Positions 1 to 64,000 of a stretch of DNA of 64,000 nt are shown in pieces. The notes below the pieces were generated by a model. The model was not told where the DNA came from. It ran no database searches and saw only the letters and a program-made list of their open reading frames with translations. The stretch is from Meiothermus sp. (GTDB taxonomy: Bacteria; Deinococcota; Deinococci; Deinococcales; Thermaceae). The position numbers and the translations under genes were made by a program. How positions within the stretch are numbered: the first letter of the stretch is position 1; every line of letters starts with the position of its first letter. The stretch lies in NCBI RefSeq assembly GCF_026004075.1, contig NZ_BPIK01000001.1, positions 1,218,041-1,282,040 on the forward strand, written 5' to 3'.

Positions 1-16
1 CGATCTGCGCGAGGCC

Positions 17-2731
17 TCACAGCCCCAGGGCTGCCGAAACGATCGCCTGCTGCTCTTTATCGTGCACTTTTTTCGAGCCCACTGCCGGGCTGCTGGACTC
101 GGGCCGGGCCACCACGCGCAACGGGTGCCCAAACATGCGGTCGCCAAAGCGGGCCCGGATAAACCACCAGGCTCCCATGTTGGCAGGTTCTTCCTGCACC
201 CAGACCACCTCGGTTGGCTCGGGGTAGGGGGCCAGGGCAGCCTCGAGCTCTTTGTTCGGGAAGGGATACAGCTGCTCGAGGCGAACGATGTCCACATCGT
301 CTTTCTGAGCGGCCTTGCGGGCGGCCTCGAGGTCGTAAAAAACCTTCCCCGAGCAGAGTATGACCCGCTTGGCTTTGCTGTTGGGCGTACCGGCCAGTAC
401 GCGCTGGAACCGACCTTGCGCCAGCTCCTCGAGGCGGGAGACCGCATCGGGGTTACGCAGGAGGCTCTTGGGGGTCATCACAATAAGGGGCTTACGCCAG
501 GGCCGCACCACCTGACGGCGCAGCAGGTGGAAGTACTGGGCTGGGGTGGTGGGGTAGGCGACCTGCATGTTGTCGTTGGAGCAAAGCTGCAAGAAGCGCT
601 CGAGGCGGGCGCTGCTGTGCTCGGGGCCGCCCCCCTCCATGCCGTGCGGGAGCAGCAGCACAATCCCCGAAAGTCGGCTCCACTTGGCCTCGGCCGAGGC
701 GATAAACTGGTCGATAATCACCTGAGCCGTGTTGACGAAGTCGCCATACTGGGCCTCCCAGCCCACCAGGGCCTCGGGCATATCCAGGCTATAGCCGTAC
801 TCAAAGCCCAGCACCCCCGCTTCCGATAGGGCCGAGTTGTACAGCTCTACCGGGGCCTGCCCTTCAGCCAGGTGATTGGCTGGGATATACCGTTCCCCAG
901 TGATGTGATCGGTGTAGCCGCCGTGACGCTGGGTAAAGGTTCCCCGTACCACATCCTGCCCGGAGATGCGTACTCGGTGCCCCTCCACCGCCAGCGAAGC
1001 AAAGGCCAGCATCTCGGCAGCGGCCCAGTCCAACGGGCGCTTGCCTAGCCCCATCTCGCGCCGGGCCTCCACGAACCGCGCCAGCTTGGGGTGTAACTGA
1101 AAACCCTCGGGTAGGTGGGTTAGCCGCTCCATTAAGGCCGCGAGCTTCTCCGTGGCAACCCCGGTCTCAGGGTCGGGAACCCCTTCCTCCGGGCCGCCCA
1201 GATAGCCCTTCCAGACCCCACCACCGGCAGGGGGGCGGGTGGGTGTGGGTTCCCGTCGGGCCCCTGAGAAGGCGGCCTCGAGGGTGTCCTGATATTGTTT
1301 GGCCAGGGCTTCACAGGCTTCGGGGGTGCACAGGCCTTCCTGCTCGAGCTTAGCCTGGTAGCTAAGGTACAGGGGCTTCTTGGCCGCAATGCGGCGGTAC
1401 ATATCGGGCTGGGTAAAGCTGGGCTCGTCGGTTTCGTTGTGGCCGCGCTTGCGGTAACCAATCAGGTCGATGAACACGTCTCGCTTGAACTCCTTGCGGA
1501 AGTCCATGGCCAGCGCTACCACGCCCACCAGGGCCTCGGGGTCTTCGGCATTGACGTGGAAGATGGGGGACTCCACCATCTTGGCGATCTCGGTGGAGTA
1601 ACGCCCGGCGGTGTACTCGTGGGGCTCGGTGGTGAAGCCCACCTGGTTATTCAGGATGATATGCACTGCCCCGCCCACGGTGTAAGCCGGCAGTCCAGAA
1701 ATATTAAGTGTTTCCTGCACGATGCCTTCGCCAATAAAAGCAGCATCGCCGTGCACCAGCAAGAGCATGCCTTTTTCCCGCTTTACATCCCCAAAGCGGT
1801 CTTGCTTGGCGCGGGTTCGACCCATAGCCACCGGGGCCACAAACTCCAGGTGGGAGGGGTTGAAGTTGAGCGACAGATGCAGCTTGCCGTAAGGGGTCTC
1901 GATATCGTTGGAATAGCCCAGGTGGTACTTCACATCGCCGTGGTAGCCCTCGGGAAAGTGCTCCTCGAACTCCAGGAAGATGTCCCGCATGGGCTTCTTA
2001 ACTACGTTGGCCAATACGTTCAGGCGGCCCCGGTGGGCCATGCCCATCACCACCTCCACCACTCCCTGACGGGCCGCATTTTCAAGAGCGAGATCCAGCA
2101 GGGGTATCAGCGACTCAGTACCCTCGAGGCTAAAGGTTTTGGCCCCCAGGTACTTCTTCTGCAAGAACTCCTCAAAGAGCGTGGCTTGCATTAGCCGCTC
2201 GTGAATTTTTCTTTTCTGCTCTGGTGAGGGGCGCAAAAAGCCGGACGCCAGGCGGGCCTCAATCCAGTTGCGAACCACCGGATCGTCGAGATGGCCATAC
2301 TCGATGCCCACCGTGCCGCCAAAACGGGCCTTGTACTGCTCCAACACCGCCCGCAGTGTGGGCGCCCCTAGTTCTGCTGGAATGGGCCGGTCGAGGTCGG
2401 CCTCGCTCAGGCCAAAGAACCCGGGGTCAAGCTCAGGGGGCGTACGCCGCTCCCGTTCCAGGGGGTCTATGCGTGCGACCAGGTGCCCCCGCTCGCGGTA
2501 GGTGCGCAGGAAACGCACCGCTCGCAAAAAAAACGAGGCCAGCTCGGATAGCGAGGCCTCGTTGGGCGGTTGTCGCTCGGCTATGCCGTTGGTGCCCGCA
2601 GGCTCGAGCTGAACACGTTGGAAGTAGCTCGCCCACTCGGCCGGGATGGAGGCCGGGTTCTTCTCGTACTCCTGGTACAGCGCCTCGAGGAAAGCCAGAT
2701 TCGAACTATCTATCGACCGTTCCATACTCAC
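17..2731 (-). CDS. sucA: 2-oxoglutarate dehydrogenase E1 component
   Basis: This is the thiamine-diphosphate-dependent E1 subunit of the 2-oxoglutarate dehydrogenase complex of the TCA cycle; it decarboxylates 2-oxoglutarate and passes the succinyl group to E2. The 904-residue product has the full family length. It begins with the typical E1o N-terminal segment (SNLAFLEALYQEYEKNP), has GMAHRGRLNVLANV near residue 230, the ThDP/Mg region HGDAAFIGEGIVQE ending in NNQVGFTT, and the C-terminal transketolase-like half (HGMEGGGPEHSSARLERFLQL). A GTG start at 2731 is used here; an ATG two codons in is also possible. A TAGACT box lies 8 nt before the GTG and overlaps the palindrome CTAGT-CT-ACTAG (2738-2749). 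The gene reads out of the window to the left, where sucB would be expected. Confidence 0.97.
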   Translation of the reverse strand: MSMERSIDSSNLAFLEALYQEYEKNPASIPAEWASYFQRVQLEPAGTNGIAERQPPNEASLSELASFFLRAVRFLRTYRERGHLVARIDPLERERRTPPELDPGFFGLSEADLDRPIPAELGAPTLRAVLEQYKARFGGTVGIEYGHLDDPVVRNWIEARLASGFLRPSPEQKRKIHERLMQATLFEEFLQKKYLGAKTFSLEGTESLIPLLDLALENAARQGVVEVVMGMAHRGRLNVLANVVKKPMRDIFLEFEEHFPEGYHGDVKYHLGYSNDIETPYGKLHLSLNFNPSHLEFVAPVAMGRTRAKQDRFGDVKREKGMLLLVHGDAAFIGEGIVQETLNISGLPAYTVGGAVHIILNNQVGFTTEPHEYTAGRYSTEIAKMVESPIFHVNAEDPEALVGVVALAMDFRKEFKRDVFIDLIGYRKRGHNETDEPSFTQPDMYRRIAAKKPLYLSYQAKLEQEGLCTPEACEALAKQYQDTLEAAFSGARREPTPTRPPAGGGVWKGYLGGPEEGVPDPETGVATEKLAALMERLTHLPEGFQLHPKLARFVEARREMGLGKRPLDWAAAEMLAFASLAVEGHRVRISGQDVVRGTFTQRHGGYTDHITGERYIPANHLAEGQAPVELYNSALSEAGVLGFEYGYSLDMPEALVGWEAQYGDFVNTAQVIIDQFIASAEAKWSRLSGIVLLLPHGMEGGGPEHSSARLERFLQLCSNDNMQVAYPTTPAQYFHLLRRQVVRPWRKPLIVMTPKSLLRNPDAVSRLEELAQGRFQRVLAGTPNSKAKRVILCSGKVFYDLEAARKAAQKDDVDIVRLEQLYPFPNKELEAALAPYPEPTEVVWVQEEPANMGAWWFIRARFGDRMFGHPLRVVARPESSSPAVGSKKVHDKEQQAIVSAALGL

Positions 2732-2801
2732 GGTTTCCTAGTCTACTAGGTTCTGGCCCAAAAAACGTATTGACTCTACCGTCCATCTTGAAAGCGTAGG
2801 A

Positions 2802-3086
2802 TCATGCCAGGGTATCTACCAGCGCGGCGGCCTCGAGGTCGAGGTGCGTTACCCCACCTGCCGAATGGGTTACGTAGGCCACCTTTACTTTGTTCCACAT
2901 GATTTCCAGGCTGTCGGGGTGATGGTTGGTCTTTTCGGCCAGGAGCGCCACCTTGACTGCAAAGGCAACCCCCTGGGCATATGTGTCGAACGCAAAAGTT
3001 TTCTCGACCCGGCCTTGAACCAATTGCCACCCAGGCAAGCGCTGCAGCGCGCTGGCAACCTCATTCTTACCGAGCTTGACGGCCAT
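2802..3086 (-). CDS. pterin-4a-carbinolamine dehydratase
   Basis: A 94-residue protein of the PhhB/DCoH family, which dehydrates 4a-hydroxytetrahydropterin formed by aromatic amino acid hydroxylases and is also kept in many bacteria for pterin or molybdopterin-related roles. The family signature is clear: EKTNHHPD (paired histidines), then KVKVAYVTHSAGGVTHLDLEAA. The length matches the family. It lies 70 bp upstream of sucA on the same strand with no obvious functional link. No phenylalanine hydroxylase gene is visible in the window, so the physiological substrate cannot be inferred. Confidence 0.93.
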   Translation of the reverse strand: MAVKLGKNEVASALQRLPGWQLVQGRVEKTFAFDTYAQGVAFAVKVALLAEKTNHHPDSLEIMWNKVKVAYVTHSAGGVTHLDLEAAALVDTLA

Positions 3087-3207
3087 ATGTAACCTCCAGA
3101 CCTCTACCTTACGCCACCTCGAGCCTCGAGAGTGCAGTGAAAACCGCTTTATGCCCTTTGCCGCTCATGGTGTGCGCTGCGGCCACCCACCATCCCACCA
3201 CCTCGGA

Positions 3208-3237
3208 TTGCACAACGTAAAAATACTGTGATATACT
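3208..3237 (+). promoter_or_regulatory. rplM-rpsI promoter
   Basis: TTGCAC (3208-3213) and TATACT (3232-3237) are separated by 18 bp, close to the housekeeping consensus. Transcription would begin near 3244 and leave a leader of about 100 nt before rplM, unlike the many leaderless genes in this window. Confidence 0.75.
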
Positions 3238-3253
3238 CCTTCCCGGCGCCTTT

Positions 3254-3282
3254 TTTGGGTAGGTTGCCCCGAGCCACCCAAA
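3254..3282 (+). promoter_or_regulatory. leader hairpin of rplM-rpsI
   Basis: TTTGGGT (3254-3260) pairs perfectly with ACCCAAA (3276-3282), with a further GGTT/AGCC inner stem. It lies in the roughly 100-nt leader between the promoter and the rplM start. Ribosomal-protein operons often carry autoregulatory leaders, so this is a candidate r-protein binding element; no direct evidence of function is visible. Confidence 0.35.
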
Positions 3283-3342
3283 TAAAGGCAAATTACAGTC
3301 TGCGACGGCGTTGGTAGGCGCTGACGCAAAATGGAGATAGCA

Positions 3343-3771
3343 GTGTTCAAGACCTATGTTCCTGAACCCAAAGAGCCCGGCTGGGTTCTAATTGATGCTG
3401 AAGGCCAGCCCATCGGTCGCGTGGCCTCGAAAATCGCTTCGGTTTTACGCGGTAAGCACAAGCCCGACTTCACCCCAAACATGGCTATGGGCGACTGCGT
3501 GGTGGTCATCAACGCGGACAAGGTGGTGCTGAAAGGCTCCAAGCCCCGCACCAAGATTTACACCCGCTACTCTGGCTACCCTGGCGGCCTCAAGCGCACC
3601 GTGGGGGCGGTCATGCTGGCCCAAAAGCCTGTAAAAGCTGTGGAACATGCCGTCAAAGGTATGCTCCCTAAAGGTACTCTGGGCAATATCATGTTTCGCC
3701 GGCTAAAAGTTTATGCCGGAGCCAACCACCCTCACGCGGCCCAAAAGCCCGTTAAGATGGAGGTCGAATAA
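3343..3771 (+). CDS. rplM: 50S ribosomal protein L13
   Basis: Large-subunit protein L13, an early assembly protein on 23S rRNA. The 142-residue product carries the family core [47 protein letters not shown] and [14 protein letters not shown], ending [18 protein letters not shown] place the start at GTG 3343 (MFKTYVPEP) because GGAG at 3333-3336 is 6 nt upstream and the protein then begins as in Thermus. An ATG at 3331 would put the ribosome-binding site inside the gene. The stop overlaps the rpsI start by one base (TAATG), so the pair is translationally coupled. Confidence 0.97.
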
Positions 3772-4157
3772 TGGAATACTATTACGGAACGGGCCGTCGT
3801 AAAACCAGCGTTGCACGGGTCTTCCTGCGCCCGGGTAATGGCAAGATCGAGATTAACGGTATCCCCTTTACCGAATACTTTGGCGGTCTGGTCAAGGCTG
3901 TTGCGGCCCTCGAGCCCCTGCGCCGTGCGGATGCTTCCAGCCGCTTTGATGCCTATATCACCGTGCAAGGTGGAGGTAAAGCCGGTCAGATTGACGCCAT
4001 TCAGCTTGGCATTGCCCGCGCTTTGGTCAACTACAACCCCGATCTGCGCACCAAGCTCAAGCCTGCCGGCTTGCTTTCCCGTGACCCACGCGAAGTTGAG
4101 CGCAAGAAGTACGGTAAGCACAAAGCCCGTCGCGCACCTCAGTACAGCAAGCGCTAG
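3771..4157 (+). CDS. rpsI: 30S ribosomal protein S9
   Basis: Small-subunit protein S9, whose basic C-terminal tail reaches the ribosomal P site. The 128-residue protein has YYGTGRRKTSVARVFLRPGNGKIEING at the start, the GGGKAGQIDAIQLGIARAL segment, and the characteristic tail RKKYGKHKARRAPQYSKR ending in the conserved Lys-Arg. It overlaps the rplM stop by one base and is followed 16 nt later by a terminator hairpin, so rplM-rpsI forms a two-gene operon as in most bacteria. Confidence 0.98.
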   Translation: MEYYYGTGRRKTSVARVFLRPGNGKIEINGIPFTEYFGGLVKAVAALEPLRRADASSRFDAYITVQGGGKAGQIDAIQLGIARALVNYNPDLRTKLKPAGLLSRDPREVERKKYGKHKARRAPQYSKR

Positions 4158-4173
4158 GCATCGAGATTCGAAG

Positions 4174-4203
4174 CCTCCACCCCAAAGGTGGGGGTTTTTT
4201 TCT
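4174..4203 (+). terminator. rho-independent terminator of rplM-rpsI
   Basis: CCTCCACC (4174-4181) pairs with GGTGGGGG (4187-4194) around a 5-nt loop and is followed by a run of seven T. It begins 16 nt after the rpsI stop. Confidence 0.88.
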
Positions 4204-4279
4204 TGTAACCCACAGCCTGGAGGTGTTCACGGAAAAAACTCAGCCAACCTCAATAGAGAAAAAATTGAAAGAGCCGCAG

Positions 4280-4285
4280 TATGCT
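4280..4285 (+). promoter_or_regulatory. -10 box of leaderless DinB-like gene
   Basis: TATGCT ends 7 nt before ATG 4293, which places the expected transcription start at or next to the start codon. No ribosome-binding site precedes the ATG. Confidence 0.55.
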
Positions 4286-4292
4286 GTGAAGC

Positions 4293-4763
4293 ATGAATAA
4301 TGCCGAACTAAAGCGCATTATAGACGCACACGACTGGCTCTGGGAGAAGTGGTGGCCTGCCCTGCTGGCGCTAACACCTGAGCAGGCACACCGGGAGGTT
4401 GGGGGCTCGTTTCCTAGTGTGCTTGCAACCACGGCACACATGGTCGGCGCCGAGATGGTCTGGCTCGAGCGCCTGCAAGGCAACCCGACAGCCCGCTTTC
4501 CGGATCACCCTGCCGAAATTAGGGGCCTATATGAAGCCTGGCAACAACTGACTGTCAGGCGCAAAGACTGGCTTTATGTTGCCGATCCAAACGCACAAAT
4601 AACCTATAGCTTCTCAGCCGGAACTGCTACCAACACCGTAGCTGAAATTGTGCTGCACGTTGCCAGCCATGCCCATTTTCACCGGGGCCAACTGGCAGCT
4701 CAAATGAGACTTCTGGGGCTGCAGCCACCCTCGGCCCACTTTATTGGATTTTTCCGGTGCTGA
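4293..4763 (+). CDS. DinB-family protein
   Basis: A 156-residue four-helix-bundle protein of the DinB/YfiT-like superfamily. The expected metal-binding histidines are visible: one in LATTAHMVGAEMVWLERL (about residue 49) and an HxxxH pair in VASHAHFHRGQLAAQMRLLG near residue 127. Members are often induced by DNA damage or act as thiol-dependent transferases, and this sequence does not reveal which. It appears to be a single-gene unit between the rpsI terminator and the two-component genes. The ATG is 7 nt after a TATGCT box, suggesting a leaderless mRNA. Confidence 0.85.
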   Translation: MNNAELKRIIDAHDWLWEKWWPALLALTPEQAHREVGGSFPSVLATTAHMVGAEMVWLERLQGNPTARFPDHPAEIRGLYEAWQQLTVRRKDWLYVADPNAQITYSFSAGTATNTVAEIVLHVASHAHFHRGQLAAQMRLLGLQPPSAHFIGFFRC

Positions 4764-4799
4764 GTAACCTGCTTCGACAGGGTCGGCTTTGCCGAATAT

Positions 4800-4816
4800 C
4801 ACGAGAAATTCTTGTG
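4800..4816. promoter_or_regulatory. palindrome upstream of the response regulator
   Basis: CACGAGAA (4800-4807) and TTCTTGTG (4809-4816) form a near-perfect inverted repeat around a single A, with one mismatch. It lies 75 bp before the response regulator start and just after the DinB-like gene. It could be an operator; the binding protein is unknown. Confidence 0.35.
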
Positions 4817-4852
4817 TCACTCAACAAAACCACTACATACAGGGCGCACATG

Positions 4853-4885
4853 ACACTTATCTGACCAAACTGTCGCTACACTTAT
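4853..4885 (+). promoter_or_regulatory. direct repeat and -10 box before the response regulator
   Basis: ACACTTAT occurs at 4853-4860 and again at 4878-4885, exactly 25 bp apart, each followed closely by CTG. The second copy overlaps a TACACT box (4877-4882) that ends 8 nt before ATG 4891. Direct repeats are typical of OmpR/PhoB-family binding sites, so autoregulation is plausible, although the sequence is not the E. coli Pho box. Confidence 0.4.
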
Positions 4886-4890
4886 AACTG

Positions 4891-5559
4891 ATGTCTAGGC
4901 TGCTGCTGGTCGAAGATGAGCCTGCTGTACGGCTGGGTCTTCGCCTTTCGCTTTCAAAGGTTGGGCATCAGGTGCTGGAAGCAGCTACAGCTGCAGAGGC
5001 CTGGGAAAAGATGTCTGGTGTCGACCTGGTCATACTCGACTGGATGCTGCCCGATGAGCCTGGGGTACGCGTGCTAGAGCGGCTGCGCCGGGACGGACGC
5101 TACGAGCACCTGCCAGTGCTGATGCTGACGGCCAGGGCCAGTGAGGGTGACCGTGTAGAGGGTTTGACCCGAGGCGCCGACGACTACCTCACAAAACCCT
5201 TCTCCGCTCCCGAGCTAATCGCACGTATTCAGGCGCTTTTGCGGCGCGTGGGTAAGAGTGGTCGCCTCGAGCGCGGGGTACTCAGCCTTGACCTCGAGCG
5301 CCACCAAGCATATTTAGATGGACATAGCCTCGAGCTAACCCGCCGGGAGTTTGAACTGCTGGCTTTTTTGGCACGGCACCCTGGCCGGGTATATACCCGC
5401 GAAGAACTGCTTGAGCGGGTCTGGGGGCAGGAGTTTTTGGGTACCGCCCGAACGGTCGATCAACACATCGCCCAACTGCGCGATAAACTGTGCGAAGATC
5501 CCAAGGCCCCGCGGTTCCTCGAAACCCTGCGTGGGGTAGGTTACCGATTTAAGGAGTGA
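4891..5559 (+). CDS. OmpR/PhoB-family response regulator
   Basis: A 222-residue DNA-binding response regulator. The receiver domain (about 1-120) has the acidic pair E8/D9, the phosphoacceptor D50 in VILDWMLPD, and K in DDYLTKPF. The C-terminal winged helix (about 128-222) has LTRREFELLAFLARHPGRVYTREELLERVWG and the recognition-helix region RTVDQHIAQLRDKL ending GVGYRFKE. The next gene, 6 nt downstream, is its likely kinase, and phoU follows, so a role in phosphate-starvation control (PhoB-like) is inferred from context. Other OmpR-type roles cannot be excluded. Confidence 0.93.
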   Translation: MSRLLLVEDEPAVRLGLRLSLSKVGHQVLEAATAAEAWEKMSGVDLVILDWMLPDEPGVRVLERLRRDGRYEHLPVLMLTARASEGDRVEGLTRGADDYLTKPFSAPELIARIQALLRRVGKSGRLERGVLSLDLERHQAYLDGHSLELTRREFELLAFLARHPGRVYTREELLERVWGQEFLGTARTVDQHIAQLRDKLCEDPKAPRFLETLRGVGYRFKE

Positions 5560-5565
5560 GGCACA

Positions 5566-6528
5566 GTGCTGGAAGCCCAGTTGCAGAGTGCATGGGAAGC
5601 GGCCCGCGAAGGGGTGCTGATCCATGCTGATGGGCGTGTGGTTTACATAAACCCGATCGCGGCTAGGTTGCTGGAAGTAGAACGTGATAAAGTACTGGGC
5701 CGCTCGCTACTGATGGCTCTACGCGACCACAAGCTCGAGTTGGTGTGTTGCACGGGTGGTGAAGCCACCATCGAGACCCGTAGCCGCACCCTCTGGGTCA
5801 AGGCTGTTCCAGGCATATTGTTAATTTGGGATAAGACCGAGGAGACAGACCGCTCGGAGGCGCTCCAGGAGTCCAGCAGAATTCTAGCCCACGAGTTCCG
5901 AACGCCTGTGGCTGGAATGCTTTCGCTGCTGGAAGCCTTGCAAAGCGGCTTACCTGAGGCCGAGGCCCAGGAGGCCCTTCAGATGCTCTACCAGGAAACC
6001 CTGCGCTTGCGCCGTTTGGTGGAAGACCTCCCGCTGGATCGCCGCCCCTCGCAGAACCGAACATTTGCCCTCGAGGAGCTACAGAGTCGTCTGGAGCGCT
6101 TTCTAGCGCCCCAACTGGCACAGAAGTCGGCCTGGATTCGGTGGCAGACCCCCCATACCGTCTGGGCCAGTCCCGACGCGGTGTACCAGGCCTTGCTCAA
6201 CTTGCTCGATAATGCCCTCAAGTACGGCACGGGCCAGGAAATCGTCGTGGAGAGTGGTCAGAATAGCCAGGAAGTATGGCTCGAGGTTCGTAACCAGGGT
6301 CAACCCCTCCAGGACTTCGAGCGGCTTTTTCAGGCTGGCCAGCGGGGTGTCCACGCTGCTAATGTGCGCGGAACAGGCCTGGGGCTGGCCTTGGTGCGTC
6401 GCCTGGCGGCCGGTTGGGGTGGTACGGCCTATGGCCGAGCTACGGAGAACGGCAACGCCTTTGGCCTGACCTTCCCGATCTACGCGAATAAGACCTCGAG
6501 CCGCCCCACAACCCAAGCGCCAGCTTAA
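5566..6528 (+). CDS. PhoR-like sensor histidine kinase, soluble
   Basis: A 320-residue histidine kinase starting at GTG, 6 nt after the response regulator. A PAS-like N-terminal domain (AREGVLIHADGRVVYINPIAARLLE, residues 13-75) precedes the dimerisation/phosphoacceptor helix with ILAHEFRTPVAGMLSLLEAL (His near 109). The ATP-binding domain follows, with LLNLLDNALKYG and GTGLGLALVRRLAAGWGG. I see no transmembrane segment or signal peptide, so the kinase is probably cytoplasmic and must receive its signal from a partner. Downstream phoU suggests the phosphate-transport complex, as for E. coli PhoR, which however is membrane-anchored. Confidence 0.92.
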   Translation: MLEAQLQSAWEAAREGVLIHADGRVVYINPIAARLLEVERDKVLGRSLLMALRDHKLELVCCTGGEATIETRSRTLWVKAVPGILLIWDKTEETDRSEALQESSRILAHEFRTPVAGMLSLLEALQSGLPEAEAQEALQMLYQETLRLRRLVEDLPLDRRPSQNRTFALEELQSRLERFLAPQLAQKSAWIRWQTPHTVWASPDAVYQALLNLLDNALKYGTGQEIVVESGQNSQEVWLEVRNQGQPLQDFERLFQAGQRGVHAANVRGTGLGLALVRRLAAGWGGTAYGRATENGNAFGLTFPIYANKTSSRPTTQAPA

Positions 6529-6548
6529 ACTATACGAGGAGTGTGACT

Positions 6549-7211
6549 ATGCGCGAAATTCTAGACCGGGAACTAAACCAACTGACCGAACAAACCATTC
6601 GAATGATCTCGCTAGTACGCGAGATGACGGAGAAGAGCGCCAGAGCCCTAAGCGAGCAAGACCCGCAACTGGCGCAAGAGATCATTGCCCAGGATGCACA
6701 GGTGGATGCAATGGAACTGGAAATTGAATCCAGAACCATCACCCTGATCGCCCGGCAGGGATTGGTGGCTTCTGACCTGCGATTTGCTTTCACCATCATC
6801 AAAGCCCTAACCGACCTCGAGCGAGCCGCCGACTATGCCGCCCATGTTGCCGAGGACGTGATCCTGTTAGCCAAAGAACCACCGCTTAAAAATTACGTCA
6901 CCCTTCCAGAGATGGGCCGCCGTTTGGCTCAAATGCTGAATCTCATTTCTAAGGCTTTTGCTGAACGTGATATTGAAGCTGCTAAAGAAGTTTTCCGTCG
7001 CGACGACGAAATTGACGCACTCTACGAAGAAGTTTCGCGCGAGCTGCTTACCTATATGATGGAAGACCCACGAACCATCAGCAAAGCCCTTACACTGGGC
7101 CGCGTAGCCCGCAGCTATGAGCGCCTGGGCGATCACCTCGAGAATATCTCGGAGCGCATCATCTACTGGCTTACCGGAAAAATGGAAAAAAAGCCCGAAG
7201 ATGTCTACTAG
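6549..7211 (+). CDS. phoU: phosphate-signalling protein PhoU
   Basis: PhoU links the Pst phosphate transporter to the PhoR kinase and keeps the Pho response off when phosphate is plentiful. The 220-residue protein contains two PhoU three-helix repeats with DLERAADYAAHVAEDVILLA and SYERLGDHLENISERIIYWLTG as the paired metal/phosphate-binding motifs. I choose ATG 6549 because GAGGAG (6536-6541) lies 7 nt upstream; a GTG at 6543 would leave only one base. It closes a regulator-kinase-phoU cluster. The Pst transporter itself is not in this window. Confidence 0.95.
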   Translation: MREILDRELNQLTEQTIRMISLVREMTEKSARALSEQDPQLAQEIIAQDAQVDAMELEIESRTITLIARQGLVASDLRFAFTIIKALTDLERAADYAAHVAEDVILLAKEPPLKNYVTLPEMGRRLAQMLNLISKAFAERDIEAAKEVFRRDDEIDALYEEVSRELLTYMMEDPRTISKALTLGRVARSYERLGDHLENISERIIYWLTGKMEKKPEDVY

Positions 7212-7458
7212 CAACTAAAACCAGATCCGCTTAACTCATAATCCCTGGGTGATACGCCTGCCTGGCCGAAGCGGCCGGTGTAGCAGAGGGAGAAATTGCC
7301 TATGGGATTGGAGAGGTTTCCTTTGCCAGGAACGGCTCGAGGTGCCGTCTTGAGTTCCGTTGAATAAGGGACACAAGACCCCTAGGGGACGATTTAGGGT
7401 ATTGCACAGAGAAAAGCCTCGTACTGGCTTCCCCTGCCCGCACCCAAGGAGACCGCTT

Positions 7459-7893
7459 ATGTTCAAGAAAATCCTAATACCGACGGATGGCAGCGAATTG
7501 GGTCGAGAAGCCCTCGAGCAGGGACTCGACCTGGCCAGACTATCGGATGGAGAGGTCACCATTCTGTATGCCATTGAAACCCCATATGAACTCGTTTCAA
7601 GCTACGCTCAGCCCACCGAGTCGCTTGAACAGCAGATGAAATCGTACAAAGCCGAGGCTACAAAGGTTCTTCGGGAAATATCGGCCCAAGCCGAGGCGAA
7701 GGGGATTCGTATCCGGACGATGATTGTGGAGCAGCATCCGGTTCCAGCCATCCTCGAGGCCGCCAAAGAACACGATCTGGTGGTCATGGCGACCCACGGA
7801 CGCAAAGGCATTGATCGAGTACTCATGGGTAGCGTGACGGACAAAGTGCTGCATAACTGCTCAACGCCCATTCTGGTTGTGCGTGGTGCGTAA
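7459..7893 (+). CDS. universal stress protein (UspA family)
   Basis: A 144-residue single-domain Usp beginning MFKKILIPTDGSELGREALEQGLDLA. The nucleotide-binding signature ATHGRKGIDRVLMGSVTDKVLHNCSTPILVVRG is near the C-terminus, so an ATP-binding Usp is likely. AAGGAGA at 7445-7451 supports ATG 7459; an upstream in-frame extension lacks family similarity. Its 247-bp upstream region after phoU contains a short GGCCG/CGGCC hairpin but nothing I can assign. Such proteins accumulate under stress, but the trigger cannot be read from sequence. Confidence 0.92.
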   Translation: MFKKILIPTDGSELGREALEQGLDLARLSDGEVTILYAIETPYELVSSYAQPTESLEQQMKSYKAEATKVLREISAQAEAKGIRIRTMIVEQHPVPAILEAAKEHDLVVMATHGRKGIDRVLMGSVTDKVLHNCSTPILVVRGA

Positions 7894-8020
7894 ATTTGGT
7901 AGAGGCGCTGGGCGGATCCTAGCGAAGCACAGTAATCTCCTTTATTTGCAACAGATAGGCTCACCTTTTCTTTATTGGACTCATCCTGTACACTTTTGCT
8001 TTGGGTACGAGGAGGAATGC

Positions 8021-8575
8021 ATGATTAGCGTTACTGACCTGCGCAACGGAACCAAAGTAAAAATGGATGGTGCACTATGGCAGTGCATCGAGTATCAACA
8101 TCAGAAAATCGGGCGTGGTGGTGCAAAGGTGGTAGCGAAGTTCAGGAACCTCGAGACTGGTGCTACCGTTGAACGCTCCTTCAACTCCGGCGAAAAACTC
8201 GAGGACATCTACGTCGAAACCAAGGATCTGCAATACCTCTACCCAGAAGGTGACGAGCTGGTATTCATGGATCTGGAGACTTACGAGCAATTCCATGTGC
8301 CACGTGACATTTCAGAGGCCACCAAATTTCTCAAAGAGGGTATGACAGTCCAGGGCGCAATGTACAATGGACGTCCGCTAGACATAACCTTACCTGCTTC
8401 TGTAGAGCTCAAGATTATCGAGACGCCCCCGGGTGTGCGTGGCGATACCGTATCGGGAGGTACCAAGCCCGCTACCCTCGAGACCGGCGCTGTGGTGCAG
8501 GTGCCCTTATTTGTAGAGACTGGAGAGGTTATTCGGGTTGATACCCGTAGTGGTGAGTATCTTGGCCGCGCCTAG
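8021..8575 (+). CDS. efp: translation elongation factor P
   Basis: EF-P binds between the ribosomal P and E sites and relieves stalling at polyproline. The 184-residue product has the same length and nearly the same text as Thermus EF-P, starting MISVTDLRNGTKVKMDG. The tip of domain I reads KIGRGGAKV, so the residue normally carrying the modification is Arg32; this is the rhamnosylation position in EarP organisms, but Thermus-type EF-P is not known to need it. GAGGAGG (8009-8015) precedes ATG 8021. Several proline-rich proteins in this window (AccB linker, the 62.5-kb protein) are natural EF-P clients. Confidence 0.98.
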   Translation: MISVTDLRNGTKVKMDGALWQCIEYQHQKIGRGGAKVVAKFRNLETGATVERSFNSGEKLEDIYVETKDLQYLYPEGDELVFMDLETYEQFHVPRDISEATKFLKEGMTVQGAMYNGRPLDITLPASVELKIIETPPGVRGDTVSGGTKPATLETGAVVQVPLFVETGEVIRVDTRSGEYLGRA

Positions 8576-8671
8576 GCCTAACCTCCCGCATCCCTCATTA
8601 GTCCAACCGGCAAAAACGAGTTGTGGACAGCCACATAGCTCTTCTGGGGGCCCTTGTTTTTGTCGAGAACT

Positions 8672-8741
8672 GCCTTCGGTTGGCTTGACTCCTTCACCTC
8701 TGACTGCGCATGCGGTGAAGGATTCAAGCGGAAACGATATA
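8672..8741 (+). repeat. dispersed double-hairpin repeat, half copy A
   Basis: This 70-bp copy holds only the second hairpin of the element: TTGACTCCTTCA pairs with TGAAGGATTCAA apart from one mismatch. It ends GCGGAAACGATATAA. It matches 28339-28407 and the reverse complement of 42851-42922 over most of its length. It lies between efp and the terminator at 8742. Confidence 0.8.
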
Positions 8742-8772
8742 ACACTTGCCCAATTGGGCAAGTGTTTTTTTG
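8742..8772 (+). terminator. rho-independent terminator after efp
   Basis: A 24-bp perfect palindrome (8742-8765: ACACTTGCCCAA then TTGGGCAAGTGT), with the two inner AATT bases as loop, is followed by a run of T. It sits about 165 bp after efp and immediately after a dispersed repeat, so efp transcripts would include the repeat. Confidence 0.85.
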
Positions 8773-8935
8773 TCATCGCGACCAACGTTTTTTGCTACTG
8801 CGCTCAAGCCTGAAGCAGCCAGCACGCCCATCGGTACTTGGGTGTCGGGTGTCGATTTGCACATCGAGGCGTAAAATCAACTCCATGGCTTTATACTTCT
8901 ATAGGCTATAGATCAGTGCTGTTTCGGAGGCAGTC

Positions 8936-9439
8936 ATGAATGCAAAGGAACTTAAGTCTATCCTCCAAGCCCTGCAAGAACACGAGGTGGCCGAGCTGAC
9001 CCTCGAGACCCCCGATTACAAGCTGACTGTTAGAAGGGGGGGGGAAATACAGTATGTGGCTGCACCAGCGCCTGTGGTTATACAGCCCCAGGCCGTGGCG
9101 CCTACCCCGACCCCAGCGACCCCAGCACCCGCTCCGGCTCCAGCCCCTGCACCTGCACCTGCCCCTAAACCTGAAATGCCCAAGGAAGACACCAGCAAGT
9201 ACGTTGAGGTAAAGGCTCCTATCGTGGGTACCTTTTACCGTGCACCTTCCCCTGATGCAGAACCTTTCGTTAAAGAGGGCGACATGGTCAAAAAGGGCCA
9301 GGTTTTGTGCATCATTGAGGCCATGAAGCTCATGAACGAAATAGAGAGCGAAGTATCTGGTGTGGTTCGAAAAATTTTGGTTTCCAATGGGGAGCCTGTC
9401 GAATACGGCCAGACACTGTTCCTAATTGAACCTGCCTGA
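8936..9439 (+). CDS. accB: acetyl-CoA carboxylase biotin carboxyl carrier protein
   Basis: BCCP carries biotin between biotin carboxylase and carboxyltransferase in the first step of fatty-acid synthesis. The 167-residue protein has the AccB N-terminal helix region ([19 protein letters not shown]), an Ala-Pro linker (about 55-80, with repeated Ala-Pro pairs), and a biotinyl domain with [11 protein letters not shown]; the biotinylated lysine is K131. CGGAGG 9-10 nt upstream supports ATG 8936. accC follows after 50 bp, the usual two-gene arrangement. Upstream TATACT at 8892-8897 may be its -10 box. Confidence 0.97.
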
Positions 9440-9489
9440 ACGAGCCCAAAAGCGTCTTACCGACCAGCGATGTACTAAGAGAAGGTTCT

Positions 9490-10833
9490 ATGTTCAAAAA
9501 AATAATGGTTGCCAACCGAGGTGAGATTGCCCTGCGGGTACTCAGGGCAGCCAGAGAACTAGGTGTAAAGGTGGTGGTGGCACACAGTGAGGCCGATAGC
9601 CAGTCGTTACCGGTTCTGCTCGCCGACGAAGCCATTTGCATCGGGCCGCCGCCTTCGGCTCAAAGCTACCTTAACATCCCCAATTTGCTCTCGGCGGCCT
9701 TAATATCTGGAGCTGAGGCCATTCATCCCGGCTACGGTTTTCTGGCCGAGAATCCTCAGTTTGCCGAAATGTGCCGCGACCACGGCATTGCATTTATTGG
9801 CCCTACGCCGGAGTCCATGCATAGCTTAGGTTCCAAGGCTGGGGGGCGGGAGATCGCCGCCAAATCCAATGTGCCAACCGTGCCTGGAACCGGGGTTTTG
9901 CAGTCGGTGGAGGAGGCCCTCGAGGCTGCCGAACAAATTGGCTACCCAGTACTCCTCAAGGCCAGCGCCGGGGGGGGTGGCCGTGGCCAAAAGGTGGTGC
10001 GATCCTCCGAGGAGATGAAAACGGCCTTTGCTCAAGCCCAGGTCGAGGCCCAGAATTACTTCTCCGATCCGGCCCTGATTTTAGAGAAATACATAGAGCT
10101 GTTTCGCCATGTTGAGGTGCAGGTGCTGGGGGACGGCAAAGGCCATGTGGTGCATGTCGGTGAGCGCGACTGCTCGATTCAGCGCCGAAACCAAAAGCTG
10201 ATTGAGGAGGCCCCCAGCCGCCTGGAGGAGCCCCTGCGTCAGGAAATCTTGGCGGCAGGGGTGCGCCTGGCCAAGTATGTGAACTACCAGGGGGCTGGTA
10301 CGCTCGAGTTCATCGTAGATCCCGATGGCAACTTCTACTTTATGGAGATGAACACGCGTATCCAGGTTGAGCATTGTGTTTCTGAGATGGTTTCGGGTTT
10401 GGATCTGGTCAAGTGGCAAATTAAAATCGCCGCGGGAGAGCCTTTCACCCTCGAGCAAAGTGATATTAAGCTCCACGGCCACGCCATCGAATGTCGTATC
10501 AACGCCGAGGATTACGAAAAAGATTTCCGGCCTAGCATCGGCAAGATCGAGACGCTGCACTTTCCCGGTGGCCCCGGTGTTCGGGTGGACTCACATCTTT
10601 ATGCCGGCTACAGCATTCCACCCAACTACGACTCGCTGGTAGCCAAGTTGATTGTGCACGGTGAGACCCGTGAAGAGGCCATTGCACGCATGCGCCGTGC
10701 TCTGACTGAGACTGTTATCGAAGGGCCGGGGGTCAAAACCACCGTACCCTTTCACCTCAAGGTTATGGATAATGCCTTCTACAGGCGAGGAGCGATTTAT
10801 ACCAATTTTGTAACTACTCGCATGTCGGATTGA
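9490..10833 (+). CDS. accC: acetyl-CoA carboxylase biotin carboxylase subunit
   Basis: Carboxylates the biotin on AccB using ATP and bicarbonate. The 447-residue protein has the biotin-carboxylase N-domain (MFKKIMVANRGEIALRVLRAARELG, HPGYGFLAENPQFA), the ATP-grasp glycine loop KASAGGGGRGQKVV, the active-site run RDCSIQRRNQKLIEEAPS, and FMEMNTRIQVEHCVSEMVSG, then the C-domain ending in FYRRGAIYTNF. The length is normal. It probably shares the accB transcript. The carboxyltransferase genes accA/accD are not in this window. Confidence 0.98.
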   Translation: MFKKIMVANRGEIALRVLRAARELGVKVVVAHSEADSQSLPVLLADEAICIGPPPSAQSYLNIPNLLSAALISGAEAIHPGYGFLAENPQFAEMCRDHGIAFIGPTPESMHSLGSKAGGREIAAKSNVPTVPGTGVLQSVEEALEAAEQIGYPVLLKASAGGGGRGQKVVRSSEEMKTAFAQAQVEAQNYFSDPALILEKYIELFRHVEVQVLGDGKGHVVHVGERDCSIQRRNQKLIEEAPSRLEEPLRQEILAAGVRLAKYVNYQGAGTLEFIVDPDGNFYFMEMNTRIQVEHCVSEMVSGLDLVKWQIKIAAGEPFTLEQSDIKLHGHAIECRINAEDYEKDFRPSIGKIETLHFPGGPGVRVDSHLYAGYSIPPNYDSLVAKLIVHGETREEAIARMRRALTETVIEGPGVKTTVPFHLKVMDNAFYRRGAIYTNFVTTRMSD

Positions 10834-11010
10834 GTGCGGGTACGGTTTTTAGGCAGCCCACTTCAGATATGGCTGCTTTGGCATCATTTGACTGAACTGC
10901 CAGGCCGACTGAATACTTCTGGATAGCGGGGGGAGATACCGGCTAAGCTGTAAGCCAAACCTCTGGGATTCCACCCCAAAAAGCCTTATGCTACAAGACT
11001 GGAGGGAGTT

Positions 11011-11892
11011 ATGGAGAAAGGAACTCTGCGAGTCAAAACCGGATTCGCTGAAATGTTCAAGGGCGGCGTAATCATGGACGTAGTTAACGCGCAGCAGGCC
11101 GAAATTGCGCAAGAGGCCGGCGCGGTTGCAGTGATGGCCCTCGAGCGTGTGCCAGCAGACATCCGTGCTCAGGGCGGGGTAGCGCGCATGTCCGACCCCA
11201 AACTAATCAAAGAAATCATGGGCGCTGTCTCAATTCCGGTTATGGCCAAGTGCCGGATTGGGCATACAGTTGAAGCCCAGATCCTTGAGGCCCTTGGGGT
11301 CGACTTTATTGACGAATCGGAGGTGCTTACCCCGGCGGATGAATCATTTCACATTGATAAGCATGCCTTCAAAGTACCTTTTGTTTGTGGCGCTACAGAT
11401 ATAGGCGAGGCTCTGCGGCGAATTGGAGAAGGCGCCGCCATGATTCGAACCAAGGGCGAAGCGGGTACCGGCAACGTGGTTGAAGCGGTTCGCCATGCCC
11501 GCAGTGTCCTTGGTGCGATTCGCCAAATTCAATCACTGCCACGTGAAGAGCTCATGACCTATGCCAAAAATCATGGCGCACCCTACGAGTTGGTTGTCTG
11601 GGTTCATGAAAATGGCAGACTGCCGGTGGTTAACTTTGCGGCTGGCGGCGTCGCAACCCCAGCCGATGCGGCGCTCATGATGCAACTTGGCATGGATGGC
11701 GTATTTGTAGGCTCTGGAATCTTCAAATCGGGCGATCCGCGCAAGCGGGCCAGGGCTATTGTGCGCGCTGTAACGCACTACAATAACCCGGAGGTACTGG
11801 CCGAGGTCTCTGAAGATCTGGGCGACCCTATGGTGGGTATCAATCTGGACTTTCTCTCTGAAGAGGAAAGGCTGGCAAAACGAGGCTGGTAA
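11011..11892 (+). CDS. pdxS: pyridoxal 5'-phosphate synthase subunit PdxS
   Basis: PdxS condenses ribose 5-phosphate, glyceraldehyde 3-phosphate and PdxT-supplied ammonia into pyridoxal phosphate. The 293-residue (beta/alpha)8 protein has D23, the Schiff-base lysine K80 (VMAKCRIGH) and the second catalytic lysine K148 ([11 protein letters not shown]). GGAGGGA lies just before ATG 11011. Two promoter candidates exist: TTGACT-N18-AATACT (10888-10917) and a TATGCT box at 10987-10992. Unusually, pdxT is not adjacent; a small membrane protein gene lies between them and a terminator follows pdxS. Confidence 0.98.
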
Positions 11893-11909
11893 CGCTACTA
11901 ATTAATATT

Positions 11910-11946
11910 CCCCCTCGCCTACTTTCGTACGAGGGGGGGTTTTATT
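11910..11946 (+). terminator. terminator after pdxS
   Basis: CCCCCTCG (11910-11917) pairs with CGAGGGGG (11930-11937) over a 12-nt loop, followed by a T-rich tail. It starts 18 nt after the pdxS stop, so pdxT must have its own promoter. Confidence 0.85.
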
Positions 11947-12012
11947 TCTTGCATACTTGCAAGAATCAACCGCCTACAACCATCTTTACCGAGTTCAACT
12001 TGCGAATGCGTT

Positions 12013-12048
12013 ACACATGGCGTTACGTAATGTGTTATATTTGTAACA
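12013..12048. promoter_or_regulatory. inverted repeats in promoter of small membrane protein gene
   Basis: ACACAT (12013-12018) mirrors ATGTGT (12030-12035) across 11 bp, and TGTTA (12033-12037) mirrors TAACA (12044-12048). A TTATAT box (12035-12040) lies inside, about 10 nt before ATG 12051. The dense overlap of dyads with the -10 box suggests repressor control; the regulator is unknown. Confidence 0.35.
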
Positions 12049-12050
12049 AT

Positions 12051-12407
12051 ATGCAACCGGAGGCATTTGGGCTGGCGATCTTTGGAATTACTGCTTTGAT
12101 AGCCCTGATTCCGGCCTGGTTTATACCAATGCTTAATCAACGTCGCCAGGAACGGGAGATGTCTATCCTAAACAAAATGCACCGCTTTGCCCTCCGACAC
12201 AATACTTTTGTGAGAAATCAGGGCGGGATTCGCTATGTAGTGGTATTGGGTAAGAACGGCTTTTGCTACATGCTGAGTGGCGAGTTTGTTTCTCGAGAGC
12301 GGCTTTTGAAAGCATTGGGTGAAGAGAACGAAAAATACTTGCTTAAAGCCGAGAGCGAGGAGAGCCGCCATAGCACGGCCACAACCTTGGTGACCATCCC
12401 TGCCTAA
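12051..12407 (+). CDS. small membrane protein of unrecognised family, copy 1
   Basis: I do not recognise this 118-residue protein. It has one N-terminal membrane segment (FGLAIFGITALIALIPAWFI, residues 6-25), then a charged helix and a cytoplasmic domain with RHNTFVRNQGGIRYVVVLGKNGFCYMLSGEFVSRERLLKALG. It shares this pattern with the gene at 22947-23294: RHNTxVR, G, YVV or FVV, G, YM, G, V, LG, EES and a C-terminal T-L-x-T/V-IP-A/S. ATG 12051 is chosen because the membrane segment follows directly; an upstream extension adds nothing conserved. It sits alone between the pdxS terminator and pdxT and has its own dyad-rich promoter. A structural or sensory role is possible but unsupported. Confidence 0.75.
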   Translation: MQPEAFGLAIFGITALIALIPAWFIPMLNQRRQEREMSILNKMHRFALRHNTFVRNQGGIRYVVVLGKNGFCYMLSGEFVSRERLLKALGEENEKYLLKAESEESRHSTATTLVTIPA

Positions 12408-12468
12408 CCTTCAGACAGCCTTATTTGCCCCCCACGGTGGGGCGTGTGCCTCCCCCATGGGTTTTCTA

Positions 12469-12505
12469 CGTGACCAGCTTGTGAGCGGCAAGGTCACGAA
12501 GCTGG
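12469..12505 (+). promoter_or_regulatory. overlapping alternative hairpins upstream of pdxT
   Basis: CGTGACC (12469-12475) pairs with GGTCACG (12492-12498), while CCAGCTT (12474-12480) pairs with AAGCTGG (12499-12505). The two 7-bp stems share bases, so only one can form at a time. This may be a switch-like leader or simply two overlapping DNA dyads. It lies in the 242-bp AT-rich gap before pdxT. Confidence 0.3.
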
Positions 12506-12530
12506 TTGAAAGGGGCTATAAATATTATCT

Positions 12531-12552
12531 TCACAAGCATAATGTATCGTGA
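12531..12552. promoter_or_regulatory. TCACRA-N10-TYGTGA palindrome, site 1
   Basis: TCACAA and TCGTGA are separated by exactly 10 bp in an AT-rich stretch about 98 bp upstream of pdxT. The same architecture occurs at 13234, 31877 and 35693, suggesting the operator of one transcription factor. Confidence 0.5.
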
Positions 12553-12649
12553 AAATAAGCACATATAGATAGATAGAAGTGTGGTGATAAAAACCACGGA
12601 GGGGCCTGCTGGGAGTACGAAATAAATACAGTGAGGTACGATTGTGGTT

Positions 12650-13216
12650 GTGAAGATAGGCGTAATGGCAATACAAGGAGACTTTCGCGAGCACAAAGAG
12701 ATGCTAAAAGCCCTGGGAGCTGAGGTTGTGGAAGTGCGCCTCCCCGAGCACCTCGAGGGTCTGCAAGGGCTTATTGTGCCGGGGGGAGAGTCTACTACCA
12801 TTGGCATGTTGGCGCGGGAGTATGGCCTCGAGGAGGCGGTACGGTCGCAGGTTCGGGCTGGCAGCCTGGCAGTATGGGGTACTTGTGCAGGCGCAATCTG
12901 GCTGGCTAAGCAGATTCCGCAGTATCCCGACCAGCCTCGGCTAGGCTGCCTCGATATTGCAATACAGCGTAACGGGTATGGCCGCCAGGTAGACAGCTTC
13001 GAGGCCAACTTAAAAGTTGAGGGACTGGATCAGCCTTTTCATGCTTTTTTTATCCGAGCCCCGCTGATTTTGAGCGTAGGTAACGGCGTAGAGGTATTGG
13101 CCACACACAACAATGATCCTGTGTTGGTGAGATCGGGCAGGCTTTGGGCCAGTACTTTTCACCCCGAGCTGACTGGGGATTTGCGCATTCACCGACTTTT
13201 TCTAGAAAGCTTATAG
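12650..13216 (+). CDS. pdxT: pyridoxal 5'-phosphate synthase glutaminase subunit PdxT
   Basis: PdxT hydrolyses glutamine and channels ammonia to PdxS. The 188-residue class I glutaminase has the oxyanion region PGGESTTIG (44-52), nucleophile C79 in WGTCAGAIWLA, and H171/E173 in STFHPELT, so the triad is intact. I place the start at GTG 12650 because a TACGAT box ends 7 nt upstream, the leaderless pattern seen elsewhere here; GTG 12644 would overlap that arrangement. It is separated from pdxS by a terminator and another gene, and palindrome sites flank it at 12531 and 13234. Confidence 0.96.
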   Translation: MKIGVMAIQGDFREHKEMLKALGAEVVEVRLPEHLEGLQGLIVPGGESTTIGMLAREYGLEEAVRSQVRAGSLAVWGTCAGAIWLAKQIPQYPDQPRLGCLDIAIQRNGYGRQVDSFEANLKVEGLDQPFHAFFIRAPLILSVGNGVEVLATHNNDPVLVRSGRLWASTFHPELTGDLRIHRLFLESL

Positions 13217-13233
13217 TGATTTGGATACTTATT

Positions 13234-13255
13234 TCACGAACCAGATTTATCGTGA
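13234..13255. promoter_or_regulatory. TCACRA-N10-TYGTGA palindrome, site 2
   Basis: A perfect TCACGA-N10-TCGTGA dyad, 18 bp after pdxT and about 67-88 bp before a TACACT box (13322-13327) that lies upstream of smpB. See sites at 12531, 31877 and 35693. Confidence 0.5.
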
Positions 13256-13337
13256 CATATTTCACTATTGAACTGCACGATTGAGGACAGCAGGGGATAA
13301 CACCGGGCCCAGCCAGGCTGGTACACTAAAGTGCTCT

Positions 13338-13769
13338 ATGGCTGGACTCGAGAACCGCAAGGCACGCCACGACTACGAGATACTGGAAACCTACGAGGCT
13401 GGCCTGGCGCTCAAAGGTACAGAGGTTAAGTCTATCCGCTCGGGTCAGGTAGACTTTACCGGCACCTTTGCGCGTTTCCAGAACGGGGAGCTGTTCCTCG
13501 AAAACCTTTATATCGCACCCTACGAAAAAGGCGGCTACACCAACCACGACCCGCGCCGCCCGCGTAAACTTTTGTTGCACAAGCACGAGCTAAGCAAGCT
13601 CAAAGCTCGAGTTGAGCAAAAAGGGCTGACCCTGGTTCCGCTCAAGATCTATTTCAACGAACGGGGCAAAGCCAAGCTCCTGCTGGCGCTTGCAAGGGGC
13701 AAGCGGGCTTACCAGAAGAAAGCTGACGACAAAAAGCGGGCCGTGCAGCGGGCCCTCGAGGAATGGTAG
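13338..13769 (+). CDS. smpB: SsrA-binding protein SmpB
   Basis: SmpB binds tmRNA and delivers it to stalled ribosomes for trans-translation. The 143-residue protein reads NRKARHDYEILETYEAGLALKGTEVKSIRSGQVDFTGTFARF, LENLYIAPYEKGGYTNHDPRRPRKLLLHKHEL and ends with the basic helix KRAYQKKADDKKRAVQRALEEW that enters the mRNA channel. ATG 13338 gives the normal length; a longer in-frame extension is not conserved. A TACACT box ends 10 nt upstream. The tmRNA gene is not visible nearby. Confidence 0.97.
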   Translation: MAGLENRKARHDYEILETYEAGLALKGTEVKSIRSGQVDFTGTFARFQNGELFLENLYIAPYEKGGYTNHDPRRPRKLLLHKHELSKLKARVEQKGLTLVPLKIYFNERGKAKLLLALARGKRAYQKKADDKKRAVQRALEEW

Positions 13770-13841
13770 CCAAAATCCAAATCACCGCTGGACTTGCGCT
13801 TCTAATCTGCGCCAAGTAAAACTGTAGCGACTGGACGAAGC

Positions 13842-15095
13842 ATGCGGCGTTTATTGACATTTTTCACGGCATTGCTTGGCCTGACCTGGGCTCAATACGA
13901 AGGTCGCTTACTTGTAGGATTTCAGGAAAGTCAGGCCATTTACCCCGGTGGTAGTACGGTGGCCTACGGCCCGGCCAGGTTTATCGCCGAGGCTTTGGGG
14001 CTGGGCTACCTCGAGGCTTCAGGTAAGGTATATCTGAGCTTGGGTAGCCGGGTGGCGGCTTTTCCCATTAACAGTCAGGGCGCCGATGCTGTTCGATTGC
14101 TCAATGCGTATCAAAGCCAGGGTAGCCTGTGGGTTCCTGTTCGGGAGCTGGCCCGCATATTGGATCTCTACTACCGCAACGACTACGGGGCCTCGGTACT
14201 GGCCTTGCGCCCGGCGCGGCTCCTGGAGGTACAGCGGGCCACAGCAGGCTCGAGCGAACGCTACATCTTGCGTTTTGATCGGGACGTGCAAGTACGACTT
14301 TTAGCCAATAACCCGCCCCGCCTGGCTTTGATCGGGGTTACCGAAGCGCCGGACGCTCCGCCCAACTCGGCTATTAGCTTCAGCAAAGAAAGCTGGGGCA
14401 CTGAGATCTACCTACCTCAGGGCAATCAACCGCCCCGCTTGCTCTTTTTGCCTCAGCAGGTAGTGGTGGAACGCGGTTCCACAGCCAAGCTGCCCCGCGT
14501 GGTGCTCGATGCTGGTCATGGCGGGGCCGACAGCGGCGTGGTGGTTGGGAACCTGCGAGAAAAAGACCTGGTGCTTTCTGTAGCTCAGCAGATGCAAAAA
14601 CTGCTTCAGGGGAGGCTCGAGGTTGTCCTGACCCGTAACGGTGACCGAGCAGTACCCCTCCTGGCTCGAGCCCAGTATGCCTCAACTGCGCAGGTGTTCA
14701 TCAGCCTCCATGCGGACGCGGGTGGCCGCGTGACGGTGTTTAGCCACCCCGAGATACAGACCCTTCGACTGCTGGAAAAAGGGCGCGAGCTTTCGGCCCG
14801 CAGTCCGGCTGCCCAGCGGGCTATCCTGGAGCGCTTTGTGGCCGCCCCTGGCTCATCGGCGCGTTTTGCCCAGGCAGTCTCGCAAGGGTTTGCCAAAGCC
14901 GGTATTGTAGCCAACACCAGTCAGGATGCCATGTATGTGCTCTCGATGGCGGGGGGCTCGGCAGTTTTGGTTGAGGTGGGATTCGAGCAGCTGCGCTCAC
15001 CCCAAGGCCGGACACAGATAGCTGAAATACTGGCGGCTGCAGTGCTCAATCACCTGGGTCTATCCACCAATCCTACAGGAGGCACCCGGCCATGA
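13842..15095 (+). CDS. N-acetylmuramoyl-L-alanine amidase (Amidase_3)
   Basis: An exported cell-wall hydrolase that removes stem peptides from peptidoglycan. The 417-residue product has a short signal peptide (MRRLLTFFTALLGLTWAQ), a copper-amine-oxidase-N/AMIN-like N-terminal region with two beta-rich repeats (about 20-200), and a C-terminal Amidase_3 domain. Zinc ligands are visible in VVLDAGHGGADSG (His), REKDLVL (Glu) and ISLHADAG (His), with the catalytic Glu in LVEVGFEQL. Its stop overlaps the next start (ATGA), so it is co-translated with a GerMN protein and possibly smc. Confidence 0.93.
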   Translation: MRRLLTFFTALLGLTWAQYEGRLLVGFQESQAIYPGGSTVAYGPARFIAEALGLGYLEASGKVYLSLGSRVAAFPINSQGADAVRLLNAYQSQGSLWVPVRELARILDLYYRNDYGASVLALRPARLLEVQRATAGSSERYILRFDRDVQVRLLANNPPRLALIGVTEAPDAPPNSAISFSKESWGTEIYLPQGNQPPRLLFLPQQVVVERGSTAKLPRVVLDAGHGGADSGVVVGNLREKDLVLSVAQQMQKLLQGRLEVVLTRNGDRAVPLLARAQYASTAQVFISLHADAGGRVTVFSHPEIQTLRLLEKGRELSARSPAAQRAILERFVAAPGSSARFAQAVSQGFAKAGIVANTSQDAMYVLSMAGGSAVLVEVGFEQLRSPQGRTQIAEILAAAVLNHLGLSTNPTGGTRP

Positions 15096-15625
15096 GACGA
15101 ATCCTGACCTTCACAAATTTTTTGGGCCTCCTGATGCTGCTCCTGGGTGGCTGGGCGCTATGGGCTATACAGGGTGATAATGGCTCGAGGTCGCTCAATC
15201 TGCCCTCCGACCTTGATAACCAAGGCCCACGTACCATCCGCTTACACTTTGCCAAGGACACTGGGGACGGTCTGGTAGTGGAAGAGCGCACGATTCAGGT
15301 GGTCGAAGGGGAGTACACCATGGGGAGGGTGCTGGAAGAGTTGGTGCGCGGGCCGCAAGTACCGGGCGCGGCACCGCTGGTGCCCGCTGGTACACCGGCT
15401 CCTACGGTTTTCCTGCGCGATGGCACAGCTTTGGTAGATCTACCGGCAGCCTATAGGCGCCTGGGATACGGTACATCCGGTGAAACAGCCCTCATTTATG
15501 GCATAACCAACACCCTGCTGGAGTTCAAGGAAGTGGAGCAGGTTAAGTTTTTGCTCGATGGCCAAGAAGTTGAAAGCATCGGGCACCTCTCGTTGCTGGA
15601 TCCGTTTAGGCGAGCGGGTCAGTAA
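15092..15625 (+). CDS. GerMN-domain protein
   Basis: A 177-residue protein with an N-terminal membrane anchor (FLGLLMLLLGGWALWAI, about 9-26) and one GerMN domain (TIRLHFAKDTGDGLVVEERTIQV ... DGTALVDLPAAYRRLGYGTSGETALIYGITNTLLEF ... VKFLLDGQEVESIGHL). In spore formers GerM-type domains work beside cell-wall amidases; this non-sporulating lineage keeps the pairing with an amidase, to which it is coupled by ATGA overlap. A role in envelope remodelling or division is inferred from that. There is no lipobox cysteine. Confidence 0.86.
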   Translation: MRRILTFTNFLGLLMLLLGGWALWAIQGDNGSRSLNLPSDLDNQGPRTIRLHFAKDTGDGLVVEERTIQVVEGEYTMGRVLEELVRGPQVPGAAPLVPAGTPAPTVFLRDGTALVDLPAAYRRLGYGTSGETALIYGITNTLLEFKEVEQVKFLLDGQEVESIGHLSLLDPFRRAGQ

Positions 15626-15644
15626 GAACCTGCCGCAGACACCT

Positions 15645-18600
15645 ATGAAAATCGAGCGACTCTTTTTGCAAGGTTTTAAATCATTTGGCGAGCGCACCAG
15701 CCTCGAGTTTGGCCCTGGTATATACGGTATTGTGGGCCCCAATGGTTCGGGAAAAAGCAACCTGGTTGAGGCCCTGCGTTGGGTGGTGGGTGCCCGGGCC
15801 AGAGAGCTGCGGGGCGAGGAAGCAATGGCCCTCCTATTTCACGGCTCGGATGGCAAAGCGCCGCTGGGATTTGCAGAAGTCGGGCTGGAGCTGGGGGGCA
15901 ATGGCAAGCGGGTGAGCCTGAGTCGGCGCCTAGAACGAGATGGCAGCAGTGAGATCCGGCTCAACAATATGCGCAGCACCCTGCGCCAGATTGAGCAGGC
16001 CCTGATGGGAACGGGGCTATCGCGAAATGGGTACGCCATTGTGGGGCAGGGTGAGGTGGGGCAGATCTTGCAGGCGGGGCCGGAGGTGCTGCTGTCATAC
16101 CTGGAGGAAGCGGCGGGGTTGCGGGCTGTAACCCAAGCCAGCAAAACTGCCCACGAACGCCTTGAAAGCGCCACCCTTGAGCTGCAAACCCGCGCCCAGG
16201 AGCTGGCCGAGCGGAAAGCCTTGGTTGCCGAAAAAGCCCAGCAGGCCGAAGCGGCTTGCCAGGCAGCCGCTCTGGCAGCCCGTAGCCTGGTTTTGCGAAG
16301 AAGTGTAATAGCAGCGCGTATCCGCGAAGCCGACCAGGAAGCCAAAAGCGCCCAGCAAAAAGCCGAGGCCCTCGAGCGCGAGCGAATCCAGACAGCCCAG
16401 CGCTTACGGGAGCTCGAGGACGAAAAAAGCCAGGCTTTGGAGGCCTTAGAGGTGGCCCAGAGCACTTACAGCGAAGCCCTCCGACAGGCCGAAGCCTTAG
16501 AGGGTGAGCTGCGCTTGGTTGAGCAAGAGCGGATCTCTCTGGAAGGTTTGCTGCGCCGGTTGACAGCAGACACTAAGGAGGGCGAGGCCCGCCTGGATCG
16601 CCTTCGGGCCTTGCAAGCACCCGTACCTCCCAGCGAAGAAGAGCCCACCCCCGATTTGCTGCAAAGCCACCAACTACGCCTGAAGGAACTTCAGTCGGCG
16701 ATTCAGAGCGAGGAAAGCCGGCTGGCTTCGGCCCAGAAAGCCTATGAGCGGTTTTTGCAGGCCCAGGCTACCTACGAAGCACAGAAGCTGGCGCACGAAC
16801 AGATGCTGGCCCAGCAAGCGGCCCTCGAGGCCGATCGGGCCCGGCTCGAGGAAGAGCTATCGGCCCTGCGGGCCCAGGTAGCTGCGGCCCAGGCCAGAGA
16901 AAGTGAGTTACGCGCCCGCTTGAACGACCTGGTTAAGCAGGAAGGACAGGTCAGCAGCGAGGCCCGTGCGGCCCGTGCTGAAGCCGGTCGCCTCGAGGCC
17001 CTGCTGCGCTCTGGGGCCGACCTGGCCGAAGGCCCCAAACGGTCCCGCGATGCTGGAATTCCTGGTCTGGTGGGTGTGGTGGCCGACTTGCTCCTGGTAC
17101 CTGCGGGTCTGGAGCTGGCTATTGAAGTGGCCCTGGGGGCGCGCATGCAGTGGGTGCTATGCGAGAACGAACAGGCCGCCCAGGCTGCTGTCAAGCACCT
17201 GAAGCAGCATGGAGGTCGGGCTACTTTTCTGCCCCGTACCCTTCTACGACCATCACGCGGACGAGCACGAGACTGGGCCACGATGCCTGGGGTTGTGGGG
17301 GTTGCCCGAGATCTGGTGCAGCTACCCACCTGCTCAGAAGCCCTGCCCACCTTGCTGGGAGAGACACTGGTCATGGAGAACCTCGAATCCGCACTGGCGC
17401 TGGTACGCCAGCACCCTGATCACCCTCGCATCGTAACCCTAGACGGAGAACTGCTGGAAACCAGCGGGGCCATTACTGGCGGGCGCTTACAAAAAGGCGG
17501 TCAGATGCTGGCCCTGCGTCGCCGCTTCCAGGACACCCAGGCTGAAGCCCTGCGCCTCGAGGGCGAAGCTCAGACCCTGCGTAGTCAGACCGAGTTGCTC
17601 CGGGCTGAGCTGGCGGGACAGCACTTAACCCAACTGCTAAAGCGGCAGGCCGATCTGGAATCCGAGCTCAAGGCCGTGCGCTCGAGCCTGGCGCGGCTCG
17701 TACACAGTCCTATGCCTCATGCCCCCGAGCCGGTCGAACCCCCCCAGCCCGACCGCCTCCAGGCCCTGCGCAGCGAGCGTGAAGCCCTGGGCACAGTGCT
17801 AGCCCAGGCGCGTGAGGTGGCCGCTCGCTGGCAACGCTATCGCGAAGATTGGGAGCGCTATACCGTGGCGCAAAAGGATATTGCCGACCTCGAGGCCCGC
17901 CTGCACAGCCTGCGAAGCGAGCAGGCCGAGCTGAGACAACAACTTCTCCACCTCCAGTCCCGTAAAGCCGACCTCGAGCAGATCAAACAAAGCCTGAACC
18001 TGTCTCACCTGGAAGGACTGCTTCAAACAGCCCGCACTCGTACCCGGGCCCTTTCGGAAGAGGAATCGCGGCTGATTGCTCGCACCAATACGCTTCTTTC
18101 CGACCTCGAGGCCCTCCACCTCACGCAAGCCCGACGCGAGGCCACCATCGAGACCCTGCAACAGGAGCTTTCCCAGTTGCCTTCCGGCCCGGTAGAGACA
18201 GGCTCTTCGCGTAGCCTGGCCCGGGCCCTTTCCGAAACGGAAGCAGCCCTGGAGGCCCTGGGCCCCATCAACCATCTGGCAGAGCAAGAATACGCTTTAT
18301 TGAAGGAAGACATCGCCAAACTCGAGCAGGCCTTACAGGAGTCCGAGGTGGTGGTACACAAGCTCGAGGCGGAGCTGCACCTCGTGGAGGCGGAGTATCG
18401 AGAGCGCATGCAACAGGTATACCGGGTATTCAAGGAAAAGTTCGCCCATTACGCCAGCGCCCTGCTGGACGCAGAGGTAGAACTCGAGCGCACTCACCAG
18501 GGCCTCGAGCTCGTCCTCAGACCCGCCGGGAAGCGCACTGTTAACCTAAATTTGCTCTCGATGGGCGAGCGCACAATGGGCGCCCTGGCCTTTTTGTTTG

Positions 18601-18851
18601 CCCTCTCGGAGGTAGGCGAGGAGCAAGGTGGTCTTCCCATTGCTGTCCTGGACGAAGTCGATGCCCCATTGGATGAGGCCAACATCCAGCGCTTCTGCCG
18701 TTTTTTACAGCACTTTAAAGGCCAGACCCAGTTCATTTTGGTAACCCATCAGAAGCGCACCATGGAAGCCTGCGATGCGTTATACGGCGTGACCACCGAG
18801 AAGGGTGTGAGCCGGGTATACAGCATCAAGCGCGAGGAGGTTTTGGTCTAA
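15645..18851 (+). CDS. smc: chromosome segregation protein SMC
   Basis: The condensin-like SMC ATPase that loops and compacts DNA during segregation. The 1068-residue protein has the N-terminal head with GFKSFGERTSLEFGPGIYGIVGPNGSGKSNLVEALRWVVG (Walker A near 32), two long coiled coils, a hinge at about 470-640 (GLVGVVADLLLVPAGLELAIEVALG, then GGRATFLPRTLL), and the C-terminal head with the signature LLSMGERTMGALAFLFAL and Walker B PIAVLDEVDAPLDEAN. The ABC signature reads LSMGE rather than the usual LSGGE. ATG 15645 matches the family start. scpA/scpB are not nearby. Confidence 0.97.
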   Translation: MKIERLFLQGFKSFGERTSLEFGPGIYGIVGPNGSGKSNLVEALRWVVGARARELRGEEAMALLFHGSDGKAPLGFAEVGLELGGNGKRVSLSRRLERDGSSEIRLNNMRSTLRQIEQALMGTGLSRNGYAIVGQGEVGQILQAGPEVLLSYLEEAAGLRAVTQASKTAHERLESATLELQTRAQELAERKALVAEKAQQAEAACQAAALAARSLVLRRSVIAARIREADQEAKSAQQKAEALERERIQTAQRLRELEDEKSQALEALEVAQSTYSEALRQAEALEGELRLVEQERISLEGLLRRLTADTKEGEARLDRLRALQAPVPPSEEEPTPDLLQSHQLRLKELQSAIQSEESRLASAQKAYERFLQAQATYEAQKLAHEQMLAQQAALEADRARLEEELSALRAQVAAAQARESELRARLNDLVKQEGQVSSEARAARAEAGRLEALLRSGADLAEGPKRSRDAGIPGLVGVVADLLLVPAGLELAIEVALGARMQWVLCENEQAAQAAVKHLKQHGGRATFLPRTLLRPSRGRARDWATMPGVVGVARDLVQLPTCSEALPTLLGETLVMENLESALALVRQHPDHPRIVTLDGELLETSGAITGGRLQKGGQMLALRRRFQDTQAEALRLEGEAQTLRSQTELLRAELAGQHLTQLLKRQADLESELKAVRSSLARLVHSPMPHAPEPVEPPQPDRLQALRSEREALGTVLAQAREVAARWQRYREDWERYTVAQKDIADLEARLHSLRSEQAELRQQLLHLQSRKADLEQIKQSLNLSHLEGLLQTARTRTRALSEEESRLIARTNTLLSDLEALHLTQARREATIETLQQELSQLPSGPVETGSSRSLARALSETEAALEALGPINHLAEQEYALLKEDIAKLEQALQESEVVVHKLEAELHLVEAEYRERMQQVYRVFKEKFAHYASALLDAEVELERTHQGLELVLRPAGKRTVNLNLLSMGERTMGALAFLFALSEVGEEQGGLPIAVLDEVDAPLDEANIQRFCRFLQHFKGQTQFILVTHQKRTMEACDALYGVTTEKGVSRVYSIKREEVLV

Positions 18852-18925
18852 TACCAGATTCGGTGTTGGGGCAGATACCTAGCGGGTCTGTTTACCAGCC
18901 GAACGATTCCTCTGGGACAGGCTGT

Positions 18926-21157
18926 CTACTGGTTGCTTTCGTCTGGAGGTGCCGTAGCTACGTCTGGAATTTTGTTTTTGTTGGCATACATACGCTGATC
19001 GGCTATTTGGAGCAGCACCTCTGCGCTCTGGGCATCGACAGGGAAGCTTGCATAGCCGATGTTGGCAGAAAGACAATAATCACCTATGCATATGCTCGAG
19101 ATGGCCTCGAGTATCCGGTTGCTCACCACAGCAGCGGCTTCCTTGGGGGTCTGGGGTAACAAAAGCGCAAACTCGTCACCACCCCAGCGGAATATCATGT
19201 CACCAGCCCTTTGCGTCTGGCTTAGTGTTCGTGCCACCGCGATGAGAGCCTGATCGCCCATCGAGTGGCCCAGTCGGTCGTTAATGGGCTTGAAGTTTTT
19301 GAGATCAAGCACAAGCAGGGTGAGCGGGTACTGGTAGCGGGCAGCCCGCTCGCACTCTTCCTTCAGGCGCAGGTCAAAGGCTCGGCGGTTGTACAGTCCT
19401 GTGAGGCCATCGGTAAGAGCTGCCTTTTCCAGAGCTGCACGGCTCTGTATCTCGTGTACCAAGGTGGCAATGGGGGTGGCAAAAAGTTGGACTGTGGCTA
19501 GGGAGTCTTCAGCAAAAGCCTCACTGTCGTGCAGGCTATCCAGATTCATATAGGCCAGCACCCTACCTTGGTGGCTTACAGGTAGGCACAGATTGGCACC
19601 CCTACCTTCGGATACAAGCTGGTCTCGACGCAAGATGCGCGGCCGACCCCGTGAGGCCATGCTTTTGTCGTACGCATACCAGGTTTGAAATGTGGCTTCG
19701 CTCCAGCGCTGACCACAGTCCCAAACAGAGCCAACAGCAGCCTCGCAGGCAAACTCGTTGCCGTCGCGAACCCATAAGCTGCCCGCGTCGCTACCCGGTA
19801 CCAGATCTACGGCGGCCTCGAGGATGTGCCGGTATACCTGCCGGGATGGATACGACCAGGCCTCGGTCAGCAGGCGGTTAATGCGCTTGTGCAGTTCTTC
19901 CAGCAAGGCCCGTTCCAGCGCCGAACTCAGCAGCCGTTCTATACCCAAGAGTATTTCTTGCTTGCTGGGCGTCCAGGCAATGCGACGCCGGGTGCCGAGT
20001 ACCAGTACTACCCGGCCCTTCATGGCGTCACGGGTATGTACCGGGTAGGCCACCAGGGTTTCGAAACCGAGCTGCTTTAATTCGGGAATAACCTCAGGGA
20101 GACTGGAGTAATTTTCGGTAAACTGGGCCGTACCCGTATGGTAGGTCTGCCAGACCAGCCCTTGCTCACGATAGGGCAGCTTTCGGGCTAAAGGTGTTAG
20201 CTGGGGGCGCAGCTCCCGTGGAAAGCGCCAGGCCAGTCCACGCAAAGTTCCGCGCCGATACTGTAAAACCACCCCCGCCTCCATATCCAGGGCCGGCAAC
20301 AAATACCGCAAGGCAACCTCGGCGACCTTGCGCTTGTCGCTGGCCGAGGTCAGGTGATCGGCTACCTTGAGCAGGAGGCGACGCAGCTCGAGGTCGTGGA
20401 GCTGCTCGAGCTGGCGGCTCATGGCCAGGGCCAGGCGGGAGAACAGCTCGATCTCCTGTTTCTGCCAGCCCTCGCCGCGCAAAAATTGGAGCACCGCCAC
20501 TGTCTCGTTGCGTACCCGCAAAGCGACCGCAAGCTCGTATGGGCCGGTAGGGGCGGGAAAGCCCAGCCAGGTCGGCAGGGCGACCTTTTCCCCTATCCCC
20601 ATTTCCTCCGACCAGGTCGGGCCAGGTTCTTGCAAAGCCCTCTGGACGACGGGGCTGGGCGAAATCTCCGATGAGGCTGTGCCGGGGTTTTCCAGCAGAG
20701 TAAGCTGGCCTGCGCCAGAAGGAATCCAAATTCGAAGTAGGCTACCATGCAGGAGCTGTGCCAGCATGGTGGGCAACTGTCGGAGAAGCTGCTCGCGGTT
20801 AAGAAACCGCGGCAGAACCTCGAGGCCTTGCATGAAAACTCCCTGTAGCTGGGTTAGCTGGCGAGCCTTGTGGTGCGCCCGGCGCAGGCTTCGGCCTATC
20901 TGATCAGCCAGATAGGCTGAAAGCGACAAAATAATGCCCATGACCAGATAGTCCTGGGGGCTCGAGCGAAACAAGCCCAGAACTCCAACCGACCCCAGGG
21001 CCAGGGTCAGTCCCACACCCAGCCCGTAGACGCTCGAGGCAGTCGCGGTAAAAAACATGAGCCACGGGAGGGCATAGATGCCATCTAGCCTGAGCGCGTA
21101 AACCACCCCAACAGCGACGGGCGAGATTACCAGTATGACGGGATAGGGCAGGGCCAT
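18926..21157 (-). CDS. membrane-associated GAF-GGDEF diguanylate cyclase
   Basis: Predicted to make the second messenger cyclic di-GMP. The N-terminus holds about four membrane segments (residues 1-90), then a helical linker and two or three GAF-like regions (about 100-560), for example AFAEDSLATVQLFATPIATLVHE. The catalytic domain has GLYNRRAFDLRLKEE, LDLKNFKPINDRLGHSMGD and the intact motif RWGGDEF near residue 660. An RxxD inhibitory site (RAGD) lies exactly five residues before GGDEF, so product feedback is likely. I prefer ATG 21157, 7 nt after TACGGT; a TTG at 21190 extends it by 11 residues. No c-di-GMP phosphodiesterase is visible nearby. Confidence 0.92.
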   Translation of the reverse strand: MALPYPVILVISPVAVGVVYALRLDGIYALPWLMFFTATASSVYGLGVGLTLALGSVGVLGLFRSSPQDYLVMGIILSLSAYLADQIGRSLRRAHHKARQLTQLQGVFMQGLEVLPRFLNREQLLRQLPTMLAQLLHGSLLRIWIPSGAGQLTLLENPGTASSEISPSPVVQRALQEPGPTWSEEMGIGEKVALPTWLGFPAPTGPYELAVALRVRNETVAVLQFLRGEGWQKQEIELFSRLALAMSRQLEQLHDLELRRLLLKVADHLTSASDKRKVAEVALRYLLPALDMEAGVVLQYRRGTLRGLAWRFPRELRPQLTPLARKLPYREQGLVWQTYHTGTAQFTENYSSLPEVIPELKQLGFETLVAYPVHTRDAMKGRVVLVLGTRRRIAWTPSKQEILLGIERLLSSALERALLEELHKRINRLLTEAWSYPSRQVYRHILEAAVDLVPGSDAGSLWVRDGNEFACEAAVGSVWDCGQRWSEATFQTWYAYDKSMASRGRPRILRRDQLVSEGRGANLCLPVSHQGRVLAYMNLDSLHDSEAFAEDSLATVQLFATPIATLVHEIQSRAALEKAALTDGLTGLYNRRAFDLRLKEECERAARYQYPLTLLVLDLKNFKPINDRLGHSMGDQALIAVARTLSQTQRAGDMIFRWGGDEFALLLPQTPKEAAAVVSNRILEAISSICIGDYCLSANIGYASFPVDAQSAEVLLQIADQRMYANKNKIPDVATAPPDESNQ

Positions 21158-21314
21158 ACACCAAACCGTAGATTGACCATACTTTATCAAACAGCGGTAT
21201 CCTCGAGCGCACCGATTTGATGGGTTGTCGTGGGTTTTTGTACTTTAGGCCATGTAACGTCAGCTGGTGATAAATGTACAAAAAAATTTCTTCAAAAAAT
21301 CTATTATGCCGCTC

Positions 21315-22922
21315 ATGAGGATTTTATCTTTTGTAATGGCTCTTGTAACGGCTTGGAGTCTGGCTTTGCCTCTGGACGTGCCCCACGATCACTGGGCGGC
21401 AACGGCGGTGGACGAGGTGGTCAAACGGGGGTGGCTGCAAGGCTACCCTGGCGGCACTTTTCGGGGCGAGGTGGCGCTGGATCGCTACCAACTGGCCGCC
21501 ACCCTGGCCAGGGTACTGGCCGATAGCCCGTTGCCTGTGCGGGAAGCAGAGGTGCGCTTCAAGGATGTCAAGCCCAACCACTGGGCTTTACCTGGAATCC
21601 GGCGGATGGTAGGGGAGGGGCTGGTACAGGGTTTTCCTGATCAAACCTACCGAGGCACATCGGTGCTGACCCGTTATCAGCTAGCAGTGGTGCTCGATAA
21701 ACTTGTCCAGAACCTGGGGATAACCTTCCTAGCCAAAACCATGCGCCCCGGCGACCTGGCCGCTGGTCACTGGGCCGAGGCAGCTGTGTTGCGGGTGATT
21801 GCGCTGGATATCCTACCCTTGGGATCGGATGGTCTGTTTAGGGGTACTGATTCCGTCAATCGCTACCAGATGGCAAGGGCCTTGTGGCGTATCGGTCAGT
21901 TGATAGTTGCGCCCCAATCCTCGGCTGAACCGACCCCAGCCGAACCCAGGGTAGCTACAGGGCAAAATTCAACACCGGCGCAAGCCTCAAGGCAAACCAC
22001 AGGACAAGCCTCGGCGCCGCAAGCAGATGCGCCCCTTAGCCGGGTTCAGGAAGTCCAGCCACCTGCGGCCCAGGAAAGCATCGTTTTGGCTGATATAAGC
22101 ACCGTTCCCTTGCCGGGGGAATGGTCTGGGGTAGAGCTCGAGGCCAGCTTAGTGCATGTCGGACAGGCCCAGCAAAATGGCCGGGCTTGGGCAACCTTCA
22201 AACACAACGACCTGCGCGCCACTGGACTGTTGCGGCTCGAAGAAAAACCGGTTCTCGAAGCTTTTTATCCGCTAAACGAGGCGGTGGCGGTTTCCAGTGA
22301 GGGCTGGGCCTGGCTCGAGGGCGGGCAAAAACTGATGCATGTTGACTTCAAAACCCAAAAGGCCCGTTATTTTGGTCCCATTGGGCAAAATGGCTCCCGG
22401 GAAGCCCTGCCACCGGTCTTTGCTCTCGGCGTAGAACAGGGTCTTCTGGGTGGCGTAGCCCTGGATGAAAGCCGCAACTATCTGGCCCTCATCAACGGGC
22501 GTCCGTTGTGCCTCCCTAGCTGCGAAAAAGCCTCGAGTTCAACAGTACTTCGTCTGGTGCTGCTGGGCCTTAACCCCGACGGCCTATTTGCGGAGTATGC
22601 CTACATGCTCGAGGCCCCGGGTAACCGTGTGGTGGGACTGGCCTGGCCCAAGCCACGGCTTCTTTTGGTGCACGAGCATGACGGCCAGAAAAGCCGGATT
22701 TACGCAGTGGATCTCAATCAGGCCGACGACCTGGCTTTTACCGAGTGGGATAGCCCGGAAGCGGGTTTAGAGATAAAGCCACAGATAAAGCCGCTGCCCA
22801 AGAAGCTCGTGCTCGAGGTCGCCCTGGAGCAACCCAAAGGGCTGGCCATCGTGAGCCCAAGCGAGGCCATAACGGCCCAGAAGGGCCTGCTGCGCCTGAA
22901 GCTCGAGAAGCCCCTGTGGTAG
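21315..22922 (+). CDS. SLH-domain envelope protein with phytase-like C-terminal region
   Basis: A 535-residue exported protein. A signal peptide (MRILSFVMALVTAWSLALP) is followed by three SLH repeats (about 20-65, 80-125, 140-185) with DVPHDHWAATAVDEVVKRGWLQGYPGGTFRG as the clearest; these anchor proteins to the secondary cell-wall polymer. A Pro/Gln/Ala-rich linker (200-260) leads to a beta-rich C-terminal half with GGVALDESRNYLALINGRP and VVGLAWPKPRLLLVHEHDGQKSRIYAVDL, which resembles the esterase-like-activity-of-phytase fold; that assignment is tentative. TATTAT ends 7 nt before ATG 21315, giving a leaderless start. Confidence 0.85.
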   Translation: MRILSFVMALVTAWSLALPLDVPHDHWAATAVDEVVKRGWLQGYPGGTFRGEVALDRYQLAATLARVLADSPLPVREAEVRFKDVKPNHWALPGIRRMVGEGLVQGFPDQTYRGTSVLTRYQLAVVLDKLVQNLGITFLAKTMRPGDLAAGHWAEAAVLRVIALDILPLGSDGLFRGTDSVNRYQMARALWRIGQLIVAPQSSAEPTPAEPRVATGQNSTPAQASRQTTGQASAPQADAPLSRVQEVQPPAAQESIVLADISTVPLPGEWSGVELEASLVHVGQAQQNGRAWATFKHNDLRATGLLRLEEKPVLEAFYPLNEAVAVSSEGWAWLEGGQKLMHVDFKTQKARYFGPIGQNGSREALPPVFALGVEQGLLGGVALDESRNYLALINGRPLCLPSCEKASSSTVLRLVLLGLNPDGLFAEYAYMLEAPGNRVVGLAWPKPRLLLVHEHDGQKSRIYAVDLNQADDLAFTEWDSPEAGLEIKPQIKPLPKKLVLEVALEQPKGLAIVSPSEAITAQKGLLRLKLEKPLW

Positions 22923-22946
22923 CGGCGTCTGCGGCTTTCTGAAGAG

Positions 22947-23294
22947 CTAGCTTGGAATGGTGAGCCGGGTGGGGTTGGGTGTCTGCATAGACTCTTCGCG
23001 CTCCACCCGGCTCACGATTTCCTCGCTACCCAACAGGCTGACCAGTTGCTGCTGGGTTACCAGCTTCCCCCCACACATGTACACCAGGCCCCGCCGCTGG
23101 TGGGTTACAACAAACGGCACTCCGTTGTGATAGCGCACCACCGTGTTATGCCGCCGGGCGTGTCGAACCATGCGCGCAAGGGCCTGCACGTCTCGATCCA
23201 CTTTGTGGTTTTGGGCCTGTGGATACCAGACTGAAAACAAAATAACCATCACCAGGCTAGCCATTATCAAGGCTGTTATAAAGTTGATTTCCAT
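22947..23294 (-). CDS. small membrane protein of unrecognised family, copy 2
   Basis: A 115-residue paralogue of the product of 12051-12407. It has one N-terminal membrane segment (FITALIMASLVMVILFSVWY), a helix with charged residues, then RHNTVVRYHNGVPFVVTHQRRGLVYMCGGKLVTQQQLVSLLGSEEIVSRVEREESMQ and a C-terminal TRLTIPS. Shared positions with copy 1 include RHNTxVR, the VV pair, YM, the glycine before K/E-L/F-V, LG and the EES near the end. I do not recognise the domain. A TATACT box ends 9 nt before the ATG. It is divergent from the tyrosine recombinase and convergent with the SLH protein gene, 24 bp away. Confidence 0.75.
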   Translation of the reverse strand: MEINFITALIMASLVMVILFSVWYPQAQNHKVDRDVQALARMVRHARRHNTVVRYHNGVPFVVTHQRRGLVYMCGGKLVTQQQLVSLLGSEEIVSRVEREESMQTPNPTRLTIPS

Positions 23295-23404
23295 TTGGCT
23301 TGCAGTATAGCTAGCGGACGCTGAGCATGAGGCGTTACTTTAAGGAAGATTAAATTTGTCAACTGACCGTGTGTGGAGATTTGGTTAGCGGATTTTTGTG
23401 AATT

Positions 23405-23440
23405 CAAAATGCGCACTTATTTTCCTAAGTGCGCATTTTG
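23405..23440. other. dif-like recombination site candidate
   Basis: CAAAATGCGCACTTA (23405-23419) and TAAGTGCGCATTTTG (23426-23440) are perfect 15-bp inverted arms around a 6-bp centre (TTTTCC). Two 11-bp arms around a 6-bp centre is the design of Xer/dif sites, and the arms contain TGCGCA as in the XerC arm of E. coli dif. The site ends directly at the -10 box of a tyrosine recombinase gene, recalling the xerH/difH neighbourhood. A terminator is unlikely because the flanking genes diverge. Confidence 0.5.
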
Positions 23441-23446
23441 TATACT
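23441..23446 (+). promoter_or_regulatory. -10 box of leaderless recombinase gene
   Basis: TATACT, preceded by TG, lies between the palindrome and ATG 23453 with 6 nt to the start codon. A protein bound at the adjacent palindrome would cover the -35 region, so self-repression is plausible. Confidence 0.6.
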
Positions 23447-23452
23447 GAGCCC

Positions 23453-24472
23453 ATGCTGGTACCGCTAGCCAACTGGCACAATCCGAGCAAGCGCAGACTC
23501 GAGGCCATCCGGGCTGCCCACGAGCGCAACCAGGCAGGCTTGCTCGAGCTGCTCGAGGCTTACCTGATACTCAAAGGTCGAAAACGAGCTACCCTGAGCC
23601 GCCGCACGCTGGAAAACTACCGCCTGGCGGTTCGAGACTACCTGGCCTGGGCTTGGTCCGACACGCAGTCGCTGGATATTCTCAAAGCCACAGCCGATGA
23701 CCTTGACCGCTATATCGCCCATCTGCAGGTGCACGGCGGCAACCTGAATAACTCCGAACGCCGCCACCTCAAACCCGGCTCCATCGCTACCTATGTGGCG
23801 GGTGTACGGGCCTTTTACCGGGCGCTGGAGTGGGCCAATGCTGCAACGCTGCCGCAGGTGCCATCGCCCAGCGATCCCACGCCTCCAGAGGAACGCCGCC
23901 CCGCTTTACCGGATAGCCTGTACAAGAAGCTCTTGCAGCACCTATCTGGTCCAAGCCCACATAATACCCGCGACCGCTTGGCCGTACGATTGATGGCCGA
24001 GGCAGGGCTCCGCATTAGTGAGGTAATTAACTTACAGGTGGATGACCTCAGCTTGAACGAACGCTTACTGGTAGTACGAGCTGGTAAGGGTGGTAAACAG
24101 CGCTCGGTGCCGCTCTCCAAAGCATTGGTGCAAGAAATTGAGGGCTGGCTCAGGCTGCGCCTGGCCTATGTAGCCGCTGGAGAACGCTCGCTGCTAATAA
24201 ACCTGGGCGGTCGCAAAGCCAATGGGCGGGCCATGACCGATAAGTCGCTGCGGAAAATACTCAACCGCCACTACCGCGACCTGGGCTTCCCCGAGCGCTA
24301 CTATGGCGCCCACATGCTGCGCCACACCGCCGGAACCCGCTTTTATAAGCTTAGCCGGGATTTACACGCAACCGCCCGCATACTGGGGCACGCCAACGTG
24401 AACACCAGCGCCATTTACGCCAAGATGGATCTGGAAGGGTTATTTGATGTTGTAGACAAGCTAGATGACTAG
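23453..24472 (+). CDS. XerC/D-like tyrosine recombinase
   Basis: A 339-residue site-specific recombinase. The N-terminal SAM-like core-binding domain spans about 25-145 (LLELLEAYLILKGRKRATLSRRTLENYRLAVRDYLAW). The catalytic domain shows the full set: R in AEAGLRISEVINLQ, K in RAGKGGKQRSVPLS, H-x-x-R in GAHMLRHTAGTRF, H in ARILGHANVNTS and the nucleophile Y in SAIYAKMDLEGL. It is larger than typical XerC/XerD (about 300 residues) because of N-terminal residues and an insert of about 25 residues between the domains. No phage or transposon genes flank it, and a dif-like palindrome lies 12 bp upstream. I favour a chromosome-dimer-resolution Xer role, but an integron/island integrase cannot be excluded. 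Confidence 0.93.
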   Translation: MLVPLANWHNPSKRRLEAIRAAHERNQAGLLELLEAYLILKGRKRATLSRRTLENYRLAVRDYLAWAWSDTQSLDILKATADDLDRYIAHLQVHGGNLNNSERRHLKPGSIATYVAGVRAFYRALEWANAATLPQVPSPSDPTPPEERRPALPDSLYKKLLQHLSGPSPHNTRDRLAVRLMAEAGLRISEVINLQVDDLSLNERLLVVRAGKGGKQRSVPLSKALVQEIEGWLRLRLAYVAAGERSLLINLGGRKANGRAMTDKSLRKILNRHYRDLGFPERYYGAHMLRHTAGTRFYKLSRDLHATARILGHANVNTSAIYAKMDLEGLFDVVDKLDD

Positions 24473-24611
24473 AGGTTCTCACTGAACCGGGTTTTGATAC
24501 GAGCTATTTTTATTCGGCATATTCCACCATAAGCATGGCAGGGATCATTGGCACAAAAAGAGTCCCCTACGGCTCTTCATCGATCCGGGTTTTATGTTAG
24601 GATTTGGAGCG

Positions 24612-25046
24612 ATGATTACGCAAAAAGGACTGCTCGAGATATTCAATATAGTAACCCGGGTCATTTTTAATCTGGCACTGGTAGCCCTGCTCGTAGGGCT
24701 ACTGGTAAGTGTAGGGCGAACCCTGCTGGAGCTGGGCCTGGCATTTACCCAGCCTACGGTGCGGCTTGGTTTGAAAGACCTGGTAACAAACGTTTTGTCG
24801 CTGGTGATTGTGCTCGAGCTGGTGCGGGCCTTTGTAGACTACTTCGAGTTCGATCGGATTCGGGCTGAAATTCTGGTGGAAGTTGCGGTGGCTTTTGTAC
24901 TCCGGGAGATGATGCTGGGCTTGTTTGCAGGCGAGATCAAAGGTCTGGACGTTTTGGTTTGGAGCGCGGGCATTCTGGCCCTGATCGGGGCCAGGGCTCT
25001 GGCCATTGCCTTCCCTTATGGCAAGGAGAAAAAACATGCGGGTTGA
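24612..25046 (+). CDS. PsiE-like membrane protein
   Basis: A 144-residue protein with four membrane segments in the phosphate-starvation-inducible PsiE pattern: IFNIVTRVIFNLALVALLVGLLVSV, a second amphipathic region, DLVTNVLSLVIVLELVRAFVDYFEF, AEILVEVAVAFVLREMML and VLVWSAGILALIGARALAIAF. The PsiE function is unknown. TAGGAT ends 8 nt before ATG 24612. It overlaps the next gene by 11 bp and therefore belongs with the KhtT/KhtU-like pair; coupling to cation transport is inferred only from that. Confidence 0.82.
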   Translation: MITQKGLLEIFNIVTRVIFNLALVALLVGLLVSVGRTLLELGLAFTQPTVRLGLKDLVTNVLSLVIVLELVRAFVDYFEFDRIRAEILVEVAVAFVLREMMLGLFAGEIKGLDVLVWSAGILALIGARALAIAFPYGKEKKHAG

Positions 25047-25512
25047 AGAGAGTGTGCTGCCTGGTGTAGGACGGAAGTTTACCGTTACGGTTCGATCGGG
25101 TGACCGTCTAGTGATCGTAATTCACCACTCGGGCTCGAGGGAGCTTCAGTATTACGAAAAAGGCAACCCGGATGAGCCTGCTGCAGTGCTCGATTTGACC
25201 GATGAGGAGGCCCGAGAGCTGGGTGCCATTCTGGCCGGCGTTCTTTTTACTCCCGAGGCCATTGGCGATACCCAGGCCAAGCTGGCCCAGGATACCATCG
25301 AATGGATCAAGCTGGGGCCTGGAGCCCCCTGCGTAGGCCGCACAGTAGCGGAATTGCACGAGCAAGGAGCTCACCTCCTGGCTGTTCTACGTGAAGGGGA
25401 AGCCCTGATTCCCAATCCGCCTCCGAGCCTGTCCCTGAACGTAGGCGATACCCTGGTGTTGGCTGGGCCTCGGGGAGCAGTTGAGCGTCTGCGAAAGCAG
25501 ATGATTGGGTAA
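25036..25512 (+). CDS. KhtT-like regulatory subunit of potassium/proton antiporter
   Basis: A 158-residue soluble protein with a C-terminal RCK_C/TrkA-C domain (WIKLGPGAPCVGRTVAELHEQGAHLLAVLREGEALIPNPPPSLSLNVGDTLVLAGPRGAVERLRK, about 90-155) and an N-terminal KhtT-type domain (MRVEESVLPGVGRKFTVTVRSGDRLVIVIHHSG). In Bacillus, KhtT gates the KhtU antiporter in response to cyclic di-AMP and pH; the same partner follows here 2 bp downstream. The start ATG 25036 lies inside the PsiE-like gene. Confidence 0.9.
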   Translation: MRVEESVLPGVGRKFTVTVRSGDRLVIVIHHSGSRELQYYEKGNPDEPAAVLDLTDEEARELGAILAGVLFTPEAIGDTQAKLAQDTIEWIKLGPGAPCVGRTVAELHEQGAHLLAVLREGEALIPNPPPSLSLNVGDTLVLAGPRGAVERLRKQMIG

Positions 25513-25514
25513 CC

Positions 25515-26612
25515 ATGCATGAGTCCGTAACAGCCTTCGCCATCGCCACTTTACTGCTGGGATTGGGGGCTGCACTTGTTCATCGCTGGCACTTCCCGCC
25601 ACTGGCGGCCTATCTGCTGGTAGGTCTTGCGTTGGGAGAGTTCCTGGATACTGAAAGCCTCGAGCCTCTCCCCTCTTTGGGCCTGCTGTTGCTGATGTTT
25701 TCGGTGGGCCTCGAGTTTGGCCCGGATCGCTTACAGCAGATGTCGGGCCGTGTTTTGCGTGCAGGGGGTTGGGATGCCCTGGCCCTCCCCATCGGGGTAC
25801 TGGTGGGCTTGCTGGCAGGGCTTGATTGGAAGGGGGCCTTGCTACTGGCTGGGGTGATGTATGTTTCCTCCTCCGCAGTGATTGTCAAGCTTATTCTAGA
25901 CCTGCGCCGGGCCGCCAACTCCGAGAGTGAAGTGGTGCTGGGGGTGCTGGTTTTTGAAGACCTGCTCATCGCCATACTGCTGGTCTTGGTACAGGGTGGA
26001 ACAGGTCTTAGCTTTGCGGTGGTGGCAGGTCTGGTCGGGTTGTTGTGGCTACTGCTGCACCTGGGGGGTAGATGGCTTAATCAGCAGGTACAGCACCTGT
26101 CCGATGAGCTGGTTTTGCTGCTGGGAGCTGCGCTGGTTAGTGGTACCGCTATTCTATTCCACACCGTAGGAGCCTCAGAGGCGGTAGCAGCGTTTATCTG
26201 CGGGGTGCTGGCAGCTGGACTGGGCTTGCGCGAACGCTTTGAGCAACTGTTTGGTTCCGTGCGTGACCTGGGGGTGGCCCTCTTTTTTCTAACTGTAGGG
26301 GCTGAAGCCCTGGGGCTCTTGGACGCGGTAACAGTGGGAGTAGTGGGCCTGGCCTTGCTGGCGCTCCTAATCAAACTACCCCTCAACTTTAAAGGGGCGC
26401 AGATGGCCGGGCTTTCGCAGAAGAGAAGCGGCTTCGCAGCTATCTACTTGATTCCTCGAGGCGAGTTCAATCTCATTTTGGGGGCCATGGCCCTGCAACA
26501 GGGCTACCCCCTGGTAGGACAGGTGGCGGTGTTGCTGGTATTGGTTTCAATTCCGCTGGGCAGTCTGCTTATGCGCTTTGCCCCTTCCTGGTATGATGGA
26601 CGCAGAAAATGA
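25515..26612 (+). CDS. KhtU-like monovalent cation:proton antiporter (CPA2)
   Basis: A 365-residue integral membrane antiporter of the KefB/CPA2 family with about 11-12 segments. Family marks include LLLMFSVGLEFGPDRLQ (about 58-74), SSSAVIVKLILDL and LGVLVFEDLLIAILLVLVQ, where the Phe-Glu-Asp region corresponds to the ion-binding pair. There is no C-terminal NAD-binding domain; regulation is supplied by the separate KhtT-like protein encoded 2 bp upstream. Expected to export potassium or similar cations in exchange for protons. The last four bases overlap the rhomboid gene (ATGA). Confidence 0.92.
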   Translation: MHESVTAFAIATLLLGLGAALVHRWHFPPLAAYLLVGLALGEFLDTESLEPLPSLGLLLLMFSVGLEFGPDRLQQMSGRVLRAGGWDALALPIGVLVGLLAGLDWKGALLLAGVMYVSSSAVIVKLILDLRRAANSESEVVLGVLVFEDLLIAILLVLVQGGTGLSFAVVAGLVGLLWLLLHLGGRWLNQQVQHLSDELVLLLGAALVSGTAILFHTVGASEAVAAFICGVLAAGLGLRERFEQLFGSVRDLGVALFFLTVGAEALGLLDAVTVGVVGLALLALLIKLPLNFKGAQMAGLSQKRSGFAAIYLIPRGEFNLILGAMALQQGYPLVGQVAVLLVLVSIPLGSLLMRFAPSWYDGRRK

Positions 26613-27271
26613 TACCCATACGCGATTCTCTGTTATTTCATGGGCCTGCCCCGGCCACCAAGATCATTATTGTTCTCTGCGGCCTGGCGTTCTATCTTCA
26701 AATATCGTGGGGCTTTGAGGAGACCATAGCGCAATTTGGCTTTATTCCAGCCACGTTCTTTCTGGATCCTCTCGGGCAAGGCTACCGCCTGCTCAGCAGC
26801 ATGTTTGTACATGGGTCGCTGGGGCACTTGATAGGCAACGTATGGTTTTTGTGGGTATTTGGGCCGGGGCTCGAGGGCCGCTTGGGCAGCTGGCGCTATT
26901 TAGGGCTTTACTTGTTGTCTGGAGTGGTTGCCGCCTTAACCCAGGCCCTGTTCACACCTGATCCCAGCCTGCCAATGGTAGGGGCTTCGGGGGCCATTTC
27001 TGGGGTGACCGGGGGCTATCTGATCCTGTTTCCCGGCGCACTTGTGCTTACGTGGATGTTTCCCTTTTTTTGGCTCTGGCTGCCCGCAACGCTTTACCTT
27101 GGATACTGGGCGACTATACAGCTTATCAACGCCCTGCTGGGCCTGCCCGGTGTCGCCTGGTGGGCTCATCTGGGTGGTTTTGTGGCCGGTATGGTGTTGG
27201 CTCGATGGTTCAGACCAAAGCGGAGCTACCAGGCCGTCCCCTACTGGGAGCACTGGTATTATTTTCGCTAA
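26609..27271 (+). CDS. rhomboid-family intramembrane serine protease
   Basis: A 220-residue polytopic membrane protease with about six segments. Conserved features are HGSLGHLIGNVWFLWVFG (near 70-87, the His-Asn motif), GASGAISGVTGGYLILFPGAL with the catalytic Ser, and WWAHLGGFVAGMVLARWF with the catalytic His. The product length and C-terminal tail are typical of the bacterial group exemplified by Thermus and Bacillus YqgP-like short forms. It overlaps the antiporter gene by ATGA and is followed 18 bp later by another membrane protease, suggesting a common transcript concerned with membrane-protein quality control. Confidence 0.93.
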   Translation: MIPIRDSLLFHGPAPATKIIIVLCGLAFYLQISWGFEETIAQFGFIPATFFLDPLGQGYRLLSSMFVHGSLGHLIGNVWFLWVFGPGLEGRLGSWRYLGLYLLSGVVAALTQALFTPDPSLPMVGASGAISGVTGGYLILFPGALVLTWMFPFFWLWLPATLYLGYWATIQLINALLGLPGVAWWAHLGGFVAGMVLARWFRPKRSYQAVPYWEHWYYFR

Positions 27272-27289
27272 CATGCACATAGGAGGCCT

Positions 27290-28129
27290 ATGGAGATCTT
27301 CTTTCAGTTGTTCTGGCTGTTTTTTATCCTCTCGAGCCTGAGTCCTTACTTCAACCAGCAGATGCTGCTGGCTGCACGCGCTCGGCGAATTACCGATCTC
27401 GAGCGCAAACGCAAAAGCCGCGTCATCACCCTGATTCACCGACAGGAGGGGTTTTCCTTTCTGGGGATTCCGTTTGCACGCTACATAGACATCGACGATT
27501 CAGAGCAGGTTTTGCGTGCAATTCGCATGACTGACCAGAGCGTACCCATCGACCTTATCCTGCATACCCCCGGCGGGTTGGTACTGGCTGCCGAGCAGAT
27601 CGCCGAGGCTCTCTTAAAGCATCCTGCCAGGGTTACGGTCTTCGTACCACACTACGCCATGTCGGGTGGAACCCTGATTGCCCTGGCTGCTGATGAAATC
27701 GTGATGGATCCCAACGCGGTGCTGGGGCCGGTGGATCCCCAGCTTGGGCAGTATCCAGCAGCCTCTATCTTGCGGGTTTTGGAGCAAAAGCCCATGGCGG
27801 AGATCGACGATCAGACCCTGATCATGGCCGATGTAGCCCGCAAAGCCCTGGCGCAGGTCAAGCGCACGGTGGCCGGCCTCTTGCGCAAACACTTTGACGA
27901 GCAAAAAAGCCAGGAGCTCGCCGATCTACTTTCGCAGGGTACCTGGACGCACGATTACCCCATTAGCGTTGAGGAAGCCCGCAGCATGGGCCTGCGGGTA
28001 TCCACCGAGATGCCCATAGAGGTTTATGAACTCATGGGTATGTACCCTCAGCCGCGGGGTGGAAAGCCCAGTGTGCAGTATGTGCCCCTACCCTATGGGC
28101 GAGAGGAGCCTAGGTCTGGGCGGCGCTGA
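27290..28129 (+). CDS. SDH-family membrane serine protease (ClpP/SppA fold)
   Basis: A 279-residue protein of the serine dehydrogenase proteinase family (PF01972-type), ClpP-crotonase fold. The N-terminal segment IFFQLFWLFFILSSLSPYF anchors it. The core contains PIDLILHTPGGLVLAAEQIAEAL, then FVPHYAMSGGTLIALAADEIVMDPNAVLGPVDPQ with the likely nucleophile Ser. AGGAGG precedes ATG 27290. The family name comes from an apparent early misassignment of serine dehydrogenase activity; membrane-protein proteolysis is the better guess. Together with rhomboid and nfeD it gives three membrane proteases in this window. Confidence 0.88.
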   Translation: MEIFFQLFWLFFILSSLSPYFNQQMLLAARARRITDLERKRKSRVITLIHRQEGFSFLGIPFARYIDIDDSEQVLRAIRMTDQSVPIDLILHTPGGLVLAAEQIAEALLKHPARVTVFVPHYAMSGGTLIALAADEIVMDPNAVLGPVDPQLGQYPAASILRVLEQKPMAEIDDQTLIMADVARKALAQVKRTVAGLLRKHFDEQKSQELADLLSQGTWTHDYPISVEEARSMGLRVSTEMPIEVYELMGMYPQPRGGKPSVQYVPLPYGREEPRSGRR

Positions 28130-28268
28130 TTGCTGCCAGGTTCCCTCAGCTCGTAACCAAAGGACAGCCAGCCAGTACCACTGCTGTGTGCAAATTGTGT
28201 TTTCCGCAATTAACGCCCCGTAAGGAGGTCGCTTAGCCTTCAAAAGGCGGCTGTTGGAATTCGGTTTC

Positions 28269-28407
28269 ATACGCATTTCGGTAGTATCGTTCACTTTGAC
28301 AAGCCTAAACGATACTACCGAAATGCTTTTCTACTCCCTTCGGTCGGCTTGAATCCTTCACCTCTGACTCGTCCAACGCTGAAGGATTCAAGCGGAAAGG
28401 GTATCAC
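28269..28407 (+). repeat. dispersed double-hairpin repeat, full copy B
   Basis: A 139-bp element of two hairpins fills much of the 316-bp gap before hisS. Hairpin 1: GCATTTCGGTAGTATCGTT pairs perfectly (19 bp) with its mirror ending at 28325. Hairpin 2: CTTGAATCCTTCA and TGAAGGATTCAAG pair over 13 bp. The element ends GCGGAAAGGGTATCA. It matches 42851-42988 in reverse orientation nearly base for base, and in part 8672-8741 and 41512-41578. The remaining part of the gap (28130-28268) shows nothing I can assign. Confidence 0.85.
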
Positions 28408-28432
28408 TTTCTGAAAACTGCTCTAATCCGCT

Positions 28433-28438
28433 TAGAAT
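28433..28438 (+). promoter_or_regulatory. -10 box of leaderless hisS
   Basis: TAGAAT ends 7 nt before ATG 28446; no ribosome-binding site is present. Confidence 0.55.
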
Positions 28439-28445
28439 AAAGTTT

Positions 28446-29732
28446 ATGTTGAAGGCCGTTCCCGGAACCAGCGACATTTTCCCCCAAGCCAAAGACTATC
28501 CTTTTCGTGAGCCGGTATTTCGGTACATCACCACAACCGCAGAGGAAGTGTTGCGTGGGGCTGGGGCCCAGATGGTGCATACGCCCATTTTCGAGTACCT
28601 CGAGGTCTTCCAAAAGGGCGTGGGACTCACCTCGGATATCGTCGTAAAAAAGGAGATGTACGTACTCGAGGATCGGGGTGGGCGGCTGCTGGCCTTGCGC
28701 CCCGAGCCTACCGCGGCCATCGTGCGGGCTTACAACGAGCACGGCATGAAAGTCTGGCCTCAGCCGGTGCGGCTTTTTACCTGGGGGCCTATCTTCCGTG
28801 GCGAGCGCCAGCAAAAAGGCCGCTACAAGCAGTTTCACCAGGTCGATTACGAGGCGCTGGGTTTGTCAGATCCCTTGCTCGATGCCGAGGCCATTGCTCT
28901 GATGGTACGTATCTATAAAACCCTGGGCCTCAAGAACCTCGAGGTCAAACTAGGCTCAGTGGGTGATCCCGAGGATCGCCTTCGTTACAACCAGTATCTG
29001 CGTACCCTGTTTGAGCCGTATACTCAGGCGCTATCGGAGGACTCGAGGGTTCGACTAGAAGCCAACCCCATGCGCATCCTGGACTCCAAAAGCGAGCGCG
29101 ACCAGCAAATTATTGCCGAACTCCAACCCAAACCTATGCTGGAGTTTCTGGGCCCCGAGGCCCGGGCTTTCCATGAGCAGGTATGCCGATACCTGGCCGA
29201 ACTCGGGGTACCCTTTAGCATCGATCCCAGTATGGTGCGCGGCTTGGATTATTACGTGCGAACGGCCTGGGAGGTGCACCATACAAGCATTGGGGCAAAA
29301 TCGGCTCTGGGGGGTGGGGGGCGGTACGATGGCCTGTCTGAGATGCTGGGTGGCCCGCCGGTTCCGGGGGTGGGTTTTGGCATTGGTATAGAGCGAGTAG
29401 CCATCGCCCTACAAGAAGAAGGCGTACCCATCCCTGCCGACCCTTCGCCTACTCTCTACCTGGCTCCCCTGGATGAAGCTGCAAAAATCGAAGCGCTGGT
29501 TCTGGCCGAGCAGTTACGGCCAAAAATTTATGTTGAAATAGGCTATGCCCCAAAAAGCCCTCGAAAGGCTCTTGAGGACGCCCTCAAGAAAGGGGCGCGG
29601 TATGTGGGCTTTCTGGGTGAATCTGAGCGAGCCAGGGGTGTAATTACCCTCAAGCATCTGGAAAGCGGTAAGCAGACTGCGCTCGAGCCCCTGCAGTTGC
29701 ACAGCTTGTTTGAAGGCCCGGAACCCAAGTAG
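28446..29732 (+). CDS. hisS: histidyl-tRNA synthetase
   Basis: Class II synthetase charging tRNA-His. The 428-residue protein has motif 1 near QMVHTPIFEYLEVFQKGVGLTSDIV, motif 2 LFTWGPIFRGERQQKGRYKQFHQVDYEALG, the histidine-A and -B motifs SMVRGLDYYVRTAWEV and SALGGGGRYDGL, motif 3 GVGFGIGIERVAIAL, and a C-terminal anticodon-binding domain (about 325-420). The length is standard. It probably has a leaderless mRNA from a TAGAAT box directly after a dispersed repeat. Confidence 0.98.
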   Translation: MLKAVPGTSDIFPQAKDYPFREPVFRYITTTAEEVLRGAGAQMVHTPIFEYLEVFQKGVGLTSDIVVKKEMYVLEDRGGRLLALRPEPTAAIVRAYNEHGMKVWPQPVRLFTWGPIFRGERQQKGRYKQFHQVDYEALGLSDPLLDAEAIALMVRIYKTLGLKNLEVKLGSVGDPEDRLRYNQYLRTLFEPYTQALSEDSRVRLEANPMRILDSKSERDQQIIAELQPKPMLEFLGPEARAFHEQVCRYLAELGVPFSIDPSMVRGLDYYVRTAWEVHHTSIGAKSALGGGGRYDGLSEMLGGPPVPGVGFGIGIERVAIALQEEGVPIPADPSPTLYLAPLDEAAKIEALVLAEQLRPKIYVEIGYAPKSPRKALEDALKKGARYVGFLGESERARGVITLKHLESGKQTALEPLQLHSLFEGPEPK

Positions 29733-29739
29733 GCTTGGA

Positions 29740-31443
29740 CTAAACGCCACGGGCTTGCTGGTTGCGCTTGACATGGCTCCAGGCGTGGGCAATGGCCTGG
29801 TCGGTGGTCTCAAAGAGGTGGTGACCATTGGTGGTTATCTCGTCTAGGAGGCCCATGCGCTCCAGTACCTGCTTGGGCTGTGGCTGAAGGCCCGAAATTA
29901 GGAATTTAATCCCTCTCCGCTCGAGGGCTTGCTTCATGGATAGCAGTGCGTTGGCACCGCTGGCATCAATCACCTTAACCCGCCTCATACGCAGAATCAG
30001 GACATCTACCTCAGAAACCTGAGTTAGGCTGTTGATAAACTCTCCTGCTGCAGCAAAGAACAACGGGCCGTCTACCCGGAAAGCCACCACCCGCTCGCGC
30101 AGAAGGTCATGATCGACATCTAGGTGCGCTGGTATTTGTGGAGCCAAGTCCATGGGTTCTAGGCTCAAAGAGTTTTTCATGCGCTGAACAAATAAAATAC
30201 CCGCGAGTGCAAGCCCGACCTCGATGGCTAGAATCAAGTCGAAAGCCACCGTCACTGCCATGGTTGCCAGCATGATACTCAAGTCGCTTTTGGTAGAGCG
30301 CAAGATGGCTTGTACAGCTTCCCACTCCACCATGCGAACTGCTACAACCATCAAAATACCCGCCAATGCAGCCAGGGGAATTATCTGTGCCAAGGGGCCC
30401 AAGGAAACTACCACGAGAAATAAAAACACCGAATGGATAATGCCGGAAAGCCTGGTTTGCGCCCCAGAGCGCACGTTGACGGCTGTGCGGGCAATTGCTC
30501 CGGTGGCAGGAATACCTCCAAAAATGGGGGCCAGTATATTGGCCAGGCTCGAGCCGATCAACTCGCGATCCGGGTCGTGCTTTTCCCGGATGGTCATGCT
30601 ATCGGCTACCACAGCCGAAAGCAAGGTTTCGATGCCCGCCAGCAATGCTACGGCTAGTGCCGGGCTAAATAGCAGGCTTATATCGGAAAAACTCCAGTTG
30701 GGCCAGTGCGGCGCCGGCAGGCTGGACGGGATGGGGCCAATGCGTGGAACCTCGCGAAACAGCAGGCTCACCAACGTGACCAGAACAAGGGCCACGATGC
30801 TACCAGGGATGTGCTTGATGTAGCGGTTCCACAGCAAGATTAGACCTATGGTGAGGGCAGTCAGGAAAAGCGTTGTGAGCTGGGGTTGCAACAGGTAGGC
30901 CCGGAAGGCCTCGAGGGTGGTCGGCAAAATATGTTCGCCTTTAGGCGTCGCAACACCCAGCAAGGCCGGGATTTGTTGCAGAAAAATAATGATGGCGATG
31001 CCATTGGTGAACCCAATGACCACGGGGTAGGGAATCAGTTGAATTAGACGGCCAAAGCGCAATAGCCCCAGTACCAGCAGAATCAGCCCGGCCATGATGC
31101 CCACCAAAAAAATTTTGTCCACCCCATACTGCGCAATTATGGGCAACAGCACCACCGTCATAGCTCCGGTTGGGCCGGAAATGTTGTAGCGCGAGCCGCC
31201 AAAGGCAGAGCCGGCCAAACCTGCTACGATTGCGGTAAACAGCCCCGCTGCGGCCCCTGCGCCGCTGGTCACACCGAATGCCAGCGCCAGAGGCAGGGCC
31301 ACCACGCCTACCGTAAGACCTGCCAGCAGATCCTGCTGGAAGCGTTGCAGGTTGTACTCGGCCAGTTCATGCCGCCAGGCAGGAACAGGATTGAGCAGCT
31401 CGAGCGACTTAAAAAACTGAGTGACGCTGGGGTTGGGGTTCAT
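29740..31443 (-). CDS. SulP-family anion permease with STAS domain
   Basis: A 567-residue SLC26/SulP transporter. About 12-14 membrane segments (residues 45-420) include the family motifs ALPLALAFGVTSGAGAAAGLFTAIVAG and GSRYNISGPTGAMTVVLLPII; a cytoplasmic STAS domain follows (about 440-555, VDVLILRMRRVKVIDASGANALLSMKQAL). Substrates of the family include sulfate, bicarbonate and dicarboxylates; the sequence does not settle this. I place the start at ATG 31443, which overlaps the arsR stop (ATGA), so an ArsR repressor and transporter are co-expressed. Confidence 0.92.
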   Translation of the reverse strand: MNPNPSVTQFFKSLELLNPVPAWRHELAEYNLQRFQQDLLAGLTVGVVALPLALAFGVTSGAGAAAGLFTAIVAGLAGSAFGGSRYNISGPTGAMTVVLLPIIAQYGVDKIFLVGIMAGLILLVLGLLRFGRLIQLIPYPVVIGFTNGIAIIIFLQQIPALLGVATPKGEHILPTTLEAFRAYLLQPQLTTLFLTALTIGLILLWNRYIKHIPGSIVALVLVTLVSLLFREVPRIGPIPSSLPAPHWPNWSFSDISLLFSPALAVALLAGIETLLSAVVADSMTIREKHDPDRELIGSSLANILAPIFGGIPATGAIARTAVNVRSGAQTRLSGIIHSVFLFLVVVSLGPLAQIIPLAALAGILMVVAVRMVEWEAVQAILRSTKSDLSIMLATMAVTVAFDLILAIEVGLALAGILFVQRMKNSLSLEPMDLAPQIPAHLDVDHDLLRERVVAFRVDGPLFFAAAGEFINSLTQVSEVDVLILRMRRVKVIDASGANALLSMKQALERRGIKFLISGLQPQPKQVLERMGLLDEITTNGHHLFETTDQAIAHAWSHVKRNQQARGV

Positions 31444-31781
31444 GGCCGTACTTTTTCCTCCTGGCGAATCTGCTCCAGCTTTGCCCAAGGCTGGGCTAGT
31501 TGGCGTTCGAAAATGGCCCGGCCCAGGTCCAGAAAGGTATAGACATCGGGATCAACCGTACGGTAATACACCGTGGTACCTTGCTTGCGTGTCTCCACAA
31601 AGCCCCGTTGGCGCAAAATGGAAAGCTGCTGTGAGACTGCGGGCTGGTCGGCCTCGAGTTCGTCCACCAAGGTACCTACACTCTTCTCCCCTGTTCGCAG
31701 AGCATCCAGTATGGCCAGGCGTAAAGGGTGGCTCAGTGCCCTGAAGAATTCTGCTTTGAAGCGGTGCAGGGCCGAGTTCAT
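31440..31781 (-). CDS. ArsR-family transcriptional repressor
   Basis: A 113-residue winged-helix regulator: FFRALSHPLRLAILDALRTGEKSVGTLVDELEADQPAVSQQLSILRQRGFVETRKQGTTVYYRTVDPDVYTFL. It has no cysteine and lacks the ELCVCDL metal motif, so it is neither a classic arsenic/cadmium sensor nor a thiol-based sulfur sensor of the BigR/SqrR kind. The start ATG 31781 excludes an unconserved, AT-rich upstream extension. It is translationally coupled to the SulP gene, whose expression it probably controls, together with its own, from the dyad at 31795-31833. Confidence 0.9.
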   Translation of the reverse strand: MNSALHRFKAEFFRALSHPLRLAILDALRTGEKSVGTLVDELEADQPAVSQQLSILRQRGFVETRKQGTTVYYRTVDPDVYTFLDLGRAIFERQLAQPWAKLEQIRQEEKVRP

Positions 31782-31794
31782 AGTTGCCACCATT

Positions 31795-31833
31795 ATATAC
31801 ATACAATCATATATAAAGATATTATTTGTATAT
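31795..31833. promoter_or_regulatory. candidate operator of arsR-sulP
   Basis: ATATACA (31795-31801) mirrors TGTATAT (31827-31833), and the interval is almost pure A/T with a further ATATAT core. On the minus strand a TATAAT box lies here, 10 nt before the arsR ATG, so the dyad covers the promoter. Autoregulation is the usual arrangement for ArsR proteins. Confidence 0.45.
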
Positions 31834-31876
31834 GCCCGTTGAATTCTAGTAACTATCTGACTATTTGTGCAATCTA

Positions 31877-31898
31877 TCACGATAATAATCACTCGTGA
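31877..31898. promoter_or_regulatory. TCACRA-N10-TYGTGA palindrome, site 3
   Basis: A perfect TCACGA-N10-TCGTGA dyad between the divergent arsR and aspS genes, 45 bp before the aspS -35 box and about 100 bp before arsR. See sites at 12531, 13234 and 35693. Confidence 0.5.
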
Positions 31899-31943
31899 GA
31901 TAATTACCTAAAATAGACAGATCAAGCTCGGTCGCCGATTGCT

Positions 31944-31971
31944 TTGAGAAGTCTTTAGAAAAAGGTATGCT
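31944..31971 (+). promoter_or_regulatory. aspS promoter (leaderless)
   Basis: TTGAGA (31944-31949) and TATGCT (31966-31971) are 16 bp apart; the -10 box ends 7 nt before ATG 31979. The box itself contains an upstream in-frame ATG (31967), which is therefore unlikely to be translated. Confidence 0.65.
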
Positions 31972-31978
31972 AAAGCCT

Positions 31979-33727
31979 ATGCGTCGTACGCTTTATTGCG
32001 GCAACTTGCGCGAACAACATGCAGGACAAAGGGTAGTGCTGGAAGGCTGGGTCAACCGCCGACGCGACCTGGGGGGTTTAATCTTTATAGACCTGCGAGA
32101 CCGCGAAGGAATTGTGCAGGTGGTGGTTCACCCCGACAGCGCGTGTTTTGCCGAGGCCAACCAGGTGCGCTCGGAGTGGGTGGTGCGCATCGAAGGGGTG
32201 GTACGCAAACGCCCTAGCGAACAGGTGAACCCCAAACTGCAGACCGGCGCGGTCGAGGTAGCCGCGGAAGGGCTCCTAGTGCTCTCCGAGGCCAGGACGC
32301 CGCCATTTCCCATAGATGCCGGCTGGCGCGGTGAGGCCGACCAGAGTGTGAACGAGGAGGTGCGTCTAAAGAACCGCGTGGTGGATCTGCGCCGCAAGCG
32401 TCTGCACGAGAACCTGCGCTTGCGGCACAAGGTGATTGCAGCCATCTACCGCTTCCTCGATCAGGAAGGGTTTATCAGCATCGAGACCCCCTACCTGACC
32501 CGCTCCACCCCCGAAGGTGCGCGCGACTTTCTGGTGCCCTCGAGGCTCGAGCCCGGCCACTTCTACGCCCTGCCTCAATCGCCTCAGCTCTTCAAGCAGA
32601 TGCTGATGGTGGCTGGTTACGACCGCTATTTCCAGATTGCCCGCTGCTTCCGCGATGAAGACCTGCGGGCCGATCGCCAGCCCGACTTCACCCAGCTTGA
32701 TATGGAGATGTCTTTTGTTACGCAGGAAGACATCATCTCGCTCAACGAACGGCTGGCTGCGTATATCCTGCATGAGACCCTGGGACAGAAGCTCGCCCTC
32801 CCCTTCCCCCGCCTAACTTATGCCGAAGTAATGAACCGCTATGGCTCCGACAAGCCCGACCTGCGCTTTGGGCTAGAGCTACAGGACGTAACCGAGGCCT
32901 TCAAGGGGGGCGAGTTTCGCGCCTTCACCAGCGCCGAGGTGGTCAAGGCCCTGGTGGTGCCGGGCCTGCTCTCGCGCCGGGAGATCGAGGAACTCGAGGC
33001 CCTGGCAAAGACCAAAGGCGCGGCGGGGCTGGCTTGGGCCAGGTTTGAAAGCGGTGTGCTTTCAGGCGGGATTGCCAAGTTCGTACCTCCCAGTCTGCTC
33101 GAGAAGCTTGCTGTGCAGGAAGGGCAAACGCTTTTGTTCGTGGCAGGCCCCTGGCGAAAAGCAGTCGAGAGCCTAGGGCTGGTACGGCTCGAGCTCGGTC
33201 GTCGGCTAGGTCTGATTGAGTCAGGGTTTAAGTTCTTGTGGGTGGTGGATTTCCCCCTGCTGGAATGGGATGAGGAAGCAGGCCGCTGGACCTACATGCA
33301 CCACCCTTTCACCAGCCCAAACTTAGACGATTTGCATCTGCTCGAGGCTAATCCCGGCCAGGTGCGAGCCTATGCCTACGACTTCGTGCTCAATGGCAGC
33401 GAGATAGGTGGCGGCTCCATTCGCATACACCAGCGAGACCTGCAAGAGCGCATGTTTGCGCTGCTGGGCATTCGCCCAGAGGAAGCCCAGCAAAAGTTTG
33501 GGTTCTTGCTCGAGGCTTTGTCTTACGGAGCACCCCCGCATGGAGGGATTGCCTGGGGGTTGGATCGGTTTGTGGCTCATTTGGCTGGTGAGGAATCCAT
33601 ACGCGAGGTGATTGCTTTCCCCAAGAATAAAGAGGGGAAGGAAACCCTTACCGGCGCACCCGCCCCGGTCGACGAGGCCCAGTTGATCGCGCTCGGATTA
33701 GCGTTGCGGGATAATACCAAATTATGA
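31979..33727 (+). CDS. aspS: aspartyl-tRNA synthetase, bacterial type
   Basis: Class II synthetase for tRNA-Asp. The 582-residue protein has the bacterial layout: N-terminal OB-fold anticodon-binding domain ([30 protein letters not shown]), motif 1 [28 protein letters not shown], motif 2 [33 protein letters not shown], the GAD insertion domain (about 285-410), and motif 3 [22 protein letters not shown]. The length is nearly that of Thermus AspRS-1. The start follows the -10 box by 7 nt. Confidence 0.98.
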
Positions 33728-33865
33728 AGCCCATAAATCACAGCCATATGGAGTCCACCGGTGCGAGCCTTGTATGGATCGAAATGGGCTTGATCCCCGT
33801 CCTGAAACCAGCATCCAGTGTGAGCGCTGAGGGAACCCAAATTCTCCGCAAGAGGGGGAGGCCTG

Positions 33866-34774
33866 GTGTCTAAGTCAAATCATCGCGTACCGTACCTGTT
33901 GGCCGATGCCTTTACCGAGGTGTCGGGTGGGGGTAACCGGGTAGCCTTGGTGCTGGACGCACGCGGATTGACCACAGAAGAGATGCAGCTGGTGGCTGTC
34001 AAGTTGGGACAGCCCCAAGCTGCATTCATAACTGACTGGGAAAATACGAGTTTTGACGTGCGCTTTTTTGCAGCCAACGGCGAGGTGGAGTTTAGCGGTC
34101 ACGCTGCCGTAGCCCTGGCGTTGGCTTTAGCAAGAGAGGATAAGCTGCCAGGCACCAGCAAGCTGTATCTTCGCACCATTGGAGCCTCGCTTTTAGCCGA
34201 ACTTTCGGAGGATCGAGCTTTAGTACAGAGCCCAAGTCCTCGTTTTCGCGACCCCCCTTCCTGGAAAGTGTTGCAAGAGTTCATCGAGGTAATGGGGGCC
34301 AACGAGCGTTACCTGCATCGGGGTCTACCCTATGGCATTACGTTTACTGGGTTGTGGACATTGTTTATGCCGGTTGTAGCACCAGGACTGGTGGATGCCC
34401 TCGAGCCTGACATGGAACGCCTGGCCGCACTTTCGAATGCCCTCGAGGTCGCCACGGTTCACGTTTATGCCCCATATGGTCCTCGACGCTTTTATGCCCG
34501 TACTTTTGCTCCCGCCTTAGGCATCCCAGAAGATCCCGTCACCGGATCACCCAACGCAGCTCTGGGCGCTCTACTGGCCCGGGCCGGAGTGGTGCCACGC
34601 TGGGAGGGCGAAGTGAATCTGACCATCACTCAGGGTCACCGCATGGGCGGCCCCGGACAGGTGGATGTTCGGGTTGAGTACGGGCCCGCAGGAAACATTC
34701 TGGGGGTGTTTATTGGGGGTACTGCAGTAATCGCCGAGCGTGGTGTGGTGGAGCTGGGTGGGGAGCCCAACTGA
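33866..34774 (+). CDS. PhzF-like isomerase-fold protein
   Basis: A 302-residue PhzF/YddE-family protein with the duplicated diaminopimelate-epimerase-like fold. N-terminal DAFTEVSGGGNRVALVLDARGLTTEEMQLVAVKLGQPQAAFI and C-terminal DPVTGSPNAALGALLARAG are diagnostic. In PhzF and YddE the first motif normally contains a catalytic Glu (SET); here the equivalent position reads PQA, so the Glu is Gln51. Isomerase activity of the PhzF type is therefore doubtful. A GTG start at 33866 is preceded by GGGGGAGG. No phenazine or related genes are nearby; the role is unknown. Confidence 0.85.
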   Translation: MSKSNHRVPYLLADAFTEVSGGGNRVALVLDARGLTTEEMQLVAVKLGQPQAAFITDWENTSFDVRFFAANGEVEFSGHAAVALALALAREDKLPGTSKLYLRTIGASLLAELSEDRALVQSPSPRFRDPPSWKVLQEFIEVMGANERYLHRGLPYGITFTGLWTLFMPVVAPGLVDALEPDMERLAALSNALEVATVHVYAPYGPRRFYARTFAPALGIPEDPVTGSPNAALGALLARAGVVPRWEGEVNLTITQGHRMGGPGQVDVRVEYGPAGNILGVFIGGTAVIAERGVVELGGEPN

Positions 34775-34854
34775 TCTGGGTTCTTGAGTTGGATTCCCCT
34801 AGCAAAACGGCTCCCTTTTGAGGTGACGCGTGATCAACAGGCTGGTTTAGCGCC

Positions 34855-35679
34855 ATGAAATCATCTGTTCAACTCGTACTAGTGGACGTCGACGGTACGC
34901 TATATGGGCCAGAAGGCGTACCCGAGTGCGCCTGGAAGGCTGCCCGGCGAGCAAAAGCAGCCGGGCTACACCTATCAATATGCACCGGGCGTCCTGGACG
35001 TGGCTTCGCGCTTCACTACGCCAAAGAGCTCGACCCCGAAGGGCTGCACATTTTTGAGTCGGGTGCCGTTGTTGTCTCGGGCTTAGGTGAGGTGGTTCGA
35101 GCCTCGACCCTGCCTCCGGTGGCGTACCGAAGGCTTCTCGAGCTAAGCAGAGCCTACGGCATACCCTTTGAGGTTTATACCGCCACTGGCGGCTTTTTCC
35201 GCGAAAGCACACACCCCGATCTGCTTTTTCACGAAAACATGCTGGGCTTATCTGCCCAGCAGAAGAACCTGGGTGAGATAAGCGATGGGGTGGTACGGGT
35301 ACAGTATGTCTGGCGCCCTTCCCCTGCTTGGCAGGCGGTACGTGAGGAGATCGTTCGAATGCCGGAGATCGAGCTACACGAGGCCACCAGCCCGGGCATG
35401 CCGGGGGTGGTGTTTAGCTCGGTCACGGCGGCCGGGGTCTCCAAGCGAGCATCTGCCGAATGGGTAGCTAAGCAGCTGGGGCTAAGCTTGAGCCATTGCG
35501 CCATGGTGGGCGATGGGGAAAACGACCTCGAGCTTATTCAGGCGGTAGCCCTCGGTATTGCCATGGGTAACGCTCCGGATAAGGTCAAGCGGGCTGCCCA
35601 GCGGGTGGTGGGAACGGTGGAGGCGTGCGGCCTCGAGCAGGCTTTGGATATCATTCTTAGTGAAGTGGTTTTGTACTAG
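34855..35679 (+). CDS. Cof-type HAD phosphatase, first of a tandem pair
   Basis: A 274-residue haloacid-dehalogenase-fold phosphatase of the Cof subfamily (type IIB cap). Motif I is LVDVDGTLYGPEG (Asp nucleophile and acid/base), motif II is STG-like CTGRPGRG, and motif III/IV is SHCAMVGDGENDLELIQAV. Such enzymes hydrolyse sugar phosphates, flavin mononucleotide or pyridoxal phosphate; the substrate cannot be told. The next gene encodes a clear paralogue, so the pair arose by tandem duplication. Confidence 0.9.
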   Translation: MKSSVQLVLVDVDGTLYGPEGVPECAWKAARRAKAAGLHLSICTGRPGRGFALHYAKELDPEGLHIFESGAVVVSGLGEVVRASTLPPVAYRRLLELSRAYGIPFEVYTATGGFFRESTHPDLLFHENMLGLSAQQKNLGEISDGVVRVQYVWRPSPAWQAVREEIVRMPEIELHEATSPGMPGVVFSSVTAAGVSKRASAEWVAKQLGLSLSHCAMVGDGENDLELIQAVALGIAMGNAPDKVKRAAQRVVGTVEACGLEQALDIILSEVVLY

Positions 35680-35692
35680 ATTGTGCATATTT

Positions 35693-35714
35693 TCACGATA
35701 AAATAAGTTTGTGA
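35693..35714. promoter_or_regulatory. TCACRA-N10-TYGTGA palindrome, site 4
   Basis: TCACGA-N10-TTGTGA, one mismatch from the perfect dyad, located 14 bp after the first HAD gene and 25 bp before the second. See sites at 12531, 13234 and 31877. Confidence 0.45.
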
Positions 35715-35739
35715 GAAAAGTATCCAGTGAAAGGTTCTC

Positions 35740-36555
35740 ATGATCAAACTCATCGCACTCGACCTCGATGGAACCTTCTATGCAGGCCGAAGCCTGGGGG
35801 TTCCTGAATCAGCCTGGGAAGCCGTGGAAAAAGCACGCTTGCAGGGCATTAGGTTCGCTGTGTGTACAGGGCGGCCCCAGGGAGGCTATGGGCTTTTATA
35901 TGCCAAACGATTAGAACCCAACGGCCCACACGTCTTCAACGACGGTGCCTCGGTGTGCAACGCCAAGGGGGAATCGCTGTTTGCTCATCCGTTGCCACAC
36001 CTGACCGAACTGGTGGGGTTAGCCCGGAAGTATCGATTGCCCTTCGATCTGATGGGGGCTGCAGGTGGCCGCTATTACGAGGAAGATCTGATGCCCCCGG
36101 AACTGCTCTCACACATCGAAATTACAGGCGTTGAAGCCCGATCGGCCCTTGCTGAGGAGATTGAGGAAACCCTGGTACGGCTGTGGTTTGTTGTAAGCGA
36201 CCCAAGTCTATGGGAAACCGTCAGACCTGAGCTATCAAGCATGCCAGAAATAGACCTGGCCGAGTACAAGAGCCCCCGTGAGGTAATTACTGGGGTAATC
36301 CGCAAAAGCGTTACAAAAGCCACGGGCTTGCACTGGTTAGCTGAGTATTACGGCATATCTCTCGGTGAAATAGCCATGGTTGGTGATAGTCATAACGACC
36401 TCGAGGCCATCCGAGAGGCTGGCTTAGGTATTGCCATGGGCAATGCGGTAGATGAGATTCGAGCCATTGCCGATCACATCACCGGCCATGTTCGTGAACA
36501 TGGCTTCGCCGAGGCAATCGAGTACATTCTGAGGTTTAATCGGCGCTCTTTGTAG
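35740..36555 (+). CDS. Cof-type HAD phosphatase, second of a tandem pair
   Basis: A 271-residue paralogue of the preceding gene product, aligned along its length: ALDLDGTFYAGRSLGVPESAWEAVEKARLQGIRFAVCTGRPQGGYGLLYAKRLEPNGPHVFNDGASV corresponds to the same segment there, and IAMVGDSHNDLEAIREAGLGIAMGNAVDEI is motif III/IV. All catalytic aspartates are present. The 60-bp gap between the two holds a palindrome that could control this copy separately. Substrate unknown; sugar phosphate or PLP are the usual candidates. Confidence 0.9.
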   Translation: MIKLIALDLDGTFYAGRSLGVPESAWEAVEKARLQGIRFAVCTGRPQGGYGLLYAKRLEPNGPHVFNDGASVCNAKGESLFAHPLPHLTELVGLARKYRLPFDLMGAAGGRYYEEDLMPPELLSHIEITGVEARSALAEEIEETLVRLWFVVSDPSLWETVRPELSSMPEIDLAEYKSPREVITGVIRKSVTKATGLHWLAEYYGISLGEIAMVGDSHNDLEAIREAGLGIAMGNAVDEIRAIADHITGHVREHGFAEAIEYILRFNRRSL

Positions 36556-36696
36556 TTAGCTTTGTTCTTCGAACCCAGCGTCGATTTATCCACTACGGAG
36601 CGAGGAGCAAAACTTCCCGTGAGGTACTACTCTGAAAAGGTATGCTAGGGATATTCTTCCCTTTCTTCATATCGAAACTGGTGTCACCATGACCCT

Positions 36697-37203
36697 ATGT
36701 TTGGGATTCGCGACCCAAGGCTCGGCGCTTTGGTGATCACCATGTTTACCCCTTTCGCGTTACAGCTGCTGGGTTGGGCTGGCACTCCACTCGGTGGAGG
36801 GCCCTGCGGGGCCATTGGATTAGATCAGCTCCTGCTCGAGCAGCCCCAAGCCTTCTTTTATGCGCAAATCATGCTATGGGGAATTGCGTTGCTCATGGCT
36901 ACAGGTTTTTTTATTTTGATGCTTGGCTTCATGAGCAACGGCTCGGTTTCCAGTTCTCAGGCCAGACCGTTTGTACTGTTGGGTCTCGCAATTAGCAGCA
37001 CCACCGCACTAATTTACCTATTGACGCGTACAACTGGCCTTCCCGCACCAAGCTCTATTGGCTGGCTGATGGGTGGCCCTGAACCCCTAGATATCATTGG
37101 GGTGCTGGTATTGGCAGTACTTGTTGTTAACAGTTTTCTTGCATTGCAGTGGCTCAATAAAACCAAAATCGGCCAGGGCGATGCACCTGCTACACCGACT
37201 TGA
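36697..37203 (+). CDS. polytopic membrane protein of unknown function
   Basis: I do not recognise this 168-residue protein. It has about four membrane segments: LGALVITMFTPFALQLLGWAG, FFYAQIMLWGIALLMATGFFILMLGF, PFVLLGLAISSTTALIYLL and IIGVLVLAVLVVNSFLALQWL, with a short loop containing GGGPCGAIG. A TATGCT box at 36641-36646 would give a leader of about 45 nt, and no good ribosome-binding site precedes the ATG. It stands between the HAD pair and the speD-like gene without overlap, so no functional link can be argued. Confidence 0.7.
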   Translation: MFGIRDPRLGALVITMFTPFALQLLGWAGTPLGGGPCGAIGLDQLLLEQPQAFFYAQIMLWGIALLMATGFFILMLGFMSNGSVSSSQARPFVLLGLAISSTTALIYLLTRTTGLPAPSSIGWLMGGPEPLDIIGVLVLAVLVVNSFLALQWLNKTKIGQGDAPATPT

Positions 37204-37279
37204 GTTTAAGTTTCAGCTCTACAGACCGGAGGCAAATAAATGGTGTTGAGGACTCCAAATTGTGTTAGCATGTACATCC

Positions 37280-37684
37280 GTGACAACTATCTCTGGAGGC
37301 CGTTGGGTAGCCGAAATTTACGGCTGCAACCTGGAAGTGCTGGAGAATCCCAAATTAGTTGAGCTGGCGCTACGCGATGCTGTGCTCAAGTTAGGAGCGC
37401 CTCCGGGAAGCGTGCAGTCTACTGTGTACAAGTTTTATCCCCAAGGCCTTTCGGCGGCCATACTCTCTCCTGTAGCTGCGGTGATGATTCACACCTGGCC
37501 CGAGGATAATGCCTCAGCAGCACTCGACCTTTATTTTTATAAGCACGATGTGGATCCCGAAGCAGTGTTGCGGGGCCTGGCAAGGGCCTTTGGGGCTCAG
37601 GAAGAGTCGGCCTTTCGCTTTTGGCGTGGAGGCGAGCATGAAATCAAGCGTCGTGTACAGGAAGCGCGCAGCGATGTAAGGTGA
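37280..37684 (+). CDS. SpeD-like protein lacking the catalytic serine
   Basis: A 134-residue homologue of S-adenosylmethionine decarboxylase, which normally cleaves itself to make a pyruvoyl cofactor. The frame GGRWVAEIYGCNLEVLENPKL, FYPQGLSAA, IHTWPED and ALDLYFYKHDVDPE is the SpeD fold. Aligned by IHTWPE to the Thermotoga enzyme, the self-processing Ser63 is Ala66, the next His is Ala67 and Cys83 is Tyr87; only His71 (His68) remains. It should neither process nor decarboxylate. Its position 89 bp before speE suggests a regulatory or structural partner of an active SpeD encoded elsewhere; T. thermophilus also has two speD genes. GTG 37280 is chosen, 8 nt after TAGCAT; a GTG at 37262 would extend it by six residues. 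Confidence 0.85.
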   Translation: MTTISGGRWVAEIYGCNLEVLENPKLVELALRDAVLKLGAPPGSVQSTVYKFYPQGLSAAILSPVAAVMIHTWPEDNASAALDLYFYKHDVDPEAVLRGLARAFGAQEESAFRFWRGGEHEIKRRVQEARSDVR

Positions 37685-37743
37685 GTAGCTGTTGCTATCA
37701 CCGCCAGCCAGAGAAGTCTAAGAAGCCATAAAGGTGGCCTTAG

Positions 37744-38712
<969 letters not shown>

Positions 38713-38781
38713 TTGCAGAAGGCCTGGGTATCGAGCTTGCTGGAGAATCTCCATATCATCCTTTTTTTCACCGTAAAGGCA

Positions 38782-38787
38782 TAGAAT
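38782..38787 (+). promoter_or_regulatory. -10 box of leaderless DsbA-like gene
   Basis: TAGAAT ends 7 nt before ATG 38795. Confidence 0.55.
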
Positions 38788-38794
38788 CTAAGTC

Positions 38795-39477
38795 ATGCAA
38801 AGGACTCTTTTCGCCATAGTTGCAATCCTGGCTATCGCCATCGCAGCCGTTCTATTTCTGGTCTTGCGCCCAAAGCCCACCACAAGCGCTACCGATGCTG
38901 TCGCCGGTGCGCGTTTTGTAATTGGCAGCCCAGATGCCAAGGTTACTGTAGTGGACTTCTCTAACTATCTCTGTGGCCACTGTCGCGACCATGCCAACGA
39001 TGTGTTCCCGCTCATCAAGCGCGACTATATAGACACCGGGAAAATTCGATATGTATTCCGCGATTTTCCCTTTGGCGGACAGGAAAATGTCATCCGGGCT
39101 GGAGAGGCTGCTGCCTGTGCGGCCGATAACAATCTGTACCTCGAGTACCACGAAGCGCTCTTTCGGGCTCAGATGCAGTGGGCCGGTCTAAGCGGAGAAG
39201 CCCTCGATAACTACTTCGCCGACCTGGCCGGGCAAATCGGAGTTGCACCAGCAACTTTCTTGCAGTGCCTTAAGTCGGGCAACAAGCGGGCTGGCGTTCT
39301 GGCCGACCAGAAACTGGCCACCGACCTGGGGCTGACCGGCACCCCCACCTTTATTGTGAACGGGGAAAAGTATACCGGTCAGCGGCCCTATGAAAGCTGG
39401 AAAGAGATTCTAGATAAGGCCCTGGCAGGCCAGTCCGGTGGCAGCGACCAGGGGGGCGCCAGCAGCCCCGCCAAGCC

Positions 39478-39481
<4 letters not shown>
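38795..39481 (+). CDS. DsbA-family thiol-disulfide oxidoreductase
   Basis: A 228-residue membrane-anchored thioredoxin-fold protein facing the periplasm. The N-terminal segment LFAIVAILAIAIAAVLFLVL anchors it. The active site is C60-G-H-C63 in DFSNYLCGHCRDHAND, and the cis-proline is in GLTGTPTFIVNGEKYTG. The inserted helical domain (about 95-180) makes it DsbA-like rather than a simple thioredoxin; such proteins oxidise or isomerise exported cysteines or serve cytochrome maturation. A low-complexity Gly/Ser tail ends it. It overlaps the convergent cysS gene by 4 bp. Confidence 0.92.
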
Positions 39482-40923
<1,442 letters not shown>

Positions 40924-40965
40924 CTTTATCTCCTTAGCAATATTCAGCTTGTGGGCAGCAGTCCT

Positions 40966-41012
40966 AAGAAAAACGCCGGGCTGGCGGCCTGTGGCACACC
41001 ATGACCCCGGCG
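40966..41012 (-). promoter_or_regulatory. terminator-like hairpin in cysS leader
   Basis: On the minus strand CGCCGGG (41012-41006) pairs with CCCGGCG (40980-40974) and is followed by TTTTTCTT. It lies between a TATACT box (41056-41051) and the cysS ribosome-binding site, so readthrough would be needed for expression. This is the layout of an attenuator. I find no T-box consensus, and the leader is short for one. Confidence 0.4.
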
Positions 41013-41061
41013 GGATCGTCTGCTTAACATCGGAGAGCAAACATAGCTGGAGTATAGCACC

Positions 41062-41499
41062 TCAAGCCGCGGTGCAGCGCTCCTTAAGGCCGCGCAAAAG
41101 GTCGTCTATGTTTTCCTGCATGAGTTTTTTGACCAGTTTTTGCAGCAAACCGCCAAAGATGGGGATGTTGAGCTCGTACTCGAGCTTCAGCACTGCCCGG
41201 GTACCCTCGCCCTCGGGCAGGAAGGTCCAGGAACCCCGGTAGACGTCAAAGTCGCCCTCTTTGCTGTCGAACTCGTTGCGCAGCTCGGCGTCGAACCAGC
41301 GCTCCTCCTCGATCCAGTGCACTTTTTTGCCCATCGCCACCGCTACAAACTTGGTGCGCGAGGTGCTTCCGTGGTCTTCCAGCACCTCGAGGGTCTCCAC
41401 GTCCTTGAGGTAGGGTTTGAGGCCGGCCAGGTCGCGCGCCGCCGCATAGACTTCCTTGGGGGGTTTAGGAATGTAGAGTTCGGAGATCACTTCTGGCAT
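41062..41499 (-). CDS. SRPBCC/COQ10-like lipid-binding-fold protein
   Basis: A 145-residue START/SRPBCC-superfamily protein (polyketide-cyclase/COQ10-like). The pattern VISELYIPKPPKEVYAAARDLAGLKPYLKDVETLEVLEDHGSTSRTKFVAVAMGKKVHWIEEERWF, then YRGSWTFLPEGEGTRAVLKLEYEL and a long C-terminal helix, is the helix-grip fold that binds hydrophobic ligands. The ligand is not predictable. A TATAAA box, formed by the end of a dispersed repeat, lies 8 nt before ATG 41499. The gene precedes cysS by 138 bp. Confidence 0.83.
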   Translation of the reverse strand: MPEVISELYIPKPPKEVYAAARDLAGLKPYLKDVETLEVLEDHGSTSRTKFVAVAMGKKVHWIEEERWFDAELRNEFDSKEGDFDVYRGSWTFLPEGEGTRAVLKLEYELNIPIFGGLLQKLVKKLMQENIDDLLRGLKERCTAA

Positions 41500-41511
41500 A
41501 GCGCTAGTTTA

Positions 41512-41578
41512 TACCGGTTCCGCTTGAACTCTTCGCCTTTGGGTGTAATCAAGTGAACGATGCTGCCGGAATGCGTAT
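41512..41578 (-). repeat. dispersed double-hairpin repeat, deleted copy D
   Basis: A 67-bp reverse-oriented copy keeping both ends of the element but not the middle: plus-strand ATACCGGTTCCGCTTGAA and, at the other end, AAGTGAACGATGCTGCCGGA leading to ATGCGTAT. It fills the gap between the divergent SRPBCC and aminopeptidase genes and its end supplies the -10 box of the former. Confidence 0.65.
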
Positions 41579-41604
41579 TACAGGCAAACCATCCGGCCAT
41601 AGGG

Positions 41605-41610
41605 TAGGCT
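41605..41610 (+). promoter_or_regulatory. -10 box of leaderless M29 aminopeptidase gene
   Basis: TAGGCT ends 7 nt before ATG 41618. The following GTGAGCC-ATG is identical to the start context of the gene at 47661 on the minus strand. Confidence 0.5.
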
Positions 41611-41617
41611 GTGAGCC

Positions 41618-42853
41618 ATGTCCCACGATTTTGAAGAGAAACTCCGGCGGCTGGCTGAGGTAACAGTCAAGGTGGGGATTGGGCTACAACCGGGCCAGAA
41701 GCTCTTTATCAACGCCAACCTCGAGGCCCTGCCGCTCACCCGGCGGGTGGTGGAGGAAGCCTATAAGGCGGGCTCGAGGCTGGTGGTCACCCAGTTCTAC
41801 GACGAACAGCTCAACCTAGCGCGCTACCGTTATGCCCCGCGGGACTCTTTCCAGGAGTACGCAGGCTTTATGGTGGAGGCCCGGCTCAAAGCGCTGGACG
41901 AGGGCTACGCCTGGCTGAGCATTCTGGCCGACGACCCCGAAATACTACAGGGGCAAGACCCTGAGCTAACCCGTCAGGCTTCGCAAACAGCGGCCCGGTA
42001 CAGCAAGCCCTTCTCGGATCGGATTAGCGGGTTTGCCACCAACTGGTGCATTGTTGGGGCCGCTTCTCCGCGCTGGGCCCAGAAGGTTTTTCCGGGCGAG
42101 CCGCCAGAGCAGCAGATGGAGAAACTGTGGGAGGCCATCTTCAAGGTAAGCCGGGTAGACCAGGCCGACCCCGTGGCGGCCTGGCAGGCCCATCTGGACA
42201 GCCTCGAGCACCGCGTACAGCAGCTCAACGCCAAGCGCTACGCCGCCCTGCACTTCCGGGGGCCCGGCACCGACCTGCGGGTGGGGCTGGCCGAGGGCCA
42301 TCTCTGGGCGGGTGGGGCCGGTCGGGCCCAGAACGGGGCCCGCTGCGTACCCAACATGCCCACCGAGGAGGTGTTTACCACCCCCCACCGCGAACGGGTG
42401 GAGGGTTGGGTGCAAAGCACCAAGCCCCTGAGCCTGCACGGGAACTTGCTCGAGGGCCTCCGGATGCGCTTCGAGCAGGGCCAGGTAGTCGAGGCCCACG
42501 CCGAGCGGGGCCAGGAGATCCTGACCCACCTGCTCCAGACCGACGAAGGGGCAAGGCGGCTGGGGGAGGTGGCGCTGGTGCCCCATAGCTCGCCCATCGC
42601 GCAGTCGGGGTTGCTCTTTTACGAAGCCCTCTACGACGAAAACGCCGCCAGCCACCTGGCCCTGGGCGCCAGCTACGACGAATGCCTGCAAGACGGCCAC
42701 CGCTTATCCCCCGAACAAAAACTGGCCGCCGGGGCCAACGATAGCCTGATTCACATTGACTGGATGATTGGCTCCGAACACGTGGATGTGGATGGGATTA
42801 CCCAGAGCGGCGAAGCCGAACCCTTGATGCGAAAGGGCGAATGGGTGGACTGA
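41618..42853 (+). CDS. M29-family metallo-aminopeptidase
   Basis: A 411-residue aminopeptidase of the thermophilic M29 family (AmpS / Thermus aminopeptidase T). The family has a dinuclear metal site; the expected ligands are in MPTEEVFTTPHRERVEG (Glu), GLLFYEALYDENAASHLALGASY (His) and NDSLIHIDWMIGSEHVDVDG (His and Asp). N-terminal GLQPGQKLFINANLEALPLTRRVVEEAYKAGSRLVVTQFYDEQL is typical. Cytoplasmic peptide turnover is the likely role. Its TGA stop is the first three bases of a dispersed repeat (TGATACC), suggesting that the element inserted at or near the end of the gene. Confidence 0.95.
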   Translation: MSHDFEEKLRRLAEVTVKVGIGLQPGQKLFINANLEALPLTRRVVEEAYKAGSRLVVTQFYDEQLNLARYRYAPRDSFQEYAGFMVEARLKALDEGYAWLSILADDPEILQGQDPELTRQASQTAARYSKPFSDRISGFATNWCIVGAASPRWAQKVFPGEPPEQQMEKLWEAIFKVSRVDQADPVAAWQAHLDSLEHRVQQLNAKRYAALHFRGPGTDLRVGLAEGHLWAGGAGRAQNGARCVPNMPTEEVFTTPHRERVEGWVQSTKPLSLHGNLLEGLRMRFEQGQVVEAHAERGQEILTHLLQTDEGARRLGEVALVPHSSPIAQSGLLFYEALYDENAASHLALGASYDECLQDGHRLSPEQKLAAGANDSLIHIDWMIGSEHVDVDGITQSGEAEPLMRKGEWVD

Positions 42854-42988
42854 TACCGTTTCCGCTTGAATCCTTCAGCGCTACGCGCAGTCAGAGGTGG
42901 AGGATTCAAACAGACCGAAGGGAGTAGAAAAGCATTTCGATAGCATCGTTTAGGCTTGCCGAAGTGAACGATACTGCGCGAAACGCGC
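42851..42988 (-). repeat. dispersed double-hairpin repeat, full copy C
   Basis: A 138-bp reverse-oriented copy that matches 28269-28407 nearly throughout, including the central stretch reading GAAATGCTTTTCTACTCCCT on the minus strand. Hairpin 2 is kept with one mismatch; hairpin 1 has decayed on one side. It lies between the aminopeptidase and the GH13 gene, whose TAGACT box (43011-43016) follows. Confidence 0.85.
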
Positions 42989-43038
42989 ATGAGCACCTGA
43001 CCTGATGCGATAGACTTGGGGCGGAAGGGAGGGACTTT

Positions 43039-46000
43039 GTGAGCGGCCATCAGACCCTGCCGGGCGCGTTTGAGTTCCACGTTTCCAAGAGCGCGCGGGA
43101 CTACTACCGATTCGATCTTTCGCTGTTTTCGCTTAGCGGCAACGTCATCCTGGCCGACTTTGAAGCAGCCCGGCGCTTCGCCGAGGCCATCAACGCCAGG
43201 CGCGACCTGCTGCACCACCCCGAGCAAGCCGTGAGCCCCGGCCAGCTCAACGCCATGGGCCTGATTGACGAGCTGCTGCACCTCATCGTGCGGCAGTACC
43301 TGGAAGCGCACCCCCGCGCCATGCAGGAGGCCCTGGCGGCCCTGAAGCGCAACCTGGGCCCCGATGCGGTAGAACAGGCCCTGCGCGCCTTTGCAGCCCT
43401 TTTCCCCCCCATCCGGGTCTACCGGGGCGAGATCAGCCTGGACGAGTACCTGGCCGATACCACCGAGGGCCGCTCCAACCGGGAGATTCTGCTGGAAGAG
43501 CTCCTGATGCTGTGGATGGCCAACGCCAACCCGGCCTTCAGTCCGCTGGCCGAATTGTTCGAGGACGACGAGCTCGAGCGCACCACCGCCTATCTGCCCA
43601 TCATTCAGAACCTGGAAACCTTCTTCGAGGGCCAGCCGGCCTTCGGCCAGACCGGCCTCTCCCTTTTCAAAACCCTGCGGCTCCCAGCCCTGCTGCACCC
43701 CCATTCGCTGGAAGCCCAGCTCGAGTTTTTATTGCACCGCTTTGGTGGTAGTCTGGGACGCTTCTACTACCGAATGCTGGTTGGTCTCGACGTGATCCGC
43801 GAGGAGGGGCGCTCGTTTGCCGCGCCGGTTCAATTTGACGGGCCGGGCGGTGGGGGCGGGGGCGAAAGTGAAATGCTGGACATCCAGCGGCTCCTCTCCG
43901 AGCCCGAACCCGAGGCCTTCAGCCCCGACCTGGACTGGATGCCGCGCTGCGTCCTGATCGCCAAGAACACCTATGTCTGGCTGGATCAGCTCTCCAAAAA
44001 ATACCGCCGCGAGATCAAAACCCTCGACCAGATTCCCGAGGAGGAGCTGGCCCAGCTGCAAAGCTGGGGGGTGACGGGCCTGTGGCTCATTGGGCTTTGG
44101 GAGCGCAGCAAAGCCTCAGCGCGCATCAAGCAACTAATGGGCAACCCCGACGCCATCGCCTCGGCCTACGCGCTGTACGACTATGTGATTGCCAAAGAGC
44201 TGGGGGGTGAGGAGGCCCTCGAGGTGCTCCGGCAAAAAGCCGCCCGCTACGGCCTCCGCCTGGCCTCGGACATGGTGCCCAACCACGTGGGCATCGACGG
44301 GCGCTGGGTGATGGAGCACCCCGACTGGTTTATCCAGCTTCCCTATCCGCCCTATCCCAGCTACACCTTCAACGGGCCGGATCTGTCGTCCGACGAGCGG
44401 GTGGCCATCTTCCTGGAAGACCACTACTACGACAAAACCGACGCGGCGGTGGTGTTCAAATGGGTTAATCGGCAGACCGGCGAGGTGCGCTACATCTACC
44501 ACGGCAACGACGGCACCGCCATGCCCTGGAACGACACCGCCCAGCTCAACTACCTGCTGCCCGAGGTGCGCGAGGCGGTGATTCAGACCATCCTGCACGT
44601 GGCCCGGCAGTTTCCCATCATCCGCTTCGACGCGGCCATGACCCTGGCCAAGCGCCACATCCAGCGGCTGTGGTGGCCCGAGCCGGGGGGCTCGCCCTGG
44701 GGGGCCTCGGTGCCCAGCCGGGCCGCCTTCGCCATGAGCAAAGAAGACTTCGACCGGGCCATGCCCAGGGAGTTCTGGCGCGAGGTGGTGGATCGGGCCG
44801 CGGTGGAGGCCCCCAACACCCTGCTGCTGGCCGAGGCTTTCTGGATGATGGAGGGCTACTTCGTGCGCACCCTGGGCATGCACCGGGTCTACAACTCGGC
44901 CTTCATGAACATGCTGCGCGACGAGAAAAACGCCGAGTACCGGCAGATTGTGAAAAATACGCTCGAGTTCGAGCCGGAAATCCTCAAGCGCTTCGTTAAC
45001 TTCCTCAACAACCCCGACGAAAAAACCGCCATCGAGCAGTTTGGCAAGGGCGACAAGTACTTCGGGGTGATGACCCTGTGCGCGACCCTGCCGGGCCTGC
45101 CCATGCTGGGCCACGGACAGGTGGAGGGGCTCACCGAACGCTACGGCATGGAGTACCGCCGGGCCTACTACGACGAAACCCCCGACGAGGGCCTGATCGC
45201 CTACCACCAGCAGCAGATTTTTCCCTTGCTCAAAAAGCGCCACCTGTTTGCTGAAGTAGAGAACTTCGTGTTCTACGAGGCCCAGACCGGCGACGCGGTC
45301 AACGAGGATGTGTTCGTTTATTCCAATCGGGCGGACAGCGAGCGGGCTTTGGTGGTGTACCACAACAAAAACGCCGAAACCCGAATCTGGGTGCGGCAGT
45401 CGGTGGCCCAGCCCTTCAAAACGGCACAGGGCCGCGAGACCCGGCGGGTGGGGCTGGGGCAGGGTTTGCAGCTCAGCTACGACGCCCGCACCTTCAGCAT
45501 CTTCCGCGACCTGGTAACGGGCCTCGAGCACCTGCACAACAACCAGGCCCTGCACGAGCAGGGGCTCTACCTGGAGCTCGGCCCCTACCAGCGCAAGGTG
45601 TTCCTGGACTGGCGTGAGGTCTACGACCACGACGGCACCTATGCCCGGCTGGCCCAGATGCTCTCCGGGCGCGGCGTTCCCAGCGTGGCCGAGGCCCGGC
45701 AGGAGCTCTGGCTGGGGCCCATCCTGCAACCCTTCCGCGAGCTGGTGAGCCCGGCCCTGTTCCGCAGGCTGCTGGCCGCCCAGGGCGGGCTGGACGGGGC
45801 TTTGCGGGCGGAGGTGCAGGAAAAGCTTCTAGCGCTGTATAGGGGCATTGACGCACACGCCGAGCACAAACTGGCCTTGCTGCCGGTACAGCAGGTGCTG
45901 GATGGCCTGGCGGGGGTGCTCGAGGCCGGCCCACATACGCTGGAGACCGGCGGCGCGCTTTTGGGCTGGGCCTTTATCCGTGGCCTGGGAAGCCCGACGC

Positions 46001-46767
46001 ACCTGGAGGAGTGGCGGCTGGGGCGGGTACTGGAGCAGACCCTGGGCGAGCTGGGCCTGGAGGAGGCCGCCGTCCGCCGTGCGGTGGGCCTCACCCGGCT
46101 GCTACTGGCCCAGGGTGAGCTAGCGCTGAAGCCAAACCGCCTACCCCAGCAGATGCCTAGGCTGCTGAAAGACCCCGCCGTGCAAAGTTTTTTAGGGGTC
46201 AACCGCTTCGCGGAGCGGGTCTACTTCAACCGCGAGGCCCATCAGGCCTGGCTCGAGGGCCTGGGGAAGCTGGGGCAGGCCCTGTACCTCGCACAGAGAA
46301 AACCCGCCGCCCAGCTCGAGAAGCTGCGCAAAACCTGGCAAGCCCTGCAGCAAAAGCTCGAGCAGGCCGCGCTGAACTCGGGTTTTACGGTGGAGGGGTA
46401 TTTGCGAGCCATCGCGCAAAAACCCCGGTCTAAAAAAGCCCGCCCCCCTCGCAAGGCTTCGGCAAAGGTTTCCTCACCTGCCGTCAAAAGCAAGCCCAAG
46501 GCCAGGAGCCCTGGGGACGACCTCGAGCGCATCAAGGGCATCGGCCCCAAGATTGCTTCAGCCTTAGAAGCCGCCGGCATCCGCACCTACGCCCAGCTTG
46601 CCAAAACCAAAGAGAGCACCCTTCGCGCGGCGCTGGCCGAGGCCGGAATAAGGCTGGCCCCCAGCCTGGGCACCTGGGCCAAACAGGCATCCTACCTGGC
46701 CAGGGGCGATGAGCAGGGTCTGGCAAACTACCTGCGGCGCCAGCGGTCATCCGGGCGTGGGCTGTAA
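43039..46767 (+). CDS. GH13 alpha-amylase-family protein with C-terminal helix-hairpin-helix
   Basis: A very large (1242-residue) cytoplasmic protein without signal peptide. A helical N-terminal region (1-300) precedes a GH13 barrel with region I DMVPNHVG (D411, N415, H416), region II RFDAAM (R529, nucleophile D531), region III LAEAFW (acid/base E599) and region IV NNPDE (D660). The usual His before that Asp is Pro659. A helical C-terminal part (860-1120) leads to a Lys/Pro-rich linker (1125-1160) and a helix-hairpin-helix domain, ERIKGIGPKIASALEAAGIRTYAQLAKT. A glucan-modifying enzyme is likely; the DNA/nucleic-acid-type tail is unexplained. GGGAGGG precedes GTG 43039. The 3' end overlaps the convergent gene by 21 bp. 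Confidence 0.88.
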   Translation: MSGHQTLPGAFEFHVSKSARDYYRFDLSLFSLSGNVILADFEAARRFAEAINARRDLLHHPEQAVSPGQLNAMGLIDELLHLIVRQYLEAHPRAMQEALAALKRNLGPDAVEQALRAFAALFPPIRVYRGEISLDEYLADTTEGRSNREILLEELLMLWMANANPAFSPLAELFEDDELERTTAYLPIIQNLETFFEGQPAFGQTGLSLFKTLRLPALLHPHSLEAQLEFLLHRFGGSLGRFYYRMLVGLDVIREEGRSFAAPVQFDGPGGGGGGESEMLDIQRLLSEPEPEAFSPDLDWMPRCVLIAKNTYVWLDQLSKKYRREIKTLDQIPEEELAQLQSWGVTGLWLIGLWERSKASARIKQLMGNPDAIASAYALYDYVIAKELGGEEALEVLRQKAARYGLRLASDMVPNHVGIDGRWVMEHPDWFIQLPYPPYPSYTFNGPDLSSDERVAIFLEDHYYDKTDAAVVFKWVNRQTGEVRYIYHGNDGTAMPWNDTAQLNYLLPEVREAVIQTILHVARQFPIIRFDAAMTLAKRHIQRLWWPEPGGSPWGASVPSRAAFAMSKEDFDRAMPREFWREVVDRAAVEAPNTLLLAEAFWMMEGYFVRTLGMHRVYNSAFMNMLRDEKNAEYRQIVKNTLEFEPEILKRFVNFLNNPDEKTAIEQFGKGDKYFGVMTLCATLPGLPMLGHGQVEGLTERYGMEYRRAYYDETPDEGLIAYHQQQIFPLLKKRHLFAEVENFVFYEAQTGDAVNEDVFVYSNRADSERALVVYHNKNAETRIWVRQSVAQPFKTAQGRETRRVGLGQGLQLSYDARTFSIFRDLVTGLEHLHNNQALHEQGLYLELGPYQRKVFLDWREVYDHDGTYARLAQMLSGRGVPSVAEARQELWLGPILQPFRELVSPALFRRLLAAQGGLDGALRAEVQEKLLALYRGIDAHAEHKLALLPVQQVLDGLAGVLEAGPHTLETGGALLGWAFIRGLGSPTHLEEWRLGRVLEQTLGELGLEEAAVRRAVGLTRLLLAQGELALKPNRLPQQMPRLLKDPAVQSFLGVNRFAERVYFNREAHQAWLEGLGKLGQALYLAQRKPAAQLEKLRKTWQALQQKLEQAALNSGFTVEGYLRAIAQKPRSKKARPPRKASAKVSSPAVKSKPKARSPGDDLERIKGIGPKIASALEAAGIRTYAQLAKTKESTLRAALAEAGIRLAPSLGTWAKQASYLARGDEQGLANYLRRQRSSGRGL

Positions 46768-47661
46768 TTCGGTGATTTCGGGCCGCAGGTTGAGCTTTTC
46801 GATGTACTCGAGGTAATCGGCCTCGCTCAAGGGATACTTACCGGCCACGGCCACTATAAAGGCCTCCATCACGTTGGTACCGAAGCTGCGGCCCTCGAGG
46901 CGGGGGGTGGTGGTGATCAGCTTGGCGATGCCCCGGGCCCGCATGAACTCGATGTCCTCGGGGGTGGTAGTGTTGGTCAGGATGATCTTGCCCTGCATAC
47001 TGGGCGGCATGAAGCGGCGCATATAGTGCCAGTCCCCGGCCACCACGTCGGCCCACTCGAAGTAGCGCTGCCGCCAGTCCTGCACCTGCTTTTCCTGCTT
47101 TTCACCGGTGGGATAAAGCCACTGGAAGGGCAGCTGGGTGATGATGGGCAGCAGAATGTAGGCGATTTTTTGCAGCAGCGAGAGGCGGTAAAGCGGGATG
47201 GGCACCCCCAGGCCAAAAATCAGGTCGCCAAAAAGCGTCCGGGCCCCCGCAGCATCCAGTGCTTCGGCCAGCCCAAAGCGATCCACCGCACTGGGGATGA
47301 GCACCTTTTTGTCTTTCCAGCCAATCTGGGGCTCGAGCAGCCGGATGGCGTTGCGCTCGAGGGTGTGCTTCAGCCCCGAGCCATCCAGCATGGGGGTCTT
47401 CCGGGCCGCCCGGGCCATGCGCGCAGCGTCGCGGAAGGTATAGCGGCGGTTACCCGCATACACGTAGAGGTCGGCCCCGCCCAGCCCAAAGGCGTCTACC
47501 TTTCCATCCAGTTCCCTCACCAGCTCGATGGCCTTCTCCCAGCTCCCATCGGTGCCAATGCGCTCGAGTACAAAGGTCTCCCCCAGGCTTTCTACATACA
47601 CCTCGGCCCTGGAGTTGCGCTTGGACGAACCTATCGAAACACTCACGACGCGCTTGGGCAT
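46747..47661 (-). CDS. conserved protein of uncertain function
   Basis: A 304-residue protein that I associate from memory with Thermus/Deinococcus sequences labelled quinate 5-dehydrogenase, an assignment I cannot confirm. It opens VVSVSIGSSKRNSRAEVYVESLGETFVLERIGTDGSWEKAIELVRELDGKVDAFGLGGADLYVYAGNRRYTF. Later parts are SAVDRFGLAEALDAAGARTLFGDLIFGLGVPIPLYR, a hydrophobic helix IAYILLPIITQLPFQWLYP, and ILTNTTTPEDIEFMRARGIAKLITTTPRLEGRSFGTNVMEAFIVAVAGK. No standard Rossmann GxGxxG at the N-terminus is visible. TAGAGT ends 7 nt before ATG 47661, so it is probably leaderless. It is convergent with the GH13 gene. Confidence 0.75.
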   Translation of the reverse strand: MPKRVVSVSIGSSKRNSRAEVYVESLGETFVLERIGTDGSWEKAIELVRELDGKVDAFGLGGADLYVYAGNRRYTFRDAARMARAARKTPMLDGSGLKHTLERNAIRLLEPQIGWKDKKVLIPSAVDRFGLAEALDAAGARTLFGDLIFGLGVPIPLYRLSLLQKIAYILLPIITQLPFQWLYPTGEKQEKQVQDWRQRYFEWADVVAGDWHYMRRFMPPSMQGKIILTNTTTPEDIEFMRARGIAKLITTTPRLEGRSFGTNVMEAFIVAVAGKYPLSEADYLEYIEKLNLRPEITELQPTPG

Positions 47662-47702
47662 GGCTCACACTCTACTATCGCAGTTCAAAACGCTTCCGCT
47701 GT

Positions 47703-47894
47703 TCATGGTGCAACCACCAGCCGAATCAGGCCTACCAGCCCCAAGCCCACCGCCAGGGCCCACAAAATCTGCGCTGTGCGCTTGCTGGCCGCGCCCTGGC
47801 CGGCCAAGACCCAGACCAGCAAACCCAGCAGCGCGGCCCCCAGGGCCAGGGTAAAAAGCAGCGCGGGCAGGTTCGAAAGAACCGTCTGAACCAT
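47703..47894 (-). CDS. 63-residue two-segment membrane protein
   Basis: A short protein with two predicted membrane helices, ALLFTLALGAALLGLLVWVLAG and AQILWALAVGLGLVGLIRLVVAP, joined by a basic loop QGAASKRT. Its ATG abuts the tkt stop (TGA directly followed by ATG), which argues that it is really translated as part of a tkt transcript. I do not recognise the family. It is small enough to be missed by routine gene calling. Confidence 0.65.
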   Translation of the reverse strand: MVQTVLSNLPALLFTLALGAALLGLLVWVLAGQGAASKRTAQILWALAVGLGLVGLIRLVVAP

Positions 47895-49856
47895 TCAAAC
47901 CCCCAACAGGGACTTCACCTCGGCGGCCACCCGCTCCTTGGTGAAGCCCAGCTTGCTGTACACATCGGCATAGGGGGCGCTGGCGCCAAAGCGATCGAGC
48001 CCCACCGTTTTGTGGGCGTAGCGTTCCCAGCCCAGCGTCGTACCGGCCTCGAGGGACAGGGTAGGCAGGCTTTTGGGCAGAACGGCCTGGCGGTAGTCCT
48101 CGGGCTGGGCCTCGAAGGCCTCCCAGCAGGGCAGCGAGACCACCCGCACCGGTATCCCCTCGGCGGCCAGCAGTTGCTGGGCTTCCAGCGCCAGGGCTAC
48201 CTCCGAGCCGGTCGCCACAATGGCCGCCTGGGGGTTTGGCACATCGGAGAGGGTGTAGCCCCCGCGCTCCACCCCCTCGAGGCGCACCCCAGCCAGCACC
48301 GGCAGGGCCTGGCGGGTCAGGATCAGGGCTGTGGGGCCGTCGGTGCGCGCCAGGGCCATCTTCCAGGCCGCCGCGGTCTCGTTGGCATCGGCGGGGCGGA
48401 TCACCCACAGGTTGGGGATGGCCCGCAGGCTCATCACGTGCTCGATGGGCTGGTGGGTGGGGCCGTCCTCCCCTACCGCAATCGAGTCGTGGGTGAAAAC
48501 GAAAATGGTGGGGGTGCCCATCAGGGCCGCCATGCGGATGGCCGGGCGCATGTAGTCCGAAAAGACCAGAAAGGTGCCCCCATATGGGCGCAGCGCTCTG
48601 CTCAGGACAATGCCGTTCATGGCCGCGCCCATAGCGTGTTCCCGCACCCCATAGCGGATATACCGCCCGCCGGGGTTATCGGGGCCAAAATCGGTCATAT
48701 CGGGGGTGCGGGTGTTGTTGGAGGGGGTAAGGTCGGCGGAACCGCCCACCAGCTCCGGCAGCACCGGAACCAGTTTTTCCAGCACTTTACCCGAGGCCGC
48801 GCGGGTAGCCAGCTTCTCCCCGGCGCTAAAACTGGGGAGGTGGCTTTCCCAGCCCTGCGGGAGCGCACCACGCAGGCGACGCTGGAACTCGGCGGCTTTT
48901 TCGGGGTGGGACTTGGCAAAAGCCTCCAATTTCTCCTGCCACTCGGCCTGGGCTTGCTGGCCCCGCGCGATGGCCTGCCGGTAGTGAGCGTACACCTCCT
49001 CCGGTATTTCAAAAGGCGCATACGGCCAGCCCAGAGCTTGCCGGGTGGCCGCCACCTTCTCGGGTCCCATGGCGTCGGAGTGGGCTTTGTGGTGGCCTGC
49101 CAGGGGCGAGCCAAAGCCAATAATCGAGCGCACCGAGATCAGGCTGGGGCGGGGGTCGGCCTGGGCTTCGCGCAGGGCAGCCCGGATAGCCTCGAGGTCT
49201 TCCCCGTGCACCCCCGATACCACGTGCCAGCCGTAGGCCTCGTAGCGCTTAAGGCGGTCCTCGGTAAAGGCCAGCGCAGTACTGCCGTCGATGGAGATCT
49301 CGTTGTCGTCGTAGAGCACAATCAGCTTGCCCAGCCGCAGGTGCCCGGCCAGCGAGGAGGCCTCGGCGCTCACCCCCTCCATCAGGTCGCCGTCCGAGGC
49401 AATGACGTAGGTGTAGTGTTCGGCAATTTCGCCGAACTCGGCCACCAGCTTGCGCTCGGCAATGGCTATGCCAACGGCGGTCGAGATGCCCTGCCCCAGG
49501 GGCCCGGTGGTCACCTCGACGCCGGGGGTGTGGCCGTACTCGGGGTGCCCGGGGGTCTTGGAACCCCACTGACGGAAGCGTTTGAGTTCTTCAATGGGCA
49601 GATCGTAGCCGGTCAGGTGCAGCAGGGCATAGAGCAGCATCGAACCATGCCCCGCCGAGAGCACAAAGCGGTCTCGAGCCGGCCAGTGGGGGTCTTTGGG
49701 GTTGTGCTTCAGAAACTCCGTCCACAGCACATACGCCGCCGGGGCCATGCCCATCGGCATCCCAGGGTGGCCGGACTTGGCCTGCTCAACCGCGTCCAGG
49801 GCCAGCATGCGGATGGCATCAATGGAAGCTTTTGCAATGGGGGGTATCTGGGTCAT
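47895..49856 (-). CDS. tkt: transketolase
   Basis: Thiamine-diphosphate enzyme of the pentose phosphate pathway; it moves two-carbon ketol units between sugar phosphates. The 653-residue protein has [19 protein letters not shown], the ThDP motif [61 protein letters not shown], and the pyrimidine domain [22 protein letters not shown] place the start at ATG 49856 because TATGAT ends 8 nt upstream; a TTG at 49865 lies inside that box. A 63-residue membrane protein gene is fused to its stop in the same transcript. Confidence 0.97.
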
Positions 49857-50072
49857 ACCCAGCAATCATACCGTTTTGAGGTCTTTTTACCGAGTGTGTG
49901 CGGGGCGTTTTAATCCTCGAGCGTTAGCGAAACAACCCCGTCAAAAAGCGTTTCAAAAGGACAACCTCTTCGAGTTTTTGGAATTTTTGAATCCAGTCAA
50001 GGGGACATTTTTCCCTGGGACACATGTCCTCTAACCAAGTTCTTAGACTCCCGCAAAGGGGGACGCAGTCCT

Positions 50073-50186
50073 ATGGAAGAAAAAGAACAACGACCCATTG
50101 GAGCTTTGTTGGTTGTCGGTGTGGTCACGGTCTTTATCCTGGCCTTTTGGTTTTTCCACTTCTTCATGTACCTTGCAAGGGGATAA
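50073..50186 (+). CDS. ba3-type cytochrome c oxidase subunit IIa
   Basis: A 37-residue protein, MEEKEQRPIG followed by one membrane helix (ALLVVGVVTVFILAFWFFHFFMYLA) and RG. It strongly resembles the 34-residue subunit IIa of the T. thermophilus ba3 oxidase (MEEK... ending ARG), which replaces the first helix of subunit II. It sits 3 bp before the CuA subunit gene, as in Thermus. GGGGGA lies upstream. It is too short for normal gene finders. Confidence 0.9.
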   Translation: MEEKEQRPIGALLVVGVVTVFILAFWFFHFFMYLARG

Positions 50187-50189
50187 GGT

Positions 50190-50672
50190 ATGGAACACCA
50201 GGAACACATCATCGAGCGCTACGAGCGGGCCTGGATCTTCTTCGGCCTGGCCATGATTACGGTTTTCATAATCCTGGTAGGCTATCTGATGCTCACCAAA
50301 GGTAACACCAACCCAGTGGGTGTGGGTCGTATCGATGCTACCAAGGTGCGTACCGAGGGCGAGTTTGCCAACCCCCGCGTCGAGCAGGTGGGCAACGAGT
50401 ACGTGGCCTATGTACAGGCCTTTGCCTTTGGCTACTTACCATCGGAGATGCGGTTCAAGGTGGGTAGGAAGGTCACCTTCTACGTCACCTCCCCGGACGT
50501 GCAACACAGCTTCCACGTACACAACACCAACATCAACGTACAGGTGATTCCCGGAGAGATCGCCAAGGTGAGCTACACCTTCACCAAGCCCGGCGAGTAC
50601 CCCATCATCTGTAACGAATACTGCGGAATCGGCCACGCCAACATGATCAGCAAGCTCATTGTGGAGCCGTAA
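50190..50672 (+). CDS. cbaB: ba3-type cytochrome c oxidase subunit II (CuA)
   Basis: The electron-entry subunit of the B-type terminal oxidase. The 160-residue protein has one membrane anchor (WIFFGLAMITVFIILVGYLML) and a cupredoxin domain; CuA ligands are visible as H in PDVQHSFHVHN and CNEYCGIGHANM (two Cys, His, Met). The single anchor is typical of ba3 oxidases, where subunit IIa supplies the missing helix. A palindrome GGACA-CA-TGTCC upstream of subunit IIa (about 50018-50029) may be regulatory. Confidence 0.97.
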   Translation: MEHQEHIIERYERAWIFFGLAMITVFIILVGYLMLTKGNTNPVGVGRIDATKVRTEGEFANPRVEQVGNEYVAYVQAFAFGYLPSEMRFKVGRKVTFYVTSPDVQHSFHVHNTNINVQVIPGEIAKVSYTFTKPGEYPIICNEYCGIGHANMISKLIVEP

Positions 50673-50684
50673 AAGGAGTGCTCA

Positions 50685-52367
50685 ATGGCGGTCAAAACCC
50701 TGTTCAACTACGATGCCTACGCATCTGCACCCGAAAAGAAGTACGCCCTGTACATGATGATGCTGGGCTTTGCAGCCCTGGCGCTGGGCACGTTTTTTGG
50801 CCCCTTCCAGGCCATGAACTACGGGGGTCTGGATCTCTACCCCCTGCTTAAGCCAGTTTTCCAGAACTACTACCAGGGGCTGACCCTCCACGGAGTGCTC
50901 AATGCCATCGTGTTTACCCAGCTTTTCGCCCAGACCATCATGGTCTATCTGCCAGCGCGGGAACTGGGTCTGCGGCCCAACATGACCCTGGCCTGGGTCT
51001 CGTTCTGGATGGCGCTGGGTGGATTGCTCCTGGCCGCCGTGCCCCTGCTGCTCAACGAAGCCTCGGTGCTCTACACCTTTTATGCCCCCCTCAAGGCGCA
51101 CTGGGCCTTCTATCTGGGCGCGGCTATTTTTGTGCTCTCGAGCTATGTGAGCATCTACCTGGTGCTGGAGATGTGGGCCCGCTGGCGCAGGGCTAACCCG
51201 GGCAAAATCACCCCCCTGGCTACCTTCATGGCAGTTACCTTCTGGCTGATGTGGTTCCTGGCCAGCCTGGGGCTGGTGGTTGAGGCGCTGTTTCTGATTG
51301 CCTGGTCGTTTGGGCTGGTAGCGGGGGTAGACCCGCTCTTGATGCGCACCCTGTTCTGGTACACCGGCCACCCCATCGTCTATTTCTGGCTGCTGCCGGC
51401 CTATACCCTGGCCTACGTAACCCTGCCCAAGCTGGCCGGGGGCAAGCTGGTCTCCGACCCTTTAGCAAGGTTGGTTTTCATCCTCTTCCTGCTGTTCTCG
51501 GTGCCGGTGGGTTTCCACCACCAGTTCGCCGACCCCGGCATCGCCCCCTACTGGAAGATGATTCATACCATCCTGACCATGATGGTTGCAGTTCCCAGTT
51601 TGATCACTGCTTTTACCATTGCAGCTTCGCTCGAGATTGCAGGCCGGGCCAACGGCGGTAAGGGCCTGCTGGGCTGGATTGGAGTCCTACCCTGGAACAA
51701 CCCCACGGTGCTGGCCTTCTTGCTGGGCTTCTTGGCCTTCATCCCAGGCGGGGCCGGCGGTATAGTCAATGCCAGCTTCAACCTGAACCAGAACGTGCAC
51801 AACACCGTCTGGATCCCAGGCCACTTCCACCTGCAAGTAGGCACCCTGGTGACCATGGCCGCCATGGGCACGGCCTTCTGGCTGATTCCTCACCTCACCG
51901 GCAAACCCCTCGTCGCCCGTGGAATGGCCGTGGCCTCGCAGTGGCTGTGGTTCCTGGGGATGTTCATCATGACCTTCGCCCTGCACTGGATGGGCTTCCT
52001 CTACGCTATCCCCCGCCGTGCGCACATTTCCGCCAGCCCCATCGCCATGGAGGCCTATAAAGAAAGCGCGGCCTGGATGGTCTTGAACATCGTCTCAGGG
52101 GTTATCCTGTTCATCGCAGCCCTGCTGTTCTTCTACGTGATTTTCGCCACGGCCCTGCAAAACCGCCGGGAGCCAGTCAAAGTGCTTGCCGAGGTACCTT
52201 TCACCGAGGTGATGTCCAAGCCCGAGGGCAGCGGGCTGGCCCAGCTCACCGAACGGGTCTGGTTCTGGTTTGGTATCGCAGTGGTGCTGGTGGTGCTGGC
52301 CTATGGCCCGGTGCTCTTCCAGATGTTCACCAACATGAATCCCGTTCCGGGTCAGCGGCTCTGGTAG
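50685..52367 (+). CDS. cbaA: ba3-type cytochrome c oxidase subunit I
   Basis: The catalytic subunit carrying heme b, heme a3 and CuB; it reduces oxygen to water and pumps protons, with high affinity useful at low oxygen and high temperature. The 560-residue protein has about 13 membrane segments. GHPIVYFWLLPAY gives the CuB His and the cross-linked His-Tyr pair, VPVGFHHQFADPG the two CuB histidines, and NVHNTVWIPGHFHLQVG the heme ligands. Order IIa-II-I and spacing (3 and 12 bp) match Thermus cba. Confidence 0.98.
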   Translation: MAVKTLFNYDAYASAPEKKYALYMMMLGFAALALGTFFGPFQAMNYGGLDLYPLLKPVFQNYYQGLTLHGVLNAIVFTQLFAQTIMVYLPARELGLRPNMTLAWVSFWMALGGLLLAAVPLLLNEASVLYTFYAPLKAHWAFYLGAAIFVLSSYVSIYLVLEMWARWRRANPGKITPLATFMAVTFWLMWFLASLGLVVEALFLIAWSFGLVAGVDPLLMRTLFWYTGHPIVYFWLLPAYTLAYVTLPKLAGGKLVSDPLARLVFILFLLFSVPVGFHHQFADPGIAPYWKMIHTILTMMVAVPSLITAFTIAASLEIAGRANGGKGLLGWIGVLPWNNPTVLAFLLGFLAFIPGGAGGIVNASFNLNQNVHNTVWIPGHFHLQVGTLVTMAAMGTAFWLIPHLTGKPLVARGMAVASQWLWFLGMFIMTFALHWMGFLYAIPRRAHISASPIAMEAYKESAAWMVLNIVSGVILFIAALLFFYVIFATALQNRREPVKVLAEVPFTEVMSKPEGSGLAQLTERVWFWFGIAVVLVVLAYGPVLFQMFTNMNPVPGQRLW

Positions 52368-52380
52368 CTTCCCCCCTTCA

Positions 52381-52416
52381 GAAGAATGTCCCTGGATAAG
52401 CTCAGGGGCATTCTTC
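52381..52416 (+). terminator. probable terminator of the ba3 oxidase operon
   Basis: GAAGAATGTCCCTG (52381-52394) pairs with CAGGGGCATTCTTC (52403-52416), 14 bp with one wobble. The following AGTTATCT lacks a clear T run, so termination efficiency is uncertain. Confidence 0.55.
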
Positions 52417-52436
52417 AGTTATCTGTGAGTCGGACA

Positions 52437-52442
52437 TAGAGT
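52437..52442 (+). promoter_or_regulatory. -10 box of leaderless MFS gene
   Basis: TAGAGT ends 7 nt before ATG 52450. Confidence 0.5.
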
Positions 52443-52449
52443 GTAACTG

Positions 52450-53607
52450 ATGAGGAAGCTGCCTCCCACTGTATATGTTCTAGGCGCGGTGAGTTTTTTT
52501 ACGGACATTGCCTCCGAGATGGTCTACCCGCTACTCCCACTGTTTCTGACCGGGGTTTTGGGGGCTTCCACAACGGTGGTGGGGTTGGTGGAGGGCATCG
52601 CCGAGGCCACGGCCAGTCTGTTTAAGGTGGTGGGGGGGCGGATCTCCGACCGCATGGCTGCCAGAAAGCCGCTTATTCTGCTGGGGTACGGCTTCCCGGC
52701 TCTGCTGCGGCCCATACTGGCCCTGGCCGTAGCGCCCTGGCAGGTGCTGGCTTACCGCTTTCTGGATCGGATAGGCAAAGGGCTTCGCACGGCCCCCAGG
52801 GATGCTCTGATTGCAGAAACGGTAGACCAGGACAGCTATGGGCGGGCTTACGGGTTTCACCGTGCCATGGACAGTCTGGGGGCAACCATTGGGCCGCTGC
52901 TGGCCTTTTTACTTCTCCCGTTGCTGGACTTCCGAGGGGTTTTCTGGGTTTCGGCCATTCCGGCTCTTTTGGCCACCCTGGTCATCCTGTTCTTTTTACG
53001 AGAGAAGCGAGGCCAGGCCAGGCCCCTTCCACCCCTTCGGCTATCGGCTTTTTCCCTTCGCTATCGCTGGTTCTTGCTGGTAACGGGCGTGGCTACGCTG
53101 GGTCTGTCGTCTAATGCGTTCCTGATTTTGCGCCTAAGCGACCTGGGGCTGAGTGCAGCCCAGGCCACCCTGGTCTACACCGCATATAACCTGCTCTATG
53201 CCCTAATGGCCTACCCCCTGGGATCGCTGGCCGACCGGGTGGGGGCTCGAGCTCTGGTGATGCTGGGCTTTGTCACCTACGCCCTGGTGTACCTGGGGTT
53301 CGGGCTCAGCAGCGCTGGCTGGCAGGGCGTTGTTTTATTCTTGCTTTATGCCCTGTACAGTGCGGCCTTTGAAGGCAGCAGCCGGGCTTATCTGGCCCAG
53401 ATTATCCCTGCAACCGAAAAGGCCAGCGCCATTGGGCTTTACCACACCCTGGTAGGCTTGCTCCTGCTACCGGCCAGCACCCTGTTTGGTTTTTTATGGC
53501 AGCATTTCGGTTCCAGTCTGGCCTTTTTCACCGCGGCCAGCCTTGCCGTTGCTGCGGTAATCCTATTTTGGCTTGACCCTACGTCCAGGCGCGGCTATAC
53601 TTCTTAG
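52450..53607 (+). CDS. MFS transporter
   Basis: A 385-residue major-facilitator-superfamily protein with about 12 membrane segments. The N-terminal half has [26 protein letters not shown] and the loop 2-3 motif A variant [20 protein letters not shown]; the second-half equivalent is [18 protein letters not shown], and the region [18 protein letters not shown] is characteristic of a group often annotated as YfkF/RhmT-like or drug transporters. The substrate is unknown. Its last 35 bp contain the rpsO promoter. Confidence 0.9.
53573..53601 (+). promoter_or_regulatory. rpsO promoter
   Basis: TTGACC (53573-53578) and TATACT (53596-53601) are separated by 17 bp, one of the best promoters in the window. 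It lies inside the 3' end of the MFS gene and would start transcription near 53608. Confidence 0.75.
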
Positions 53608-53677
53608 TTGGCCCCATCTATGGGCCATGAGGAAGCCCCGGTCAGCAGACTGCGGCTCACCCGACAAGGAGATACAG
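53608..53677 (+). promoter_or_regulatory. structured leader of rpsO, candidate S15 autoregulatory site
   Basis: The leader of about 70 nt contains TGGCCC/GGGCCA and AGCC/GGCT stems, the second enclosing GTC-AGCA-GAC, before the AAGGAGA ribosome-binding site. S15 of T. thermophilus is known to repress its own mRNA through an rRNA-like fold; whether this leader forms the same three-way junction is inference. Confidence 0.4.
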
Positions 53678-53947
53678 ATGCCATTTACTAGAGAAGAAAA
53701 GGCCAGCGTTATCGAGAAGCATGCCCACAAGCCCGGCGATACCGGCTCCACCGAGGTACAGGTGGCCCTGCTCACCGAGCGCATTAACCGGCTATCGGCC
53801 CACCTAACCGCCAACAAAAAAGATGCGGCTGCCAAACGGGGCCTTTTGATCATGGTAGGTCAGCGCAAGCGGCTTTTGAGCTACCTGGAAAATAAAGACA
53901 AGGCCCGCTATAAGGCACTGATTGAAAAGCTCGGGCTGCGCAAGTAA
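53678..53947 (+). CDS. rpsO: 30S ribosomal protein S15
   Basis: S15 nucleates the central domain of 16S rRNA and also shapes intersubunit bridge B4. The 89-residue protein has the invariant [30 protein letters not shown] and [43 protein letters not shown] (53667-53673) lies 4 nt before ATG 53678. The gene order rpsO-pnp is conserved widely in bacteria, and the pair is conserved here too. Confidence 0.98.
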
Positions 53948-53952
53948 GAAAC

Positions 53953-53970
53953 TCCGGGGGCGACCCCGGA
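53953..53970 (+). terminator. hairpin after rpsO
   Basis: TCCGGGG (53953-53959) and CCCCGGA (53964-53970) pair around GCGA. No T run follows, so it may be an mRNA-stability or processing hairpin rather than a complete terminator. Confidence 0.4.
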
Positions 53971-54368
53971 TGTTCTCTATCGTGTACAATATAGGCGACT
54001 CGGTAGGCGGGGCCGGGGGTTTTGGCTCCGCCAGAACCTTAAAACCATGCTCTATTTCAGTTTAGACTCAATTACCAGCTCGGCGTCTAGAATATGCCCC
54101 AACCCATAGGCTGTTCATTTATCCCCTCGAGTGTGTGGCACGCGAATCTCTCCGCTCAAATTGCCATGGGGGCCTTTCTTGTGCGTGCCGCATCTAAGCG
54201 ACCCATAGCCCAGGGCGGTTTTGTAAAAACAAAAGTAAGCAGCTCGACATATGCAGCCGCGACTGTCGCAGGCTCACACTGGTTACAGTTGGGCATAGAG
54301 CCTACAAGCCAGACATAAAAACGTCTTTCAGCGCACCCAGCGCTATATCTGGGCTTTCAGGAGAAGAT
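53971..54368 (+). other. non-coding region before pnp with a GC-rich hairpin
   Basis: About 400 bp with no credible gene. A TACAAT box (53985-53990) may start a pnp transcript. GGCGGGGCC (54008-54016) pairs with GGCTCCGCC (54024-54032). In other bacteria a stem-loop in the pnp leader is cut by RNase III and destabilised by PNPase itself, so this is a candidate autoregulatory element. A 74-codon open frame at 54094-54318 has no ribosome-binding site or recognisable content. Confidence 0.4.
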
Positions 54369-56513
54369 ATGAATGAGGAAAACCCTATACCCCAAGCACG
54401 ACGCTACAGCGTAGACGTCGGGGGGCGCACGCTCACCATTGAGACCGGCAAGTACGCCAAGCACGTTTCCGGATCGGTCTGGGTTACCTATGGCGAAACC
54501 GTGGTAATGGCCACAGCCCAGGCCTCCGATGCGCCCATTCAGGCCGACTTTTTGCCCCTGACGGTGGAGTTTGAAGAACGGCACTACGCCGTCGGGCGCA
54601 TTCCGGGTAGCTTTATGCGGCGAGAAGGGCGGCCCGGCGAAAAAGCCATCCTCTCGGCCCGCCTGACCGACCGGCCCATCCGGCCCCTTTTCCCCAAGGG
54701 CTTCCGGCACGAGGTGCAGGTGCTGCTAACGGTGCTTTCTGCCGACCAGGAAAACACCCCGGATATCCTGGGGCCCATTGCAGCCAGCGCAGCCCTGATG
54801 CTCTCGGATATCCCCTGGGATGGCCCCATCGCCTCGGTGCGGGTAGGGCTGCAGGACGGGCGTCTGGTCTTGAACCCGGTGGCCCAGGAGGATAGCCAGC
54901 TCGACCTGGTGGTGGCCGGCTCCAAAGATGCCATCATCATGGTGGAGGCCGGGGCGCAGGAGGTCTCGGAGGACCGTCTGGTGGAGGCCCTCGAGTTCGC
55001 TCATCGGGCCATGCAGCCCATCCTCGAGCTGCAAGAACAGATGCGCGCTGAGCTGGGCAAACCCAAGTTCGCCTACGAGCCCCCGGCCAAGCTGGACGCC
55101 GATACCCAGGCCGCTCTTTACCGACGGGCTGTGGAGAAGGGGCTTGCCAGTGTTCTGCAAACCGCCTCCAAGGGCGAGCGTTCGGCGGCCCTCGAGGCCT
55201 TTGCGGAAGCTTTGCTGGAAGAGTTCGTGCCCCCTGCCGAAGACGGCTCGGTAGATCAGGAGCGGCGCAGGCTGGTGGCCGAGGGTTTTGATGAGGTGGT
55301 CAAGCAGGAGCTGCGCCGGCTCATTTTGCAGGAGAACAAGCGGGCCGATGGCCGCACCCCAGAGCAGGTTCGGCCCATCTGGATCGAGAGCAACGTGCTG
55401 CCCAAGCCCCATGGCTCGGCCATCTTCAGCCGGGGCGAAACCCAGGTGCTGGGCGTGGTTACGCTGGGCACCGGCCGCGATGCCCAGCTCGTAGACGACC
55501 TGGGAATCGAGACCGAAGACCCCTTCTTGGTGCACTACAACTTCCCCCCCTACTCCACCGGCGAGGTCAAGCGCCTGCGCGGGGTGAGCCGCCGCGAGGT
55601 AGGCCACGGCAACCTGGCCAAGCGCGGTTTGCGAGCCGTGCTGCCCTCCAGGGAGGAGTTTCCCTACACCATCCGGGTGGTGGGCGATGTGCTGGAGTCT
55701 AACGGCTCCTCCAGTATGGCCACGGTGTGTGCCGGCTGTCTGGCCCTGCTGGATGCCGGGGTTCCGCTCAAAAAACACGTGGCGGGCGTGGCCATGGGCC
55801 TGGTCAAGGAAGGTGAGCAGGCCGTGGTACTCACCGACATCCTGGGCCTGGAGGACGCCCTGGGCGACATGGACTTCAAGGTTACGGGCACCCGCGACGG
55901 TGTGACCGCGCTCCAGATGGATATTAAGATCAAGGGCCTGACCCCCGAGATTATGCGGGCGGCGCTCTACCAGGCCCGCGAGGCCCGTTTACACATCCTG
56001 AATCTGATGGAACGCGCCGTGCCCACCCACCGCGCCGAGATGAAGCCCCACGTGCCCCGCATCCTCACCCTCAAGGTCAACCCCGAAAAAATCGGGGGCA
56101 TTATTGGGCCCGGCGGCAAAAATATCCGCCAGCTCGAGGAGCTGGGGGTGGAAATTGATATCGAACAGGACGGCACCATCCGGCTCTACAGCGCCAACGC
56201 GGCTGCAGCCGAAGAGGCCAAAGCCCGTATCCTGGGCCAGACCGCCGAGGCCAAGGTGGGCGAGATCTACGAAGGCACGGTTACCCGGATTACCAACTTT
56301 GGGGCTTTCATTGAAATCTTACCCGGCAAAGATGGTCTGCTGCACATCAGCCAGCTTGCCCAGGGGCGCGTAGAGAAAGTTGAAGACGTGCTCTCGTTGG
56401 GGCAAAAAATTAAAGTCAAGGTTAACAAGATTGACGAGCAGGGGCGGGTAGATCTGATTCGCCCGGAGCTCGAGGGCCTGATTGCCCCGCGCAAACCGCC
56501 TGTTCGACGATAA
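54369..56513 (+). CDS. pnp: polyribonucleotide nucleotidyltransferase (PNPase)
   Basis: A 3'-5' phosphorolytic exoribonuclease and main RNA-decay enzyme. The 714-residue protein has two RNase PH cores (about 10-220 and 315-550; [28 protein letters not shown] and [27 protein letters not shown]), the linking helical domain, a KH domain with [20 protein letters not shown], and a C-terminal S1 domain [40 protein letters not shown] precedes ATG 54369. It is followed by rnj, so two RNases share one neighbourhood. Confidence 0.98.
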
Positions 56514-56520
56514 ATCTTTG

Positions 56521-56604
56521 CCGTGCAGGGCGTGGGCTTGGGGCTGAAGCCACCCACCCCCTGTTTGCGTGGAGCCAAGCCCTGCTTCCCCCACGGTGTT
56601 TTTT
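56521..56604 (+). promoter_or_regulatory. nested hairpin with T-tract between pnp and rnj
   Basis: CCGTG (56521-56525) pairs with CACGG (56592-56596); just inside, AGGGC pairs with GCCCT (56579-56583); an inner GTGGG/CCCAC stem is also possible. TG and six T follow and run straight into the rnj ribosome-binding site GGAG (56605-56608). This is an intrinsic-terminator-like or RNase-processed element positioned to control rnj. Confidence 0.5.
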
Positions 56605-56613
56605 GGAGCAAAC

Positions 56614-58344
56614 ATGAACAATAACCCACCTTTTAGCCGTCCCCGGGGCCCTCGGCGGCGGCAGGAGCGACCCAAGCCCAAAGGGCCAATCCTGCTAGGC
56701 AAGCCCGACGGAGCCGTCGAGATCGTGTTCCTGGGCGGAACCGGCGAAATCGGCAAAAACATCACGGCCATCCGCTACGAAGACGAGATGTTCATCATTG
56801 ATGGCGGCCTGGCCTTTCCAGACGCCAAGATGCTCGGCGTGGACATCGTGATTCCACGCATAGATTATCTCGTACAGAACAAAGATCTCATCCGGGGCTG
56901 GGTGCTGACCCACGGCCACGAGGATCACATCGGAGCCCTGCCTTACCTGTTTCCGCAACTGCCGCGGGTTCCGGTGTATGGAGCCAAGCTAACCCTGGGC
57001 CTGGTCAGGGGCAAGCTCGAGGAGTTTGGGCTCGCGGTGGGGGATTATAACTTCAAAGAGGTCTCCCCCGACGACCGCATCTCCATTGGGCGCTACTTCC
57101 AGCTCGACCTGTTCCGCATGACCCACTCCATTCCCGACAACTTCGGGATGGTCATTCATACGCCCATCGGCAGAATCGTGCATACCGGCGACTTCAAGCT
57201 CGATGAACGCCCTATAGACGGCCAGACCTCCCACCTGGAAAAAATCGCCCAGGCCGGAACCGAGGGGGTGCTATGCCTTATTGCTGATTCCACCAACGGC
57301 GAGCGGCCTGGCATTACGCCCAGCGAATCCGAGGTGGCCGAAGAGCTCGATAAGGTGATTGGAGCAGCCAAAGGACGCATTTTTGTAACTACCTTCGCCT
57401 CGCACATCCACCGCATCCAGTCGGTGGTCACGGCCGGTGAAAAGTATGGGCGCAAAATTGCCGTGGAAGGGCGCTCGATGCTCAAGTATGCCCGTATTGC
57501 CCTCGAGCTCGGCTACTTCAAGCAAAAAGACCGCTTCTACACCCTGGACGAAATCAAAGACCTGCCCGACGAGCAGGTGCTGGTGATTACCACCGGTTCA
57601 CAGGGGCAGCCCGAGGCCGTTTTGGCACGCTTGGCCGCTGGTGCTCACAGCAAGATGTCCATCAAGGAGGGCGATACCGTCATCCTGAGCAGCAGCCCAA
57701 TTCCCGGCAACGAGGAGGCGGTGAACACCGTCATCAATCAGCTATATGCCCTGGGGGCCTATGTGTTTTATCCGCCCCGCTACCGCGTGCACGCCTCCGG
57801 TCATGCCAGCCACGAAGAGATCAAGACCGTGCTCAACCTGGCCCGCCCCAAATTCCTGTTGCCCTGGCACGGCGAGATCCGCCACCAGGTCAACTTCAAG
57901 TGGCTGGCTCAGAGCATCCCACACCCGCCGGAAAAAATCCTGATTCCCCAAAACGGGCGCCTGATCCGCCTCACAGCCGACAACATTGCGTTCGACGGAA
58001 CCGTTCCCCACGGCCAGCTTTACGTGGACGGTCTGGGGGTGGGTGATATTACCGACGAAATCCTGGAGGATCGCAACCACATGGCCGCCGAGGGGGTGGT
58101 AATTATTACCGCCCTGGTCAGCCGCGACCCGCTGGTGGAGGTGATCTCCAAAGGCTTCGTCAAGGCTGGCGAGCGCCTGTTGGGTGAGGTGCGCAAAATG
58201 GCGATGGACGCTCTGTACAAGGGGGTACGGGAAAAGAAGCGCCTCGAGGAGATTCGCGACGACATCTACTATCCGGTGAAAAAGTTCATCGCCAAAAACA
58301 CCGGGCGTAACCCGGTTATTCTCCCGATTGTGATTGAGGGGTAG
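56614..58344 (+). CDS. rnj: ribonuclease J
   Basis: A metallo-beta-lactamase/beta-CASP RNase with 5'-3' exo- and endonuclease activity, replacing RNase E in many bacteria. The 576-residue protein begins with a basic Pro/Arg-rich tail (FSRPRGPRRRQERPKPKGP), then FLGGTGEIGKNITAIRYEDEMFIIDGGLAFPD, metal motif THGHEDHIGALPY, VHTGDFKLDERP, the beta-CASP region with ITTGSQGQPEAVLARLA and SSSPIPGNEEAV, and HASGHASHEEIKTVLNLARPKFLLPWHGE. GGAG lies 5-6 nt before ATG 56614; a 15-codon upstream extension lies in the hairpin region and is rejected. Confidence 0.96.
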   Translation: MNNNPPFSRPRGPRRRQERPKPKGPILLGKPDGAVEIVFLGGTGEIGKNITAIRYEDEMFIIDGGLAFPDAKMLGVDIVIPRIDYLVQNKDLIRGWVLTHGHEDHIGALPYLFPQLPRVPVYGAKLTLGLVRGKLEEFGLAVGDYNFKEVSPDDRISIGRYFQLDLFRMTHSIPDNFGMVIHTPIGRIVHTGDFKLDERPIDGQTSHLEKIAQAGTEGVLCLIADSTNGERPGITPSESEVAEELDKVIGAAKGRIFVTTFASHIHRIQSVVTAGEKYGRKIAVEGRSMLKYARIALELGYFKQKDRFYTLDEIKDLPDEQVLVITTGSQGQPEAVLARLAAGAHSKMSIKEGDTVILSSSPIPGNEEAVNTVINQLYALGAYVFYPPRYRVHASGHASHEEIKTVLNLARPKFLLPWHGEIRHQVNFKWLAQSIPHPPEKILIPQNGRLIRLTADNIAFDGTVPHGQLYVDGLGVGDITDEILEDRNHMAAEGVVIITALVSRDPLVEVISKGFVKAGERLLGEVRKMAMDALYKGVREKKRLEEIRDDIYYPVKKFIAKNTGRNPVILPIVIEG

Positions 58345-58370
58345 CGCTCAAAACCCTTTGTCGCTCCCCT

Positions 58371-58974
58371 CTAGGCCTCGAAGTGTTCGATGATGCGCAG
58401 ACTCGCACGGCCTCGAGTCAGGTCTCGCACCTGCGTTTGAAACTGGAGCAGCCGCTTTTCTTCCAGGTTGAGTACCAAACACACCCCGGCTTCGTTGTAG
58501 GTTTCGCTTTCGCGCTCGGGGCCCCCGATTAAGTGAAACAATGTGTTGCTGAACTCGAAGGGGGCTTGAAGCTCACAACGCACCCTGGGCACGATGGCTC
58601 GCTTGGGGGCTTGCCTCAAGCACTCCGAGGCCACACCCCCATAGGCCCGCACCAGCCCTCCGGCTCCCAGCTTGACGCCGCCAAAATAGCGGGTAACCAC
58701 CACCATCACCCCCTCCAGACCCTGCCCTTCAATGGCGCTGAGGATGGGACGTCCGGCAGTTCCGGCTGGCTCACCATCGTCGGAAAAGCGGTACTGAGCA
58801 CCCACCTTGTAGGCCCAGCAATTATGGGTTGCCTGCAAGTCCTGTACCTTCTGTAAAAAAGGTAGTGGCTGCCTCGGGATTTGTTAGGGGTGCCGCATGG
58901 GCCACGAAGCGCGAACGTTTGACCTCGAGCTCGTATCGGTAGGGCCCCTGCAGGGTAAGGCGTGTATGGCTCAT
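58371..58974 (-). pseudogene. YigZ/IMPACT-family gene interrupted by a frameshift
   Basis: The ATG at 58974, overlapping the aroE stop (ATGA), opens a frame reading MSHTRLTLQGPYRYELEVKR then SRFVAHAAPLTNPEAATT and TFFTEG..., which stops after 50 codons. The family continues in another frame: FLQKVQDLQATHNCWAYKVGAQYRFSDDGEPAGTAGRPIL, then MVVVTRYFGGVKLGAGGLVRAYGG, to 58371. The switch falls at six consecutive A on the plus strand (58855-58860); with five, one 200-residue protein of normal YigZ length would result. It may be a pseudogene, a sequencing error, or a slippage-dependent gene. The intact 155-codon C-terminal part would miss the N-terminal strand. Confidence 0.85.
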
Positions 58975-59786
58975 AAGGATGATAAGTTTTGAAGCCCGGC
59001 ACGGGCTGCGGCATACATCACCTGAACATCGGGTTTAATACCTGTCCAAAGCTCAAAAGCCAAAGCTCCTTGCCAAACCAACATAGGGAGTCCACCCAGG
59101 GTCACCCGCCCGGCCTCTCTGGCCTCATGCAACAGTCGAGTGGTGGGTGGATTATAGATGATATCCACCACTACCCCTGTCTGCGGTAGCAGACCTGACG
59201 GTAAAGGTGAGCTGCCAGGATCTTTGAGCCCTACACTGGTGGTGTTGATCAGCAGATCACAGCCAAGAACTTCCGTTGTCAACAATGGTTCGGAAATGAG
59301 TTGCAGCCCCATGGCCTCACACAGAGCCATGGCCCGCTCACGGGTGCGGTTATAAACGGCTACACGTGCACCTGCCTCTTTGAGGGCATAAGCAATGGCC
59401 CGGGCAGCCCCTCCTGCTCCCAAGATCAGGGCCTTTTTGTTACGGTAGGCAATGCCCGCCTCGTCCAAAGCGTAGATAAACCCCAGAGCATCGGTGTTGT
59501 AGCCAACCAGGCGACCCTGGTCGCAGACGATAGTATTTACCGCCCCAATGGCTTTGGCCTCCGGGCTTATCTCGTCAAGGTATTCCAGTACGTTTTCTTT
59601 ATGCGGGATGGTCACGTTGACTCCTGCAAACCCCCGCCGGACTTCCAGTAAGCGTGCGTGTAGAAACGCCGGGGGGGTCTCGAGAGCCTGATACGAGCCT
59701 TCTAATCCAGCCGCCCTCAGGGCTGCCTCGTGCATGGCTGGAGAAAGTGAATGTCCTACCGGAAATCCAATCAAACCGAGTTTCAC
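58971..59786 (-). CDS. aroE: shikimate 5-dehydrogenase
   Basis: Reduces 3-dehydroshikimate with NADPH in the aromatic amino-acid pathway. The 271-residue protein has the substrate-site motifs IGFPVGHSLSPAMHEAAL, GVNVTIPHKENVLEYLDEI (Lys in PHK), AVNTIV and GYNTDALGF (Asp), then the nucleotide-binding loop LILGAGGAARAIAYALKEAG and VYNRTRERA, and C-terminal GGLPMLVWQGALAFELWTG. It is translationally coupled to the frameshifted YigZ gene by ATGA overlap. Confidence 0.97.
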   Translation of the reverse strand: MKLGLIGFPVGHSLSPAMHEAALRAAGLEGSYQALETPPAFLHARLLEVRRGFAGVNVTIPHKENVLEYLDEISPEAKAIGAVNTIVCDQGRLVGYNTDALGFIYALDEAGIAYRNKKALILGAGGAARAIAYALKEAGARVAVYNRTRERAMALCEAMGLQLISEPLLTTEVLGCDLLINTTSVGLKDPGSSPLPSGLLPQTGVVVDIIYNPPTTRLLHEAREAGRVTLGGLPMLVWQGALAFELWTGIKPDVQVMYAAARAGLQNLSSL

Positions 59787-59993
59787 GTTCGGATTTTACG
59801 ACCAATTTATGCCTTAAGCGCTCTACCCCTGATGTTTCCTCATCCTAGGCTCCCGCGAGAAGCGCATTAAGTTTTCGAACAGAAAAACGCCGTTTGCTGC
59901 AATGAGCCTAGTCTGAGGTACTTAAAGCGCCCCTCGAGCCCCACCCTTTTCGGTATGCCCCGCCCACCTTACACTCCCCCAAGCTCGGCTTGC

Positions 59994-59999
59994 TAAGAT
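59994..59999 (+). promoter_or_regulatory. -10 box of leaderless nfeD
   Basis: TAAGAT ends 7 nt before GTG 60007. Confidence 0.5.
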
Positions 60000-60006
60000 A
60001 ATCTTG

Positions 60007-61281
60007 GTGAGAAAGCTACTTTTCGTTTTCCTGTTGGTTGCCTCTTTGGCGCAGGCCAAAACTTACATCGTCCCCATCGAGGGAATAATCGACGGGCCGC
60101 TGGCTACTTTCATCGAGCAATCCCTCGATCAGGCCGAGCGCGAAGGTGCAAGCGGCGTGGTCTTCCGGATCAATACGCCTGGAGGAAGGGTAGACGCCGC
60201 CATTCGCATCACTGACCGCATTCTGGCTTCTACCGTACCCACCCTGGCCGTGATCGAGAACGCCTTTTCTGCCGGAGCCCTGATCTCGTTGGCAGCTCAG
60301 CAGATCATGATGTTGCCCGGCTCCAACATCGGCGCAGCCCTGCCCATCACCGTTACTCCAGTCGTGGGCAACGCCACCGCTGCCGACCGAAAAGTCATTT
60401 CAGCCCTCAAGGGCAAGTTCAGGGCCGTAGCCGAAGCCCGCAACCGCCCCGCCAACATTGCCGAAGCAATGGTAGATCCAGAAGCCGAAGTACGGGGTAT
60501 CACCACCAAAGGCGAGCCCCTCACACTCTCAGCCAAAAAAGCTGTGGAACTCAAGGTAGCCGATGCCGAGGTAGCCAGTCTGCGGGCGGCCCTCGAGAAA
60601 GCCGGCTTCAATACCGAGACCCAGGAGCTTCAGCCCGGCCCTCAAGTACGTGTGGCTCGCTTTTTGACCGATCCTACAATCGCCGCCATCCTGCTGGCGG
60701 TGGGGGTTTTGGGGCTTATCCTGGAGTTTTTCACACCTGGAACCTTTATTCCGGCCATCGTGGGCCTCACCTCGCTGGGCCTGTTCTTTTTGGGAGGATA
60801 TCTGGCTGGCCTTTCCAGTGCCCTCACCATCATCCTGCTCTTTGGCGGCCTGCTGCTGGTGGTATTTGAGCTATTTGTAACCCCCGGCTTTGGCGTGCCG
60901 GGTCTGGTTGGGCTTGGACTTATCGGCGCTTCAATCTATTTTACCTTTGGCGATCAGGCCCTGCAGGTAGGCTCCTTTGCCATCATTGGGCTGGCCTTTG
61001 GTTTGTTCCTAATTTTCCGCTACCTCCCTAAGGGTCGGGTGGCCCGACCCTTTGTGTTGAGCAGCGCTGTGGAAGAAGTAGCGCCCCCTAAAAATGAGCT
61101 GGAGTCGCTGCTGGGAGCCATCGGCCAGGCCCTCACCGACCTGCGCCCCGCAGGCACAGCCCAGTTCGGCGACCGACGGGTAGATGTGGTCACCATGGGC
61201 GAGTTTATAGATCGGGGCCAGACCGTTCGGGTCATCCAGGTCGAAGGACCCCGGGTAGTAGTGCGGAAAGTGGAGGCCTAA
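60007..61281 (+). CDS. NfeD-type membrane-bound serine protease
   Basis: A 424-residue long-form NfeD protein. A signal peptide (MRKLLFVFLLVASLAQA) leads to a ClpP/SppA-like protease domain (about 20-210) with VVFRINTPGGRVDAAIRITDRI and IENAFSAGALISLAAQQIMMLPGS, where the Ser is the likely nucleophile. Four or five membrane helices follow (220-345), then a C-terminal OB-fold NfeD domain (DRRVDVVTMGEFIDRGQTVRVIQVEGPRVVVRKVEA). Long NfeD proteins work with flotillin/stomatin partners; floA follows 120 bp downstream. Confidence 0.93.
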   Translation: MRKLLFVFLLVASLAQAKTYIVPIEGIIDGPLATFIEQSLDQAEREGASGVVFRINTPGGRVDAAIRITDRILASTVPTLAVIENAFSAGALISLAAQQIMMLPGSNIGAALPITVTPVVGNATAADRKVISALKGKFRAVAEARNRPANIAEAMVDPEAEVRGITTKGEPLTLSAKKAVELKVADAEVASLRAALEKAGFNTETQELQPGPQVRVARFLTDPTIAAILLAVGVLGLILEFFTPGTFIPAIVGLTSLGLFFLGGYLAGLSSALTIILLFGGLLLVVFELFVTPGFGVPGLVGLGLIGASIYFTFGDQALQVGSFAIIGLAFGLFLIFRYLPKGRVARPFVLSSAVEEVAPPKNELESLLGAIGQALTDLRPAGTAQFGDRRVDVVTMGEFIDRGQTVRVIQVEGPRVVVRKVEA

Positions 61282-61401
61282 ACGCGAGTTTGCGTTGCTT
61301 ACACCTGGCCTTTTGGCGATGATGTACCCTTAGAAAGCAGTCGGTGCTAGAACTGACAACTGTTTGTGTAGACCTAGTAGGTTGATCTCGAGGAGGATCG
61401 C

Positions 61402-62391
61402 ATGGAGTTTGGAGCCTTAATCATCGCTGGCATCGTTTTACTGGCAGTTTTCCTGTTCTTTTATCTAGTGCCGGTTCCCTTATGGATCACGGCCTTGTTC
61501 TCAGGTGTTAATGTACCCTTGACTTCTTTGGTAGGTATGCGCTTTCGCCGCATCCCACCGGCCAAAATTGTGAACCCTATGATTAAGGCCTTCAAAGCAG
61601 GTATTCCAGTTGAGGTTGCCAAGCTCGAGGCTCAGTATCTGGCGGGCGGGAATGTTGACCGGGTGGTAGACGCCCTCATTGCCGCCGACAAAGCTGGCAT
61701 CAAGCTCAACTTCGACCGTGCCGCTGCCATCGACCTGGCGGGGCGCGATGTGCTGGACGCTGTCCGGCTCTCGGTAAATCCTAAAGTAATCACCAGCCCC
61801 ATGGTCGCGGGCATGGCCAAGGACGGTATCCAGTTGCTGGCGACCGCCCGCATCACGGTGCGCGCCAACATTGACCGCCTGGTGGGCGGGGCCGGCGAGG
61901 AGACCATTGTGGCTCGGGTGGGCGAAGGCATTGTGGCTTCTATTGGTCAGTCGGAAGATCACAAGCAGGTGCTCGAGCAGCCTGACCGCATCTCCAAAAC
62001 TGTGCTGGCTAAAGGCCTGGACGCCGGCACCGCTTTCGAGATTCTCTCGGTGGACATCGCCGAAGTGGATGTGGGCAAGAACATTGGAGCTCAGCTCCGC
62101 ACCGACCAGGCCGAGGCCGACAAGAAAATTGCTCAGGCCAAAGCCGAGGAGCGCCGTGCCATGGCGGTCGCAGTGGAGCAGGAGAACGCCGCCTTGGTCG
62201 AGGCCATGCGGGCCAAGCTGGTAGAGGCCCAGGCCGCCGTACCCATGGCCCTGGCTGAAGCACTCCGCAGCGGTCGCATGGGGGTAATGGACTACTACCA
62301 GCTCAAGAATATCGAGGCCGACACCGATATGCGCGAGTCCATCAGTAAGGCCAGTGGGGGTGGTACCCCCGATGGTGGAGCACAACGGTAG
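61402..62391 (+). CDS. floA: flotillin-like protein FloA
   Basis: A 329-residue SPFH-domain scaffold protein of bacterial membrane microdomains. The N-terminal hydrophobic segment ([31 protein letters not shown]) inserts into the membrane. The SPFH/PHB region contains [44 protein letters not shown] and the signature [31 protein letters not shown] (here TARITVRA), then an Ala/Glu-rich coiled coil ([45 protein letters not shown]). GAGGAGG precedes ATG 61402. The nfeD-floA pairing is widely conserved (yqeZ-yqfA in Bacillus). Confidence 0.96.
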
Positions 62392-62496
62392 GTGTAAAAA
62401 TGCCACCTTTGCCGAGCCACACCAAGGCGTGGGGCTGTGGGTGTGTAGTCTTCTTTCTTCCAGGACTATGCAGCCCCGGTTCCTTCGGAGGGTTCT

Positions 62497-63012
62497 ATGG
62501 GCTTAGATGATCTTTTGGGTCTGTTGTTTCTGTTCTTCTTTATCGTGTTGCCTGCTTTACAAGGCTTTCTAAGGCGCGGCCAGCAAATGCCCCCCGACTT
62601 TGAACCCGACGAGATCCTCCTGCCGGGCGAAGAGCGCCGCGCGCCGGCCCAGCCGCCTCAGTCGGGTACACCAGCGCGCCCGGCCCCTCCACCCTCCCAG
62701 CCCGCCAGCCCCCCACCTGCCCGACCCCTGGTGAGCCAGCCCAGTCAGCCTCCAGTAGCCAAATCATCCCCCCCCAGACGCCCCAAGAGCCTCGAGGAAA
62801 TCGAGCGGGAACGCCTAGCCCGCTCCGGCGCACGCCCAGCCAAAGAACTTTCGCAGGTGGAACCTGGCAAAGCTAAAACAGAGGCCAAAACCGGCACGCA
62901 GTGGGCCTTTTCAACCTCAACACATGCTATTCTGAATGGTGTGGTTTGGCACCAAGTGCTGGCCGAACCCAGGAGTCAATATTGGAGAAGAGCCCGCAAA
63001 CCAAAGCGATAA
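62497..63012 (+). CDS. proline-rich membrane-anchored protein
   Basis: A 171-residue protein with one N-terminal membrane helix (LLGLLFLFFFIVLPALQGFL), an acidic patch (FEPDEILLPGEE), a long Pro/Ala/Ser/Gln-rich stretch (about 50-105) and a charged helix SLEEIERERLARSG. The C-terminal ILNGVVWHQVLAEPRSQY is a short motif that ends many otherwise unrelated anchored proteins. Function unknown. It sits between floA and phoH, overlaps phoH by 31 bp, and could be a flotillin-associated adaptor; this is inference from position only. Several short polyproline runs would require EF-P. Confidence 0.75.
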   Translation: MGLDDLLGLLFLFFFIVLPALQGFLRRGQQMPPDFEPDEILLPGEERRAPAQPPQSGTPARPAPPPSQPASPPPARPLVSQPSQPPVAKSSPPRRPKSLEEIERERLARSGARPAKELSQVEPGKAKTEAKTGTQWAFSTSTHAILNGVVWHQVLAEPRSQYWRRARKPKR

Positions 63013-63959
63013 TTCCCCTTCGCTCGCCGCAAGAGGCCCTGTCACTGCTGGGCCACAGCGATAAGCACCTGAGAACCCTTCGAAAGCTACTGCCCGCTCA
63101 ACTTGTAGTGCGTGGGCAAGAGGTGCAGATTACGGGTGATCCAGAGGCTGTACGCCTGACCGAGCGGGTTATACGCGATCTGGTCACCCTGGTACGCCAG
63201 GGGGCTGAAATTGATGCAGGCACCCTCGAGCAGGTAATTTTGGTGGCCGAAAATGGCCAGTCGCTGCCGGTTGAGACCGCCGTGCCCAGTCTGGGCGGCG
63301 AAATTACCCTCCCGGGGCGGCTCAAGCCCAAAACCCCAGGGCAGCGGCAGTATGTAGAAGCCATCAGCAGCCACGACATTACCTTTGGCGTGGGGCCTGC
63401 TGGTACGGGTAAAACCTACCTGGCTGTAGCCATGGCGGTGGCCTTCCTCAAGGCCAAGAAGGTCAAACGCATTATCCTGACCCGCCCTGCAGTGGAGGCC
63501 GGGGAGCGTCTTGGCTTTTTGCCGGGCGATCTCCAGGCCAAAATCGACCCTTATCTACGTCCTCTTTACGACGCGCTCTTCGACATGATCGATGCTGAGC
63601 GGTTCGATCAATATATCCAATCGGGTGTGATCGAGGTGGCTCCCCTGGCCTTTATGCGGGGCCGCACCCTCAACGATGCGTTCATAATCCTTGATGAAGC
63701 CCAAAACACCACACCTGAACAGATGAAAATGTTCCTGACCCGCATGGGCTTCAACAGCCGGGTGGTGATTACCGGCGATATCACGCAAATCGATCTTCCC
63801 AAGGCTCAGAAAAGTGGCCTGGTGGAAGCCATGCGCATCTTGAAGGGTATTCAGGGCATTGCCCAGCAACGCTTCCTGGAGTCCGACGTGGTGCGTCATC
63901 CGCTGGTAGCCCGCATCATCAAGGCCTACGAGTCTCATGAGCACGAAAGCGAACGCTAG
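62982..63959 (+). CDS. phoH: PhoH-family ATPase
   Basis: A 325-residue P-loop NTPase related to the N-terminal part of superfamily I helicases. An N-terminal KH-like region (SPQEALSLLGHSDKHLRTLRKLLPAQLVVRGQEVQITGD) precedes Walker A FGVGPAGTGKTYLAVAMAV, Walker B AFIILDEAQNTTPEQMKMFLTRMGFNSRVVITGDITQIDLP. I choose TTG 62982 because AGGAG (62971-62975) lies 6 nt upstream and the residues before it belong to the overlapping gene. The family is linked to RNA metabolism together with YbeY, whose gene commonly follows. Confidence 0.93.
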   Translation: MEKSPQTKAIIPLRSPQEALSLLGHSDKHLRTLRKLLPAQLVVRGQEVQITGDPEAVRLTERVIRDLVTLVRQGAEIDAGTLEQVILVAENGQSLPVETAVPSLGGEITLPGRLKPKTPGQRQYVEAISSHDITFGVGPAGTGKTYLAVAMAVAFLKAKKVKRIILTRPAVEAGERLGFLPGDLQAKIDPYLRPLYDALFDMIDAERFDQYIQSGVIEVAPLAFMRGRTLNDAFIILDEAQNTTPEQMKMFLTRMGFNSRVVITGDITQIDLPKAQKSGLVEAMRILKGIQGIAQQRFLESDVVRHPLVARIIKAYESHEHESER

Positions 63960-64000
63960 ATGGGTCGGGTATATCTGGTAGCGCACACCCCAGTACCTCG
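63960..64000 (+). CDS. 5' fragment of a further gene, possibly ybeY
   Basis: ATG 63960 directly follows the phoH stop (TAGATG) and opens a frame MGRVYLVAHTPVP that runs off the window. YbeY, a rRNA-maturation RNase, is the usual neighbour of phoH, but 13 codons do not allow an assignment. Confidence 0.4.
   Translation, partial: MGRVYLVAHTPVP

Follow-up and report, generated by a model that had tools for sequence, protein, structure and literature searches.

The window, a stretch of 64,000 nucleotides of Meiothermus sp. DNA, contains at positions 23405-24472 a palindrome, a promoter-like element and a recombinase gene in immediate succession. The palindrome (23405-23440, 36 bp) is fully symmetric, with 15-bp arms and a 6-bp centre. 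Its left arm, CAAAATGCGCACTTA (23405..23419, plus strand), and its right arm, TAAGTGCGCATTTTG (23426..23440, plus strand), form a perfect inverted repeat and are the candidate recombinase-binding arms of a dif-like site, with the centre, TTTTCC (23420..23425, plus strand), as the putative strand-exchange region. The right arm directly abuts TATACT (23441..23446, plus strand), a -10-like element that is presumably the promoter of a leaderless mRNA. Six bases separate TATACT from the recombinase ATG at 23453. The perfect arms, the centre, TATACT and the complete recombinase open reading frame (ORF), as given in the preliminary description, were all confirmed in the window sequence. Its statement that the ATG lies 12 bp later is correct when counted from the start of TATACT; from the end of this element, the distance is only 6 bp. 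Upstream of the palindrome, an ORF of 115 aa (22947-23294, minus strand) is divergent from the recombinase gene and begins with a pilin-like hydrophobic stretch; it gave no Pfam or NCBIfam matches.

The gene at 23453..24472 (plus strand) encodes the single Xer-type tyrosine recombinase P0001 of 339 aa (Pfam PF00589, 1.5e-30). Its catalytic residues, R187, K212, H287, R290, H313 and Y322, were invariant across 25 homologues, which indicates a complete tyrosine-recombinase set. Compared with the profiles of the curated Xer equivalogs, P0001 scored below every cut-off: 132 bits against a cut-off of 220 for XerA (NF040815), 132 against 335 for XerC, 115 against 330 for XerD and 88 against 267 for XerS. 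The closest solved relatives found by sequence search were XerA, XerD and XerH. The matches of the predicted structure agreed with this search, the XerA structures being the best in both sequence and fold; the model was of moderate confidence (pLDDT 79, pTM 0.64), and its matches were taken as no more than concordant with the sequence result.

The 26-bp core of the site was found in none of 100 dinucleotide shuffles of the window, even when 3 mismatches were allowed. Dyads with a gap of 6 bp and 11/11 paired arm bases occurred 30 times in 2.0 Mb of sampled Thermales chromosome, mostly as GC-rich, terminator-like hairpins, and the chance of such a dyad was approximately 0.14% per 95-position upstream window. 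The exact palindrome was present as a single copy in the 3.25-Mb genome. Near-copies were all located in integrative elements and had other centres, so the scattered copies that the preliminary description had named as an argument against a chromosomal resolution site were confined to these elements.

Orthologues of P0001 (54-86% identity) were found in Meiothermus, Calidithermus and the Oceanithermus/Marinithermus-type family, namely in nearly all Meiothermus/Calidithermus-type genomes and in many Oceanithermus-type genomes, and almost all of them had a 15-6-15 dyad immediately 5' of the gene. In 21 aligned P0001-type modules, the arm spacing was always 6 bp (21/21) and the recombinase gene began directly downstream of the site. 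A TATNNT-like hexamer, represented by TATACT in the window, was positioned 0-1 bp past the 15-bp right arm, and in most of these modules the start codon was found 6-7 bp beyond it. The rows L225 and L078 were excluded from this comparison because the dyad finder mislocated their site. No recognisable dyad was present upstream of the more distant homologues L056-L058 and L060.

The arms diverged strongly among lineages, for example, ATGCGCACTTA, TTTCCCCTAA, TTCCCGTTAA and AGTGCGTTTA, with their symmetry being preserved. Over the 21 sites, arm bases were paired in 87% of cells versus 68% in shuffles, two-sided arm changes were observed in 72 cells versus 31.6 expected, and the covariation score was 0.519 versus 0.213 for shuffled arms, a value that was reached by none of 500 shuffles. 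The covariation collapsed when the arm partners were slid out of register. A site that is bound symmetrically by one protein, and that drifts together with this protein, should look like this, with symmetric arms that covary. Comparison of the same locus in other Thermales, which had been proposed as a check, was thus favourable: the junction of the dyad with the -10 element was kept, and the arms carried compensating substitutions. On the other hand, the resemblance of one arm to E. coli dif in the hexamer TGCGCA, to which the preliminary description had drawn attention, is incidental because the arms differ completely among related genera.

The aligned modules also bear on the possibility that the palindrome is an intrinsic terminator or an RNA hairpin. 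Its sequence is able to form a hairpin; however, the -10 element and the start codon come after the dyad in the modules, and the symmetry was kept despite the change of the arms, with the 6-bp centre being variable in sequence. Because the palindrome was not called as a terminator, this explanation was rejected, and it is considered extremely improbable.

The position of the module on the chromosome was expressed relative to dnaA, which is found near base 400 in four complete chromosomes. The P0001 module was located at 51.3% (G026), 53.1% (G003), 50.0% (G013), 63.3% (G100) and 52.4% (G103) from dnaA, and its Thermus counterpart, described below, at 47.6-54.6% in six genomes. Consequently, in 10 of the 11 chromosomes the module was at 47.6-54.6%, within 5.3% of the dnaA antipode (chance 2e-9). 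In the genome of the window (G000), the distance of the site from dnaA is 47% or 52%, according to the way in which the two contigs are joined. GC and AT skew, sampled in 18-20 stretches of 20 kb per chromosome, changed sign at or near the site in five chromosomes. The best change point was 2 kb from the site in G026, G003 and G100; in the last of these, the module is displaced, at 63% of the chromosome, yet still lies at the skew switch. In G013 and G000, the change point was 77-100 kb from the site, with wide intervals. The expected coincidence of the site with the terminus and skew switch was therefore borne out by the sign change in five chromosomes, the change point being poorly resolved in the genome of the window itself.

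This terminal location, which was found wherever the gene could be placed, is difficult to reconcile with an origin of P0001 as a mobile-element integrase, for which the palindrome would be an intact or remnant attachment site. Such an origin might be suspected since a tyrosine recombinase lies beside a dyad and since tyrosine integrases are encoded by several tRNA-targeted elements of the genome. However, the gene is as widespread among Meiothermus/Calidithermus-type and Oceanithermus-type genomes as stated above, and the P0001 branch is separate from the element integrases. In addition, the module has no second, flanking copy of the site, and the genes on both sides of it are ordinary chromosomal genes; for these two reasons the attachment-site reading was rejected. 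An integrase origin is thus very unlikely.

FtsK with a gamma domain was encoded in 9 of 9 Thermales genomes. The motif GGGNAGGG was oriented towards the site at a ratio of 591:360, but ranked 13th of 56 motifs of the same composition. Since its polarity was no greater than that of other G-rich octamers, it was dropped as KOPS support.

Neither XerC nor XerD was found above the NCBIfam cut-offs in 9 Thermales genomes. A second XerC/XerD pair elsewhere had been named as evidence that would count against the assignment; none exceeded the cut-offs in these genomes, although a Thermus-type XerD-like gene with a dyad is present on contig C2 of the window's own genome. This gene (L030, G000 C2:703547-704416, minus strand) encodes a second recombinase with 57% identity to the Thermus terminus enzyme and has the upstream dyad TTTATGGAAA-tcggca-TTTCCATAAA. 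By eye, the ORFs of its region look accessory (transposase-like, restriction-like).

In Thermus, the terminus is occupied differently. A P0001 orthologue was missing from 26 of 27 Thermus genomes, in which just relatives at ~25-32% identity were present. The Thermus terminus holds a distantly related XerD-like recombinase with its own promoter dyad, TTCGCGAAA-GGTACA-TTTCGCGCA, and the counterpart site paired with this recombinase is TTCGCGAAAGGTACATTTCGCGCA. In a tree with long deep branches and an unsure root, the Thermus terminus recombinase was placed apart from P0001 and grouped with Thermus plasmid recombinases. Therefore, the terminus position and the design with the site in the promoter are shared by two different recombinases. 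Own dyads were also found at the plasmid relatives pMtWR-220 and pOCEPR01.

Several further recombinase-related genes were noted. A conserved XerD-like protein of 251-255 aa, lacking much of the N-terminal domain, is encoded by L028 (G000 C1:2377910), L081 (G026) and L076 (G100), and a similar stretch, TTCGCACAAG...CCCCTACAGCGAA, precedes its gene in G000 and G100; the same search listed no counterpart in G003, G013 and G058. The recombinase L302 of the Thermus plasmid pL4C has an imperfect dyad, CTTCGCCAAA-caaatc-TTTTGCGAAT, which runs into GCTATACT and is located ~70 bp before the start codon. Its relatives on T. thermophilus megaplasmids follow a VapC toxin gene, and no clear dyad was seen upstream of these megaplasmid recombinases.

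The near-copies of the site in the window's genome adjoin tyrosine integrases at C1:1540006, 1657946 and 1982438, and the neighbours of the near-copy at C1:2506313, at a contig end, match the same element family. By gene content, these elements are similar to ICETh2, a T. thermophilus element that lies at a tRNA gene, replicates, and leaves the chromosome in circular form (PMC7693054). The arms of the sites borne by such elements and by plasmids were matched to the host. Thermus arms were present in 26 of 27 Thermus genomes and in 0 of 23 other genomes, and elements of G068 and G050 carried these arms. Arms of the ACTTA type were present in 11 of 18 Meiothermus genomes and in none of 32 others. 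Calidithermus-type arms were found mostly in Calidithermus-like genomes, with two smaller G100 replicons among the carriers, and also in a few Meiothermus elements. The element site of G100, AAATTTCCCCTAA-taaggc-TTAGGGGAAATAT, matched the host site at 25/26 positions. The centres of element sites differed from the chromosomal centre within the same genome, and the chromosomal core GGTACA was present exactly once per genome in 23 Thermus genomes. This is the cer/psi-type pattern, in which element arms are matched to the host site and the centre is different.

Two other observations concern the distribution of these sites. The element L261 (G000 C1:2499033) carries Calidithermus-type arms in a Meiothermus-type genome, and this arm type suggests transfer between host lineages. 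A scan of IMG/VR gave one ACTTA-type match and six Thermus-arm-type contigs that showed no similarity to the integrase or recombinase queries; all of these were set aside as probable chance matches.

The element copies are also informative about whether the dyad is an operator only, at which the recombinase or another repressor controls transcription and recombination is absent. Such a function would account for the arm that abuts the -10 element in the modules and for several element copies that lie upstream of a leader/integrase operon. However, an operator has no need for a position at the terminus and skew switch, or for a unique core that occurs once per chromosome in the 23 Thermus genomes. 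Moreover, the distance from the element copy to the integrase was very variable, and among 12 Thermus element copies that were retrieved, 5 had no recognised integrase within 1.5 kb. In L018, the dif-like site (1495-1525) is ~1.1 kb from the leader/integrase genes, which indicates that its place is not fixed by the integrase promoter. An operator without recombination is therefore unlikely, though less so than the terminator and the integrase.

The locus at 23405-24472 is very probably a self-contained chromosome-dimer-resolution module, in which a dif site is fused to the promoter of its sole Xer-type recombinase. This was the main proposal of the preliminary description, and it was supported by the checks of copy number, skew and rival systems. 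Judged by sequence, the module has the features of a single-recombinase Xer/dif module: a terminus position, linkage of gene and site, two arms around a short centre (15-6-15, sites of this class being ~28-31 bp), the catalytic residues and no XerC/XerD pair above the cut-offs in the 9 genomes. Two P0001 monomers would bind the two arms, and FtsK, brought to the terminus at division, would align two sister sites. The resulting tetramer would exchange strands over the 6-bp core, converting the chromosome dimer to monomers. A conserved overlap between arm and -10 element makes autorepression through binding to the site plausible. With the right arm next to this element and the -35 position covered by the core, the bound recombinase would occlude the leaderless promoter of its own gene and limit the amount of enzyme made. 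The matched arms and differing cores are explained most simply if the host recombinase resolves multimers of circular elements at arm-matched sites with private cores, without integration at the chromosomal site.

A broader proposal, which we favour with some reserve, is that Thermales lack XerCD and that the terminus is occupied alternately by one or the other of two single recombinases of only distant relationship, the XerD-like type in Thermus and the P0001 type elsewhere. Each dif would lie in the promoter of its own recombinase and serve as both substrate and feedback operator. With each change of the host recombinase, replicating ICETh2-like elements and plasmids would take up its arm sequence and keep private cores.

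No published dif site for Thermales was found in the literature searched. Term searches of the dif-site surveys PMC3025954, PMC5357621 and PMC2731167 gave no mention of Deinococcus, nor of Thermus in the two surveys in which it was looked for. For D. radiodurans, a 2026 study reported that no canonical dif had been confidently identified (PMC13342612), and only putative dif sites with six candidate recombinases have been described (PMC9764985). The module gives Meiothermus and Thermus a concrete, directly testable site, core and recombinase. It also accounts for a feature that is conserved in the mobile elements of Thermus and Meiothermus, and the recombinase/site pairs form a natural series in which the specificities of both partners have drifted together.

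Among known systems, XerS/difSL of Streptococcus and Lactococcus likewise has a lone recombinase (356 aa), a gene adjacent to the site and a terminus location (PMC5357621, PMC2731167). However, the arms of difSL are unequal and its centre is 11 bp (PMC5357621), whereas the Meiothermus site is symmetric with a 6-bp centre, and P0001 reached 88 of the 267 bits of the XerS cut-off. XerH/difH of Helicobacter and Campylobacter is also a single-recombinase system, in which most species have the site linked to the gene (PMC2731167, PMC5357621). One of the solved relatives of P0001 is XerH, with which P0001 aligned in the sequence search only over its catalytic half; unlike difH, the Meiothermus site is a full dyad directly next to the promoter. 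XerL/dif of Legionellales is similar as a divergent single recombinase where no dif was known (PMC9765430). A mobile element and plasmids of Legionellales carry dif mimics (PMC9765430), but the Legionella element integrates at dif, whereas the Thermales elements have a tRNA-targeted integrase and sites with private cores. XerCD/dif of E. coli shares the 11-bp-type arms and 6-8-bp centre, and plasmid cer/psi sites use the host Xer at arm-matched sites (PMC5357621); it has two recombinases and asymmetric arms, in contrast to the symmetric arms found here and the lack of XerD above the cut-off in 9 Thermales. Archaeal XerA/dif has a single recombinase, and XerA structures were the best sequence and fold matches, but P0001 scored 132 bits against the cut-off of 220, and XerA is described as FtsK-independent (PMC5357621), whereas FtsK-gamma is present in Thermales. 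By this comparison, the P0001 module appears to work like XerS/difSL, XerH/difH and XerL/dif, with P0001 being outside the XerS and XerA families by score.
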